Assembly (NCBI GenBank): GCA_017465225.1
Contig: JAFTWQ010000040.1
Location: forward strand, 1-40,011
Source: Bacteroidales bacterium
GTDB lineage: Bacteria; Bacteroidota; Bacteroidia; Bacteroidales; UBA932
Direction of reading: 5' to 3'
Length of the DNA stretch: 40,011 nt
The notes beneath the pieces were generated by a model. It saw only the letters and a list, made by a program, of their open reading frames with translations, did not search any database and was not told the DNA's origin. Position 1 is the first letter of the stretch, and each line of letters starts with the position of its first letter. The position numbers and the translations under genes were made by a program. Shown one piece after another: positions 1 through 40,011 of this stretch.

Positions 1-60
1 AATAAGATGGTGCGGATTTCTTACGAAGGCGATTTTTATTATTTATATCTGACATTATAA
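1..60 (+). CDS. 3' end of an unidentified gene (partial)
   Basis: Frame 1 is open from the window edge and stops with TAA at 58-60, encoding about 19 residues ending YYLYLTL. It is followed 30 bases later by a hairpin terminator, which is the arrangement expected for the end of a gene. The fragment is too short to assign to a family. The base composition is as AT-rich as the rest of the left-hand island. Confidence 0.45.
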   Translation, partial: NKMVRISYEGDFYYLYLTL

Positions 61-90
61 TCGTTTCTGTATAAATATCAGATAAAAAGA

Positions 91-117
91 AAAACGCACT
101 CAAAATGAATGCGTTTT
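91..117 (+). terminator. Hairpin terminator after the partial gene
   Basis: AAAACGCA (91-98) and TGCGTTTT (110-117) form a perfect 8 bp stem with an 11-base loop, A-rich on the left and ending in TTTT. It lies just after the stop of the partial gene. It also contains the first ATG of the TIR-like fragment, so that ATG is unlikely to be a genuine start. Confidence 0.6.
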
Positions 118-363
118 AGTGTAAACACGTATATCGTTCCCAAAAATAGAGCAAGACAAAATGTTATATTTGAGCATGGCTATTTTATTGGAAAATTAGG
201 CAGAGAAAGAGTTGTTGCTTTGGTAAAGGGAGATTTAGAACTGCCATCCGATATAAATGGAATACTGTATTTAGGCATCGATCCTAGTGATTCATGGAAA
301 CTATATTTAGCAAAAGAGATGAAAGTTGCAGGATATAATATTGATTTAAACAATTTGGTATAA
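109..363 (+). pseudogene. 5'-truncated TIR-like nucleotide-binding domain protein
   Basis: The 84 codons from 109 read like the C-terminal half of the bacterial TIR-like domain family (Pfam TIR-like / Cap12-type, recognised from memory). The string RARQNVIFEHGYFIGKLGRE, then a LVKGDLELPSD segment, a short YLGIDPSD strand, WKLYLAKEMK and a C-terminal IDLNNL fit that family's usual ending. The N-terminal half, with the first strand and the glycine-rich NAD-binding loop, is absent: upstream of codon 14 the sequence runs straight into a terminator hairpin. Full-length relatives act as NAD-degrading effectors in anti-phage systems such as CBASS. Here the gene can hardly be active. The reading frame is intact to its natural end, so the truncation may be recent, for example by deletion or by insertion of the upstream gene and its terminator. 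Confidence 0.7.
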
Positions 364-635
364 AGACTTGAATATTGCACGAACAATTAATAAGTTACTA
401 CATACAGCTCAACAATTGACTCGTTGTACATCTTTATATCAATTACCCCATAGAACATATCACGATAATTACCGATCTCAACTTCATGAATTTGTCACAT
501 GCAAATTATTTAGAGGAATAATACAAATTTGATTCACTCATCTTTACTAAGTTTTTTTGCGAAAATTGTGTGAAATTAGAGAAGCGCAAATCTTGTGCGC
601 TTCCTTTTTTGATACTAATACTAATTTCATGTTTT
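364..635 (+). other. AT-rich stretch without a supported gene
   Basis: No recognisable gene lies here. One frame is open from 350 to the TGA at 530-532 and could be read from a TTG at 368 as 54 residues, but it has no ATG, no ribosome binding site and no known motif. A strong terminator hairpin at 581-610 ends the stretch. It may be what remains of a gene that once followed the TIR-like fragment. Confidence 0.4.
581..610 (+). terminator. Rho-independent terminator
   Basis: GAAGCGCA (581-588) pairs perfectly with TGCGCTTC (596-603) around a 7-base loop, followed by C and TTTTTT (605-610). It has no intact gene upstream within 200 bases. It also decides the start of the next gene: an ATG at 570 would put this hairpin inside the coding region, so the ATG at 636 is preferred. 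Confidence 0.75.
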
Positions 636-1622
636 ATGACCGACAGATTAAATACAGATAAGGCTATAGTTAATAAATGCCTTGCGCTTTTGGAGGAAAC
701 TGTTGAAGAAACTATAAACGTCTTATATTCTTCAATTGATAACTTTTTATTCCAGGACATAAATTTCTCAATAGTTTCATCTAATATGCCTAAATGGATT
801 CTGGATGAAGGTATCTCGCCTGAAGGAGTCCTAACTAAGGATGCTTATGAAATATGTAGAAGAAAGGTAACTCATCCTATCTTTGGACTTTACATGTATT
901 ACTATGAACTCTGGACTATTGTAGCTGCAATTCAAGATCGATTGCAGGCAGTGAGTATGTTCTTGACTCAATTCTACGATAATATACCATGTATTGCTAA
1001 GTTTACAAACAATCAGTATACGTCGGGCTCAAGACAATGTGGTGAATTTGAAACATCATTGCATGTATTGCTCAATAGTATCTTTATTTCATATGCATCT
1101 GTGTTTGATTTATTATCCAAAGTGGCAAGAGAGGAATATGTCTTTGATAAATATGACTTTACATCATACAAAGAGATGAAATCTAATTCTGTCCTATATA
1201 ATTTCAATATGAGGGATATTGCTCAGTCATTGAAAGGGGAGGGAATGTTGTTTTCAGCTCCACTTGTGGTGCGCAAATTTTGTACATTTAGAAATGAATA
1301 CGTACATAATGGTCCTTGGGATATGAGAGCTTGCGTATATTACATGGCTGTGAATGGAGAGCCTGCAGATGTTATTATTTATTCGCCTGACATGGATGAT
1401 TACGGTAATTTTATCAAATCTGGATCTCGCAATAAATTTTACTCTCAATCCAATAGAATAAACATACAATTACCGGATATGATAATAGAATTAACGGAGA
1501 TCATCAGAAATAGAATTACCGAATTATCAAATTTATATCAGGCCAAAACAGTAAGAACTGTCAGTTCTAAATATACTGCAGAATGCATAAATGCAATTAT
1601 GCAATACTATAAATCTTTATGA
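636..1622 (+). CDS. Unassigned protein with HEPN-type RNxxxH motif
   Basis: This is a 328-residue, mostly helical, soluble protein with no signal peptide. The start is set at 636 because the upstream in-frame ATG (570) lies ahead of a terminator. Near residue 219 it carries FRNEYVHNG, an R-N-x3-H arrangement (R219, H224) typical of the HEPN RNase superfamily, where R and H form the active site. Long helices precede the motif (residues about 60-200), and a predicted helix near the C terminus (about 280-310) follows it. HEPN proteins of this size are often defence or toxin components. The neighbouring TIR remnant and the low GC of the whole patch fit that reading. No partner nucleotidyltransferase or antitoxin is seen beside it. 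The HEPN call rests on the motif and helical character only; I do not recognise the exact family. Confidence 0.5.
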   Translation: MTDRLNTDKAIVNKCLALLEETVEETINVLYSSIDNFLFQDINFSIVSSNMPKWILDEGISPEGVLTKDAYEICRRKVTHPIFGLYMYYYELWTIVAAIQDRLQAVSMFLTQFYDNIPCIAKFTNNQYTSGSRQCGEFETSLHVLLNSIFISYASVFDLLSKVAREEYVFDKYDFTSYKEMKSNSVLYNFNMRDIAQSLKGEGMLFSAPLVVRKFCTFRNEYVHNGPWDMRACVYYMAVNGEPADVIIYSPDMDDYGNFIKSGSRNKFYSQSNRINIQLPDMIIELTEIIRNRITELSNLYQAKTVRTVSSKYTAECINAIMQYYKSL

Positions 1623-1771
1623 TTATATAATAAATTGCTATGTTTGCCAAAAATTATTACGCTTAGTCGTAATCACCAGCTTAATCAATTGTGAGCTCGG
1701 ATTTGTACTACCCACTTATTTCCAGCTTGTTCTGGGTGGATTAACAATTTTTAAGTAAGGAGGACATATCT

Positions 1772-1852
1772 ATGAGCAAAACGATTACGAAGGCGGTAGG
1801 GGCCGTTGCGGTGGGTCCATCAGAAAGTTCACAGTTGCTAACGTTGGTGTAA
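1772..1852 (+). CDS. 26-residue micro-ORF with a strong Shine-Dalgarno
   Basis: ATG at 1772 opens a frame of 26 codons ending TAA at 1850-1852, with product beginning MSKTITKAVGAVAVG. It is preceded by AAGGAGG (1757-1763), eight bases before the ATG. That is a near-perfect Shine-Dalgarno, uncommon in Bacteroidota, and suggests foreign origin. The codons are GC-rich compared with the surrounding AT-rich DNA. The same frame stays open after the stop through the tRNA-like sequence. It could be a true micro-protein, a leader peptide or the severed beginning of a longer gene. I assign no function. Confidence 0.3.
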   Translation: MSKTITKAVGAVAVGPSESSQLLTLV

Positions 1853-1870
1853 CCATTATATTACGATGAA

Positions 1871-1901
1871 GGCCCTTGGGTTCGAATCCCGCCCCACCTC
1901 T
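1871..1901 (+). other. tRNA 3'-end-like sequence, possible attachment-site scar
   Basis: The run GGGTTCGAATCCC (1878-1890) is a textbook T-arm (GGG stem, TTCGAAT loop, CCC stem) followed by GCCCCACCTC, which resembles the 3' half of an acceptor stem. A GGTGGG lies about 70 bases upstream and could pair with CCCACC, but the sequence between does not fold into convincing D and anticodon arms. I therefore do not call a functional tRNA. A 3' tRNA fragment followed at once by a terminator is what integration of a mobile element into a tRNA gene leaves at its distal end. Confidence 0.45.
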
Positions 1902-1907
1902 AAACTT

Positions 1908-1932
1908 GAGACCGCTTAGACGGTCTCTTTCT
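1908..1932 (+). terminator. Terminator after the tRNA-like 3' end
   Basis: GAGACCG and CGGTCTC form a perfect 7 bp stem (1908-1914 with 1921-1927) with a 6-base loop, followed by a T-rich run. It sits seven bases after the tRNA-like 3' end, the usual place for a tRNA gene terminator. Confidence 0.6.
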
Positions 1933-1980
1933 CTTTCATATATCTAATCCAAATATTTGGCAGAATTATAATGGATATTA

Positions 1981-2330
1981 ATGAATATTAATGAATTATA
2001 TGACTTGATATACAAACAAATAGACTCAATAATTGCTTTGTCTTATACTACGGAAAGGTATCATCAATACAAGTATTAGAGGACGTTATACATAAACAAC
2101 TTATGTCTGTTATCTTAGCAAACACTGGTTTGCATTAAATTGAAATAATGCTGAACGTCAAGAGGTGCTAATAGTAGGAGTAGAGTTGAATAGAAGTCCA
2201 TATTATTGGTGCAATTGGTTTAGTATATAAATCTCTAAAACATTATAGAGGCATAGATTATGATATGTCGAGCACAAAGTTATTTTTCTATAAGTATATA
2301 TGCAAATCCCAGGAATATTTATCATTGTGA
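1981..2330 (+). pseudogene. Decayed reading frames, possible broken gene
   Basis: Three protein-like stretches in different frames follow each other. The ATG at 1981 encodes 32 residues up to a TAG at 2077. An open run from 2144 reads ERQEVLIVGVELNRSPYYW up to TAA at 2228. A third frame reads LKHYRGIDYDMSS up to TGA at 2328. Their order and amino-acid character look like one small gene broken by frameshifts. No family is recognised with confidence. The last fragment overlaps the start of the next gene. Confidence 0.3.
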
Positions 2331-3025
2331 AGGACAAGGAATCTTCGCTTGAGCAGTTCAATAAATTGAAAGAAAGATATGGTAATCTTCATGGAGGATA
2401 TAATCTTCATCAAGAGGTTAGCTTGTGTAAAGCATATTGCCATGATCTTCAATCTGCGATTAGAGAATGTTTTGAATCAGAGATGTATGGACCTCAAAAT
2501 TGCTTGAAGAAGTTGGCTCTATATCAAAAGAATGATGATCCAAGCAAAGTATCTGCAATTTCTTTATATGCTGCAGATATTGCTTCGGGATTATATACAA
2601 TCATCCTAAATTCCGTACCTATTAAGGACTTTCCGTCATGTAAAAAGCTGTCTGAGCTTTCAGCTGAAGATGCACTTTCTGTTATCAATGACTTAGGAAA
2701 GTATAATATTGTTAAGGCTACTGTCGGTTCAGTCTTATTAGGAAAGAAGATTAATGATATGATCCAGTTATCAGATATAGAGTCATTCTATGAAGATCAA
2801 ATCAAAGAACTAGAAACAGAGTTACAGCAAGTCGGAAGACCACCAATTGAAATGGAAGAGTATCTTTTGAATAAGTTTAAGGCGGAATTGGGATATTGCC
2901 AAAGAGCTCGAATTAAAACTGGTTTTGGCATAGTTAAAGAGATTGTCAGTATAATTGGTAATATTGATGAGGCAATTAATAAATATGAGGAATCTGAGAA
3001 TATGTCATTTACAGTGAAATCATAA
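2300..3025 (+). CDS. Unassigned helical protein of the AT-rich island
   Basis: This 241-residue protein is soluble, acidic and predominantly helical, with a Glu/Lys-rich, coiled-coil-like segment at about residues 155-185 (DIESFYEDQIKELETELQQ). It has no signal peptide, membrane segment or catalytic motif that I can name. The first ATG (2300) overlaps the decayed gene upstream; the next in-frame ATG is about 60 codons further on, so the first is preferred. A good hairpin terminator follows ten bases after the stop, which supports a real transcription unit. Its composition matches the island and not the core genes, and it is probably horizontally acquired. No function is proposed. Confidence 0.6.
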   Translation: MQIPGIFIIVKDKESSLEQFNKLKERYGNLHGGYNLHQEVSLCKAYCHDLQSAIRECFESEMYGPQNCLKKLALYQKNDDPSKVSAISLYAADIASGLYTIILNSVPIKDFPSCKKLSELSAEDALSVINDLGKYNIVKATVGSVLLGKKINDMIQLSDIESFYEDQIKELETELQQVGRPPIEMEEYLLNKFKAELGYCQRARIKTGFGIVKEIVSIIGNIDEAINKYEESENMSFTVKS

Positions 3026-3034
3026 GTGATATTG

Positions 3035-3073
3035 ATGTCTCGTTTTTTTGCAAAAAGAACGGGACATTTTTTA
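3035..3073 (+). terminator. Terminator of the 2300-3025 gene
   Basis: ATGTCTCGTT (3035-3044) pairs with AACGGGACAT (3058-3067), with one T-G wobble, and is followed by TTTTTT. It is correctly placed ten bases after the stop codon. Confidence 0.75.
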
Positions 3074-3728
3074 TGCAAGAATGAATCAGTAAAATAGTGG
3101 ATAATGATAAAGATATGTCAAGATTTTATCCGAATGGTAAAGATAATTTCAGAACGTAATGGACCGCATGATTGAAGTATGCGAAATGTAAATATCATGA
3201 TGCAGTAGATTTATTCTAAAGTAGATTTTGAAGGAGATGCATAGCATTTAAGTGGGATTTTCAAGTCTAAAAATCCAATTGGAATTTTATGAAAAATAGG
3301 GGATTGTTACGAGAATGCGATGAGAATGTTTTCCGATTGTGGTCTGATGTTTTCCGAAGTCAATTTGTATGAAATCGTCTCTGAAAGGTTTCATAGCAAG
3401 ACTTTGGCTTCCTTTATAATCATCATATGTTACAAAATGTACAATATTGCTCTAGCTAGCTTATTGAAAATCAAGACAATAATAAAAAGTTGTAATTTCG
3501 TGTCAGTTATTTGCCGATAGTTTCTTACCTTTGTGACAGGCTTGACAGATGGTAAGAAACATTGGTTATTCATATCCGCTAGCAACCAAATTTTTATACC
3601 GAATTTATGCGGAGGTTCATTTAAGTAATTGATAATCAATTTAGTATGCCTTCTGGAGCGCTAATCAGACATACAGCCAGTTAGTCGGCTTTGACGCCAT
3701 CTCCGACATGATCGGGGATTCCGATATA
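3074..3728. other. Non-coding junction between island and core
   Basis: No gene is supported in about 650 bases. The AT-rich composition continues to about 3,640 and then rises. A 66-codon frame at 3320-3520 has no start signal or motif and is not called. Around 3,640-3,730 a protein-like frame (GFDAISDMIGDSD near 3,692-3,728) runs into the strong terminator hairpin. This may be the cut-off tail of a core gene displaced by the island, but its frame does not close before the hairpin. Confidence 0.45.
3520..3560. repeat. Perfect 10 bp inverted repeat
   Basis: GTTTCTTACC (3520-3529) and GGTAAGAAAC (3551-3560) are perfect inverted copies separated by 21 bases. There is no T tract, so it does not look like a terminator. 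It lies near the right edge of the AT-rich island and could be a recombinase or regulator site. No function is shown. Confidence 0.5.
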
Positions 3729-3776
3729 AGACCGTCGGAACAGGAAAGCTTAATTTCTTGTTCCGACGGTCTCTTT
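3729..3776 (+). terminator. Very strong terminator without a visible gene
   Basis: A 19 bp stem (3729-3747 with 3754-3772, a single G-T wobble, six-base loop) is followed by CTTTT on the plus strand. It therefore terminates plus-strand transcription, yet no intact plus-strand gene precedes it. It marks the start of the normal-GC chromosome. Confidence 0.75.
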
Positions 3777-3909
3777 TATCGACACTTATATCCGGTTTTA
3801 TGCAGCGTGGGTACACGGATTTGCTGTTCCGTGTCACTCTGGTATAAATTATCAGGTACGATGGTGTTATTATTGGAACATAAACATCTAGAAGGATGCG
3901 GGCGGTTTT

Positions 3910-4701
3910 CTAAAGACACGCCTTAAGTCCTTTGATGACTGCCGAGGTGAAGCCTTCGTGTTCCATTTCATTCAGGCCCTTGATGGTGATTCCGCCGGCT
4001 GTGGTGACCTTGTCGATTTCTTCTTCGGGATGGCCGCCGTTTGCGAGAAGAAGTTCAGCAGCACCTTTGACTGTGTATTCGACGATCTTTCTGGCTTCTT
4101 CAGGGCGGAATCCTATCTCAACTCCTCCTTCAGATGCCGCCCTTATGTATCTCATTGCGAATGCGATACCGCATGAGGCAAGGGCGGTTCCTGCCGGGAT
4201 GAGTCTCTCTTCTACATACATGGTGCAGCCCATCTCGTCAAAGATGTCTGTTACGAGCCTGATCTGTTCTGCATCAGCATTTGCGGATGCAATGAAGGTC
4301 ATGCTGGCAAGCACTGATGCCGCTGTATTCGGTATGGCTCTGAAGGAGCATACTTCGGATGGACACGCAGGGGAGATCCATGTGCATAGCTGGTCCAAGG
4401 TTATACCGGCCGCAACCGATACGAAAATCTTTCCTGATGGTGCCGCATGCTCTCTGAATCCGGAGATGACATTTTCCATCAGCCATGGCTTTACGGCTAG
4501 GATCACTACATCAGCTTCCTTTACAGCCATGATGTTGTCTGTCGTAACGGCTATTCCCGGATCTATGGCTTTGATCTTGTCTAATGTCTTCTGTGTCCGG
4601 GCTGTACAGATGATGTTTCCCGATTTGACAATTTTACCTTTGGCAAGGCCGGCCGCAATGGCTCCACCCATGTTTCCTGCTCCGATTATCGCGATCTTCA
4701 T
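3910..4701 (-). CDS. proC: Pyrroline-5-carboxylate reductase
   Basis: This enzyme performs the last step of proline synthesis, the NAD(P)H-dependent reduction of 1-pyrroline-5-carboxylate to L-proline, in the cytoplasm. The 263-residue product starts MKIAIIGAGNMGGA, a Rossmann fold with GxGxMG at residues 6-11, continues with the AVKPW segment typical of the family, and ends with the C-terminal dimerisation domain containing the VTTAGGIT signature near residue 235. The length is that of the family (about 260-270). Start at 4701 is chosen over the longer frame to 4758 because the longer one would include the promoter found at 4729-4758. The gene stands alone and is divergent from the sigma factor gene. 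Confidence 0.95.
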   Translation of the reverse strand: MKIAIIGAGNMGGAIAAGLAKGKIVKSGNIICTARTQKTLDKIKAIDPGIAVTTDNIMAVKEADVVILAVKPWLMENVISGFREHAAPSGKIFVSVAAGITLDQLCTWISPACPSEVCSFRAIPNTAASVLASMTFIASANADAEQIRLVTDIFDEMGCTMYVEERLIPAGTALASCGIAFAMRYIRAASEGGVEIGFRPEEARKIVEYTVKGAAELLLANGGHPEEEIDKVTTAGGITIKGLNEMEHEGFTSAVIKGLKACL

Positions 4702-4728
4702 ATTATTCTTTTTAAATGCTTGCAGAGC

Positions 4729-4758
4729 CAAAGTTAGAAACAATATGTCGGAAAGCAA
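4729..4758 (-). promoter_or_regulatory. Housekeeping-type promoter of proC
   Basis: Read on the minus strand, TTG (4758-4756), a 19-base spacer and TAACTTTG (4736-4729) match the Bacteroidota sigma-ABfr consensus TTTG-N19-TAnnTTTG. Transcription would start near 4722, leaving a leader of about 20 bases before the proC ATG. Confidence 0.8.
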
Positions 4759-4807
4759 TTTAAAAGATTACTTTTGTATATTTGTAAATCTTACAAACGG
4801 GCTGGCC

Positions 4808-5566
4808 ATGAAAGATTCACAGATAGTAATGGGTATAATGCAGAATGATGAACGGACGTGGAAGCATATCTGCAGGAAGATTAAACCAAGTTTCATATCG
4901 ATTATATACAAGTTGTTCTCATCTGGAGGAAAGCTGGGCTTTGAAATAGAGGATTTGTTTCAGGACACATGCATAACACTGATGCAGAAAGTCAAGGAAG
5001 GCAAATTTGATCTGACCAAAGAGGGAACATTGTTAAGCTACATGGTGCAGATCGGTAAGAATATTGCGCTGAATCAGATCAGAAAGACTTTCAAGCCATC
5101 AAAATCAGAAGATGATGCGCCGAATATCAATCCGCTCTTACCATCTGTCGGCAAGCGGATTCCAGATTTGAACAGGGAACGGGAAACTGAACCTGATAAA
5201 ATCTCAATTTCTGATAAGCAGCTGGCTCAGAATGAGTTTCTGGACAGGGTGTTTGATTCCATCCCGACCGAATGCAAGAGGATCATGAAGCTGTTCCATT
5301 GGGATCATAAGCCGATGGATGAGATTGCAGGTATACTAGGAATGAAGAATGCCGATTCGGCAAAAACTAAAAAAAGCAGATGTATGCAGAAGTTCAAGGA
5401 CATAGCAAAAATGCTTGTTGAAAGTGAAGAATTCGCAGAGGAATCTGTACGTGCGGCAGTTGAAAGGGCTGCGCTCAGAGAACTGCTTGAGAGAGAAAGG
5501 ATATATGCGGAAACCGGAGTGAAGTCCGCCGCACTTGATGTTGAAACTGATAAAGAAGATGAATAA
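4808..5566 (+). CDS. Sigma-70 family RNA polymerase sigma factor
   Basis: The 252-residue protein has the two-domain plan of an alternative sigma factor. Region 2 is at about residues 25-95, including an EDLFQDTCITLMQ helix and an IGKNIALNQIRK segment. Region 4 lies after a charged linker, at about residues 140-200, with a helix-turn-helix around EIAGILGMKNADSAKTKKS. An acidic and arginine-rich C-terminal tail of about 50 residues is unusual. Start 4808 is the first ATG giving a family-like N terminus; the much longer open frame upstream is only the antisense of proC. A TATATTTG at 4777-4784 may serve as its -7 element. The stop overlaps the next gene, a membrane protein with HELTH, so the two are probably translated together. 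Confidence 0.85.
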   Translation: MKDSQIVMGIMQNDERTWKHICRKIKPSFISIIYKLFSSGGKLGFEIEDLFQDTCITLMQKVKEGKFDLTKEGTLLSYMVQIGKNIALNQIRKTFKPSKSEDDAPNINPLLPSVGKRIPDLNRERETEPDKISISDKQLAQNEFLDRVFDSIPTECKRIMKLFHWDHKPMDEIAGILGMKNADSAKTKKSRCMQKFKDIAKMLVESEEFAEESVRAAVERAALRELLERERIYAETGVKSAALDVETDKEDE

Positions 5567-6245
5567 ACTGGGAAAGATAGGGTACATCGCTTCGACTGCC
5601 TTGTTCGGCATGCTGTCCGTTCTTTACATCGGTGTGCTCGCGATATCAGTATGCAGTAATGCAGTTCCAATGTTAAGCATCGCGAAATGGGATTGGAGTC
5701 AAGAAGGTAACTATGTAGGTCTCATAGCCGGATTCCTTGCGTATGGAGTGTTTCTGCTTTTTATGATCATTCCGAGAATGCGCCATAATGTGAACTGGAT
5801 CATGAAGTTCACACACGAACTGACCCATACACTTGTGGCCTTGCTTTTCTTCGGAAAGATCCGGGAATTTGTCGTTAGGGACAGGGAATGTTACGTGAGC
5901 TATCAGACCGGTCCTATAGGTTATGTGCCAATTACATTATCTCCCTATTGCATACCGATCTATACCTTCATGCTTTTCCCTTTCAGGTTCTTCGGCAATA
6001 ATGAATACATGATCATCTTTGATGTACTTATTGCCTTTACATATGCATTTCATGTGCATTCATTCATCAGGCAGACACGCTTTTCGCAATCAGATATCGA
6101 GAATTGCGGCAAGGCAAGGTCTGCCGCTTTCATATGTTTTGTGCATCTTGCCGTGTTGTCGCTGATAATGGCAATACCAAGAGGTGGAGTGATGAATGCC
6201 CTTTACAGAGTGTTCTGGGAATATCCGACAGGAATTTTAAGTTAG
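5559..6245 (+). CDS. Membrane protein with HExxH motif, possible M50-like peptidase
   Basis: This is a 228-residue integral membrane protein with about five hydrophobic segments (roughly residues 10-32, 52-72, 115-142, 150-168 and 186-208). Between the second and third lies FTHELTHTLVALLFFG, a zinc-protease-type HELTH with H86, E87 and H90, as in membrane metallopeptidases related to M50. A conserved-looking GPIGYVPITLSP follows. The third metal ligand expected for M50 enzymes (often NPDG) is not obvious, so activity is uncertain. The ATG at 5559 overlaps the sigma-factor stop by eight bases; an ATG at 5538 in the same frame is an alternative. The overlap suggests a functional link with the sigma factor, possibly as a membrane regulator or target, which is inference. 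Confidence 0.6.
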   Translation: MNKLGKIGYIASTALFGMLSVLYIGVLAISVCSNAVPMLSIAKWDWSQEGNYVGLIAGFLAYGVFLLFMIIPRMRHNVNWIMKFTHELTHTLVALLFFGKIREFVVRDRECYVSYQTGPIGYVPITLSPYCIPIYTFMLFPFRFFGNNEYMIIFDVLIAFTYAFHVHSFIRQTRFSQSDIENCGKARSAAFICFVHLAVLSLIMAIPRGGVMNALYRVFWEYPTGILS

Positions 6246-6247
6246 GT

Positions 6248-6293
6248 TGATTACCTTTTCTTCATAGCGACATTATTTAGTGACAATAAATCA
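6248..6293 (+). promoter_or_regulatory. Conserved 46-base element, copy 1
   Basis: It begins TGATTACCTTTTCTT, has GACATTAT at 6269-6276 and ends AAATCA, 29 bases before the radical SAM start. A second copy at 7682-7727 is the same length and matches at 38 of 46 positions by my count. It lacks the housekeeping TAnnTTTG element. The two best-conserved blocks are spaced like -35 and -10 boxes, so it may be a promoter for an alternative sigma factor. Confidence 0.65.
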
Positions 6294-6322
6294 GAGCAAA
6301 CGCCTTATCCGTTCATAGGTAA

Positions 6323-7666
6323 ATGACACAGATCAAACTCATACAGCCCTTGATGCATATGCGTCCTATGGATACGCACCTGAAGAACAGGATGTCTCCT
6401 CCATTGGGGCTGTACACGATTGCGGCAATGTTCCGAGACCAATATGAGGTTGTCGTTGAAAATGAGAATGTGCATGCTGTCGATATGACAGACTGTCCGG
6501 ATATCGTTGGAATCTCTGTCAATGTCGACTCGTTGCCTAGATCTCTGGAAATAGCTGAAATATATCTCAGCAGAGGGATCCCGGTAGTGCTTGGAGGGAT
6601 ACTTTCTACAACTGCTCCAGATGAGATACCTGAAAAAGAAAATCTGATCATTTGTATTGGGGCAGCCGAAGGGACCTGGCCAGATATCATGGAAGACTTT
6701 CATAAAGGGACGCTAAAAAGAGTCTATACTTGCCCTCATTCGTTCAGCGGTGACAAGATAATTCCTCCAGCATATGACCTTATGCCTAAAGGGGATTATC
6801 TATACCGCAATATTTACCATACCAGCAGGGGATGTCCTTTCCGGTGTGACTTCTGTTACAACAGTTCCAAGGAAAGATGGTATGTGAATCGGCCTGTGGA
6901 AGATGTCATTTCAGAGGTAAAGGCATCTGGAATCAAGCATGTAATGTTCATTGACGATAACTTCATCGGTAATCTCAATTGGACACGAGAACTTATGTCC
7001 GAACTGAAGAAATCAGGTATCCGTTGGAATGCAGCTGTGTCTATAAACGTTGTGAATATCCCTGGCCTGCTGGATGAAATGAAGGATTCGGGATGCAAGG
7101 GTCTATTCATTGGCTTTGAGAGCATCAACCCCTCATCTGTCAGCGGCGTTCATAAGGTGCAGAACGATGTCGCTAAATACGAATATGCGGTCGAGGAAAT
7201 CCACAAGCGTGAAATAATGATTAATGCAAGCTTCGTTTTCGGTCTTGACAGCGATACCAAGGAAACATTTCAGGCGACGTTGGACTGGATTGTAAGGAAC
7301 AGGATTGAGACCGTTACATCTCATATCCTCACGCCGTATCCTGGCACAGCCTTGCATCAAAGGATGGTGGACGAAGGCAGACTCCTTACCAGAGACCTTG
7401 GCCTATATGATACTGCCCACGTTGTGATACAGCCTAAGAATATGACTCCTGATGAACTATATGCGGGATACTTGTGGATATATGATCAGGTGTATAGTTT
7501 CAAAAATATACTGAGAAGGATGCCGCGGTCTCTCTCACAGGTCCCGGCATACTTGATGTTCAATTTTCTGTACAGGAAGTGGGGACGATTCACTGATTGG
7601 CTATGCAGAAAGGTGACATATGAGAGAATTGGAAGATGGGGAGAAAAATTGTCTAGATATATCTGA
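6323..7666 (+). CDS. B12-binding-type radical SAM protein
   Basis: The 447-residue protein has an N-terminal Rossmann-like cobalamin-binding-type domain (about residues 1-125, with DIVGISVNVDSLPRSLEIA and VVLGGI). A radical SAM core follows, with the 4Fe-4S motif CPFRCDFC at C171, C175 and C178 and later strands including FIGFES and FVFGLDSDT. The basic C-terminal tail of about 70 residues is family-like. The canonical DxHxxG cobalamin histidine is not apparent, so B12 may not be bound in the usual way. Relatives do methylations and difficult C-C chemistry on lipids, cofactors and peptides; the substrate here is unknown. The 46-base element lies directly upstream, and a small secreted protein with the same element follows. 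Confidence 0.85.
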   Translation: MTQIKLIQPLMHMRPMDTHLKNRMSPPLGLYTIAAMFRDQYEVVVENENVHAVDMTDCPDIVGISVNVDSLPRSLEIAEIYLSRGIPVVLGGILSTTAPDEIPEKENLIICIGAAEGTWPDIMEDFHKGTLKRVYTCPHSFSGDKIIPPAYDLMPKGDYLYRNIYHTSRGCPFRCDFCYNSSKERWYVNRPVEDVISEVKASGIKHVMFIDDNFIGNLNWTRELMSELKKSGIRWNAAVSINVVNIPGLLDEMKDSGCKGLFIGFESINPSSVSGVHKVQNDVAKYEYAVEEIHKREIMINASFVFGLDSDTKETFQATLDWIVRNRIETVTSHILTPYPGTALHQRMVDEGRLLTRDLGLYDTAHVVIQPKNMTPDELYAGYLWIYDQVYSFKNILRRMPRSLSQVPAYLMFNFLYRKWGRFTDWLCRKVTYERIGRWGEKLSRYI

Positions 7667-7681
7667 TTTGATTGCACAATC

Positions 7682-7727
7682 TGATTACCTTTTCTTAGTT
7701 GTGACATTATAGAGTGAAAACAAATCA
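7682..7727 (+). promoter_or_regulatory. Conserved 46-base element, copy 2
   Basis: It has the same length as copy 1, with the identical first 15 bases (TGATTACCTTTTCTT), an identical GACATTAT at 7703-7710 and a shared AGTGA and AAATCA. It lies 23 bases before the secreted-protein ATG. Most differences fall between the two boxes, as expected for a promoter spacer. Confidence 0.65.
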
Positions 7728-7750
7728 ATAACACTCTAAAGTACAACGTT

Positions 7751-8140
7751 ATGAAGAAAATCTTTTTTGCAGCGATCATTTCGCTCATCACTGTCCTCTG
7801 CGTTTCTGCAACTGTCGCCAGCATTCCCGCCGGCAATTTCTCATCATCGGTAACCGCCAGAATCGCTGGCTCGGATGAGGGTATTGACTTTGACACCAAG
7901 ACTTTGGTGACCATCTACAATCTTATGCCTCAGAAGGTCAAGGATCTTTGTGTAGCAAGTTACAAGGACATTGCTCCAAGAATTGACGCGTCCGGTTTCA
8001 AAGGTTTCACCTATGAAGGAGTTGCGATCCGTCCAATCAAGACGGATGATGGAGTCGACCTTAAGTTCACTTGCGGAGGCCATACCATTGTAGTCGAGAA
8101 CTATACACGTTCTGAGTTTGATTCAATTTTCGGACTCTAA
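7751..8140 (+). CDS. Small secreted protein of unknown function
   Basis: The 129-residue product starts with a clear signal peptide: MKKIFF, a hydrophobic stretch to about residue 20, then an A-S cleavage region around residues 20-24. It is therefore exported to the periplasm or beyond. The mature part, about 105 residues, is mixed alpha/beta with two cysteines (near residues 66 and 107) that could form a disulphide, and has no membrane segment. I do not recognise the family. It is preceded by the 46-base element it shares with the radical SAM gene and followed after three bases by the YiiX-like lipoprotein, so these two are likely one operon. Confidence 0.7.
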   Translation: MKKIFFAAIISLITVLCVSATVASIPAGNFSSSVTARIAGSDEGIDFDTKTLVTIYNLMPQKVKDLCVASYKDIAPRIDASGFKGFTYEGVAIRPIKTDDGVDLKFTCGGHTIVVENYTRSEFDSIFGL

Positions 8141-8143
8141 GCC

Positions 8144-8695
8144 ATGAGATGGATGCATATCCTTTTATCTGTGCTGTTGCTGTCTTCGTGCAACAACAGC
8201 ACTGATATCACAGATCTCCAGGAAGGGGATGTTGTGTTTATCGAAGGACAATCGTCACAAGCTCCATACATCAAGCTCGGGACGATGTCGAAATGGACTC
8301 ATTGCGGGGTAGTGGTTGATACTCCTGACGGTTTGAAAGTTCTTGAGGCTTCAAAGACTGTAAGACTCACTCCATTTGCGACTTTCATCAGTTGGGCAAA
8401 GAATGAGAACTGGTGCGTCAAAAGGCCTTCGCGACGCCTTACGAAGCGGATTCCATACAGTAAATATCTTGGACAGCCATACGATCTTGAATTCAAGTTC
8501 GATAATGGAAAGATGTATTGTTCGGAGCTGGTTTGGTTGATATATAAGGAGCAGGAAATAGAATTGTGCAAGCCCAGAAAAGTCTCCAGTTTCATGTTCT
8601 CAAGAATCCCGAAGGTGAAAAGGCTGATGGATAAGAGAAAGATTTCTATGGAACAATATGTCGTCGCACCGGTTGATCTCTATAATGCCATCTGA
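8144..8695 (+). CDS. YiiX/YebB-like lipoprotein, permuted papain fold
   Basis: The 183-residue protein has an SPII signal peptide with lipobox LLSSC (C16), which anchors it in a membrane. The mature part fits the YiiX/YebB family of circularly permuted NlpC/P60-like cysteine hydrolases. It has LQEGDVVF near residue 25, the histidine of SKWTHCGVV (H53), the VLEAS glutamate (E68), G-Q-PYD near 112 and YCSELVW with the likely nucleophile C126. Such enzymes cleave amide or thioester bonds, and some relatives act on lipids or cell-wall peptides; the substrate is unknown. It follows the small secreted protein after three bases and probably shares its transcript. Confidence 0.85.
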   Translation: MRWMHILLSVLLLSSCNNSTDITDLQEGDVVFIEGQSSQAPYIKLGTMSKWTHCGVVVDTPDGLKVLEASKTVRLTPFATFISWAKNENWCVKRPSRRLTKRIPYSKYLGQPYDLEFKFDNGKMYCSELVWLIYKEQEIELCKPRKVSSFMFSRIPKVKRLMDKRKISMEQYVVAPVDLYNAI

Positions 8696-8974
8696 CATCA
8701 TGAAAATCATAAAAGTCGAAGGCGTAACGGATATAATGCCGATTATGACATCCATGTGACTATAGCGGGCATTCATTTCAGAAAAGGCTTTACAGGATTG
8801 GTAGAAACCGAAAAATGTTCCGAAGCCCGGTGCCCGCATTTGAGCTCCACGGACTGCCGGTCACAAATTATTACAAGGCCTCAAAATGGCTGAAGACTAT
8901 GCCGCAGAATGTCATCTTATGGGCATATGCATAATAAGATTTATTCTTATTTTTGTCATAATATTTAAACAGAC
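8696..8974 (+). other. Intergenic stretch with a possible 39-codon ORF
   Basis: A frame from ATG 8815 to TAA 8934 encodes 39 residues (including GLPVTNYYKASKWLKTMPQN) and stays open upstream to a TGA near 8750. A second frame over 8745-8840 is also protein-like (DIHVTIAGIHFRKGFTGLV). The two could be halves of one frameshifted gene or a small lone ORF. TATTTTTG at 8948-8955 fits a -7 element for the PAS gene downstream, but no TTG is found at the right distance. Confidence 0.35.
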
Positions 8975-9310
8975 ATGAATATGATACCTGATTGGGCAAA
9001 GGAAATGAATTGTGCGGTCACAGTGTGTGACAAGGAAGGCATTGTGCTTTATATGAATGACAAGGCGAAGGAGACATTTGCAAGGCATGGAGATCTGATC
9101 GGGAAAAGTCTGATCCCATGCCACAACGAGCGTTCGAGGGGAATCATTGCCGATCTGCTCGCTGGCGGCGGATCCAATGCCTATACCATCGAGAAGAACG
9201 GCTTGAGGAAGATGATCTATCAGACCGCGTGGAGAGAGAATGGGGAAGTGGCAGGCCTCGTGGAGATTTCGATGGTCATACCGGAGGAGATGCCTCATTA
9301 TGTAAGGTAG
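8975..9310 (+). CDS. Single-domain PAS protein
   Basis: The 111-residue product is one PAS fold with no output domain. The typical opening strand pair is NCAVTVCDKEGIVLYMNDKA (residues 12-31), followed by GKSLIPCHNE and a closing sheet with GEVAGLVEISM. PAS domains bind small ligands, haem or flavin, or make protein contacts. Cytoplasmic single-domain forms like this are common in Bacteroidota, but their role is not settled. ATG 8975 or the in-frame ATG at 8981 could start translation. It is convergent with the Smr gene, with three bases between the stop codons, and no terminator is visible between them. Confidence 0.8.
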   Translation: MNMIPDWAKEMNCAVTVCDKEGIVLYMNDKAKETFARHGDLIGKSLIPCHNERSRGIIADLLAGGGSNAYTIEKNGLRKMIYQTAWRENGEVAGLVEISMVIPEEMPHYVR

Positions 9311-9313
9311 GGG

Positions 9314-9949
9314 TTACCTTATTGTCACGATGGTGACTGCTGGGTCGCCGACTGAATAGCTGCATCGGAGAGCAAGGACTTCGTCCAGTTCCTTCCGGAT
9401 TGCAGCTTTTAGTATGCCGTCTCCTATTCCATGAATGAAGGTGATTGTCATGCCTTTATGTGAGAGGTTCTGACGTATGACCTTTCTGAATGTGTCCAGC
9501 TGGAATTGCAGTTGCTGTCCTTTAGGGATGCTCCTGCCTCCTGGAATGGCTTCAATATGCAGGTCTACGGAAATGGACCCTCCAAAAGATGCCGAAGCAC
9601 CTGACGAAGAAGTCTTCCTCACATCAGCCTTCTTCGCCTTGACCTTCGTCTCCTTCAGAGAAGACAATTCGGATAGGGAAGTGACGGCGAATTCTCCATA
9701 TGAAGCCTCTATCACAAGTCCGTCTTCCAGCTCGATGCCGACCTTCCTGCCTATGGAGACTATTCTGCCGCGGAGGTCGGAATCCATCAGGACAACACTT
9801 TGTCCGATCTTCAGAGAGCTTTCATTTGCCGTCGTTGCCGATGCTGGCCTGACTGATGGCTTCCTTTCAGGTACAACAGGCTTCCGCTCCTGGAAATTCA
9901 CCTTTCCTTTCAGAGCAGAAAAATCATTTATGAGTGTTTTCTTTGCCAC
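9314..9949 (-). CDS. Smr-domain protein with N-terminal KOW-like module
   Basis: The 211-residue protein has a basic, Ser/Pro-rich start, a KOW-like beta module at about residues 45-90 (SVVLMDSDLRGRIVSIGRKV), a charged linker and a C-terminal Smr domain from about 125. The Smr domain contains VDLHIEAI, a long helix with QLQFQLDTFRKVI and the loop ITFIHGIGDGILK. Smr domains nick or bind nucleic acids, and the HGIGDG loop corresponds to the usual HGxGxG. This arrangement is frequent in Bacteroidota. The start is a GTG at 9949, two bases after the upstream stop; no in-frame ATG fits, and the tight spacing supports co-translation with the YdeI-GNAT gene. Confidence 0.85.
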   Translation of the reverse strand: MAKKTLINDFSALKGKVNFQERKPVVPERKPSVRPASATTANESSLKIGQSVVLMDSDLRGRIVSIGRKVGIELEDGLVIEASYGEFAVTSLSELSSLKETKVKAKKADVRKTSSSGASASFGGSISVDLHIEAIPGGRSIPKGQQLQFQLDTFRKVIRQNLSHKGMTITFIHGIGDGILKAAIRKELDEVLALRCSYSVGDPAVTIVTIR

Positions 9950-9951
9950 AA

Positions 9952-11091
9952 TCAGCCGTTGATCTTATAAACCAGATGCTTCATACGGTGACCGAAGAAA
10001 TCCTTGTCATCGACATAATTGAAGCCTAGCCTATTGTATAATGCCTCAGCCTGCGGCTTATCCTCATCTACGATGAGCCCGACCTTAGAATGTCCCATGG
10101 AAGCGGCACGGGTAATCTGTGCCTTGAAAAGTGATGATGCAATCCCTCTGCCTCGGTATCCGGCCATGACTCCGACAGAGTCAAGATAGAATTCACCTGC
10201 TTCAGTCTCAAGTAGTTCCGCAAATCCGGAATCATTGCCCAGCATGTCCACGACAGGCTGTTTGAACCTCTGATAATCAGCCCCGTCATATCCGCACATT
10301 GCTCCTACAACAATCCCGTCAGCCTCTGCCACGAATGTATTCTCATAGCTGTAGATGGTCTCCGGCATTTCTACAATTGACTTGATAGCCTCATGCAGTT
10401 CCTGATAAGCGATGCCATTGGACTCCAGAATCTGCTCTACCGGCCATGCCAGCATGATCAGTTCTGCAATCTGTCTTGCTTCCTCCCTGACGGCCTTTCT
10501 TATAATCACTTCATCCATGTACCTGTAATATTTATCTATTCCGCCATATCCTACAATCAGCTTATTATGACGGGTCTTATCGATGAAATTCCGGAGTCTT
10601 CGCTCGAATTCTTCAGGTCGCTTCCTGGCAGCATCAATATATGCCGTCCGGATTCTTTTATATGGTTCGGTAAACGCCTGGTAGTTTTTCCAGACAGTTT
10701 CATCAGCCTGCAATGCCTCGATTATATCACCCGGATATATGAACGGTTCATTGATGATGTCTATGACAGCACTTCGCACAGAAGGATGAATGATTCCCTG
10801 TTTATCCAGCCATATAAGTCGTTCGATATTTGGTCTGGAATAGCTGCTGCCTTTGCGTCTGGGAGTGAACCGGCGAAGCATATGCGTGCTGTCAAATGTT
10901 CCAGCCACACCATCGATCCATCCGAAGCATAGAGCCTCCTCTACAGCATCATTATATGACACACTTTCCTCATGTGCTTCATTGGTCGGGAAAACGAACC
11001 AGATCTCTTTTGCTGTGTCATGATTTTCTGCCAGCCATTCCCGCCATTCCCGGCGGTCAGAACAAAATATTATCGGACGAGTTTCAGACAT
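9952..11091 (-). CDS. YdeI/OmpD-associated domain fused to a GNAT acetyltransferase
   Basis: The 379-residue protein joins two units usually found apart. Residues 1 to about 190 resemble the YdeI/OmpD-associated family (opening with a REWREWLAENH segment, then CFGWIDG and a FTPRRKGSSYS loop). Residues about 200-379 are a GNAT acetyltransferase with the acetyl-CoA loop YRGRGIASSL and ALYNRLGF. The GNAT part would transfer an acetyl group to an unknown amine; the YdeI part has no settled activity and has been linked to stress or peptide resistance. Start 11091 (MSETRP) is preferred over the frame beginning at 11106 because TATTTTTG at 11103-11096 is a likely -7 element. The Smr gene follows with a two-base gap. 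Confidence 0.85.
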   Translation of the reverse strand: MSETRPIIFCSDRREWREWLAENHDTAKEIWFVFPTNEAHEESVSYNDAVEEALCFGWIDGVAGTFDSTHMLRRFTPRRKGSSYSRPNIERLIWLDKQGIIHPSVRSAVIDIINEPFIYPGDIIEALQADETVWKNYQAFTEPYKRIRTAYIDAARKRPEEFERRLRNFIDKTRHNKLIVGYGGIDKYYRYMDEVIIRKAVREEARQIAELIMLAWPVEQILESNGIAYQELHEAIKSIVEMPETIYSYENTFVAEADGIVVGAMCGYDGADYQRFKQPVVDMLGNDSGFAELLETEAGEFYLDSVGVMAGYRGRGIASSLFKAQITRAASMGHSKVGLIVDEDKPQAEALYNRLGFNYVDDKDFFGHRMKHLVYKING

Positions 11092-11179
11092 GGTGCAAAA
11101 ATACATAATATTCCTCTGACAATTTTGAATAGAGAGAGATAAAAATCACCTGAAGAAGGTCTGTATGCTTATCTGATAC

Positions 11180-11593
11180 CTATTCGTAAATGGTTGCAAC
11201 AATTGTCCTGGAACCTCCGTAGTTGCGGAATTCGCAGAGGTAGATACCCTGCCAGGTGCCAAGATTGAGCTGCCCGTCAGTGATAGGGATGGTAAGGCTG
11301 ACACCGAAGAGGGAACACTTGGCGTGTGCAGGCATGTCGTCTGATCCTTCCATCGTATGCTCGTAATAAGGTTCCCTCTCCTTCACCATATGGTTCAGGA
11401 TAGCCTCCATATCAGTACGGACATCCGGGTCGTAGTTCTCGTTGATGGAAAGCGCACATGAGGTGTGCTGCACGAAAAGATGCAGCAGTCCAGCCGCCGG
11501 AAGGGGCTTCGGAAGATGCTCCAGAATTTCCCGGGTCACCAGATGGCAGCCTCTCTTTTTCGCAGAAAGATGAAATGTAGTCTGTCGTATCAT
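11180..11593 (-). CDS. YjbQ family protein (UPF0047)
   Basis: The 137-residue protein matches the YjbQ/UPF0047 family across its whole length. It has GLLHLFVQHTSCALSINEN at about residues 35-53, the DPDVRTDMEAIL helix, the acidic loop ending SDDMPAHAK near 85-92 and the closing GTWQGIYLCEFR. Some members show weak thiamine-phosphate synthase activity; the physiological role is unclear. It is a small cytoplasmic protein, last in an apparent four-gene unit after YbjQ (16-base gap). Confidence 0.9.
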   Translation of the reverse strand: MIRQTTFHLSAKKRGCHLVTREILEHLPKPLPAAGLLHLFVQHTSCALSINENYDPDVRTDMEAILNHMVKEREPYYEHTMEGSDDMPAHAKCSLFGVSLTIPITDGQLNLGTWQGIYLCEFRNYGGSRTIVATIYE

Positions 11594-11609
11594 GTGTATT
11601 CAGTCAGGC

Positions 11610-11930
11610 TTATCCCAGTCTTACGGCAGTTCCGGATGCTGTCACCATAAGCATTCCGCCGCCTTCGCCAAGGACTTCATAGTCAATATCGATTCCTACG
11701 ACTGCATCGGCACCTATAGCCCTGGCCCTGTCTTCAAGCTCCCTCAATGCCTTTGTTCTTGCAGAGAGAAGCTCGTTCTCGTATGAACTTGAGCGTCCGC
11801 CGATGATGTTGCGGATACTTGCTCCGAAATCCTTAAGGAAGTTGACTCCACTGATTACCTCTCCGAATACTATTCCCTTGTATTCTACTATTTTGCGTCC
11901 CTCAATGGACTGTGTTGTTGTAAGTATCAT
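11610..11930 (-). CDS. YbjQ family protein (UPF0145)
   Basis: The 106-residue product fits UPF0145 (YbjQ) over its full length. It starts with [21 protein letters not shown], continues with [26 protein letters not shown] and ends with [23 protein letters not shown]. Structures of the family show pentamers or decamers of a dodecin-like fold; the function is unknown, although a heavy-metal role has been proposed. Its start overlaps the stop of the HD gene by four bases, so the two are translationally coupled. Confidence 0.9.
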
Positions 11931-12532
11931 AATCCTAATTTCTTTAGACGTGATATGATTGCACTTGATTTTCTTCCGAAATGATCGGCAATTTCAGCGA
12001 CTGCCATTCCCTCTGCCCACATCCTTGCCAATTCAGCATCAGCCTCCTCGTTCCATGGATCATATGCGTTAGGGTGTTCCTGACGAGCGGCATATACGGA
12101 ATATACCGGCTCGCCGGTAAGCCGCTTGTAGGCCTTCAGATATTTCTTCAGCCGCTTCACATCCTTGTCGCTGAGATAGGGGAGACGGCGTATGTCCATA
12201 TTGTCGGTAAGGTCATTGATCTTCACCGCAACAGCCAGCGGATTCTTCTTCACCCTGTCGATGAAGTCATCGTAATTCTCATTCTCCGATGTCTTTGTAA
12301 CACACTTCAATGCTGCAATGACCTCGTCAGAGAATCCTTCCTCTGCAAGTCTCTCAAAAGTCCAGTCCGTGTCTTCAACGACATCATGAAGCACACCAAC
12401 GATCTTTTCCTCCTCGGTCTTTCCCATCTCCATCACTCGGAGAGGATGACCGATATATTCCTTGCCTGATTTGTCTACCTGCCTCTTGTGGGCTTCAGTC
12501 GCGATTTCTATCGCTCTTTCAAGTGTACTCAT
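11927..12532 (-). CDS. RelA-type HD domain protein with C-terminal HTH
   Basis: Residues 1 to about 130 form an HD-family phosphohydrolase of the RelA/SpoT hydrolase type. The likely metal ligands are H28 in YIGHPLRV, the HD pair in [10 protein letters not shown] and the late aspartate in KINDLTDN. Residues about 155-201 form a second, short unit ([17 protein letters not shown], then [19 protein letters not shown]) resembling a SANT/GcrA-like helix-turn-helix. No synthetase or TGS domain is present, so this may be a small alarmone hydrolase or a relative that acts on another nucleotide. The pairing with a DNA-binding-type tail is notable. It lies ten bases after the fRMsr gene and overlaps ybjQ. 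Confidence 0.8.
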
Positions 12533-12542
12533 ATCATGCGGG

Positions 12543-12980
12543 TCATAACAGGGAAACGATCTTCTCTAGCCACAGACGGTCGGTCTCGTCAAATGTCGCC
12601 AGTTCCTTGCTGTCTATGTCAAGTACAGCCTTTACCTCATCTCCGGCGAATAGCGGCACGACGATCTCACTCCTGGATAGGCTGCTGCATGCGATATGAC
12701 CCGGAAAAAGTTCCACATCCGGCACCACGACGCTTTCACGTCTTTTCCATGACGTTCCACAGACTCCCTTTCCGAAAGGAATGCGTGTACATGCCACAGG
12801 GCCCTGGAATGGCCCTAAAACGAGCTGCTCTCCTTTGACAATATAGAACCCGGTCCACCAGAAACCGAATGTCTCATGGATCATTGCTGCACAATTAGCC
12901 ATATTGGCTATCTCGTCAGATTCGTCTTCTATAAGCGAGACAATCTGTCTGTAAAGAATCTCGTATTTCTCATTTTTCAT
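12543..12980 (-). CDS. msrC: Free methionine-(R)-sulfoxide reductase (GAF type)
   Basis: The 145-residue single GAF-domain protein reduces free L-methionine-(R)-sulfoxide, an antioxidant activity in the cytoplasm. It has the family's GFWWTGFYIVKGEQLVLGPFQ stretch in abbreviated register (residues 38-60), and three cysteines in the expected places within ACTRIPFGKGVCG and HIACSS, as in E. coli MsrC. The start is set at 12980 (MKNEKYEIL), since the longer frame to 13025 overlaps the divergent promoter region. TAATTTTG at 12993-12986 on the minus strand would be its -7 element. It heads the apparent unit msrC, HD/HTH, ybjQ, yjbQ. Confidence 0.9.
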   Translation of the reverse strand: MKNEKYEILYRQIVSLIEDESDEIANMANCAAMIHETFGFWWTGFYIVKGEQLVLGPFQGPVACTRIPFGKGVCGTSWKRRESVVVPDVELFPGHIACSSLSRSEIVVPLFAGDEVKAVLDIDSKELATFDETDRLWLEKIVSLL

Positions 12981-12985
12981 ATGTG

Positions 12986-13011
12986 CAAAATTACAAAAAT
13001 CCTTAAATTTG
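12986..13011. promoter_or_regulatory. Divergent promoter pair between msrC and the NifX-like gene
   Basis: On the minus strand TAATTTTG (12993-12986) points towards msrC; on the plus strand TAAATTTG (13004-13011) points towards the NifX-like gene. Both fit the TAnnTTTG -7 element. Neither has a clear TTG at 19 bases, so strength is uncertain. Confidence 0.55.
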
Positions 13012-13027
13012 CAGAGAAATAACATTA

Positions 13028-13381
13028 ATGATTATGAAGATAGCAGTACCTACCAGAGACGGCCGTGTTGATGATCATTTCGGCCATTGCGAATATTATA
13101 CGATTTTCGATGTCATCGACGGCAAGATTACAGGCGTCAGCAAGATGGCATCGCCAGAAGGCTGCGGATGCAAGAGCGGGATCGCTCCCGTGCTGAAGCA
13201 GATGGGAGTAGCAGTGATGCTTGCAGGAAACATGGGCCAGGGAGCGAAGAATGTACTTGAAGCCCAGAGGATCGAGGTCATAAGGGGATGCAGCGGAGAT
13301 GTTGAAGAACTCGCAAAAGCATACCTTGCCGGCCAGGTCAAGGACAATGGAGAGGCTTGCGACCATCACGACTGTCATTAA
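13028..13381 (+). CDS. NifX/NifB-type dinitrogenase cofactor-domain protein
   Basis: The 117-residue protein is one NifX/NafY-type domain (dinitrogenase iron-molybdenum cofactor family). It opens with KIAVPTRDGRVDDHFGHCEYY (key residues near 4-24), has GCGCKSG near residue 46 and GAKNVLEAQRIEV, and ends in a His/Cys tail (CDHHDCH). Stand-alone members occur widely in anaerobes that do not fix nitrogen, and may carry Fe-S or other metal clusters. No nif gene is near. Start 13028 or the in-frame ATG at 13034 could be used. A strong terminator follows five bases after the stop. Confidence 0.85.
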   Translation: MIMKIAVPTRDGRVDDHFGHCEYYTIFDVIDGKITGVSKMASPEGCGCKSGIAPVLKQMGVAVMLAGNMGQGAKNVLEAQRIEVIRGCSGDVEELAKAYLAGQVKDNGEACDHHDCH

Positions 13382-13385
13382 AGAT

Positions 13386-13421
13386 AACCGCCGTTGCAGA
13401 CAATGCGACGGCGGTTATTTC
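13386..13421 (+). terminator. Terminator of the NifX-like gene
   Basis: AACCGCCGT (13386-13394) pairs perfectly with ACGGCGGTT (13408-13416), followed by ATTTCTT. It separates this gene from the convergent amylase gene. Confidence 0.8.
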
Positions 13422-13439
13422 TTAATATGTTCCGGTAAT

Positions 13440-14879
13440 CTACTTTACAATGATGTAAGTCGTTTCAGGCTGCGCTGTTCCCTTGAGGACACCGGCCTCC
13501 ACAGTAAACGGTGTGCCATATACTGTGTCCTTGTACTCTCCGTCCGGAAGTCCGACAGGTAGTTCTACGGCATTCTCCTCGAGCGCAAAGTTGATTACGG
13601 CAGCACCCTTGTCTCCACGTCCGACAACGATCACCTCGCCGTCCTCGGAGATCCTGATGTCTTCAACCTGTCCGTTCATCGCCTGTCGGAACTTGTTCAC
13701 AGCCACAACTTCCGGATGGAAGAATTCATCGTTTCCACGTGCTCCAAGAAGGTTGTCGCCGAAGTAATTCTCGCGTGTAGAGTTCATCGGACGGCTGTAG
13801 AAAAGCGGAGTACCGTTCTGACGGGCTGTAAGGAATACCCATCCAGTGCGGATCTGGGCGTCGGTAAGGCCCGCACTCTCATTTGCGTTGCAATATGTGT
13901 CGTGGCTCTCGACCCATGTAGTAAGGTATTCCGGAGCCGCTCTGTGATACCATGAGATGAGGTCGATGTCCTTTGCGCTACGCTTTGCGAGAGCCTCACG
14001 AAGCACATGTCCATAGCTTGATGCTGTCTGCCCGAAATAGCTTGCATATTCCTCTTCCGGCACGTTTCTGTCCTGAAGGACCTCGCCATATACGAATAGG
14101 CTGTCATATGGAATGCAGAGTGACACTCCGAGCACTTCCTTACGGCCTGTCGCCACATCCCAGAAATCATTCTCAGTAACTCCGGCTTCTGCATCCACAG
14201 GGTCCGAATGTACTCCGATATGCTTTGCTGTGTCGTAACGGAAACCGCGTACACCCATCTCGATGAGCTTGTTCACGAACTGCATGTAGTACTTCTGGAA
14301 AAGCGGATTCTCTGTGTTTACGTCAGGAAGCCCTCCGACACCCTGATGAGTACACTGCGTGCGATCGTTGTAGTCATTTATTCCGTCAAGTCCATGAGTA
14401 TGGAACATTTTCTCGCGGCCGCCAACTGCTTCATAGAATTCGTCAGTCACAAGGTCGATGTCGAATGCCGTATGGTTAGGAAGCACGTCGACGAGGACAC
14501 GTATATCATATTTCTTCGCAGAGTCCAGCATCACCTTCATCTCTTCTTCTGTACCGACGATATTATTTCCTACAGTCCAATCGGTCGGCTGATAGTAATG
14601 GTACCAGTTGCCTTCCTTCTCATCGAGAATCCTGATGTTTCCGCCTTCAGGGCTGAAGCATGCATTGACCGGTGAGGTCTGGAGCATGGTAAATCCCGCG
14701 TCGGCAATCTGCTTCATGTTTTCAGCGATGGTAGGGAAGTTCCAGCTCCATACATGGAGGATTGTCTCTGTGTTGGTGCAGTTCGGATCGTGAGTCATAC
14801 GATCGACTGTCTTTGTCGTTGTCTGCGAAGCACATGCCGTAAGCGCAAGGCACGCAAGGATGGTAAGAATTCTGTTCAT
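13440..14879 (-). CDS. GH13 alpha-amylase lipoprotein, AmyE-like
   Basis: The 479-residue lipoprotein (lipobox LTAC, C16) is a GH13 alpha-amylase that would hydrolyse alpha-1,4-glucan at the cell surface or in the periplasm. All four GH13 regions are present: DVLPNH (131-136), GFRYDTAKH with nucleophile D216, YGEVLQ with acid/base E266, and ESHD with H326 and D327. The opening LHVWSWNFPTIAENMKQI, with IADAGFTMLQTSPVN, recalls the Bacillus AmyE type (GH13_28) more than the SusG type of Bacteroides. A short all-beta C domain ends the protein, and there is no starch-binding module. No SusC/SusD pair is nearby. It begins 24 bases after the metallo-beta-lactamase gene and is probably co-transcribed with it. 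Confidence 0.9.
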   Translation of the reverse strand: MNRILTILACLALTACASQTTTKTVDRMTHDPNCTNTETILHVWSWNFPTIAENMKQIADAGFTMLQTSPVNACFSPEGGNIRILDEKEGNWYHYYQPTDWTVGNNIVGTEEEMKVMLDSAKKYDIRVLVDVLPNHTAFDIDLVTDEFYEAVGGREKMFHTHGLDGINDYNDRTQCTHQGVGGLPDVNTENPLFQKYYMQFVNKLIEMGVRGFRYDTAKHIGVHSDPVDAEAGVTENDFWDVATGRKEVLGVSLCIPYDSLFVYGEVLQDRNVPEEEYASYFGQTASSYGHVLREALAKRSAKDIDLISWYHRAAPEYLTTWVESHDTYCNANESAGLTDAQIRTGWVFLTARQNGTPLFYSRPMNSTRENYFGDNLLGARGNDEFFHPEVVAVNKFRQAMNGQVEDIRISEDGEVIVVGRGDKGAAVINFALEENAVELPVGLPDGEYKDTVYGTPFTVEAGVLKGTAQPETTYIIVK

Positions 14880-14903
14880 ATGATTAGATTTTGATTTATT
14901 CCA

Positions 14904-15674
14904 TTATAAATGATACGGTGCAGGGAAATGCATGCCGTATACCTTCAGATTGCCCTCCGAAGCCATCTGAAGTACTGCTTTTCTTGAATTCACCGCAGCC
15001 TCGCTGTCCATATCGAACCTTGCGCAGAATTCAGGGTGTTCCCTCTGAAGAGCGACGCCATGCATTATGTCACCGGCAATAAGGATGTCGTCCAATAAAT
15101 ATATAGTATGGCCAGGAGTATGTCCATATGCAGCTAACGCCTTTACTCCACATGGGAGAGAATCTTCCGGCATGAATGTGACGATACGGCCGTCATAAGC
15201 ATCGGCTATCATCTGAAGCCTTCCGTTTCCATCCATAGATATCCACGAATCATATTCGATCTTGTTTATATATATGACTGCATTAGGAAAAGCAGCGGCA
15301 TCGTCCTTGAGAAGACCACCGGTATGATCACCATGCAGGTGAGTGATGAAGACATAATCAATATCTTCAGGTGCTGTTCCAAGCGAATCGAGAACAGGCA
15401 TAAGACGTGAATCTTCAGCACCATTAGCCGCATCGAAGAGAATCTGCCTGCCTTCTGTACGGACCAGGAATGCACATACGGAAGATGGTACGCCATCATT
15501 CAGTCCGAGTGCCACAAATAGGCTGTCAGGAGCATCTGCGAAAAGTGCGCGCGCCATAAGCCTTGGAGCGGGATTGTCCTGGATCGGATAAATTTCAGTC
15601 TGCGACCCTTTGGAAGCGCATCCGGATATCAATGTCCAGACGACTGCTGTAATGAAAATGCCTTTGAATCTCAT
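14904..15674 (-). CDS. Metallo-beta-lactamase-fold lipoprotein hydrolase
   Basis: The 256-residue product has a lipoprotein signal (ISGC, C19) and a metallo-beta-lactamase fold with HLHGDHTGG (H112, H114, D116, H117). Later metal ligands are in GHTPGHT and AGDIMHG, and a terminal MHFPAPYH supplies the last histidine. The spacing is like that of the AHL-lactonase/MBL hydrolase group and not of class B beta-lactamases. The substrate is unknown. TATATTTG at 15707-15700 (minus strand) is a likely -7 element. The amylase gene follows 24 bases downstream, although no functional link is obvious. Confidence 0.85.
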   Translation of the reverse strand: MRFKGIFITAVVWTLISGCASKGSQTEIYPIQDNPAPRLMARALFADAPDSLFVALGLNDGVPSSVCAFLVRTEGRQILFDAANGAEDSRLMPVLDSLGTAPEDIDYVFITHLHGDHTGGLLKDDAAAFPNAVIYINKIEYDSWISMDGNGRLQMIADAYDGRIVTFMPEDSLPCGVKALAAYGHTPGHTIYLLDDILIAGDIMHGVALQREHPEFCARFDMDSEAAVNSRKAVLQMASEGNLKVYGMHFPAPYHL

Positions 15675-15766
15675 AGTGATCAGGTTTTATGTTCACGTGC
15701 AAATATAACCATTTATCATATCACACGAAAAATTTCATAAAGTAATCCGTATATAAAAATATTTGC

Positions 15767-15774
15767 TAAATTTG
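15767..15774 (+). promoter_or_regulatory. -7 element upstream of pta
   Basis: TAAATTTG matches TAnnTTTG and lies 39 bases before the pta ATG at 15814. It also shows that the upstream in-frame ATG at 15763 is not the start. No TTG is seen at 19 bases. Confidence 0.55.
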
Positions 15775-15813
15775 TATGTTTTGAAAATTCATAAAACAAG
15801 TAAATATACCACT

Positions 15814-16821
15814 ATGTCACTTATTGAAAGCATTATCGCACGCGCAAAATCGAATAAACAGCGCATCGTGCTCCCAGAGTCACTTGAAGAAAGAACCCTT
15901 ACTGCAGCTGACATGTCTCTCGCTGACGAGATCGCTGACATCATCCTTATCGGCAATCCTGACGAGATCAATGCACTTGCAGGCAAGCTCGGCCTTAAGA
16001 ACATCGGCAAGGCTACAATCATCGACCCTGCAACAAGCGAGAAGACTGCAGAATATGCAAACCTTCTTTACGAACTCCGCAAGAACAAGGGCATGACTCC
16101 TGAAAAGGCTGCACAGCTCGTTCTCGATCCTCTTTATTTCGGATGTCTCATCATCAAGAGCGGAGATGCTGACGGTCAGATCAGCGGTGCTCTTTCGACA
16201 ACAGGCGAGACTCTTCGTCCTGCACTCCAGATCATCAAGTGCTCTCCTGGCATCACATGTGTAAGCGGCGCAATGCTCATGATCACACAGACTCCAGAGT
16301 ATGGCGAGGATGGCGTTCTTGTAGTAGGTGACGTTGCCGTTACTCCTATGCCAGATGCATCACAGCTTGCACAGATCGCAGTCTGCACAGCACAGACAGC
16401 AAAGAGTGTCGCAGGATTCGCAGATCCGAAGGTCGCAATGCTTTCATTCTCTACAAAGGGATCTGCAAAGCATGAGGTGGTTGACAAGGTTGTGGAGGCC
16501 ACCAAGCTTGCAAAGGAGCTTGATCCGGCAATCAAGATCGAAGGTGAGCTTCAGGCTGATGCCGCTCTCGTTCCTTCAGTAGGCCAGAAGAAGGCTCCAG
16601 GTTCAGAGATCGCAGGACATGCAAACGTTCTCGTATTCCCATGCCTCGAGGTAGGAAACATCGCCTACAAACTCGTACAGAGACTTGGAAACGCTGACGC
16701 TATCGGCCCTATCCTTCAGGGTATCGCCCGTCCTGTTAACGACCTCAGCCGCGGCTGCTCTGTAGACGACATCTACAAGATGGTTGCGATTACAGCTTGC
16801 CAGGCAATGGACGCGAAGTAA
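15814..16821 (+). CDS. pta: Phosphate acetyltransferase
   Basis: The 335-residue enzyme interconverts acetyl-CoA and acetyl phosphate, a key step of acetate fermentation with substrate-level ATP formation. The whole chain matches the short form of Pta: RIVLPESLEERTL near residue 18, GQISGALSTTGETLRPALQI, FSTKGSAKHEVVDK and the closing GCSVDDIYKM. Its length equals the usual short Pta (about 330). The start at 15814 (MSLIESII) follows the -7 element. Codon choice is strongly biased, as expected for a highly expressed gene. Acetate kinase, often adjacent, is not in the window. Confidence 0.97.
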   Translation: MSLIESIIARAKSNKQRIVLPESLEERTLTAADMSLADEIADIILIGNPDEINALAGKLGLKNIGKATIIDPATSEKTAEYANLLYELRKNKGMTPEKAAQLVLDPLYFGCLIIKSGDADGQISGALSTTGETLRPALQIIKCSPGITCVSGAMLMITQTPEYGEDGVLVVGDVAVTPMPDASQLAQIAVCTAQTAKSVAGFADPKVAMLSFSTKGSAKHEVVDKVVEATKLAKELDPAIKIEGELQADAALVPSVGQKKAPGSEIAGHANVLVFPCLEVGNIAYKLVQRLGNADAIGPILQGIARPVNDLSRGCSVDDIYKMVAITACQAMDAK

Positions 16822-16844
16822 TCAAGGTTATAATATAGATTCAG

Positions 16845-16878
16845 ATCCCCTGTTCCTTCGGAATGGGGGATTGCTGTT
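16845..16878. terminator. Terminator between pta and the convergent pagL-like gene
   Basis: GATCCCC and GGGGGAT-type arms (16845-16856 with 16860-16871) enclose a TTCG tetraloop. The stem contains a small mismatch, and TTGCTGTTT follows. It can serve both converging genes. Confidence 0.6.
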
Positions 16879-16886
16879 TCCGCCTG

Positions 16887-18023
16887 CTACAGACTCCATC
16901 CAAGTCCGAACATCAGGCAATGCGTCGAGATCTTGCTGTTGAGACGGTAGCCGACATTGAGATAGAATCTATCTGACATGAAAGTCTTCATGTTGAAGAT
17001 GAAATATGTCACATCAAGTTCTGACCCTTTATGGCAGAATGAATATCCATATCCTGCATTGACTGCGACAAAGGCCATCCTGAATTCCGTCCTCAATGAT
17101 ATTCCCGGTGCCATCTGCTTCCACCACTGCGGCTGATCATATCCGGTCATCTCCTTCTGCCCGTTGATCTGCGGAACAAGGTCTGCGCTGCTGTCATATA
17201 TGAAATCCAATGACGGGCCGAGGCTCACATACCTGTTGAAATGATAGAGAGGATTGAATGTGATGCCGCACACAGGAAATTTCCTGTTTATGACATATAT
17301 CCTGTTGTCGATGATGTTCCTGTCCGCTCTCCATGCGCCATGGAATGTGAGGTCATAGCTCATTCTTTTTGAGAATGGTTCCTCCTTGCGCAGCAGCCTG
17401 TCTGTTTCCGGAAGCCTTTCGCAGTTGCCGGTCCTCACAGACATTCCCGCCCGAAGTCCTACCGTGTTTGTGCCGCCGTTAGGAAACTTCGTGTCACCGT
17501 TGGAATAATGTGCAAACTCCGGTCCGACTGACAGTTTGAAATGTCTGCCGGCATAAAGAGAAAGATACATGCCGATGCTCAGATAAGCATTTGTTTTCGT
17601 GGACGTCAGCTTGCTTTCTTTGTTCTGCCAGCCATATGACAGACCTAGGTTCCATCTATAGTCCAGTGTCGCCCATGAACCCATTTTTGCCAGACTGGCT
17701 CCTTGCACGAAATATAATGAAAGGGGAGTGCCGATATACTGATGGGAACCGAACGAGTGGATTCCGGCACCAATACCCTGGTATGAGTGGTAGAGGCTTT
17801 CCGAAGGATATGAAAATGTATATTCGAGGTGGCCGGACATGCTCTGCGTCAGCGGCATGCCTGTCGGGTTGGAACCGCAGAAATATCCGCTGGTGGGTAA
17901 TATGTAGGATGACCTGCCATATGCCGAAATTTCATGAGAATAACTGTTCTTCTGTGCATGCAGAAGAAGTCCGGATGTCATGAAAAGGGCCACCGCTGTT
18001 GATATGAATATGGATACTTTCAT
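16887..18023 (-). CDS. PagL-like lipid A 3-O-deacylase (acyloxyacyl hydrolase family)
   Basis: The 378-residue protein has a signal peptide (residues 1 to about 24, ending LLLHAQ) and is built of alternating beta strands, as expected for an outer-membrane barrel. Around residues 180-200 it has FAHYSNGDTKFPNGGTN, which resembles the PagL H-x-S-N active-site segment. PagL removes a 3-linked acyl chain from lipid A. The protein is longer than classical PagL and keeps strand-rich sequence on both sides of the motif, as in the Bacteroidota acyloxyacyl hydrolase family. Start 18023 (MKVSIFIST) gives the better signal peptide; 18038 is possible. It stands alone. Confidence 0.8.
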   Translation of the reverse strand: MKVSIFISTAVALFMTSGLLLHAQKNSYSHEISAYGRSSYILPTSGYFCGSNPTGMPLTQSMSGHLEYTFSYPSESLYHSYQGIGAGIHSFGSHQYIGTPLSLYFVQGASLAKMGSWATLDYRWNLGLSYGWQNKESKLTSTKTNAYLSIGMYLSLYAGRHFKLSVGPEFAHYSNGDTKFPNGGTNTVGLRAGMSVRTGNCERLPETDRLLRKEEPFSKRMSYDLTFHGAWRADRNIIDNRIYVINRKFPVCGITFNPLYHFNRYVSLGPSLDFIYDSSADLVPQINGQKEMTGYDQPQWWKQMAPGISLRTEFRMAFVAVNAGYGYSFCHKGSELDVTYFIFNMKTFMSDRFYLNVGYRLNSKISTHCLMFGLGWSL

Positions 18024-18162
18024 GGAAAACGGCGTCAAAGATAATATAAATTATGTCAATCTCATCTTTCCGCCAACAATCGTCATTTAGTCTAATTCTT
18101 TCAAATTTGATTCAATAAGCCCTTATAATGACTTCCGGTATTATATTTTGAGATAGAATAGT

Positions 18163-18170
18163 TATATTTG
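18163..18170 (+). promoter_or_regulatory. -7 element upstream of the carboxylesterase
   Basis: TATATTTG fits TAnnTTTG 21 bases before the ATG at 18192. It rules out the in-frame codon at 18168 as a start. Confidence 0.55.
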
Positions 18171-18191
18171 GTTGAAAACAACTATCTGATC

Positions 18192-19667
18192 ATGAAAAAG
18201 TTATTCTATTTCCTTCTTCCATTGCTGTTTGCAGCATGTGCACAGCAGCAGGAAAGTCCTATCCTTACAATCGAAGGCGGACAGGTTCAAGGCGTAGCCG
18301 CTGACATCGAAGGTGTCACAGTCTACAGAGGTATCCCTTACGCTGCACCTCCTATCGGAGATCTCCGTTGGAAAGAGCCGCAGCCTGTAGTTCCATGGGA
18401 AGGCGTGAAGATCGCCGACACATTCGGCCATCCGGGCTATCAGGCGGTTCACTATCCTGGTGGATATACAACCGAATGGGGTTATGGCAAGGAATCTCCA
18501 TACAGCGAGGACTGTCTTTACCTTAACGTATGGACACCTGCTCCCGGCAAGACAGATGCGAAACTTCCGGTTGCATTGTGGATCCATGGCGGCGGATATC
18601 GCGAAGGATGGGGCTCGGAGCCTGAATTCGATGCACAGGAATGGGCGGCAAAGGGCGTCGTTCTTGTTTCCATCAACTACCGTCTCGGTGTCTTCGGTTT
18701 CCTTACACATCCTGAACTCTCGGCTGAAAGCCCACATGGAGTATCAGGAAACTACGGTATCCTCGATCAGATCGAGTCTCTCAAATGGATTCAGAAGAAC
18801 ATCGAGCAGTTCGGCGGTGACCCTGCAAACGTGATGATCTTCGGTCAGAGCGCAGGAGCAGGCAGCGTGAAGACTGTATGTGAATCACCTCTTTCAAAGG
18901 GTCTCTTCAACAAGGCAGTCATCATGAGCGGTGGCGGAATCACCAATCCGAATGCAGCTCCGGCAGCACCATCTGGCAGAATGGGCCGTTTCTATTTCCC
19001 TACCACCCTTGCTGAGGCTGAGCAGGCTACAAAGAAGGTGATGGACTGGGCCGGCTTCGACAGCCTCGAGAAGATGCGCAAGGCTTCTACCGAGATGCTC
19101 TACACAGCAGGAAACTTCTATGCGACTGTTACAGGAGACCGTACAGGCGTGGTTACAGGCCGTCCAATCGTGGATGGATACGTTTCACTCCAGAGCTTTG
19201 ACAATGCGGCATATGCTGACGCTCTTCCGAACATTCCTTATATGATCGGTTATACACAGGACGACATGGGTGACATGGCTCCTGGCATCGCCGAGTTCTG
19301 TCTCAACAGGGAAAGTGTTGGAGGCAAGGCTTATGCATATGAGTTCGCACGTCCTCTTCCTACCGACCATCGTCCGAATGTACTTGAGGGTGCATTCCAC
19401 TCATCAGACCTCTGGTATGTATTCAAGTCTCTCAAGCATTGCTGGCGTCCTTGGACACAGGGCGACTGGGACCTCTCGGAAGTGATGCTTACCGCATGGA
19501 CAAACTTTGCAAAATATGGCGATCCTAACGGACCAGACGGTGGCGAGTGGGCTCCATATACAAAGGACAATGCAAGCTTCATGCTCTTCAAGCTTGATAA
19601 GAACGATCAGGAAAATTCAGAAACAGGTGATCCGATACCATCACAAAACAGAAGATTCCCGTTCTAG
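18192..19667 (+). CDS. Type-B carboxylesterase lipoprotein
   Basis: The 491-residue enzyme has a lipoprotein signal (LFAAC, C16) and a carboxylesterase-B/alpha-beta hydrolase fold. It contains the oxyanion-hole segment IHGGGYREGW (near 131), the EDCLYLNVW signature (106-114), the nucleophile elbow FGQSAGAGS with S220, and a late GAFHSSDLWY supplying the histidine. Such enzymes hydrolyse carboxylic esters, and members near polysaccharide genes often deacetylate or deferuloylate glycans. The substrate cannot be told. The next gene, a GH9 lipoprotein, follows after a terminator, so they are separate units that may still share a role in plant-fibre use. Confidence 0.9.
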   Translation: MKKLFYFLLPLLFAACAQQQESPILTIEGGQVQGVAADIEGVTVYRGIPYAAPPIGDLRWKEPQPVVPWEGVKIADTFGHPGYQAVHYPGGYTTEWGYGKESPYSEDCLYLNVWTPAPGKTDAKLPVALWIHGGGYREGWGSEPEFDAQEWAAKGVVLVSINYRLGVFGFLTHPELSAESPHGVSGNYGILDQIESLKWIQKNIEQFGGDPANVMIFGQSAGAGSVKTVCESPLSKGLFNKAVIMSGGGITNPNAAPAAPSGRMGRFYFPTTLAEAEQATKKVMDWAGFDSLEKMRKASTEMLYTAGNFYATVTGDRTGVVTGRPIVDGYVSLQSFDNAAYADALPNIPYMIGYTQDDMGDMAPGIAEFCLNRESVGGKAYAYEFARPLPTDHRPNVLEGAFHSSDLWYVFKSLKHCWRPWTQGDWDLSEVMLTAWTNFAKYGDPNGPDGGEWAPYTKDNASFMLFKLDKNDQENSETGDPIPSQNRRFPF

Positions 19668-19673
19668 ATCATT

Positions 19674-19704
19674 AAGGAGTGCCAGCCAAGGCACTCCTTT
19701 TTTG
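19674..19704 (+). terminator. Terminator of the carboxylesterase gene
   Basis: AAGGAGTGCC (19674-19683) and GGCACTCCTT (19690-19699) form a perfect 10 bp stem with a 6-base loop, followed by a run of T. It is a textbook terminator six bases after the stop. Confidence 0.9.
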
Positions 19705-19815
19705 TCGATAATGTATCATATGATGTCAGTTTTATTTCCAAATTGAAAATGACGTTTCAAATCTCGGAGGTAATTCATATTTTTACATTACCGAAATATC
19801 ACTAAAACCCAAAAC

Positions 19816-22350
19816 ATGAAAAACATTAATCTGCTGCTCGCATCTGCTCTGCTTCTGGCATCATGCAGCGGCACCACAGACCAGAACCTTGTTCTCAACG
19901 ACTCCGAGTATTTCGAACGACAGGGCGTCAATGTCCTTGTATTCAGCAATCTTTACAACGGAGGATTCAACGACGAAAAGAATTCCGGCATCGAAATCAT
20001 CCACCACGGTGTCAGAACCGTCCAGGGAGGAGCCGTAAGACTTTCAAGCACACCTGAACAGTGGGACCTCGTGCCGGCTACTCCGTCCAGGACCATAAAC
20101 AAAGAAGACGGATCTATTGAAGTGGCATTGCGTTATGAGGACTATGACTTCGATTCAAGGGTTGTAGTTACCGGAAAGGGCGAGGCGGTAGAGATTGCCG
20201 TCTACCTTGACGAACCGCTTCCAGAGAAGCTTGCCGGACATGCCGGATTCAATCTCGAATTCCTTCCGTCACAATATTGGGCTAAGACATATCTTGTAGA
20301 CGGCAGGCCTGACAGATTCCCTCGTTATGCAGCGAGTGAAACCGTGACAAGGCCTAACAGCGAAAAGCCAAGACAGTACAAAGGTTACAAGACATATGAT
20401 GACCGTGGTACTGACCGTTATGTTGATCCGCTTCCGCTGGAGCAGGGCAGGGAATTCATCCTCGCTCCTGATGCTCCGGAGAGAATGATCACCATCTCAT
20501 CCGATGATTCAGACATCATGCTTTACGACGGACGTATGCTTGCGCAGAACGGATGGTTCGTGTTCAGGAGCCTTATTCCGGCAGGAAAGACAGGCAAGGT
20601 GATCACATGGACCGTCGAGCCTAATTCCGTTGAAGGATGGGTAAGGGAACCTAACATCGGATTCTCGCAGGTCGGTTATCTGCCTGAGCAGCCGAAGATC
20701 GCGGTGATCGAGCTTGACAGGAACTACAAGCCTGAAAGGAATGCCAGGATCATCAGAGTAAATTCCGACGGCACCGAGACTGTCGCGTATACCGGAAAGG
20801 TCGTCAACTGGGGCCCATATTACAAATACAATTACGACAGATTCGACTTCACTGATGTCACAGAGCCTGGCGTATACTATATACAGTATGGCGAGACCAA
20901 GACAAACAACTTCATCATCAATGAGAATGTCTATGACAAGATAACAGACGCCACAAGCGACATCTGGATTCCTATCCATATGAACCATATGTTCGTGAAC
21001 GAGGGATACCGCGTATGGCATGGCGAGCCTTTCAAGGAAGGATACCGTCAGGCTCCAAGAAACACTGACCACTTCGACCTTCATTGGCAGGGCCCGACAA
21101 CTGATACAAGATTCAAGGACCTTGAGCTGATTCCTGGCCTGAATGTAGGCGGATACTTCGACGCAGGTGACTTTGACATCGAGACACATTCAAACATCAG
21201 TGTAGTCCAGAACCTCGTAAGGGCATGGGAGCTCTTCAGGTCAGACAGAGACCAGACCTTCGTGAGCCAGGAGCAGCGCTATGTTGACCTTCATCGTCCG
21301 GACGGCACTCCTGATATCCTTCAGTACATCGAGCATGGAGTGCTCAATCTCGTTGCCCAGGCGGAAATTCTCGGACACATGTCCCAGACACTTTCGAACT
21401 CAGTCCTTGACAACTATCATCATCTCGGTGATGCCGGTTCTCTTACAGACGGACTTCCTTACAATCCGGCACTCAAGCCTTATGAAGTGGCGAAGGACGG
21501 CAAGTCAAGCGGTACTCCGGATGACATGTGGGCATTCACTTCACGTGATCCTAACCGCGATTTCAGCGCCGCGACAATGTTCGCTGCAGCAAGCCGCGCA
21601 CTCAGGGGCTATAATGACGAGCTTGCAGACAGAGCATTGAAACAGTCTAGAAGGCTTCTTAAGGAAGCTACCGAGCTGATGGCTGCACAGCCACAGGACG
21701 GTTTCAGAAGACGCGGAGGCGGCGGAAACATCTCTGCAAACCTCCAGCTTTATATAGCTACAGGAGAGCAGCAGTATCTCGACCAGTTCGAGGCTATGCT
21801 CTGGCCTTCACTTGACAGAAACGTGAATTTCTCCCTCCAGACTGCTCTGGATGCAATCCCTTATCTTGGTGATGAATATAAGGAGAAACTTCGTCCATAT
21901 GTAGAGAAGTTCAGGACATATGTAGAGGAGCTTGAGGACAACAATCCATATGGAGTTCCTATCGGCCTGGGCAACTGGGCAGGAGGAGGACAGATCCTCA
22001 GCCATGGCACAACAGTATGCTACGCAAGCATCTATTTCCCTGACATCATGGACAAGTCACATGCCTATAAGGCAGCCGAGTGGCATTTCGGCCGTCACCC
22101 ATACCACAACTACTCTCTGGTAGCGGCAGTCGGAGCGGCTCGCCCGAAGGAAGTGTTCTACGGCAACAACCGCGCAGACTTCTCTGCAATTCCTGGAAAT
22201 GTGGCACCGGGTCTCCTCTTCAGACATCCAGACCACTTCGAGAACTACGACGACTGGCCGTTCTTCTGGGGACAGAATGAAGGAACCATCGCCGGAAACA
22301 TCAGCTACCTGATCTTCGGATCAGCATTCAAGAATCTGGTGACAGAATAA
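19816..22350 (+). CDS. GH9 family glycoside hydrolase lipoprotein
   Basis: The 844-residue lipoprotein (LLASC, C17) belongs to the GH9 family of inverting endo/exo-glucanases. An N-terminal beta-rich region of about 270 residues that I cannot name is followed by the Ig-like CelD_N module (from FSQVGYLPEQPKIAVIE at about 283 to 370) and the (alpha/alpha)6 catalytic domain. The base pair is D449 and D452 in GGYFDAGDFD, and the acid is probably E822 in WGQNEGTIAGN near the C terminus. The usual GH9 histidine signature is replaced by a divergent WHFGRHPYHNYS segment, so the substrate may not be cellulose. Codon use is core-like. A terminator follows the stop. Confidence 0.85.
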   Translation: MKNINLLLASALLLASCSGTTDQNLVLNDSEYFERQGVNVLVFSNLYNGGFNDEKNSGIEIIHHGVRTVQGGAVRLSSTPEQWDLVPATPSRTINKEDGSIEVALRYEDYDFDSRVVVTGKGEAVEIAVYLDEPLPEKLAGHAGFNLEFLPSQYWAKTYLVDGRPDRFPRYAASETVTRPNSEKPRQYKGYKTYDDRGTDRYVDPLPLEQGREFILAPDAPERMITISSDDSDIMLYDGRMLAQNGWFVFRSLIPAGKTGKVITWTVEPNSVEGWVREPNIGFSQVGYLPEQPKIAVIELDRNYKPERNARIIRVNSDGTETVAYTGKVVNWGPYYKYNYDRFDFTDVTEPGVYYIQYGETKTNNFIINENVYDKITDATSDIWIPIHMNHMFVNEGYRVWHGEPFKEGYRQAPRNTDHFDLHWQGPTTDTRFKDLELIPGLNVGGYFDAGDFDIETHSNISVVQNLVRAWELFRSDRDQTFVSQEQRYVDLHRPDGTPDILQYIEHGVLNLVAQAEILGHMSQTLSNSVLDNYHHLGDAGSLTDGLPYNPALKPYEVAKDGKSSGTPDDMWAFTSRDPNRDFSAATMFAAASRALRGYNDELADRALKQSRRLLKEATELMAAQPQDGFRRRGGGGNISANLQLYIATGEQQYLDQFEAMLWPSLDRNVNFSLQTALDAIPYLGDEYKEKLRPYVEKFRTYVEELEDNNPYGVPIGLGNWAGGGQILSHGTTVCYASIYFPDIMDKSHAYKAAEWHFGRHPYHNYSLVAAVGAARPKEVFYGNNRADFSAIPGNVAPGLLFRHPDHFENYDDWPFFWGQNEGTIAGNISYLIFGSAFKNLVTE

Positions 22351-22362
22351 CAAACACTACCG

Positions 22363-22398
22363 GACGGGACGAGGCTTCTGCTTCTTCCCGTCATTCTT
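22363..22398 (+). terminator. Terminator of the GH9 gene
   Basis: GACGGGA (22363-22369) pairs with TCCCGTC (22386-22392), followed by ATTCTTT. The 16-base loop is large but can partly pair. Confidence 0.65.
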
Positions 22399-22467
22399 TA
22401 AAAATGGGCCTGCAATGCGCTGTAATGCGCATGTTTAAAACTCTGTTGATAACTAGCTAATACATTG

Positions 22468-22499
22468 TTGTCCGGATAGGATAAATAGAGTTACCTTAG
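22468..22499 (+). promoter_or_regulatory. Probable promoter of nrdD
   Basis: TTG (22468-22470), 21 bases and TACCTTAG (22492-22499) come close to the Bacteroidota consensus, with one mismatch in the -7 box. It lies 39 bases upstream of the nrdD ATG. The short direct repeats AATGCGC in the region 22,414-22,432 have no known role. Confidence 0.45.
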
Positions 22500-22538
22500 C
22501 GGTCTCGAAGTAGAATAACCATTTATTGACAACACTAT

Positions 22539-24647
22539 ATGAGCAGCGCAGAAATCACCATCATCAAAAGAGATGGAAAACGTAAGACATTCTCCGTAGA
22601 GAAGATCAAGAATGCTATCCGCAAGGCTTTCCTTTCTGTCGGAGCATTTGCAACGGAAGAAGATCTTGTCAATATCCTTTCCCATGTACGTATAACGGAA
22701 GGCATGCATGTGGAGGAAATCCAGAACCAGGTAGAGGTCGGTCTTATGGCCGAGCAGTACTTTGCAGTTGCAAAGGCGTACATGCTTTACCGTCAGAGAC
22801 ATAGTGAAGACCGTGAAGTACGCGATCATCTTGACTTCCTTATCCAGTATTGCCAGGCAGAGAATGCCGCGACCGGCAGCAAGTACGATGCAAACGCGAA
22901 CATCGAGAAGAAGAACCTCGCTACCCTTATCGGTGAGCTTCCAAAGAAGAACTTCATCCGTCTGAACCGCCGTATCCTTACCGACAGGATGAAGAAGATG
23001 TACGGAAAGGAGCTTTCTGACAAATACATCAGGCTCCTCAAGAACCACCACATCTACAAGAATGACGAGACATCTCTTGCAAACTACTGCGCCAGCATCA
23101 CCATGTATCCTTGGCTTCTCGAGGGTACGAAGCCAATCGGAGGCAACTCGATAGGCCCGACAAATCTCAAGTCCTTCTGCGGCGGATTCATCAACCTCGT
23201 GTTCATGGTTTCCAGCATGCTCAGCGGTGCCTGTGCGACACCGGAATTCCTTATGTACATGAATTATTTCGTAGGTAAGGAATATGGTCTCGATTATTGG
23301 AAGAATCCTGAAAAACAAGCTGACAATTCGACAAAGAAGCGTTCAATCGACAAGGTCATCACAGACTGCTTCGAGCAGATCGTTTACTCGATCAACCAGC
23401 CTACAGGAGCACGAAACTTCCAGGCAGTCTTCTGGAACATCTCATACTATGACAAGAACTATTTCGAGAGCATATTCGGAGAGTTCCGTTTCCCTGACGG
23501 ATCAAAGCCTGACTGGGACGGTCTTTCATGGCTCCAGAAGAGATTCATGAAGTGGTTCAACGCAGAGCGTCTCAAGACTCCTCTTACCTTCCCGGTAGAG
23601 ACTATGGCTCTCCTTACGGAAAACAATGAGGTAAAGGACAAGGAGTGGGGAGACTTCACAGCCGAGATGTACTCGGAAGGCCATTCGTTCTTCACATACA
23701 TGAGCGACAACGCTGACTCCCTTGCTTCATGCTGCCGTCTGCGCAACGAGATCCAGGATAACGGATTCAGCTATACCCTCGGTGCCGGCGGTGTATCTAC
23801 CGGTTCAAAGAGCGTGCTTACCATCAATCTCAACCGCTGCATCCAGTACGCTGTAAAGAACGGACGTGATTACCTTACATATCTTGCAGAGGTCGTGGAC
23901 CTTGTCCACAAGGTACAGCTCGCTTATGACGAGAACCTCAAGTCACTCAAGGAGCAGGGAATGCTTCCGCTCTTCGACGCAGGCTTCATCAATATTGGCC
24001 GCCAGTACCTCACAGTCGGCATCAACGGTCTTGTAGAGGCCGCTGAATTCCTCGGAATCGAGATCAATGACAATCCTAAATACGTTGAGTTCGTACAGAG
24101 CACACTCGGTCTCATCGAGGAATACAACAAGAAGTACCGCTCAAAGACAACCCTTTTCAACTGCGAGATGATTCCTGCGGAGAATGTAGGCGTGAAGCAT
24201 GCGAAGTGGGATAGGGAAGACGGCTATTTCGTTCCTCGTGACTGCTACAACAGCTACTTCTATATCGTAGAGGACAAGTCGCTCAATATCATTGACAAGA
24301 TGCGTCTGCATGGCCGCAAGTACATCGAGCATCTTACTGGAGGATCCGCTCTTCACCTCAATCTCGAGGAGCATCTTACCAAGGCCCAGTATGCACAGCT
24401 TCTCCGTGTAGCTGCACAGGAAGGATGTAACTACTTCACATTCAATATTCCTAACACAATCTGCAATAAGTGCGGCCACATCAGCAAGCACTATCTGAAG
24501 GAATGTCCTGAATGTCACAGCGAAGACATTGACTACCTGACACGTATCATCGGTTATATGAAGCGTGTAAGCAACTTCTCTATGGCCCGTCAGGAAGAGG
24601 CTGCAAGACGCCACTATCACCGCGACGAAGGAAAGCATCTATGCTAA
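22539..24647 (+). CDS. nrdD: Anaerobic ribonucleoside-triphosphate reductase
   Basis: The 702-residue class III reductase makes deoxyribonucleotides without oxygen in the cytoplasm. It has an N-terminal ATP-cone (ITIIKRDGKRKTFSVEKI, residues 6 to about 95), the ten-stranded barrel in the middle, a zinc site of four cysteines near the C terminus (CNKCG and CPECH, about 645-665) and the glycyl radical at G672 within RIIGYMKRVSNF. The radical is installed by NrdG, encoded next with a seven-base overlap. No NrdR box is certain upstream, although ACACTATA lies just before the ATG. The gene fits a strict or facultative anaerobe. Confidence 0.97.
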   Translation: MSSAEITIIKRDGKRKTFSVEKIKNAIRKAFLSVGAFATEEDLVNILSHVRITEGMHVEEIQNQVEVGLMAEQYFAVAKAYMLYRQRHSEDREVRDHLDFLIQYCQAENAATGSKYDANANIEKKNLATLIGELPKKNFIRLNRRILTDRMKKMYGKELSDKYIRLLKNHHIYKNDETSLANYCASITMYPWLLEGTKPIGGNSIGPTNLKSFCGGFINLVFMVSSMLSGACATPEFLMYMNYFVGKEYGLDYWKNPEKQADNSTKKRSIDKVITDCFEQIVYSINQPTGARNFQAVFWNISYYDKNYFESIFGEFRFPDGSKPDWDGLSWLQKRFMKWFNAERLKTPLTFPVETMALLTENNEVKDKEWGDFTAEMYSEGHSFFTYMSDNADSLASCCRLRNEIQDNGFSYTLGAGGVSTGSKSVLTINLNRCIQYAVKNGRDYLTYLAEVVDLVHKVQLAYDENLKSLKEQGMLPLFDAGFINIGRQYLTVGINGLVEAAEFLGIEINDNPKYVEFVQSTLGLIEEYNKKYRSKTTLFNCEMIPAENVGVKHAKWDREDGYFVPRDCYNSYFYIVEDKSLNIIDKMRLHGRKYIEHLTGGSALHLNLEEHLTKAQYAQLLRVAAQEGCNYFTFNIPNTICNKCGHISKHYLKECPECHSEDIDYLTRIIGYMKRVSNFSMARQEEAARRHYHRDEGKHLC

Positions 24648-25093
24648 AGTGCTATAGTTACGATATTGTCTGCCAGGAGATCCCGGATGAGATCAGCCTG
24701 GCAGTCAATATTTCATGCTGTCCCAACAGATGCCCCGGCTGTCATAGTCCATGGCTTTGGGAAGAGGCAGGGGAGGAGATGACCGAGGATATGCTCACCT
24801 CGCTCATCAGTGGATACTCTGCCGCAATCACATGTTTCTGCTTCATGGGAGGCGACGCCGAACCATCAGAAGTGGAAAAGATTTCAAGATGGATCAAGTC
24901 CAGATGGCCGCATATCAAGACTGCATGGTATTCCGGCAGGGCAGAGCTGCCTGACGGATTCGACGTCAAGGTTCTAGATTATCTCAAGCTCGGTCCGTAT
25001 ATAGAAGAACTTGGCGGACTGAAGTCACCCGATACAAATCAGGTCTTCTACAAAGTGTCTCCGGACGGCACTCTGATTAAATCCCACATTTAG
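24641..25093 (+). CDS. nrdG: Anaerobic RNR activating protein (radical SAM)
   Basis: The 150-residue radical SAM enzyme uses a 4Fe-4S cluster and S-adenosylmethionine to create the glycyl radical on NrdD. The cluster motif CPNRCPGC has C27, C31 and C34, followed by SPWLW as is typical. FMGGDAEP corresponds to the GGE-type SAM-binding strand, with D replacing the usual E. Overlap with the nrdD stop shows translational coupling. The size is normal for NrdG (about 155). Confidence 0.93.
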   Translation: MLKCYSYDIVCQEIPDEISLAVNISCCPNRCPGCHSPWLWEEAGEEMTEDMLTSLISGYSAAITCFCFMGGDAEPSEVEKISRWIKSRWPHIKTAWYSGRAELPDGFDVKVLDYLKLGPYIEELGGLKSPDTNQVFYKVSPDGTLIKSHI

Positions 25094-25099
25094 CCGTTA

Positions 25100-25109
25100 C
25101 CGTTAACGG
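25100..25109. promoter_or_regulatory. Palindrome CCGTTAACGG upstream of kdgK
   Basis: This perfect 10 bp palindrome lies 17 bases before the kdgK -7 element, where a repressor or activator would act. A half-site (CCGTTA) directly precedes it at 25094-25099. It is a candidate operator; the regulator is not in the window. Confidence 0.4.
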
Positions 25110-25126
25110 AATTCGAAAAAATGTAT

Positions 25127-25134
25127 TAGATTTG
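25127..25134 (+). promoter_or_regulatory. -7 element of the kdgK-eda operon
   Basis: TAGATTTG fits TAnnTTTG and lies 23 bases before the kdgK ATG. No TTG is present at 19 bases, consistent with dependence on an activator, which is inference. Confidence 0.55.
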
Positions 25135-25157
25135 TAAAAATTTACAAAAGGAATAAT

Positions 25158-26198
25158 ATGGCTAAAGTCATTACTTTCGGCGAGATCATGCTCCGCCTTT
25201 CAACACCTGGATATCTCAGATTTTCACAGGCCAGGCAGTTTGAGGCCACTTTCGGTGGCGGTGAGGCCAATGTGGCCGTTTCTCTTGCAAACTACGGAAT
25301 AGAAACTGAATTCGTGACAAGACTTCCGAAGAACGACATTGCAGCAAGCTGCATCAAGGATCTCAGAAGTTACGGCGTAGGAACCAAGCATTGTGTCTAC
25401 GGAGGCGACCGTCTCGGAATCTATTTCCTTGAGACCGGTGCCGTGGCTCGTCCGAGCAAGGTTGTCTACGACAGGGCATACTCTTCGATCGCGCAGATCG
25501 AGAAGGGAATGATCGACTGGGAGAAGGTTTTCGAGGGAGCGGACTGGTTCCATTGGACAGGTATCACTCCTGCCATCAGCCAGGGTGCTGCCGACGTTTG
25601 TCTTGAGGCTATCAAGGCTGCAAACAGACTCGGTGTGACTGTTTCATGCGACCTCAATTACAGGAAGAATCTCTGGAAATACGGAAAGACAGCATCTGAC
25701 GTGATGCCAGAACTCGTTGAAGGCTGCGACGTCATCCTTGGTAACGAGGAGGATGCAGAGAAGGTATTCGGCATCAAGCCGGAGGGCTTTGACGTGACTG
25801 CCACAAAGGGTGAGGTGAATGCCGCTGAATTCGAGAGCGTATGCAGACAGCTCATGGACAGATTCCCACGTGCGAAGAAGGTGATCATCACTCTCCGTGG
25901 ATCGATCAACGCCAACCACAACACATGGGGCGGAGTCCTTTACAGCGACGGCAAGCTCTATCAGTCTCCAAGATATGACATCACTCATATCGTTGACCGT
26001 GTCGGCGGCGGCGACTCATTCATGGGCGGTCTCATCTATGGACTTCTCACATATACCGGTGATGATCAGAAGGCACTCAATTTCGCAGTAGCGGCATCAT
26101 GCCTCAAGCATACCATCTTCGGTGACTTCAATCAGGTGACAGTCGCTGAGGTTGAAAACCTCATGAAGGGCGACGGTTCAGGACGTGTATCCCGTTAA
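25158..26198 (+). CDS. kdgK: 2-keto-3-deoxygluconate kinase (PfkB family)
   Basis: The 346-residue sugar kinase phosphorylates 2-keto-3-deoxygluconate (KDG) to KDPG in the cytoplasm. PfkB features are the N-terminal GGGEANVAVSLANYGI (residues 34-49), the YRKNLW and GNEEDAEKVF segments, and the ATP/anion-hole signature DRVGGGDSFMGGL near residue 280 with the catalytic aspartate. The family includes fructokinases, but adjacency to eda (nine-base gap), and to kduD and kduI on the other strand, makes KDG the likely substrate. It is first in a two-gene operon. Confidence 0.9.
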   Translation: MAKVITFGEIMLRLSTPGYLRFSQARQFEATFGGGEANVAVSLANYGIETEFVTRLPKNDIAASCIKDLRSYGVGTKHCVYGGDRLGIYFLETGAVARPSKVVYDRAYSSIAQIEKGMIDWEKVFEGADWFHWTGITPAISQGAADVCLEAIKAANRLGVTVSCDLNYRKNLWKYGKTASDVMPELVEGCDVILGNEEDAEKVFGIKPEGFDVTATKGEVNAAEFESVCRQLMDRFPRAKKVIITLRGSINANHNTWGGVLYSDGKLYQSPRYDITHIVDRVGGGDSFMGGLIYGLLTYTGDDQKALNFAVAASCLKHTIFGDFNQVTVAEVENLMKGDGSGRVSR

Positions 26199-26207
26199 TT
26201 GATCAAT

Positions 26208-26873
26208 ATGGCAAAATACAGCAAACTACAGGTAATAGCAGCGATGAAGGAGACCGGAATGGTCCCTGTATTCTATAACGCCGACATCGAGACATCAAAG
26301 GCCGTCCTCAAGGCATGCTATGACGGTGGCGTACGTGCATTCGAATTCACCAACCGAGGAGATTTCGCGCAGGAAGTATTCGGCGAGCTCGTGAAATATG
26401 CCAACAAGGAGCTTCCAGGCATGATCATGGGTATCGGATCGGTAGTGGATCCGGCTACTGCCGCACTTTATCTCCAGCTTGGAGCCAACTTCGTTGTAGG
26501 CCCTCTGTTCAACCCTGAAATCGCTCCGGTCTGCAACCGTCGTCTTGTGCCTTATTGCCCTGGCTGCGGAACAGTTTCAGAGGTAGGAAAGGCTCAGGAA
26601 CTCGGCTGTGACCTCTGCAAGGTATTCCCTGGAGATGTCCTTGGCCCTGCATTCGTCAAAGGACTTCGTGCTCCGATGCCATGGAGTCAGATCATGGTGA
26701 CAGGAGGCGTTAAGCCTACAAAAGAGAATCTCGAAGGCTGGTTCAAGGCAGGTGTGACATGCGTCGGAATGGGCAGCAACCTCTTCCCGAAGGAAGCTAT
26801 CGCCGCCAAAGACTGGGATGCCATCACCAAGCTCTGCAAAGATGCCCTGGATATCATCAGAGAAGTACGATAA
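26208..26873 (+). CDS. eda: KDPG / 4-hydroxy-2-oxoglutarate aldolase
   Basis: The 221-residue class I aldolase splits KDPG into pyruvate and glyceraldehyde-3-phosphate. It shows the small TIM-barrel sequence of Eda: the base glutamate in RAFEFTNRG (near 43), the Schiff-base lysine in LCKVFPGD (near 140) and the phosphate loop MVTGGVKPT. Start 26208 (MAKYSKL) is chosen; a TTG nine bases earlier, right after the kdgK stop, is less likely. It ends at a bidirectional terminator shared with kduI. Confidence 0.93.
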
Positions 26874-26874
26874 C

Positions 26875-26905
26875 AAAAAAACTGAGCGAAAAGCTCAGTT
26901 TTTTT
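26875..26905. terminator. Bidirectional terminator between eda and kduI
   Basis: ACTGAGC (26881-26887) pairs with GCTCAGT (26893-26899), extended by A-rich and T-rich flanks on both sides. It serves the converging eda and kduI operons. Confidence 0.9.
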
Positions 26906-26906
26906 G

Positions 26907-27848
26907 TTATCTCATTTCAGTGTAAGGTATCTCATCCTTATCACCATAATTCAGATTCTCACCGCCCATTCCCCAGATGAACATATAGTTGCTGGTTCCT
27001 GCCGCTGCGTGGATTGACCACTCTGGTGAGGTGATGGCCTGCTCGTTCTGCATCCATACGAGGCGCTGCTGCTTAGGCTCGCCCATGAGGTGGCAGATCG
27101 CGTTGCCCGGAGTCACGTTGAAGTAGAAGTATGCTTCCATGCGGCGTGTGTGGGTATGAGCCGGCATTGTGTTCCATACAGAGCCAGGAAGGAGCTCGGT
27201 GAGACCCATCTGGAGCTGGTTTGTTCCGCCTCCCTTCTTCTTGCCGAGAACAGAGCTTACGATGAGCTGGTTCACGATACGGTCGTTGCTGTCCTCCATC
27301 TTTCCATAGTGGTCAGACTGTGCGATCGCATACTTCTTAGGGTCTGCGTTCTTGTCAGTTGTGATGAGCTGAGTCACATACTCCTTGTATGCAGGGGTAG
27401 AGTTGATGTAGAACTTTGCAGGGTTTGCAGGGTCTACACTTCTGAAAGTGACTTCCTTCTTGCCGCAGCCCACATAGAGGCCTTCCTTGAATGACATAGA
27501 ATACTCCTTGCCGTCAACTGTCACGACTCCGTCGCCACCGACATTGATCACGCCAAGTTCACGTCTGTCGAGGAAGTGCTCAGCCTTGAGCTCGTCGAAA
27601 GTCTCGAGAACGAGTGTCTGGTTCACAGGCATGACGCCGCCGTAGATGAGACGGTCATAAAGTGTGTAAGTGAGATTGATCTCGTCAGGAGACATAACCT
27701 TCTCCATAAGGAACGCTCCACGGAGACGCTCTGTGTCATAATGCTTTACGTCATCAGGATGACAAGCTGTCTGAACAGTGTAGTTGAGCTGTGCGTTTGC
27801 TGCCATTGTCATAAGACTCATTAATGTGAATAAAACTATTTTCTTCAT
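26907..27848 (-). CDS. kduI: 5-dehydro-4-deoxy-D-glucuronate isomerase with signal peptide
   Basis: KduI converts 4-deoxy-5-ketouronate (DKI), released from unsaturated uronic acids, to 3-deoxy-D-glycero-2,5-hexodiulosonate (DKII). The mature part matches KduI over its whole length: [20 protein letters not shown], the cupin with [13 protein letters not shown] (zinc ligands H, H, E), and the closing [22 protein letters not shown]. The 313-residue protein is about 35 residues longer than E. coli KduI. Its first 20 residues (MKKIVLFTL, a hydrophobic core, then AANAQ) form a convincing Sec signal peptide, so the enzyme is probably periplasmic. Classical KduI is cytoplasmic. The ATG follows the EIIC stop by seven bases. 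Confidence 0.92.
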
Positions 27849-27855
27849 GATATTT

Positions 27856-29268
27856 TTATTGATTATTTTCTGTTGTGTCATTATCTGCGGTCCTCTGGTA
27901 TCTGATGATTGCCCTGCGGTTCAGGAACATAAGGAACATGGTCAGAAGGACGAGGACGGTCACGCCGATCCATTTGAGCGAGTAAGAAAGGTGGAAGATC
28001 ACCCATGCGAGCGGGCTTGACGCGAAGTCGAGCGAACCGCCGTCAAAACCGGCTGGAATGGCCACTGCAGCATCTCCGGTCTTCGCGAACACATCCTGCG
28101 CCGCCTGTGTGAAGAACGGAGCAAGGTCAGTCACGAAGTAGAGTCCGATGAGCATCAGCACAAGGCCGATGATGAATGTCTTCGGGATGTTGCCCTTTGT
28201 GATAGGGAGGATCAGCGGGAATACATAGAACATTCCAGCGAGCGAAGCAAGCGGAAGGAACTCGTTGCCCGGAAGCACTACTGCAAGGATGAGGGTCACA
28301 GGGATGAGAAGGAGTGACACCACGAGAGTAGCAGGGTGTCCGATCACAAGTGCCGGGCTCATGCCGATGTTGAGACCCTTGGCTCCCTTGAATTTCCTGT
28401 TGATAAGGTCACGTGTTGCGTCTGAGATAGGCTTCAGACCCTCGATGAAGAGTGAAGTGATGCGAGGAATGAGCTCCATCACGGCTCCCATCTTGATGCC
28501 GAGTCCGAGGATGTACGGAATCTTCTCCACAACCTCTTTCCAGCTGTCGCATGAGAGAGCTCCGATGATGATGCCGACGAGGACACCAAGAAAGAGGGGC
28601 TCTCCGAGGAGACCGAATTTCTTCTTCATGCCTTCGGCATCAATGTCCAGCTTGTTGATGCCCGGGATCTTGTCCAGTCCCTTGTTCAGAACTTCCGCAA
28701 CGGGTACGAAACCCTGGCAGAATGGCTGAGGAATGGAAATGCCGTCCATCTTCTCATAGAATCCCTGGAACCGGTCTGCAGTATAGTCCGCGAGGATCAG
28801 GGTGATGATATAGCAGATGATAGCTGCAAAGAACCCCCACCATATGTTGCCAGATGCGAAATATACGATGGCGCCGATGAAGGCGAAATGCCAGTAGTTC
28901 CAGAGGTCGATGTTCACGGTCCTTGTGGTCTTTGTAACGAGCATGAGGATGTTCACGCCCAGACATACCGGGATGATGAAAGCTCCTACTGAAGTGTTAT
29001 ATGCCACAGAAGCCGCTGCGGGCCATCCCATGTCGAATACCTTGAGCTGAAGACCATATATCTCCACAACTCTTGTAAGTGCAGGTCCGAGAGTGGTGGT
29101 AAGAAGGGAAGTGATGACTGAAAGTCCCACAAATCCGACTCCCACCAGAAGGCCGCTCTTGAGTGCCTTGCCGAACTTGATGCCGATGCAGACGCCAAGA
29201 ATCGTGAAGATTATAGGCATCATCACGGCAGCGCCAAGTCCTATGATATAACTGAATACCTGTTCCAT
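27856..29268 (-). CDS. Orphan galactitol-type PTS EIIC permease
   Basis: The 470-residue membrane protein matches the EIIC-GAT family along its length. Compared with E. coli GatC it keeps [12 protein letters not shown], the [11 protein letters not shown] segment (GatC WNIWHMTFTGA), [10 protein letters not shown] and [12 protein letters not shown]. About ten to twelve hydrophobic segments are seen. EIIC proteins normally need EIIA, EIIB, HPr and EI; none is encoded here, and Bacteroidales usually lack a sugar PTS. The permease may thus import without phosphorylation, as suggested for other orphan EIICs. It sits between kduD (two-base gap) and kduI, so the cargo is probably an unsaturated-uronate intermediate such as DKI or DKII, which is inference. 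Confidence 0.9.
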
Positions 29269-29270
29269 GA

Positions 29271-30065
29271 TTATTTAGGCTGCTTTCCGATGTACGCGAG
29301 AATACCACCGTCCACATAAAGTACGTGGCCGTTCACAAAGTCTGATGCACTTGAAGCGAGGAATATCACTGGTCCCATAAGGTCCTCCGGTGTTCCCCAA
29401 CGCTCTGCTGGAGTCTTTGCGACGATGAATGAGTCGAACGGATGGCGGCTGCCGTCTGCCTGACGCTCACGAAGAGGTGCTGTCTGCGGAGTAGCGATGT
29501 ATCCTGGTCCGATGCCGTTGCACTGGATGTTGTACTGGCCGTATTCAGATGCGATGTTTCTTGTGAGCATCTTGAGGCCACCTTTTGCTGCTGCATATGC
29601 AGAAACAGTCTCGCGGCCGAGCTCAGACATCATAGAGCATACATTGATGATCTTACCGGCCTTCTTCTCCATCATTCCCGGAAGAACGGCCTTTGCGCAG
29701 ATATAAGGAGCGACAAGGTCGATGTCCACCACCTGACGGAATTCCTCTGCTGCCATCTCGTGCATAGGGATGCGCTTGATGATGCCGGCATTGTTCACGA
29801 GGATGTCAACAGGACCGAGAGTCGCAGCGATGTCGGCAACCATTGCCTTCACACCTTCCTCATCAGTACAGTCGCAGATATATCCCTTCGCATCGATTCC
29901 AAGCTCCTTGTAAGCTTCGAGAGCCTTGTCCATATTTGCCTGTGTGCGGCAGTTGAATGCAATCTTTGCTCCAGCCTCGGCAAGAGCCTGGGCCATTGCG
30001 AATCCGATTCCGTAAGCAGCTCCGGTTACGAGAGCCACCTTACCTTCCAATGAAAAATTTACCAT
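29271..30065 (-). CDS. kduD: 2-dehydro-3-deoxy-D-gluconate 5-dehydrogenase
   Basis: The 264-residue short-chain dehydrogenase reduces DKII to KDG with NAD(P)H in the cytoplasm. SDR features are TGAAYGIG (residues about 13-20), NNAGII, the catalytic serine in the VCSMMSELG strand, the YAAAK pair and the closing GHVLYVDGG. Start 30065 (MVNFSLEGK) is preferred because TATTTTTG at 30094-30087 (minus strand) lies inside the longer frame. It is the first of kduD, EIIC, kduI. The gene upstream (GH43) ends 33 bases away, so read-through from it is also possible. Confidence 0.92.
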   Translation of the reverse strand: MVNFSLEGKVALVTGAAYGIGFAMAQALAEAGAKIAFNCRTQANMDKALEAYKELGIDAKGYICDCTDEEGVKAMVADIAATLGPVDILVNNAGIIKRIPMHEMAAEEFRQVVDIDLVAPYICAKAVLPGMMEKKAGKIINVCSMMSELGRETVSAYAAAKGGLKMLTRNIASEYGQYNIQCNGIGPGYIATPQTAPLRERQADGSRHPFDSFIVAKTPAERWGTPEDLMGPVIFLASSASDFVNGHVLYVDGGILAYIGKQPK

Positions 30066-30086
30066 ATCAGTTTTAGTTATCTTGTA

Positions 30087-30094
30087 CAAAAATA
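30087..30094 (-). promoter_or_regulatory. -7 element of kduD-EIIC-kduI
   Basis: TATTTTTG on the minus strand fits TAnnTTTG 21 bases before the kduD ATG. It would give the operon its own promoter inside the GH43-kduD gap. Confidence 0.5.
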
Positions 30095-30098
30095 GTGT

Positions 30099-31916
30099 TT
30101 ATTCAGTTACTTTGATCCAGTCGACCTGCACCCATCCGCTGTCGTTCTTCGAGGCCTGGCGGTTGCAGAAGAAGCCGAATTTCGCTCCGATCCATTTGCC
30201 CGGCTTTCCGATGAACGGCTTATCAGTAAGCTCGGTCCATCTCTTTCCGTCAAGGCTGTACCAGAATCTAGCTGTGAGATCCGGAACATTGCCTTTCCTG
30301 TCTTCCGGCATTACTTTCATCCTTACATAAACATCCGAAGCCATATAGGCAACAGGGGAGACAGAAGGAACTGTCGTCGACATATATGAATTTGAATAAG
30401 GTACCGGAAGCGGCTCTGATGAAAGCGGAACGGTCCTGATTATGTTTTCCTGTTTTCCTTTCAGCGCATCTTCACACTCGGCATACTGCAGCACGACTCC
30501 CTCGGAAGTGTCAGTCATCTTTATGACCGCATAATCCTGTCCCATCAGCACGAAACCGCATGATTCTCCTTTCTCCTTCAATTGCGGATTAGGAATGAAA
30601 CGGAGCTTGGCAGTAACAGTGAACTTGTCCGCCGGAGTCTTCTGAAGCAGAAGATTCGGAGAGTCACCGAGATTGCGCCATCCTTCAGCCTGATCTACGG
30701 AATAAAGCCTCAATGCACTGTTTCGGGCGTCAAGGAAATACCAGTATGGCGAAGGGATTCCATGCCATTGCCATTGCAGGCCAAGATTGACATTGTCGAA
30801 GCCGTCGCTTTCTGCAGGCTGAAATGTACCGGAAGACTTCAAAGACGGTTTTCTGTATTTTGATACCGGTTCGCCGACTCCGTCACCATCCTTATCGACG
30901 CCGATCACAGGCCATCCGTCCGCCGTCCACTCCATCGGCTGGAGATGCACGACACGTCCATATGCATCCTTGTCCTGGAAATGCATGAACCAATGCTCTC
31001 CGTCAGGTGTGTCGATCCATGCTCCCTGATGAGGCCCGTTCGTCTCAGAAGCACCCTGCGCCATCACCACGCGCTCCTCATATGGTCCCCATGGACTTTT
31101 CGACCTCAATACGACCTGCCATCCGGTAGGGACTCCACCGGCAGGGGAGAATATGTAATAGTCGCCATTGTGTTTATAGAACTTGGTGCCCTCGATGGTA
31201 GGCTGGGTCTCATGTCCGTCATATACGATACGGCTCTGTCCGAGCAGACGGGTGCCGTCCGGAGACATCGGTGCCACAAACAGCACGCTCTTGTGACCGG
31301 CACGGCTGCCTGCGCAGCCATGGGAGAGATATGCCTTTCCATCCTCATCCCACAATGGACATGGATCTATATATCCTTTAGCTTTCACGACCCATACCGG
31401 ATCATCCCATTTCCCGCGTGGGTCAGAGGTCTTTACCATGAAGATTCCTCTGTCCGGATCGCCGCAGTATATGTAGAATTCTCCGTCATGATATCGGATT
31501 GCCGGAGCCCACACGCCATTTCCATGCTGGGGGACTGTGCGCCATTCCTGCGGGCCTGGAGGAGGAACGGAAGGAGTGTCAAGTCTTTGCCCGAGAGTCT
31601 CCCATTGTCTTTCGTCAGACCAGTCAGGACCTGGGTAATCGGTCAGAGCTGCACCTATGATCTCCCAATTGACAAGGTCTGTCGAATGAAGGATCTGTAG
31701 CCCAGGAAAACATGCGAAAGAAGATGAAGTCATGTAGAAGTCATCTCCGACCCGGCAGATATCCGGATCAGAATAGTCCGCATTCAATACCGGATTTACA
31801 TAATGAGTGCCTTTGTCCGGATTCCAGCTTGACGAGATCTGTTGGGCAGAAAGGCCAGGCTGGACAGCGGCAAAGGCAATCAGAATCGAGAGAATATGTT
31901 TTCCTTTATGGTTCAT
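30099..31916 (-). CDS. GH43 family glycoside hydrolase, secreted
   Basis: The 605-residue protein has a signal peptide (residues 1-24, ending GLSAQ) and a five-bladed GH43 propeller. The general base is in DYSDPDICRVGDDFYMTSSS (near 48), the transition-state aspartate is in GYIDPCPLW, and the acid is in PTIEGTKFY. Residues about 390-605 form the C-terminal concanavalin-type sandwich seen in beta-xylosidase/arabinofuranosidase-like GH43s. There is an insertion rich in proline near residue 115. It probably removes xylose, arabinose or galactose side chains, so that lyase products can be processed by the kdu pathway, which is inference. TATATTTG at 31945-31938 marks its promoter. Confidence 0.92.
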   Translation of the reverse strand: MNHKGKHILSILIAFAAVQPGLSAQQISSSWNPDKGTHYVNPVLNADYSDPDICRVGDDFYMTSSSFACFPGLQILHSTDLVNWEIIGAALTDYPGPDWSDERQWETLGQRLDTPSVPPPGPQEWRTVPQHGNGVWAPAIRYHDGEFYIYCGDPDRGIFMVKTSDPRGKWDDPVWVVKAKGYIDPCPLWDEDGKAYLSHGCAGSRAGHKSVLFVAPMSPDGTRLLGQSRIVYDGHETQPTIEGTKFYKHNGDYYIFSPAGGVPTGWQVVLRSKSPWGPYEERVVMAQGASETNGPHQGAWIDTPDGEHWFMHFQDKDAYGRVVHLQPMEWTADGWPVIGVDKDGDGVGEPVSKYRKPSLKSSGTFQPAESDGFDNVNLGLQWQWHGIPSPYWYFLDARNSALRLYSVDQAEGWRNLGDSPNLLLQKTPADKFTVTAKLRFIPNPQLKEKGESCGFVLMGQDYAVIKMTDTSEGVVLQYAECEDALKGKQENIIRTVPLSSEPLPVPYSNSYMSTTVPSVSPVAYMASDVYVRMKVMPEDRKGNVPDLTARFWYSLDGKRWTELTDKPFIGKPGKWIGAKFGFFCNRQASKNDSGWVQVDWIKVTE

Positions 31917-31937
31917 TGCAGATATATTAAATATCTA

Positions 31938-31945
31938 CAAATATA
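31938..31945 (-). promoter_or_regulatory. -7 element of the GH43 gene
   Basis: TATATTTG on the minus strand lies 21 bases before the GH43 ATG at 31916 and fits TAnnTTTG. No TTG is seen at 19 bases. Confidence 0.5.
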
Positions 31946-32014
31946 ACCTTTAAAAACCACATCAGGAACGCCATTAATCAATTTTCCATACTTTATGATA
32001 AAATGTCCACAACT

Positions 32015-32704
32015 CTATCGGAGCTGGAATATCACAGGGAAGGTGTATGTGACAGGAACTGCCCTGTCTCTCTGTCTGCCAGGCTCCCATTTTGGAGAGC
32101 TGCTTACTACGCGTACCGCTTCGTCATCAAGGGCTTTGTCGACTCCTCTCATTACTATTACATTGCTGACACTGCCATCTTTCTGTACTGTGAAGGAGAG
32201 GGTGACACGTCCCTGTACGCCGTTCTCCACGCAGATTGCCGGATATTTGAGTCTTTGGTTGACCCAGCGGCTGAAATCATTGGCATCGCCTCCGTTGAAT
32301 CTCGGTTTCTGCTCTACCATCTGGAAAGGGATCGGTGCTTCTTCGACAACTTCTTCGATTACTTCATAGTAATCCTTGATCTCTACTCCCATATCCGGAT
32401 CATCGTCCAGCTTCTGGAACAGATTGTCGTCCACTTCAATGTCGTCATCAACGATATCTATGATATCCGACAATTCGATCTTCGGTACTGCAGGAGGAGG
32501 TGGGGGAGGAGTCTCGAATGTTGCCGGGATGATGATTTCATCCGGTATCTCCATCTGATCCATTTCCAGGACTGCTGTCTTTGTATCGGCACTGCTGAAT
32601 TCAAATCCGAAATACACGATCGATAATGCTGCGATAAGACCGATCTCCACAAAGAGAAGCTTCTTGTTTTCAAGATTCGCTTTTTCTGTTTTCTTGTTTA
32701 CCAT
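32015..32704 (-). CDS. TonB-family energy transducer
   Basis: The 229-residue protein has a short cytoplasmic head, one membrane helix (about residues 16-32, LLFVEIGLIAALSIVYFGF), a periplasmic stretch with PPPPPP and many acidic residues, and a C-terminal TonB domain from about 140 (MVEQKPRFNGGDANDFSRWV, then YPAICVENGVQGRVTLSFTV). TonB proteins pass proton-motive force to outer-membrane receptors. Start 32704 (MVNKKTEK) follows the TACCTTTG promoter element. No ExbB, ExbD or TonB-dependent receptor is adjacent, so its partners lie elsewhere. Confidence 0.9.
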   Translation of the reverse strand: MVNKKTEKANLENKKLLFVEIGLIAALSIVYFGFEFSSADTKTAVLEMDQMEIPDEIIIPATFETPPPPPPAVPKIELSDIIDIVDDDIEVDDNLFQKLDDDPDMGVEIKDYYEVIEEVVEEAPIPFQMVEQKPRFNGGDANDFSRWVNQRLKYPAICVENGVQGRVTLSFTVQKDGSVSNVIVMRGVDKALDDEAVRVVSSSPKWEPGRQRDRAVPVTYTFPVIFQLR

Positions 32705-32745
32705 GACTAAAGATTTTAAAGGGTTTGACTTCTGATGTCCTGGTG

Positions 32746-32753
32746 CAAAGGTA
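32746..32753 (-). promoter_or_regulatory. -7 element of the TonB-family gene
   Basis: TACCTTTG on the minus strand is a perfect TAnnTTTG and lies 41 bases before the ATG. A TTCG stands where the -33 TTTG would be. Confidence 0.55.
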
Positions 32754-32757
32754 AGAC

Positions 32758-32789
32758 AAGAAAAGGCCCGAAAACGAATTTCCGGACCT
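32758..32789 (-). terminator. Terminator of the TPR regulator gene
   Basis: On the minus strand AGGTCCG and CGGGCCT form a 7 bp stem with one wobble (32789-32783 with 32770-32764), followed by TTTTCTT. It lies about 100 bases after the TPR gene, just ahead of the TonB-family promoter. Confidence 0.65.
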
Positions 32790-32887
32790 GTAAAATCTCT
32801 CCACAACACAACCTAACTCGCTGATAACCAATAAATTGCAAGTGTCAGATATTACAAAATCTCTCCGTTTTTACAACCTATTGAAAA

Positions 32888-34333
32888 TCAAGCGTTTACA
32901 GCATCGAGAAAATCATCCTTGTCAGGGGCTTCTGAAGAGGAAATCTTGCCTTTCAGTCTCCATATCCTGTTATATACGACTCCCTTGTCCTTCTCGAGTA
33001 TAGTAGAAATCGTTGTACTTGAGAACCCGGAAGCGGCAAAGATGAACAGCTTCACATCATCCGGCTTTAGTTTTGGCATCTGCTCGCGAAGTCTTGCGAC
33101 TATATTGTTGCAGTTACGGTCAAGCATCATCTCCAGTCCTTTCAAGGCCTTCGGATCGACCCGGAGACCGTCGATTACCGACTTCACTTCCTTCAGGATT
33201 CTTCCCTGAAGATTATCTGTACCTTCATATATATAATACTGTTCGCAGAGTCTTTCCAGAAGGTCATATTTTGCAATGGCCGTATGTTTCTCGGAAGGGA
33301 GTCTTTTAGTCGCGGTTCTGAGCTTCGTCTGAAGTTCCTCTGCGATGGTCATGTATTTCTCCGTCTCGGATTTTTCCTCGGCAAGAAGCTTCTCTGATTC
33401 AAGCTTCCTGTATCTCAGATAACCGGTCAGGGCAAAAGTGACGGCTAGGAAGATAAGAATGATGAATGCTGTCATCAATCTTGCAGTACTCAATCTGCTT
33501 CTGGTCAATTCATGCTGCTTGTCAAGATAATCCTGGCGTGATGTCACGACAGACTTCCTGAGCGAGGTCATCTCTACGGAATTGCTGTAATCCATGACCT
33601 CTTCCAATGCATCCAGAGCCTCGGCATCAGCACCGGAACGGCTTCTTATCTGATATTCCCTGAATCTTGCCTGTGCTGTTTCAGCCGGAGTCGCAGCAGT
33701 CTGCAATGCTTTCCTGACCCACTCGTCCGCCTCTTCATGCATGCCGGCAAGTGAATATGCATATGCGAGTATTCCTCTATCTGCACTTGTCAGCGGACAT
33801 TTCAGATCATTTGCCACCCTCGATAGCATATCAATCGCCAGCGACGGATCCGGACGGTTCACTTCAAGGGAGAGTGCGGCATAGGCAGAAAGACATTGTG
33901 CCTCAAGAAGCGTGTCTGCCGACTCATGGGCCTTGTAAAGCACATCACGATATACCTTTTCCGCTGAAGCATAGTCCTGGGAATTATAATATGCCAGGCC
34001 TTTTTCAAACTCGACATGCGTGCTGTTGTATGGTTTCCCTGCTTTCCCGAACTCATCGGACGCAAGCCGCAGATAGCCGATTTCATCGGCATATCCATAT
34101 GTGGCATTGCTGATATGGGCCATGGCCCTATAGATCCTTCCAAGGGCGAAATGGTCATCATTTGCAGAGGCCAGCCTTTCAGCCTCTGAATATTCGATCA
34201 TAGCTTCCGTGTATCGCTTCGCGGCAAAAAGCGAGTCTCCTTCAGCTATGGTCTTCTCAATCTTTGCCGTCCTGCCTGCTGAGCAGCCTGTCATCACCGC
34301 AATCAGCAGAATGTATGTCATTATCCTCTTCAT
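32888..34333 (-). CDS. TPR-transmembrane-HTH regulator, lipoprotein-like
   Basis: The 481-residue protein has a lipoprotein-type signal (VMTGC, near residue 17) and TPR repeats at about 22-260, with recurring A-x3-Y and LxxAxx patterns. A membrane helix (about 288-308, LMTAFIILIFLAVTFALTGYL) and a cytoplasmic coiled coil follow, then a C-terminal helical region that ends in a LuxR-like helix-turn-helix (LKPDDVKLFIFAASGFSSTT, then IWRLKGKI). This TPR-TM-HTH plan is common in Bacteroidota, where it links periplasmic signals to transcription. The presence of both a lipobox and a membrane helix is a feature of the group. Start 34333 follows TATATTTG at 34346-34339. Its targets are unknown; the divergent GH13 gene is the nearest candidate. 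Confidence 0.85.
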   Translation of the reverse strand: MKRIMTYILLIAVMTGCSAGRTAKIEKTIAEGDSLFAAKRYTEAMIEYSEAERLASANDDHFALGRIYRAMAHISNATYGYADEIGYLRLASDEFGKAGKPYNSTHVEFEKGLAYYNSQDYASAEKVYRDVLYKAHESADTLLEAQCLSAYAALSLEVNRPDPSLAIDMLSRVANDLKCPLTSADRGILAYAYSLAGMHEEADEWVRKALQTAATPAETAQARFREYQIRSRSGADAEALDALEEVMDYSNSVEMTSLRKSVVTSRQDYLDKQHELTRSRLSTARLMTAFIILIFLAVTFALTGYLRYRKLESEKLLAEEKSETEKYMTIAEELQTKLRTATKRLPSEKHTAIAKYDLLERLCEQYYIYEGTDNLQGRILKEVKSVIDGLRVDPKALKGLEMMLDRNCNNIVARLREQMPKLKPDDVKLFIFAASGFSSTTISTILEKDKGVVYNRIWRLKGKISSSEAPDKDDFLDAVNA

Positions 34334-34338
34334 ATCTG

Positions 34339-34346
34339 CAAATATA
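34339..34346 (-). promoter_or_regulatory. -7 element of the TPR regulator gene
   Basis: TATATTTG on the minus strand fits TAnnTTTG and ends six bases before the ATG, so the leader would be extremely short. A TTG lies 22 bases upstream, slightly beyond the ideal spacing. Confidence 0.45.
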
Positions 34347-34387
34347 CAAAAGGAATGAATCGCATCTGCAAATGGATGAATTTCTTT

Positions 34388-34417
34388 TTGTGGGGCATTC
34401 ATTTTGTGCTACCTTTG
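34388..34417 (+). promoter_or_regulatory. Housekeeping-type promoter of the cytoplasmic GH13 gene
   Basis: TTG (34388-34390), exactly 19 bases, then TACCTTTG (34410-34417) match the Bacteroidota consensus. The gene's ATG is 19 bases after the -7 element. Confidence 0.85.
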
Positions 34418-34436
34418 CGACGCAAATAAAAATGAC

Positions 34437-36101
34437 ATGCAGAAACCTATCATATATCAGATGCTCCCACGTCTTTGGGGCAACAGCAATGAATCTCCGG
34501 TAAAGGGAGGAACCTTATCAGAAAACGGGACAGGAAAATTTTCGGACATAGATACTGCGACACTCGAATACCTCAAATGGCTCGGATGCAGCCATGTATG
34601 GTTCACCGGTATCCTTCGTCATTCCACACAGACATCCGAGGCCGGATGCATTCCTTCTCACCCGCAGTTCGTGAAAGGTAATGCAGGCTCGCCGTATGCG
34701 ATCTGCGATTATTATGATGTGAATGCATACCTCGCTGACGATCCGGACAAAAGGATGGAGGAATTCGAGGCACTGATAAAGAGAAGCCACGACGCCGGTC
34801 TCAAGGTGATCATGGACTTTGTGCCGAACCATGTGTCCCGCGATTACGGTAAGGTAAATCCGTCAAAAGGACATCCTGTACTTGGTGCGGAGGATGACAG
34901 GAGCGTCCATTGGAGACCGGAGAACGACTTCTTCTATTATCCCGGACAGCGACTTACCCTGCCATCTCCGGTTGCTGCCGGATATGAGCCATACGAGGAG
35001 TTCCCGGCCATGGCTACAGGAAACAACTGCTATAACGCCAATCCAGGTGTGAACGACTGGTATGAGACCGTGAAGATCAATTATGGTGACGATCATACGC
35101 CGACATGGGACAAGATGTATGACATCATTGATTTCTGGGCGTCCAAGGGCGTAGATGGCTTCAGATGCGATATGGTGGAGCTTGTGCCGAAGTCATTCAT
35201 GAAATGGATGATCGCCAAGGCAAAGGCTGCGCACCCTTCAGTCATCTTCATTGCCGAGGTATATAAAAAGGAAGAATACAACGAATACATCAGGTCGGTC
35301 GGATTTGACTACCTCTATGACAAGTCGGGCCTGTATGACACCCTGAAGTCAATCGTCGACAAGAGTGTGAATGACAACGGAATGCCTGTGGAGCTCTGGC
35401 AGTCGACATCAGGAATCACTAGAAACTGGCAGTTCCTCAGCGACATCCAGCCTTACATGCTCAATTTCCTCGAGAATCACGACGAGCAGCGCTTCGCATC
35501 GGAATTCTTCGGAGGTGATGCGATGAAGACACTGGCTCCGCTGTATGTCTCGCTTTTCCTTAACACCGCTCCGTTCATGATCTATTTCGGTGAGGAAGTC
35601 GGCGAAAAGGGCATGGACCATGAAGGATTCAGCGGCAGAGACGGCCGTACAACCATCTTCGACTGGTGGAGCGTTGCGTCAGTCCGCAGACTCCGTAAGA
35701 TGATTTCATCCGGAGCATACAAGACATTGGATGCCGGCAAGATCGCCATGGCTGGTCTTGAAAGGGGAGAGGCGGAACTCTTCTGCAGATTCGCCGAAGC
35801 CATCAGGACAGCAGCAGCTGACGAGGCTGTACGCAAAGGCTCGACATATGATCTCTGCTACTGCAACATGTCATCCGACGGATTCGACAAGAACAGGCAT
35901 TTCGCTTTCCTGCGTGATTATGAAGAACATACATTGCTGATTGCAACGAATTTCTCACAGTACGAGGCAAAGATGAAACTCGTCATTCCGGAACATGCCT
36001 TTGACTGGATGGGAATCCCTGTGACGGAAGACCTGCATCCAGGCAAGACAATCGAAGTGACCGTGCCTCCGATGGACGGAGTAATCGTCAGTTTGATTTG
36101 A
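34437..36101 (+). CDS. Cytoplasmic GH13 alpha-amylase-like enzyme
   Basis: The 554-residue protein has no signal peptide and so should act in the cytoplasm on alpha-glucan or maltodextrin. The GH13 regions are DFVPNH (127-132), GFRCDMVEL with nucleophile D245, FIAEVY with acid/base E274 and ENHD with H348 and D349. It opens directly with the barrel (IIYQMLPRLWGNSN) and ends with a beta domain. Start 34437 is the first ATG after the promoter; the earlier in-frame ATG at 34404 lies within it. It is distinct from the secreted AmyE-like enzyme at 13440. Its 3' end overlaps the convergent gene by 14 bases. Confidence 0.9.
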   Translation: MQKPIIYQMLPRLWGNSNESPVKGGTLSENGTGKFSDIDTATLEYLKWLGCSHVWFTGILRHSTQTSEAGCIPSHPQFVKGNAGSPYAICDYYDVNAYLADDPDKRMEEFEALIKRSHDAGLKVIMDFVPNHVSRDYGKVNPSKGHPVLGAEDDRSVHWRPENDFFYYPGQRLTLPSPVAAGYEPYEEFPAMATGNNCYNANPGVNDWYETVKINYGDDHTPTWDKMYDIIDFWASKGVDGFRCDMVELVPKSFMKWMIAKAKAAHPSVIFIAEVYKKEEYNEYIRSVGFDYLYDKSGLYDTLKSIVDKSVNDNGMPVELWQSTSGITRNWQFLSDIQPYMLNFLENHDEQRFASEFFGGDAMKTLAPLYVSLFLNTAPFMIYFGEEVGEKGMDHEGFSGRDGRTTIFDWWSVASVRRLRKMISSGAYKTLDAGKIAMAGLERGEAELFCRFAEAIRTAAADEAVRKGSTYDLCYCNMSSDGFDKNRHFAFLRDYEEHTLLIATNFSQYEAKMKLVIPEHAFDWMGIPVTEDLHPGKTIEVTVPPMDGVIVSLI

Positions 36102-39084
36102 ATCCGTAGCCTATGACCGCTTCATTCGAGGATCGGTCTATATATCCCTCCATTCCTTCCGGTGCCTTGTAAAGCCTTGTATATGTGCCTTTTGACACGC
36201 ATTCAAGGCCGGCAATGGCGTCTTCGTCGATAAATCCGTCCTTGCGTACGGTGTCGATGGTAAGATATCCGACTCCAAGCGAAGTGATGTTCTGGAAGAA
36301 ATGAGTACCTTGGCTCGGCTCGATCTGATAGCCCGGAATCGCGCTTTCCACAATCATCCTGGCCTCTGAAATCTCACTCCACATGACAGGGATTCCAAGC
36401 CATGGGTCAGACGATCCCCATCGTCCCGGTCCGATGAGAAGATAAGAGCCACCCTCATTCTTGACCATATTGTTGAATTCAGCTATCTCCTGCGCCATTT
36501 CCTTGGTCCTTGCGCTGTCAAATATGTCTGAAGGGACATGGATGATATGTGTTATGCCTTCCGATCTGCCAGATCCCAGTGCCTTTGATGACCTCACAAG
36601 CACATGCGACATTTCCTCGCATACCTTGTCTATAGAGAAGCTTGAATCAGAGCTGTATTCTCCTACCGGCCTTACCTGCAGGAGCTTCATGTTCATTCTT
36701 GTACCTCCGTCCTTCTGCTCCAGGTCAGCAGCGAACTCCATCTCAATGTCGCACATGAGTTCATTCCTGCATATCTCGAGAAGATCCTTGATGATCTGCG
36801 CGAGAGGGTAGCGGCCATATTTGAGAAGAGCGTCGAATGAAATGATGCGTGGACCACGGGCCGTGATGCCCGGTACCATCCTGTTGTTCTCAAGGCTGAA
36901 CGTAGACGCGACCATCTCCGGATATGTATATTGAGGAAGTACATCCGCAATCTGCACATGTGCGAGATTGACTCCCTCATTCTTGGATATCTTGAAAGAT
37001 CCCGGCCTCAGGTCAAGGGCATACATCATCTTCTGCGTATCCCTCAAGGCTAGCTTCGGCTCGGAAAGCTGAAGTATCTTCTTCGGGAATTTCGGGCTGA
37101 ATCTCAATGAGTTGCCTCCGTCTACAACCGTCTTTCCCAGACCGAATGCCAGATCTACGATGCCGTCTTCCGGCTTCTCATTGCCGATAGGGTAGAAATT
37201 GACCGAACGTGCGACTCCGGAAAGCATCGGATAATAAAGCCCTTCATGTTCGGAGCCGCAGATGCTCTGCACGACAACGGCCATCTTTTCCTCGCTCAAG
37301 AGGTTGCCGGTAGTCTGTATATATGCCCTGCTGCCGCTGTAGAAAACCGAAGCATAGACACTCTTGATGGCCTTTCCAAGCATTCGCAGCATCTGGTCCC
37401 TGTTCTCCGCAAGCGGAATCATGTAGGTAGAATAAACGCCCGCAAACGGCTGGTAGCTGCTGTCCTCAAGCTTCGAGCTTGAACGAACGGCAAGAGGGGA
37501 GCGGGTGGTCTCGAGGAAGGCCCTGAGCTCCTCCACCAATGGCTCCGGCAGACGCGAGGAGACAAACTCCGAAAGGATCTCATCATCCGAAATGTCAGAG
37601 TCTATGACATACTGAAGGTCATTCTCTATGATGAACTGATCGAAATAATCAGTAGCGATCACGACAGTACGTGGGATGGATATCTTTACATTCTCATATC
37701 TGTCCGCGAGATGATGCTTGTATACCAGGCTGTTAAGGAAAGCCAGGCCACGTGCCTTTCCTCCGAGGGATCCGTCTCCCATACGTGAGAACCATATATG
37801 CCTTCCGTAGCTTTCAGCATCGAAATGAGCGATGACACCTCGTCCCATAAGTGCATGATAATCATGTATCTGCTGGGATACATACGCCCTGAGCTCGGCA
37901 GTGCTGGAGAACTGGCTCTCGAGCACTTTCTTGAACTTGACGCCAAGCGTGAAAAGACCACGGGCCATGAACCATTTCGAGAGCATGTTCTTTGATGTGT
38001 TCGCCAGAAGGATCTCGTCCGGGATGTCCCTCATGAGCAGCTCCAGCTCCTTCAGATTCGCCGCCCTGCCATATTCGATACGGTTTGCGTCCCTGAAGAC
38101 AAATTCACCGAAAGCGAACTCTTCCTTGATATAGTCATAGAGCTGGATCATCAGCGTCTTTGAATACTTCCTCAAAAAGCCGACTCCCATTTCCTCCGCG
38201 ACTTCAGCTATGGATTCCTGCGAAGACTGCAGCAGTACAGGCATCATAGGATCGTCTGCCTTGATATGACGGACTAGATCAAGTCCTGCATCAAGCTTCT
38301 CCATTTCAGGCGACTCACCTCGATGTGCACAGAATCCCACATCCGAAATGACACCGAGAAGGTTTGACTTGTACTTTTCATACATGTACATCGCATCATC
38401 CAGATTGGTCGCAAGAAGAATCTTCGGACGCGATCTCTTCATATGCTTCCTCTGCTGCTCGTTCAAGGTTTCCTTCAGGAATTCGGCACTCTGACGAAGG
38501 ACCATACGGTATAGCTCGGGAAGATATGTGGAATAATATCTTACGGAGTCTTCGACGAGCAGAATGCTCTGCACACCGACCCTCAGGATGTCGTTTTCGG
38601 CATTCTTGAGATCCTCGAACAGCTTGATTATGGCTACGATGAGGTCTGCATTACCATGCCAGCTGAACATGTAGTCCACTGCCGAGGTATCGAGTGCCGC
38701 CAGCCTCCTGTACACTTCTTTGGAGAAATGGGTAAGCAATACGAACGGAAGGCTTCTTCCTTCCTTCTTCAGCTCTGAAGCCAAGGTAAAGACATCATTG
38801 TCTCCGGCATTGTACATGCAGATTATCATATCGATACCGACAGTCGTCTGAAGCATCTCGCGAGCCTCGGCAGAAGTCTGCACCCACAGGAATTTAGGCG
38901 GCGTACTCAGGTTCAGGTCGATGTATTCCTTGTAGATCCGTGTCTCGATCTGACCGTCCTCTTCAAGGATGAAAGCGTCATAGTTGCTGCATATCATGAG
39001 GATTCTTCTTACTCGGAATCCCATGAGTGAATCATAGTCTGCATTGATAAGCTCCTTAAGAAGCTTTGGCTCAAGTGTATTCAT
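36088..39084 (-). CDS. PEP/pyruvate-binding protein with receiver-like N-terminal domains
   Basis: The 998-residue protein starts with two receiver-like folds (about residues 25-150 and 172-330; the second starts SILLVEDSVRYYS). It then has the pyruvate-phosphate-dikinase N-terminal ATP-grasp region (GSLGGKARGLAFL near 440, RSSSKLEDSSYQPFAGVYST near 535 and LLQVRPVGEY near 790) and a C-terminal region with GPGRWGSSDPWLG. The phosphohistidine swivel domain and the PEP-binding barrel of true PPDK or PEP synthase are not present. Proteins of this plan recur in Bacteroidota, with unknown substrate. Start 39084 (MNTLEPK) is preferred over 39123, which overlaps the RNA methyltransferase gene. It follows that gene by ten bases and is likely co-transcribed. 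Confidence 0.85.
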   Translation of the reverse strand: MNTLEPKLLKELINADYDSLMGFRVRRILMICSNYDAFILEEDGQIETRIYKEYIDLNLSTPPKFLWVQTSAEAREMLQTTVGIDMIICMYNAGDNDVFTLASELKKEGRSLPFVLLTHFSKEVYRRLAALDTSAVDYMFSWHGNADLIVAIIKLFEDLKNAENDILRVGVQSILLVEDSVRYYSTYLPELYRMVLRQSAEFLKETLNEQQRKHMKRSRPKILLATNLDDAMYMYEKYKSNLLGVISDVGFCAHRGESPEMEKLDAGLDLVRHIKADDPMMPVLLQSSQESIAEVAEEMGVGFLRKYSKTLMIQLYDYIKEEFAFGEFVFRDANRIEYGRAANLKELELLMRDIPDEILLANTSKNMLSKWFMARGLFTLGVKFKKVLESQFSSTAELRAYVSQQIHDYHALMGRGVIAHFDAESYGRHIWFSRMGDGSLGGKARGLAFLNSLVYKHHLADRYENVKISIPRTVVIATDYFDQFIIENDLQYVIDSDISDDEILSEFVSSRLPEPLVEELRAFLETTRSPLAVRSSSKLEDSSYQPFAGVYSTYMIPLAENRDQMLRMLGKAIKSVYASVFYSGSRAYIQTTGNLLSEEKMAVVVQSICGSEHEGLYYPMLSGVARSVNFYPIGNEKPEDGIVDLAFGLGKTVVDGGNSLRFSPKFPKKILQLSEPKLALRDTQKMMYALDLRPGSFKISKNEGVNLAHVQIADVLPQYTYPEMVASTFSLENNRMVPGITARGPRIISFDALLKYGRYPLAQIIKDLLEICRNELMCDIEMEFAADLEQKDGGTRMNMKLLQVRPVGEYSSDSSFSIDKVCEEMSHVLVRSSKALGSGRSEGITHIIHVPSDIFDSARTKEMAQEIAEFNNMVKNEGGSYLLIGPGRWGSSDPWLGIPVMWSEISEARMIVESAIPGYQIEPSQGTHFFQNITSLGVGYLTIDTVRKDGFIDEDAIAGLECVSKGTYTRLYKAPEGMEGYIDRSSNEAVIGYGFKSN

Positions 39085-39094
39085 ATGTCGGGGA

Positions 39095-39850
39095 TCAATA
39101 TGTTCTTCTTCTGAATTCTGCAACAGTCACGGCGGTTGCAACCGCTGCGTTCAACGACTCCGAACCAGGGTCATCCGCAGGATATGGAGGGATATACAAT
39201 CTGTCGGAAACAAGGGCTGCCATCGCGTCCGAAATGCCCTCTGATTCATTTCCGATCACGATGACCGCAGGTTTGTCCTTGCCGGTCTCAAGCGGCTGGG
39301 AATACATGTTCCTGCCGTCCAGGAATGTCCCATAGACCTTTCCGCCAGCCGCAAGCACTTCCTTTGTCAATGATGGAAGATCCACATAGTGCATCTTTAC
39401 ACGGAATATCGCACCCATGGTCGACTGCACGACCTTGGGATTGAAGACGTCAACGGTATCCTTGGCTGCAAACACGGCATCGATACCGAACCAGTCGGCG
39501 ATCCTGAGGATCGTGCCGAGATTGCCAGGGTCACGGATAGTATCCAGAGCAAGGAAAAGGCCTCCTGAAGCAAAGAGTCCTGACAATGAAGCCGGTTCGT
39601 CAATATATATGTCCTCCGGCTTTCTGACTACTGCCAGGACAGGAGAAGGGGATGCCAGCGATGATATTCTTTTCATAGCCTCCTCGCCGATCTCATCCCT
39701 CTGATACACCGCTTCAACGGCAAAATGAGACTTACGGGCCTCTTCAACCATCTTTTCCCCTTCCACTACAAACAGTCCGGATTCATCCCTGAACTTCTTC
39801 TGCTGCAGGGACTTTACCCTCTTTATCTCATTGTTTGATATAGATGCCAT
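39095..39850 (-). CDS. TrmH/SpoU-family RNA methyltransferase
   Basis: The 251-residue SPOUT methyltransferase puts a methyl group from S-adenosylmethionine on a ribose 2'-OH of rRNA or tRNA. An N-terminal substrate-binding domain (ISNNEIKRVKSLQQKKFRDE, FVVEGEKMV) is followed by the knotted domain with the three SPOUT motifs: LDTIRDPGNLGTILRIADWFG (asparagine and arginine key), VIVIGNESEGI and IPPYPADDPGSESLNAAVA. The target nucleotide cannot be given. Start 39850 (MASISNNEI) follows TAAGTTTG at 39880-39873. The PEP-binding gene follows ten bases downstream. Confidence 0.92.
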   Translation of the reverse strand: MASISNNEIKRVKSLQQKKFRDESGLFVVEGEKMVEEARKSHFAVEAVYQRDEIGEEAMKRISSLASPSPVLAVVRKPEDIYIDEPASLSGLFASGGLFLALDTIRDPGNLGTILRIADWFGIDAVFAAKDTVDVFNPKVVQSTMGAIFRVKMHYVDLPSLTKEVLAAGGKVYGTFLDGRNMYSQPLETGKDKPAVIVIGNESEGISDAMAALVSDRLYIPPYPADDPGSESLNAAVATAVTVAEFRRRTY

Positions 39851-39872
39851 AACATGGAATTTTCGCAAAATA

Positions 39873-39880
39873 CAAACTTA
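39873..39880 (-). promoter_or_regulatory. -7 element of the RNA methyltransferase operon
   Basis: TAAGTTTG on the minus strand fits TAnnTTTG 22 bases before the ATG at 39850. No clear TTG is present at the expected distance. Confidence 0.5.
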
Positions 39881-40011
39881 CATAAAAACATTCGTTTTTA
39901 CGCCCGTTAGAATAAAAATCAAGCCCACATACTATCTTTAAAGGTCAAAAGCGGTCATGACTTCTCAGCCAGCCGCACTGTATCTATGTTCAACGAGGTC
40001 TATGCCTCAAA
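39881..40011. other. Right-hand end, no supported gene
   Basis: No complete feature is visible. An ATG at 39986 opens a plus-strand frame (MFNEVYAS) that runs off the window; the same frame is open upstream to about 39,910, so it could be the beginning of a gene, but there is too little to judge. Confidence 0.3.

Follow-up and report, generated by a model that had tools for sequence, protein, structure and literature searches.

Results

Organization of the EIIC-KduI locus

The window, by which we denote the whole 40,011 nucleotide stretch of Bacteroidales DNA analysed (contig JAFTWQ010000040.1), encodes on its reverse strand a 470 aa EIIC-GAT-like integral membrane protein (27856..29268), assigned by its matches to PF03611 and PDB entry 9u82 and by its clade in a phylogenetic tree. 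It is preceded on the same strand by an SDR reductase of the KduD/DhuD type (29271..30065; PRK07097, TIGR01832) and, further upstream and in the same direction, by a GH43 glycosidase identified with Pfam (30099..31916). It is followed, again on the reverse strand, by KduI, the 5-dehydro-4-deoxy-glucuronate isomerase (26907..27848), which scores 367.8 bits against NF002091 (cut-off 250) and carries an N-terminal signal peptide. The reductase ends at 29271 and the KduI ATG is located at 27848, confirming the spacing of 2 bases between reductase and EIIC and of 7 bases between EIIC and KduI given in the first-pass annotation. Convergent to this group, on the forward strand, are genes for a 2-keto-3-deoxygluconate kinase-like PfkB kinase (25158..26198; Pfam PfkB) and a KDPG aldolase (26199..26873; Pfam Aldolase, with PRK07114 above its cut-off).

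The window EIIC had been annotated as a full-length member of the EIIC-GAT family and this assignment is upheld, PF03611 matching residues 7-391 with 271 bits (cut-off 24.2, E 2.4e-80). The only PDB match at E <= 1 is 9u82, 'PTS galactitol transporter subunit IIC' (E 2.6e-79, 281 bits), while the match to TIGR00827, the NCBIfam model for galactitol IIC, reaches 388.7 bits, under the curated cut-off of 542.2. Identity to 18 PTS-linked EIIC-GAT proteins ranges from 26 to 46%.

The reductase scores 479 bits against PRK07097, a model named gluconate 5-dehydrogenase (cut-off 369), and 225.2 bits against the TIGR01832 kduD model, below the cut-off of 338.85; its N-terminus, MVNFSLEGK, is without a signal peptide. 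It is expected, from its family, to reduce DK-II (3-deoxy-D-glycero-2,5-hexodiulosonate) to 2-keto-3-deoxygluconate. The profile result would fit the hybrid kduI-dhuD clusters of Bacteroidota described in the accessible text of PMC12838403, with DhuD membership being only putative. For the kinase, models of KDG kinases and of a KDPG aldolase/sugar kinase fusion are among the best NCBIfam matches, none of which reaches its cut-off. A Pfam scan of 20 window ORFs gave no unsaturated-uronyl hydrolase. Elsewhere in the window, the 1011-aa product of positions 36088-39123 contains a PPDK_N domain (ATP-binding, PEP-synthase-like) and weakly matches a response regulator; a PEP-utiliser C-terminal domain is not among its Pfam matches.

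The KduI partner of EIIC carries a signal peptide

The N-terminus of the window KduI reads as a Sec-type signal peptide (27792..27848, reverse strand), both by inspection of the sequence and by an in-house rule (ATG start, Lys/Arg in the first 8 residues, hydrophobic core, A-x-A-like site), with cleavage expected before Gln20. The window KduI thus possesses the n-region Lys/Arg, core and A-x-A-like site of a putative Sec signal, and in this it departs from the signal-peptide-free state of 75/75 control KduI proteins. This predicted signal peptide on the partner isomerase is the key fact that the first-pass annotation missed, and from it we propose a periplasmic location for KduI.

The feature is not peculiar to the window. 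Among the 85 EIIC loci whose KduI segment is 150 aa or longer, the EIIC-linked KduI carries a signal peptide by rule in 84; in the 85th (L022) the KduI gene is split and its N-terminal piece bears a signal peptide. Two later sets of loci gave 28/28 and 19/19 (47/47; 43 by rule and 4, L247, L252, L253 and L258, which failed the rule, by eye). None of the 75 controls, taken from genomes of the same draw without EIIC-GAT above cut-off, has one. The control set takes in every near-full-length KduI match except the ones from G000 and G230, and excludes a partial match of 199 bits together with matches below 60 bits; among the control genomes, G031 shows a weak EIIC-GAT match that stays below the cut-off. 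Second KduI copies in EIIC genomes are similarly devoid of a signal peptide (0/12; the second copy of L018 and L204-L214), the L018 copy being negative only if an ATG start is required and positive if GTG/TTG starts are allowed. With the first version of the rule, which allowed GTG/TTG starts, 95/96 EIIC-locus segments, duplicate loci included, were positive and 0/75 controls; the ATG-only rule applied to 90 distinct loci gave 84/86 segments and again 0/75 controls, the two negatives being the second KduI of L018 and, in L022, the C-terminal part of the split gene. Two loci that end at or within EIIC (L242, L259) lie outside the signal-peptide counts and inside the 134 residue rows analysed below.

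A profile search of 52 EIIC genomes detected one KduI in 38, two in 12, a broken gene in one and none in one; in 38/52 the KduI bearing the signal peptide is the only KduI found. A KduI without a signal peptide was therefore not found in most of these 52 genomes, in a search that was for KduI and not for the unrelated isomerase DhuI; the accessible text of PMC12838403 records no dhuD-dhuI cluster in Bacteroidota. A single KduI match was obtained in the window genome. In G619, one of the 38, EIIC is present without an adjoining KduI, and the sole KduI, located elsewhere (L215), also has a signal peptide. The second KduI of L018 (13158-16124) is situated beside a probable uxuA (mannonate dehydratase, named by eye) and an SDR gene, and is possibly a hexuronate isomerase. 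P. vulgatus and B. xylanisolvens each possess an additional kduI lacking the signal peptide; P. plebeius (L053) has a single copy.

Distribution and conservation of gene order

EIIC-GAT above cut-off is present in 2/296 evenly drawn Bacteroidota genomes, in 9/299 genomes of the window's own family and in 87/251 genomes of another Bacteroidales family, where it is found in 73 of the 152 of good quality. Named carriers are P. vulgatus, P. massiliensis, B. xylanisolvens, B. finegoldii, B. faecis, B. heparinolyticus and Paraprevotella clara. A record titled Paenibacillus (L037) contains Bacteroidales-type EIIC, KduD and KduI and is probably a misnamed MAG.

Gene order was compared in 90 loci (the window plus L012-L100). 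The pairing of EIIC-GAT with kduI noted in the window is kept across Bacteroidales: KduI lies downstream of EIIC on the same strand in 85/90 loci, directly behind it in most, which excludes chance adjacency. Of these 85 genes, 82 are full ORFs, 74 within 400 bases of EIIC and 8 at 1.7-3.1 kb, and three are cut by a contig end (L034, L072, L089). The remaining five loci comprise two that end shortly after EIIC (L041 just past EIIC, L077 past EIIC-KdgK), one with a gltD-like ORF, named by eye, in place of KduI (L061) and two with no KduI nearby (L049, L087); the L087 genome has EIIC and no KduI match, and is possibly an incomplete MAG. Within 7 kb of EIIC, a reductase occurs in 47/90 loci, a kinase in 34 and an aldolase in 29, with all three plus KduI in 25. 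Compact KdgK/KduD/KdgA/EIIC/KduI cassettes are found in L261-L263.

Profile matches in the P. vulgatus locus (L021) identify an MFS permease downstream and, on the opposite side, a pectinesterase together with a GH88-family hydrolase. The B. xylanisolvens locus (L073) contains one pectinesterase by profile and similar ORFs by eye, and the GH88-type ORFs of L021, L073 and L025 have signal-peptide-like N-termini, again by eye. In several loci a lipoprotein-like gene of the DUF4861 (BT3233) family, absent from the window operon, is inserted between reductase and EIIC, for example in L098 (10692-11873, Pfam), L016 (7785-8993, NCBIfam) and L060 (7648-8925, by position only).

PTS partner genes

The first-pass annotation reported that the window lacks EIIA, EIIB, HPr and EI, and a Pfam scan of 20 window ORFs agrees. 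Extending the profile search to the window genome, EI (PF05524), HPr (PF00381), IIB (PF02302) and EIIA_2 (PF00359) were not found; this genome is only 78% complete and the relatives therefore bear the weight of the argument. All four families were likewise not found in 8/9 EIIC-bearing relatives at >=94% completeness, giving 9/10 genomes when the window genome is included. A further 43 genomes, corresponding to 43 of the 80 named loci, were searched for EI, IIB and KduI, and EI and IIB were not found in 42 of them. Overall, EI and IIB were not found in 51/53 EIIC-bearing genomes, most of which are drafts, while the HPr and EIIA searches covered 10 genomes only. The 51 include records titled complete, P. 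vulgatus ATCC 8482 (L021) and B. xylanisolvens XB1A (L073). The same searches were positive in 7 (EI), 7 (HPr), 6 (IIB) and 7 (EIIA_2) of 14 named control genomes, which include E. coli.

The two exceptions, G572 and G631 (L076), each encode a mannitol-type IICBA fusion scoring above its cut-off. HPr and EI directly follow the mannitol IICBA in G572, one of the 10 genomes searched for HPr; in G631, searched for EI and IIB, EI lies ~5.5 kb from it on the same contig. In both, EIIC-KduI is on a different contig from the mannitol IICBA. The assertion that Bacteroidales generally do without a sugar PTS thus holds in this sample, save for these two mannitol-PTS genomes. The mannitol IICBA sites (G572 contig C4 80568-81822, L101; L178 1057-2826) are unusual for this sample.

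Two positions of the putative active site are changed

Alignment of 134 Bacteroidales EIIC rows with the 18 PTS-linked EIIC-GAT proteins revealed one column that is conserved in at least 17/18 PTS-linked rows yet lost in the Bacteroidales clade. This is position 304 (codon 28357..28359, reverse strand, in the window), Asp in 18/18 PTS-linked proteins and Ser (130) or Thr (4) in 134/134 clade members. Position 181 (codon 28726..28728, reverse strand) is His (13) or Thr (5) in the PTS-linked proteins and Gln in all 134 clade members. The first-pass annotation had missed these changes. The PTS-linked panel is plasmid-borne and was hand-chosen from match lists, with two rows being near-copies (L188, L196), and the residue counts omit six loci at extraction by start motif (L030, L070, L072, L079, L082, L084).

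Profile alignment to the ascorbate transporter UlaA places window Ser304 at Asp314, Gln181 at His194 and position 80 at Thr86, residues which are ascorbate contacts according to the accessible text of PMC6048161, where mutation of UlaA contacts to Ala or Ser is described as crippling or abolishing binding. The comparison is a remote one (E 5.8e-5 with all rows, 1.3e-6 with PTS-linked rows); positions 80, 181 and 304 map alike in both alignments whereas the TM4a ligands do not, and 8/11 UlaA ligands are alignable, three falling in gaps. Three of nine mapped clade-specific positions coincide with the eight mapped UlaA contact positions (hypergeometric p 0.001, calculated post hoc).

Four EIICs from outside Bacteroidota that have no neighbouring EIIA/B retain Asp304, and loss of this residue is therefore not needed for PTS independence. 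From this comparison, the change may reflect a new substrate rather than the loss of the PTS itself. It is not accounted for by anion binding alone, because UlaA carries an anion and retains Asp314. A further residue, Glu265, was considered as a mark of PTS-independent EIICs following a first count of 85/85 clade members, 0/15 PTS-linked proteins and 2/2 orphans, and was rejected: the PTS-linked L199 has Glu and the orphan L202 has Thr.

The KduI signal peptide and EIIC linkage arose once

KduI trees constructed with the signal-peptide part removed give the exported form a single origin and one reversal, in the second KduI of L018, a copy that does not adjoin EIIC. Exported KduI sequences were thinned for these trees to about half, or to a fifth with some distant controls omitted. 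Independent gains of the signal peptide had been suspected from the cytosolic-looking KduI of L247, L253, L254 and L261-L263 and were discounted, the tree giving one gain and one loss. KduI core identity to the window protein falls to ~51%.

The EIIC tree, with clade rows thinned to every third, places the Bacteroidales proteins on one side of a branch with support of 100/100, among PTS-linked EIICs; their neighbours are PTS-linked EIICs of Salmonella, Lactobacillus gasseri and C. difficile plasmids, with long branches leaving the exact sister unsure. The pair of traits, KduI signal peptide and EIIC linkage, thus arose once, and the large locus counts are consequently not independent: they represent a single evolutionary event, conserved over a long time, and one loss. 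The 134 clade rows form 107 clusters at 98% identity and 33/49 later rows fall in clusters of their own, some later loci being near-copies of earlier ones. An independent-pairs test comprised 3 pairs only and has no power.

EIIC-GAT genes without adjoining EIIA/B also occur on Enterococcus/Enterobacter plasmids (L193 3477-4913, L194 3489-4910, L200 3501-4916), where the neighbours are ribokinase, ribulose-phosphate epimerase and a LacI regulator and the nearest PTS-linked relative in the panel is L199. Judging from these neighbours, this group may also work independently of the PTS, fed by a soluble kinase. On a Levilactobacillus brevis plasmid (L202 3501-4952), an EIIC-GAT gene with no EIIA/B nearby adjoins an amidohydrolase; its branch is very long.

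Discussion

The first-pass annotation suggested that a PTS permease had been repurposed to import unsaturated-uronate intermediates. The genomic pattern that it named as contrary evidence, EI, HPr and EIIA/B-GAT genes elsewhere in the genome with conserved co-occurrence, was looked for and did not emerge. With EI and IIB not found in 51/53 genomes and kduI adjacency conserved, this remains the best genomic reading of the locus, and the predicted export of KduI narrows the cargo to the KduI product, DK-II. We consider it probable that an EIIC of galactitol-type PTS descent works without a PTS and imports, unphosphorylated, the DK-II made by exported KduI, with cytosolic enzymes acting as the trap. 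DHU would be released in the periplasm, by an upstream hydrolase step that we infer, and there be isomerised to DK-II by the co-encoded, exported KduI. The EIIC elevator protein would move DK-II through the inner membrane in unphosphorylated form, a cytosolic KduD/DhuD-type reductase would convert it to 2-keto-3-deoxygluconate, and KDG kinase and KDPG aldolase would consume this product. The combination of reduction and kinase action would thereby substitute for PTS phosphorylation. This pathway accounts for the signal peptide on KduI, the order of the genes, the PTS components that were not found and the altered pocket. In regard to energetics, we favour facilitated diffusion rather than ion-coupled transport by EIIC.

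The same genes could be read as serving saturated hexuronates, exported KduI acting on galacturonate/glucuronate and EIIC importing tagaturonate/fructuronate, or EIIC could import DHU itself with KduI only balancing the pool. The accessible part of PMC3578941 reports activity of E. coli KduI on galacturonate and glucuronate, and the L018 KduI without an ATG-started signal peptide adjoins the probable uxuA identified by eye. However, the genes neighbouring EIIC-KduI are an SDR reductase, a KDG kinase-like gene and a KDPG aldolase, and in P. vulgatus the MFS permease adjoining KduI (best model TIGR00893, galactonate transporter, under its cut-off) could serve saturated hexuronates, so that we regard these alternatives as unlikely. 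Alternatively, operon and cargo could be as proposed here while EIIC functions as an H+ or Na+ secondary active symporter and not as a facilitator. Many elevator-fold transporters are ion-coupled. The sole candidate coupling residue examined, Glu265, is however not specific to EIICs without EIIA/B, and PTS-independent transport by a galactitol-type EIIC has been reported as facilitated diffusion: the accessible text of PMC10989795 describes such a protein moving xylose unphosphorylated in ptsI-deleted E. coli and deduces this mechanism. A symporter therefore seems to us quite improbable.

That EIIC still operates within a PTS whose phosphodonors were missed or are very diverged is an explanation to which we attach hardly any weight. 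The genomes are mostly drafts, that of the window being 78% complete, and HPr and EIIA were sought in 10 genomes; against this, EI and IIB were not found in 51/53 genomes by searches that were positive in 7 and 6 of 14 controls, respectively, and the panel-invariant Asp is lost in the clade. Continued PTS function is thus already largely refuted.

Our preferred reading, import of unphosphorylated DK-II, can be compared with four known systems. Galactitol PTS EIIC (GatC, PF03611, TIGR00827, TC 4.A.5; 9u82) and the window protein are one family over their whole length; here, in contrast, the TIGR00827 cut-off is missed, the panel-invariant Asp is Ser/Thr, a KduI with a signal peptide adjoins, and the PTS partners were not found (EI and IIB in 51/53 genomes, EIIA_2 and HPr in 9/10). 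UlaA, the ascorbate PTS EIIC, belongs with it to a common AG superfamily according to the accessible text of PMC6048161, yet the UlaA family has His194 and Asp314 in 6/6 rows where Gln and Ser are found here. The cytosolic kduI-kduD and kduI-dhuD clusters covered by the accessible text of PMC12838403 have the same isomerase family, reductase superfamily and expected chemistry, DHU to DK-II to 2-keto-3-deoxygluconate, whereas here the signal peptide of KduI would place it and the reductase on opposite sides of the membrane. Neither 'signal peptide' nor the abbreviation 'PTS' occurs in that text, in which the phosphotransferase system is named only for disaccharide import. In the case of xylose entry through E. 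coli GatC S184L and EcolC_1642 N13S, described in the accessible text of PMC10989795, EIIC-GAT also moves a sugar without phosphorylation, but as an adaptive side activity of a complete PTS and not, as here, in a conserved clade without PTS parts and with pathway genes of its own.

Literature searches on KduI/EIIC in Bacteroides, with subscription papers mostly outside their coverage, gave no result that names EIIC beside KduI or an exported KduI together with a PTS-free EIIC, and the main text of PMC4769552 has no mention of PTS, galactitol or kdu. What would be new is the arrangement, an exported KduI together with a PTS-free EIIC, the component families being already known.

On balance we lean towards the broader view that a large Bacteroidales lineage combines periplasmic DHU-to-DK-II isomerisation with an ex-PTS permease as dedicated DK-II importer, reduction and ATP-dependent phosphorylation replacing phosphotransfer. 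If this is true, the clade represents a PTS EIIC that is uncoupled by nature, is conserved and has an altered active site, a natural single-clade case of a PTS permease that lost phosphorylation coupling, with two candidate residues in a family with a solved structure. In these genomes, the label 'PTS galactitol transporter subunit IIC' need not imply galactitol or a PTS. The pathway would explain how pectin-derived unsaturated uronates pass the inner membrane in common gut Bacteroidales, including P. vulgatus, B. xylanisolvens, B. finegoldii and their relatives.
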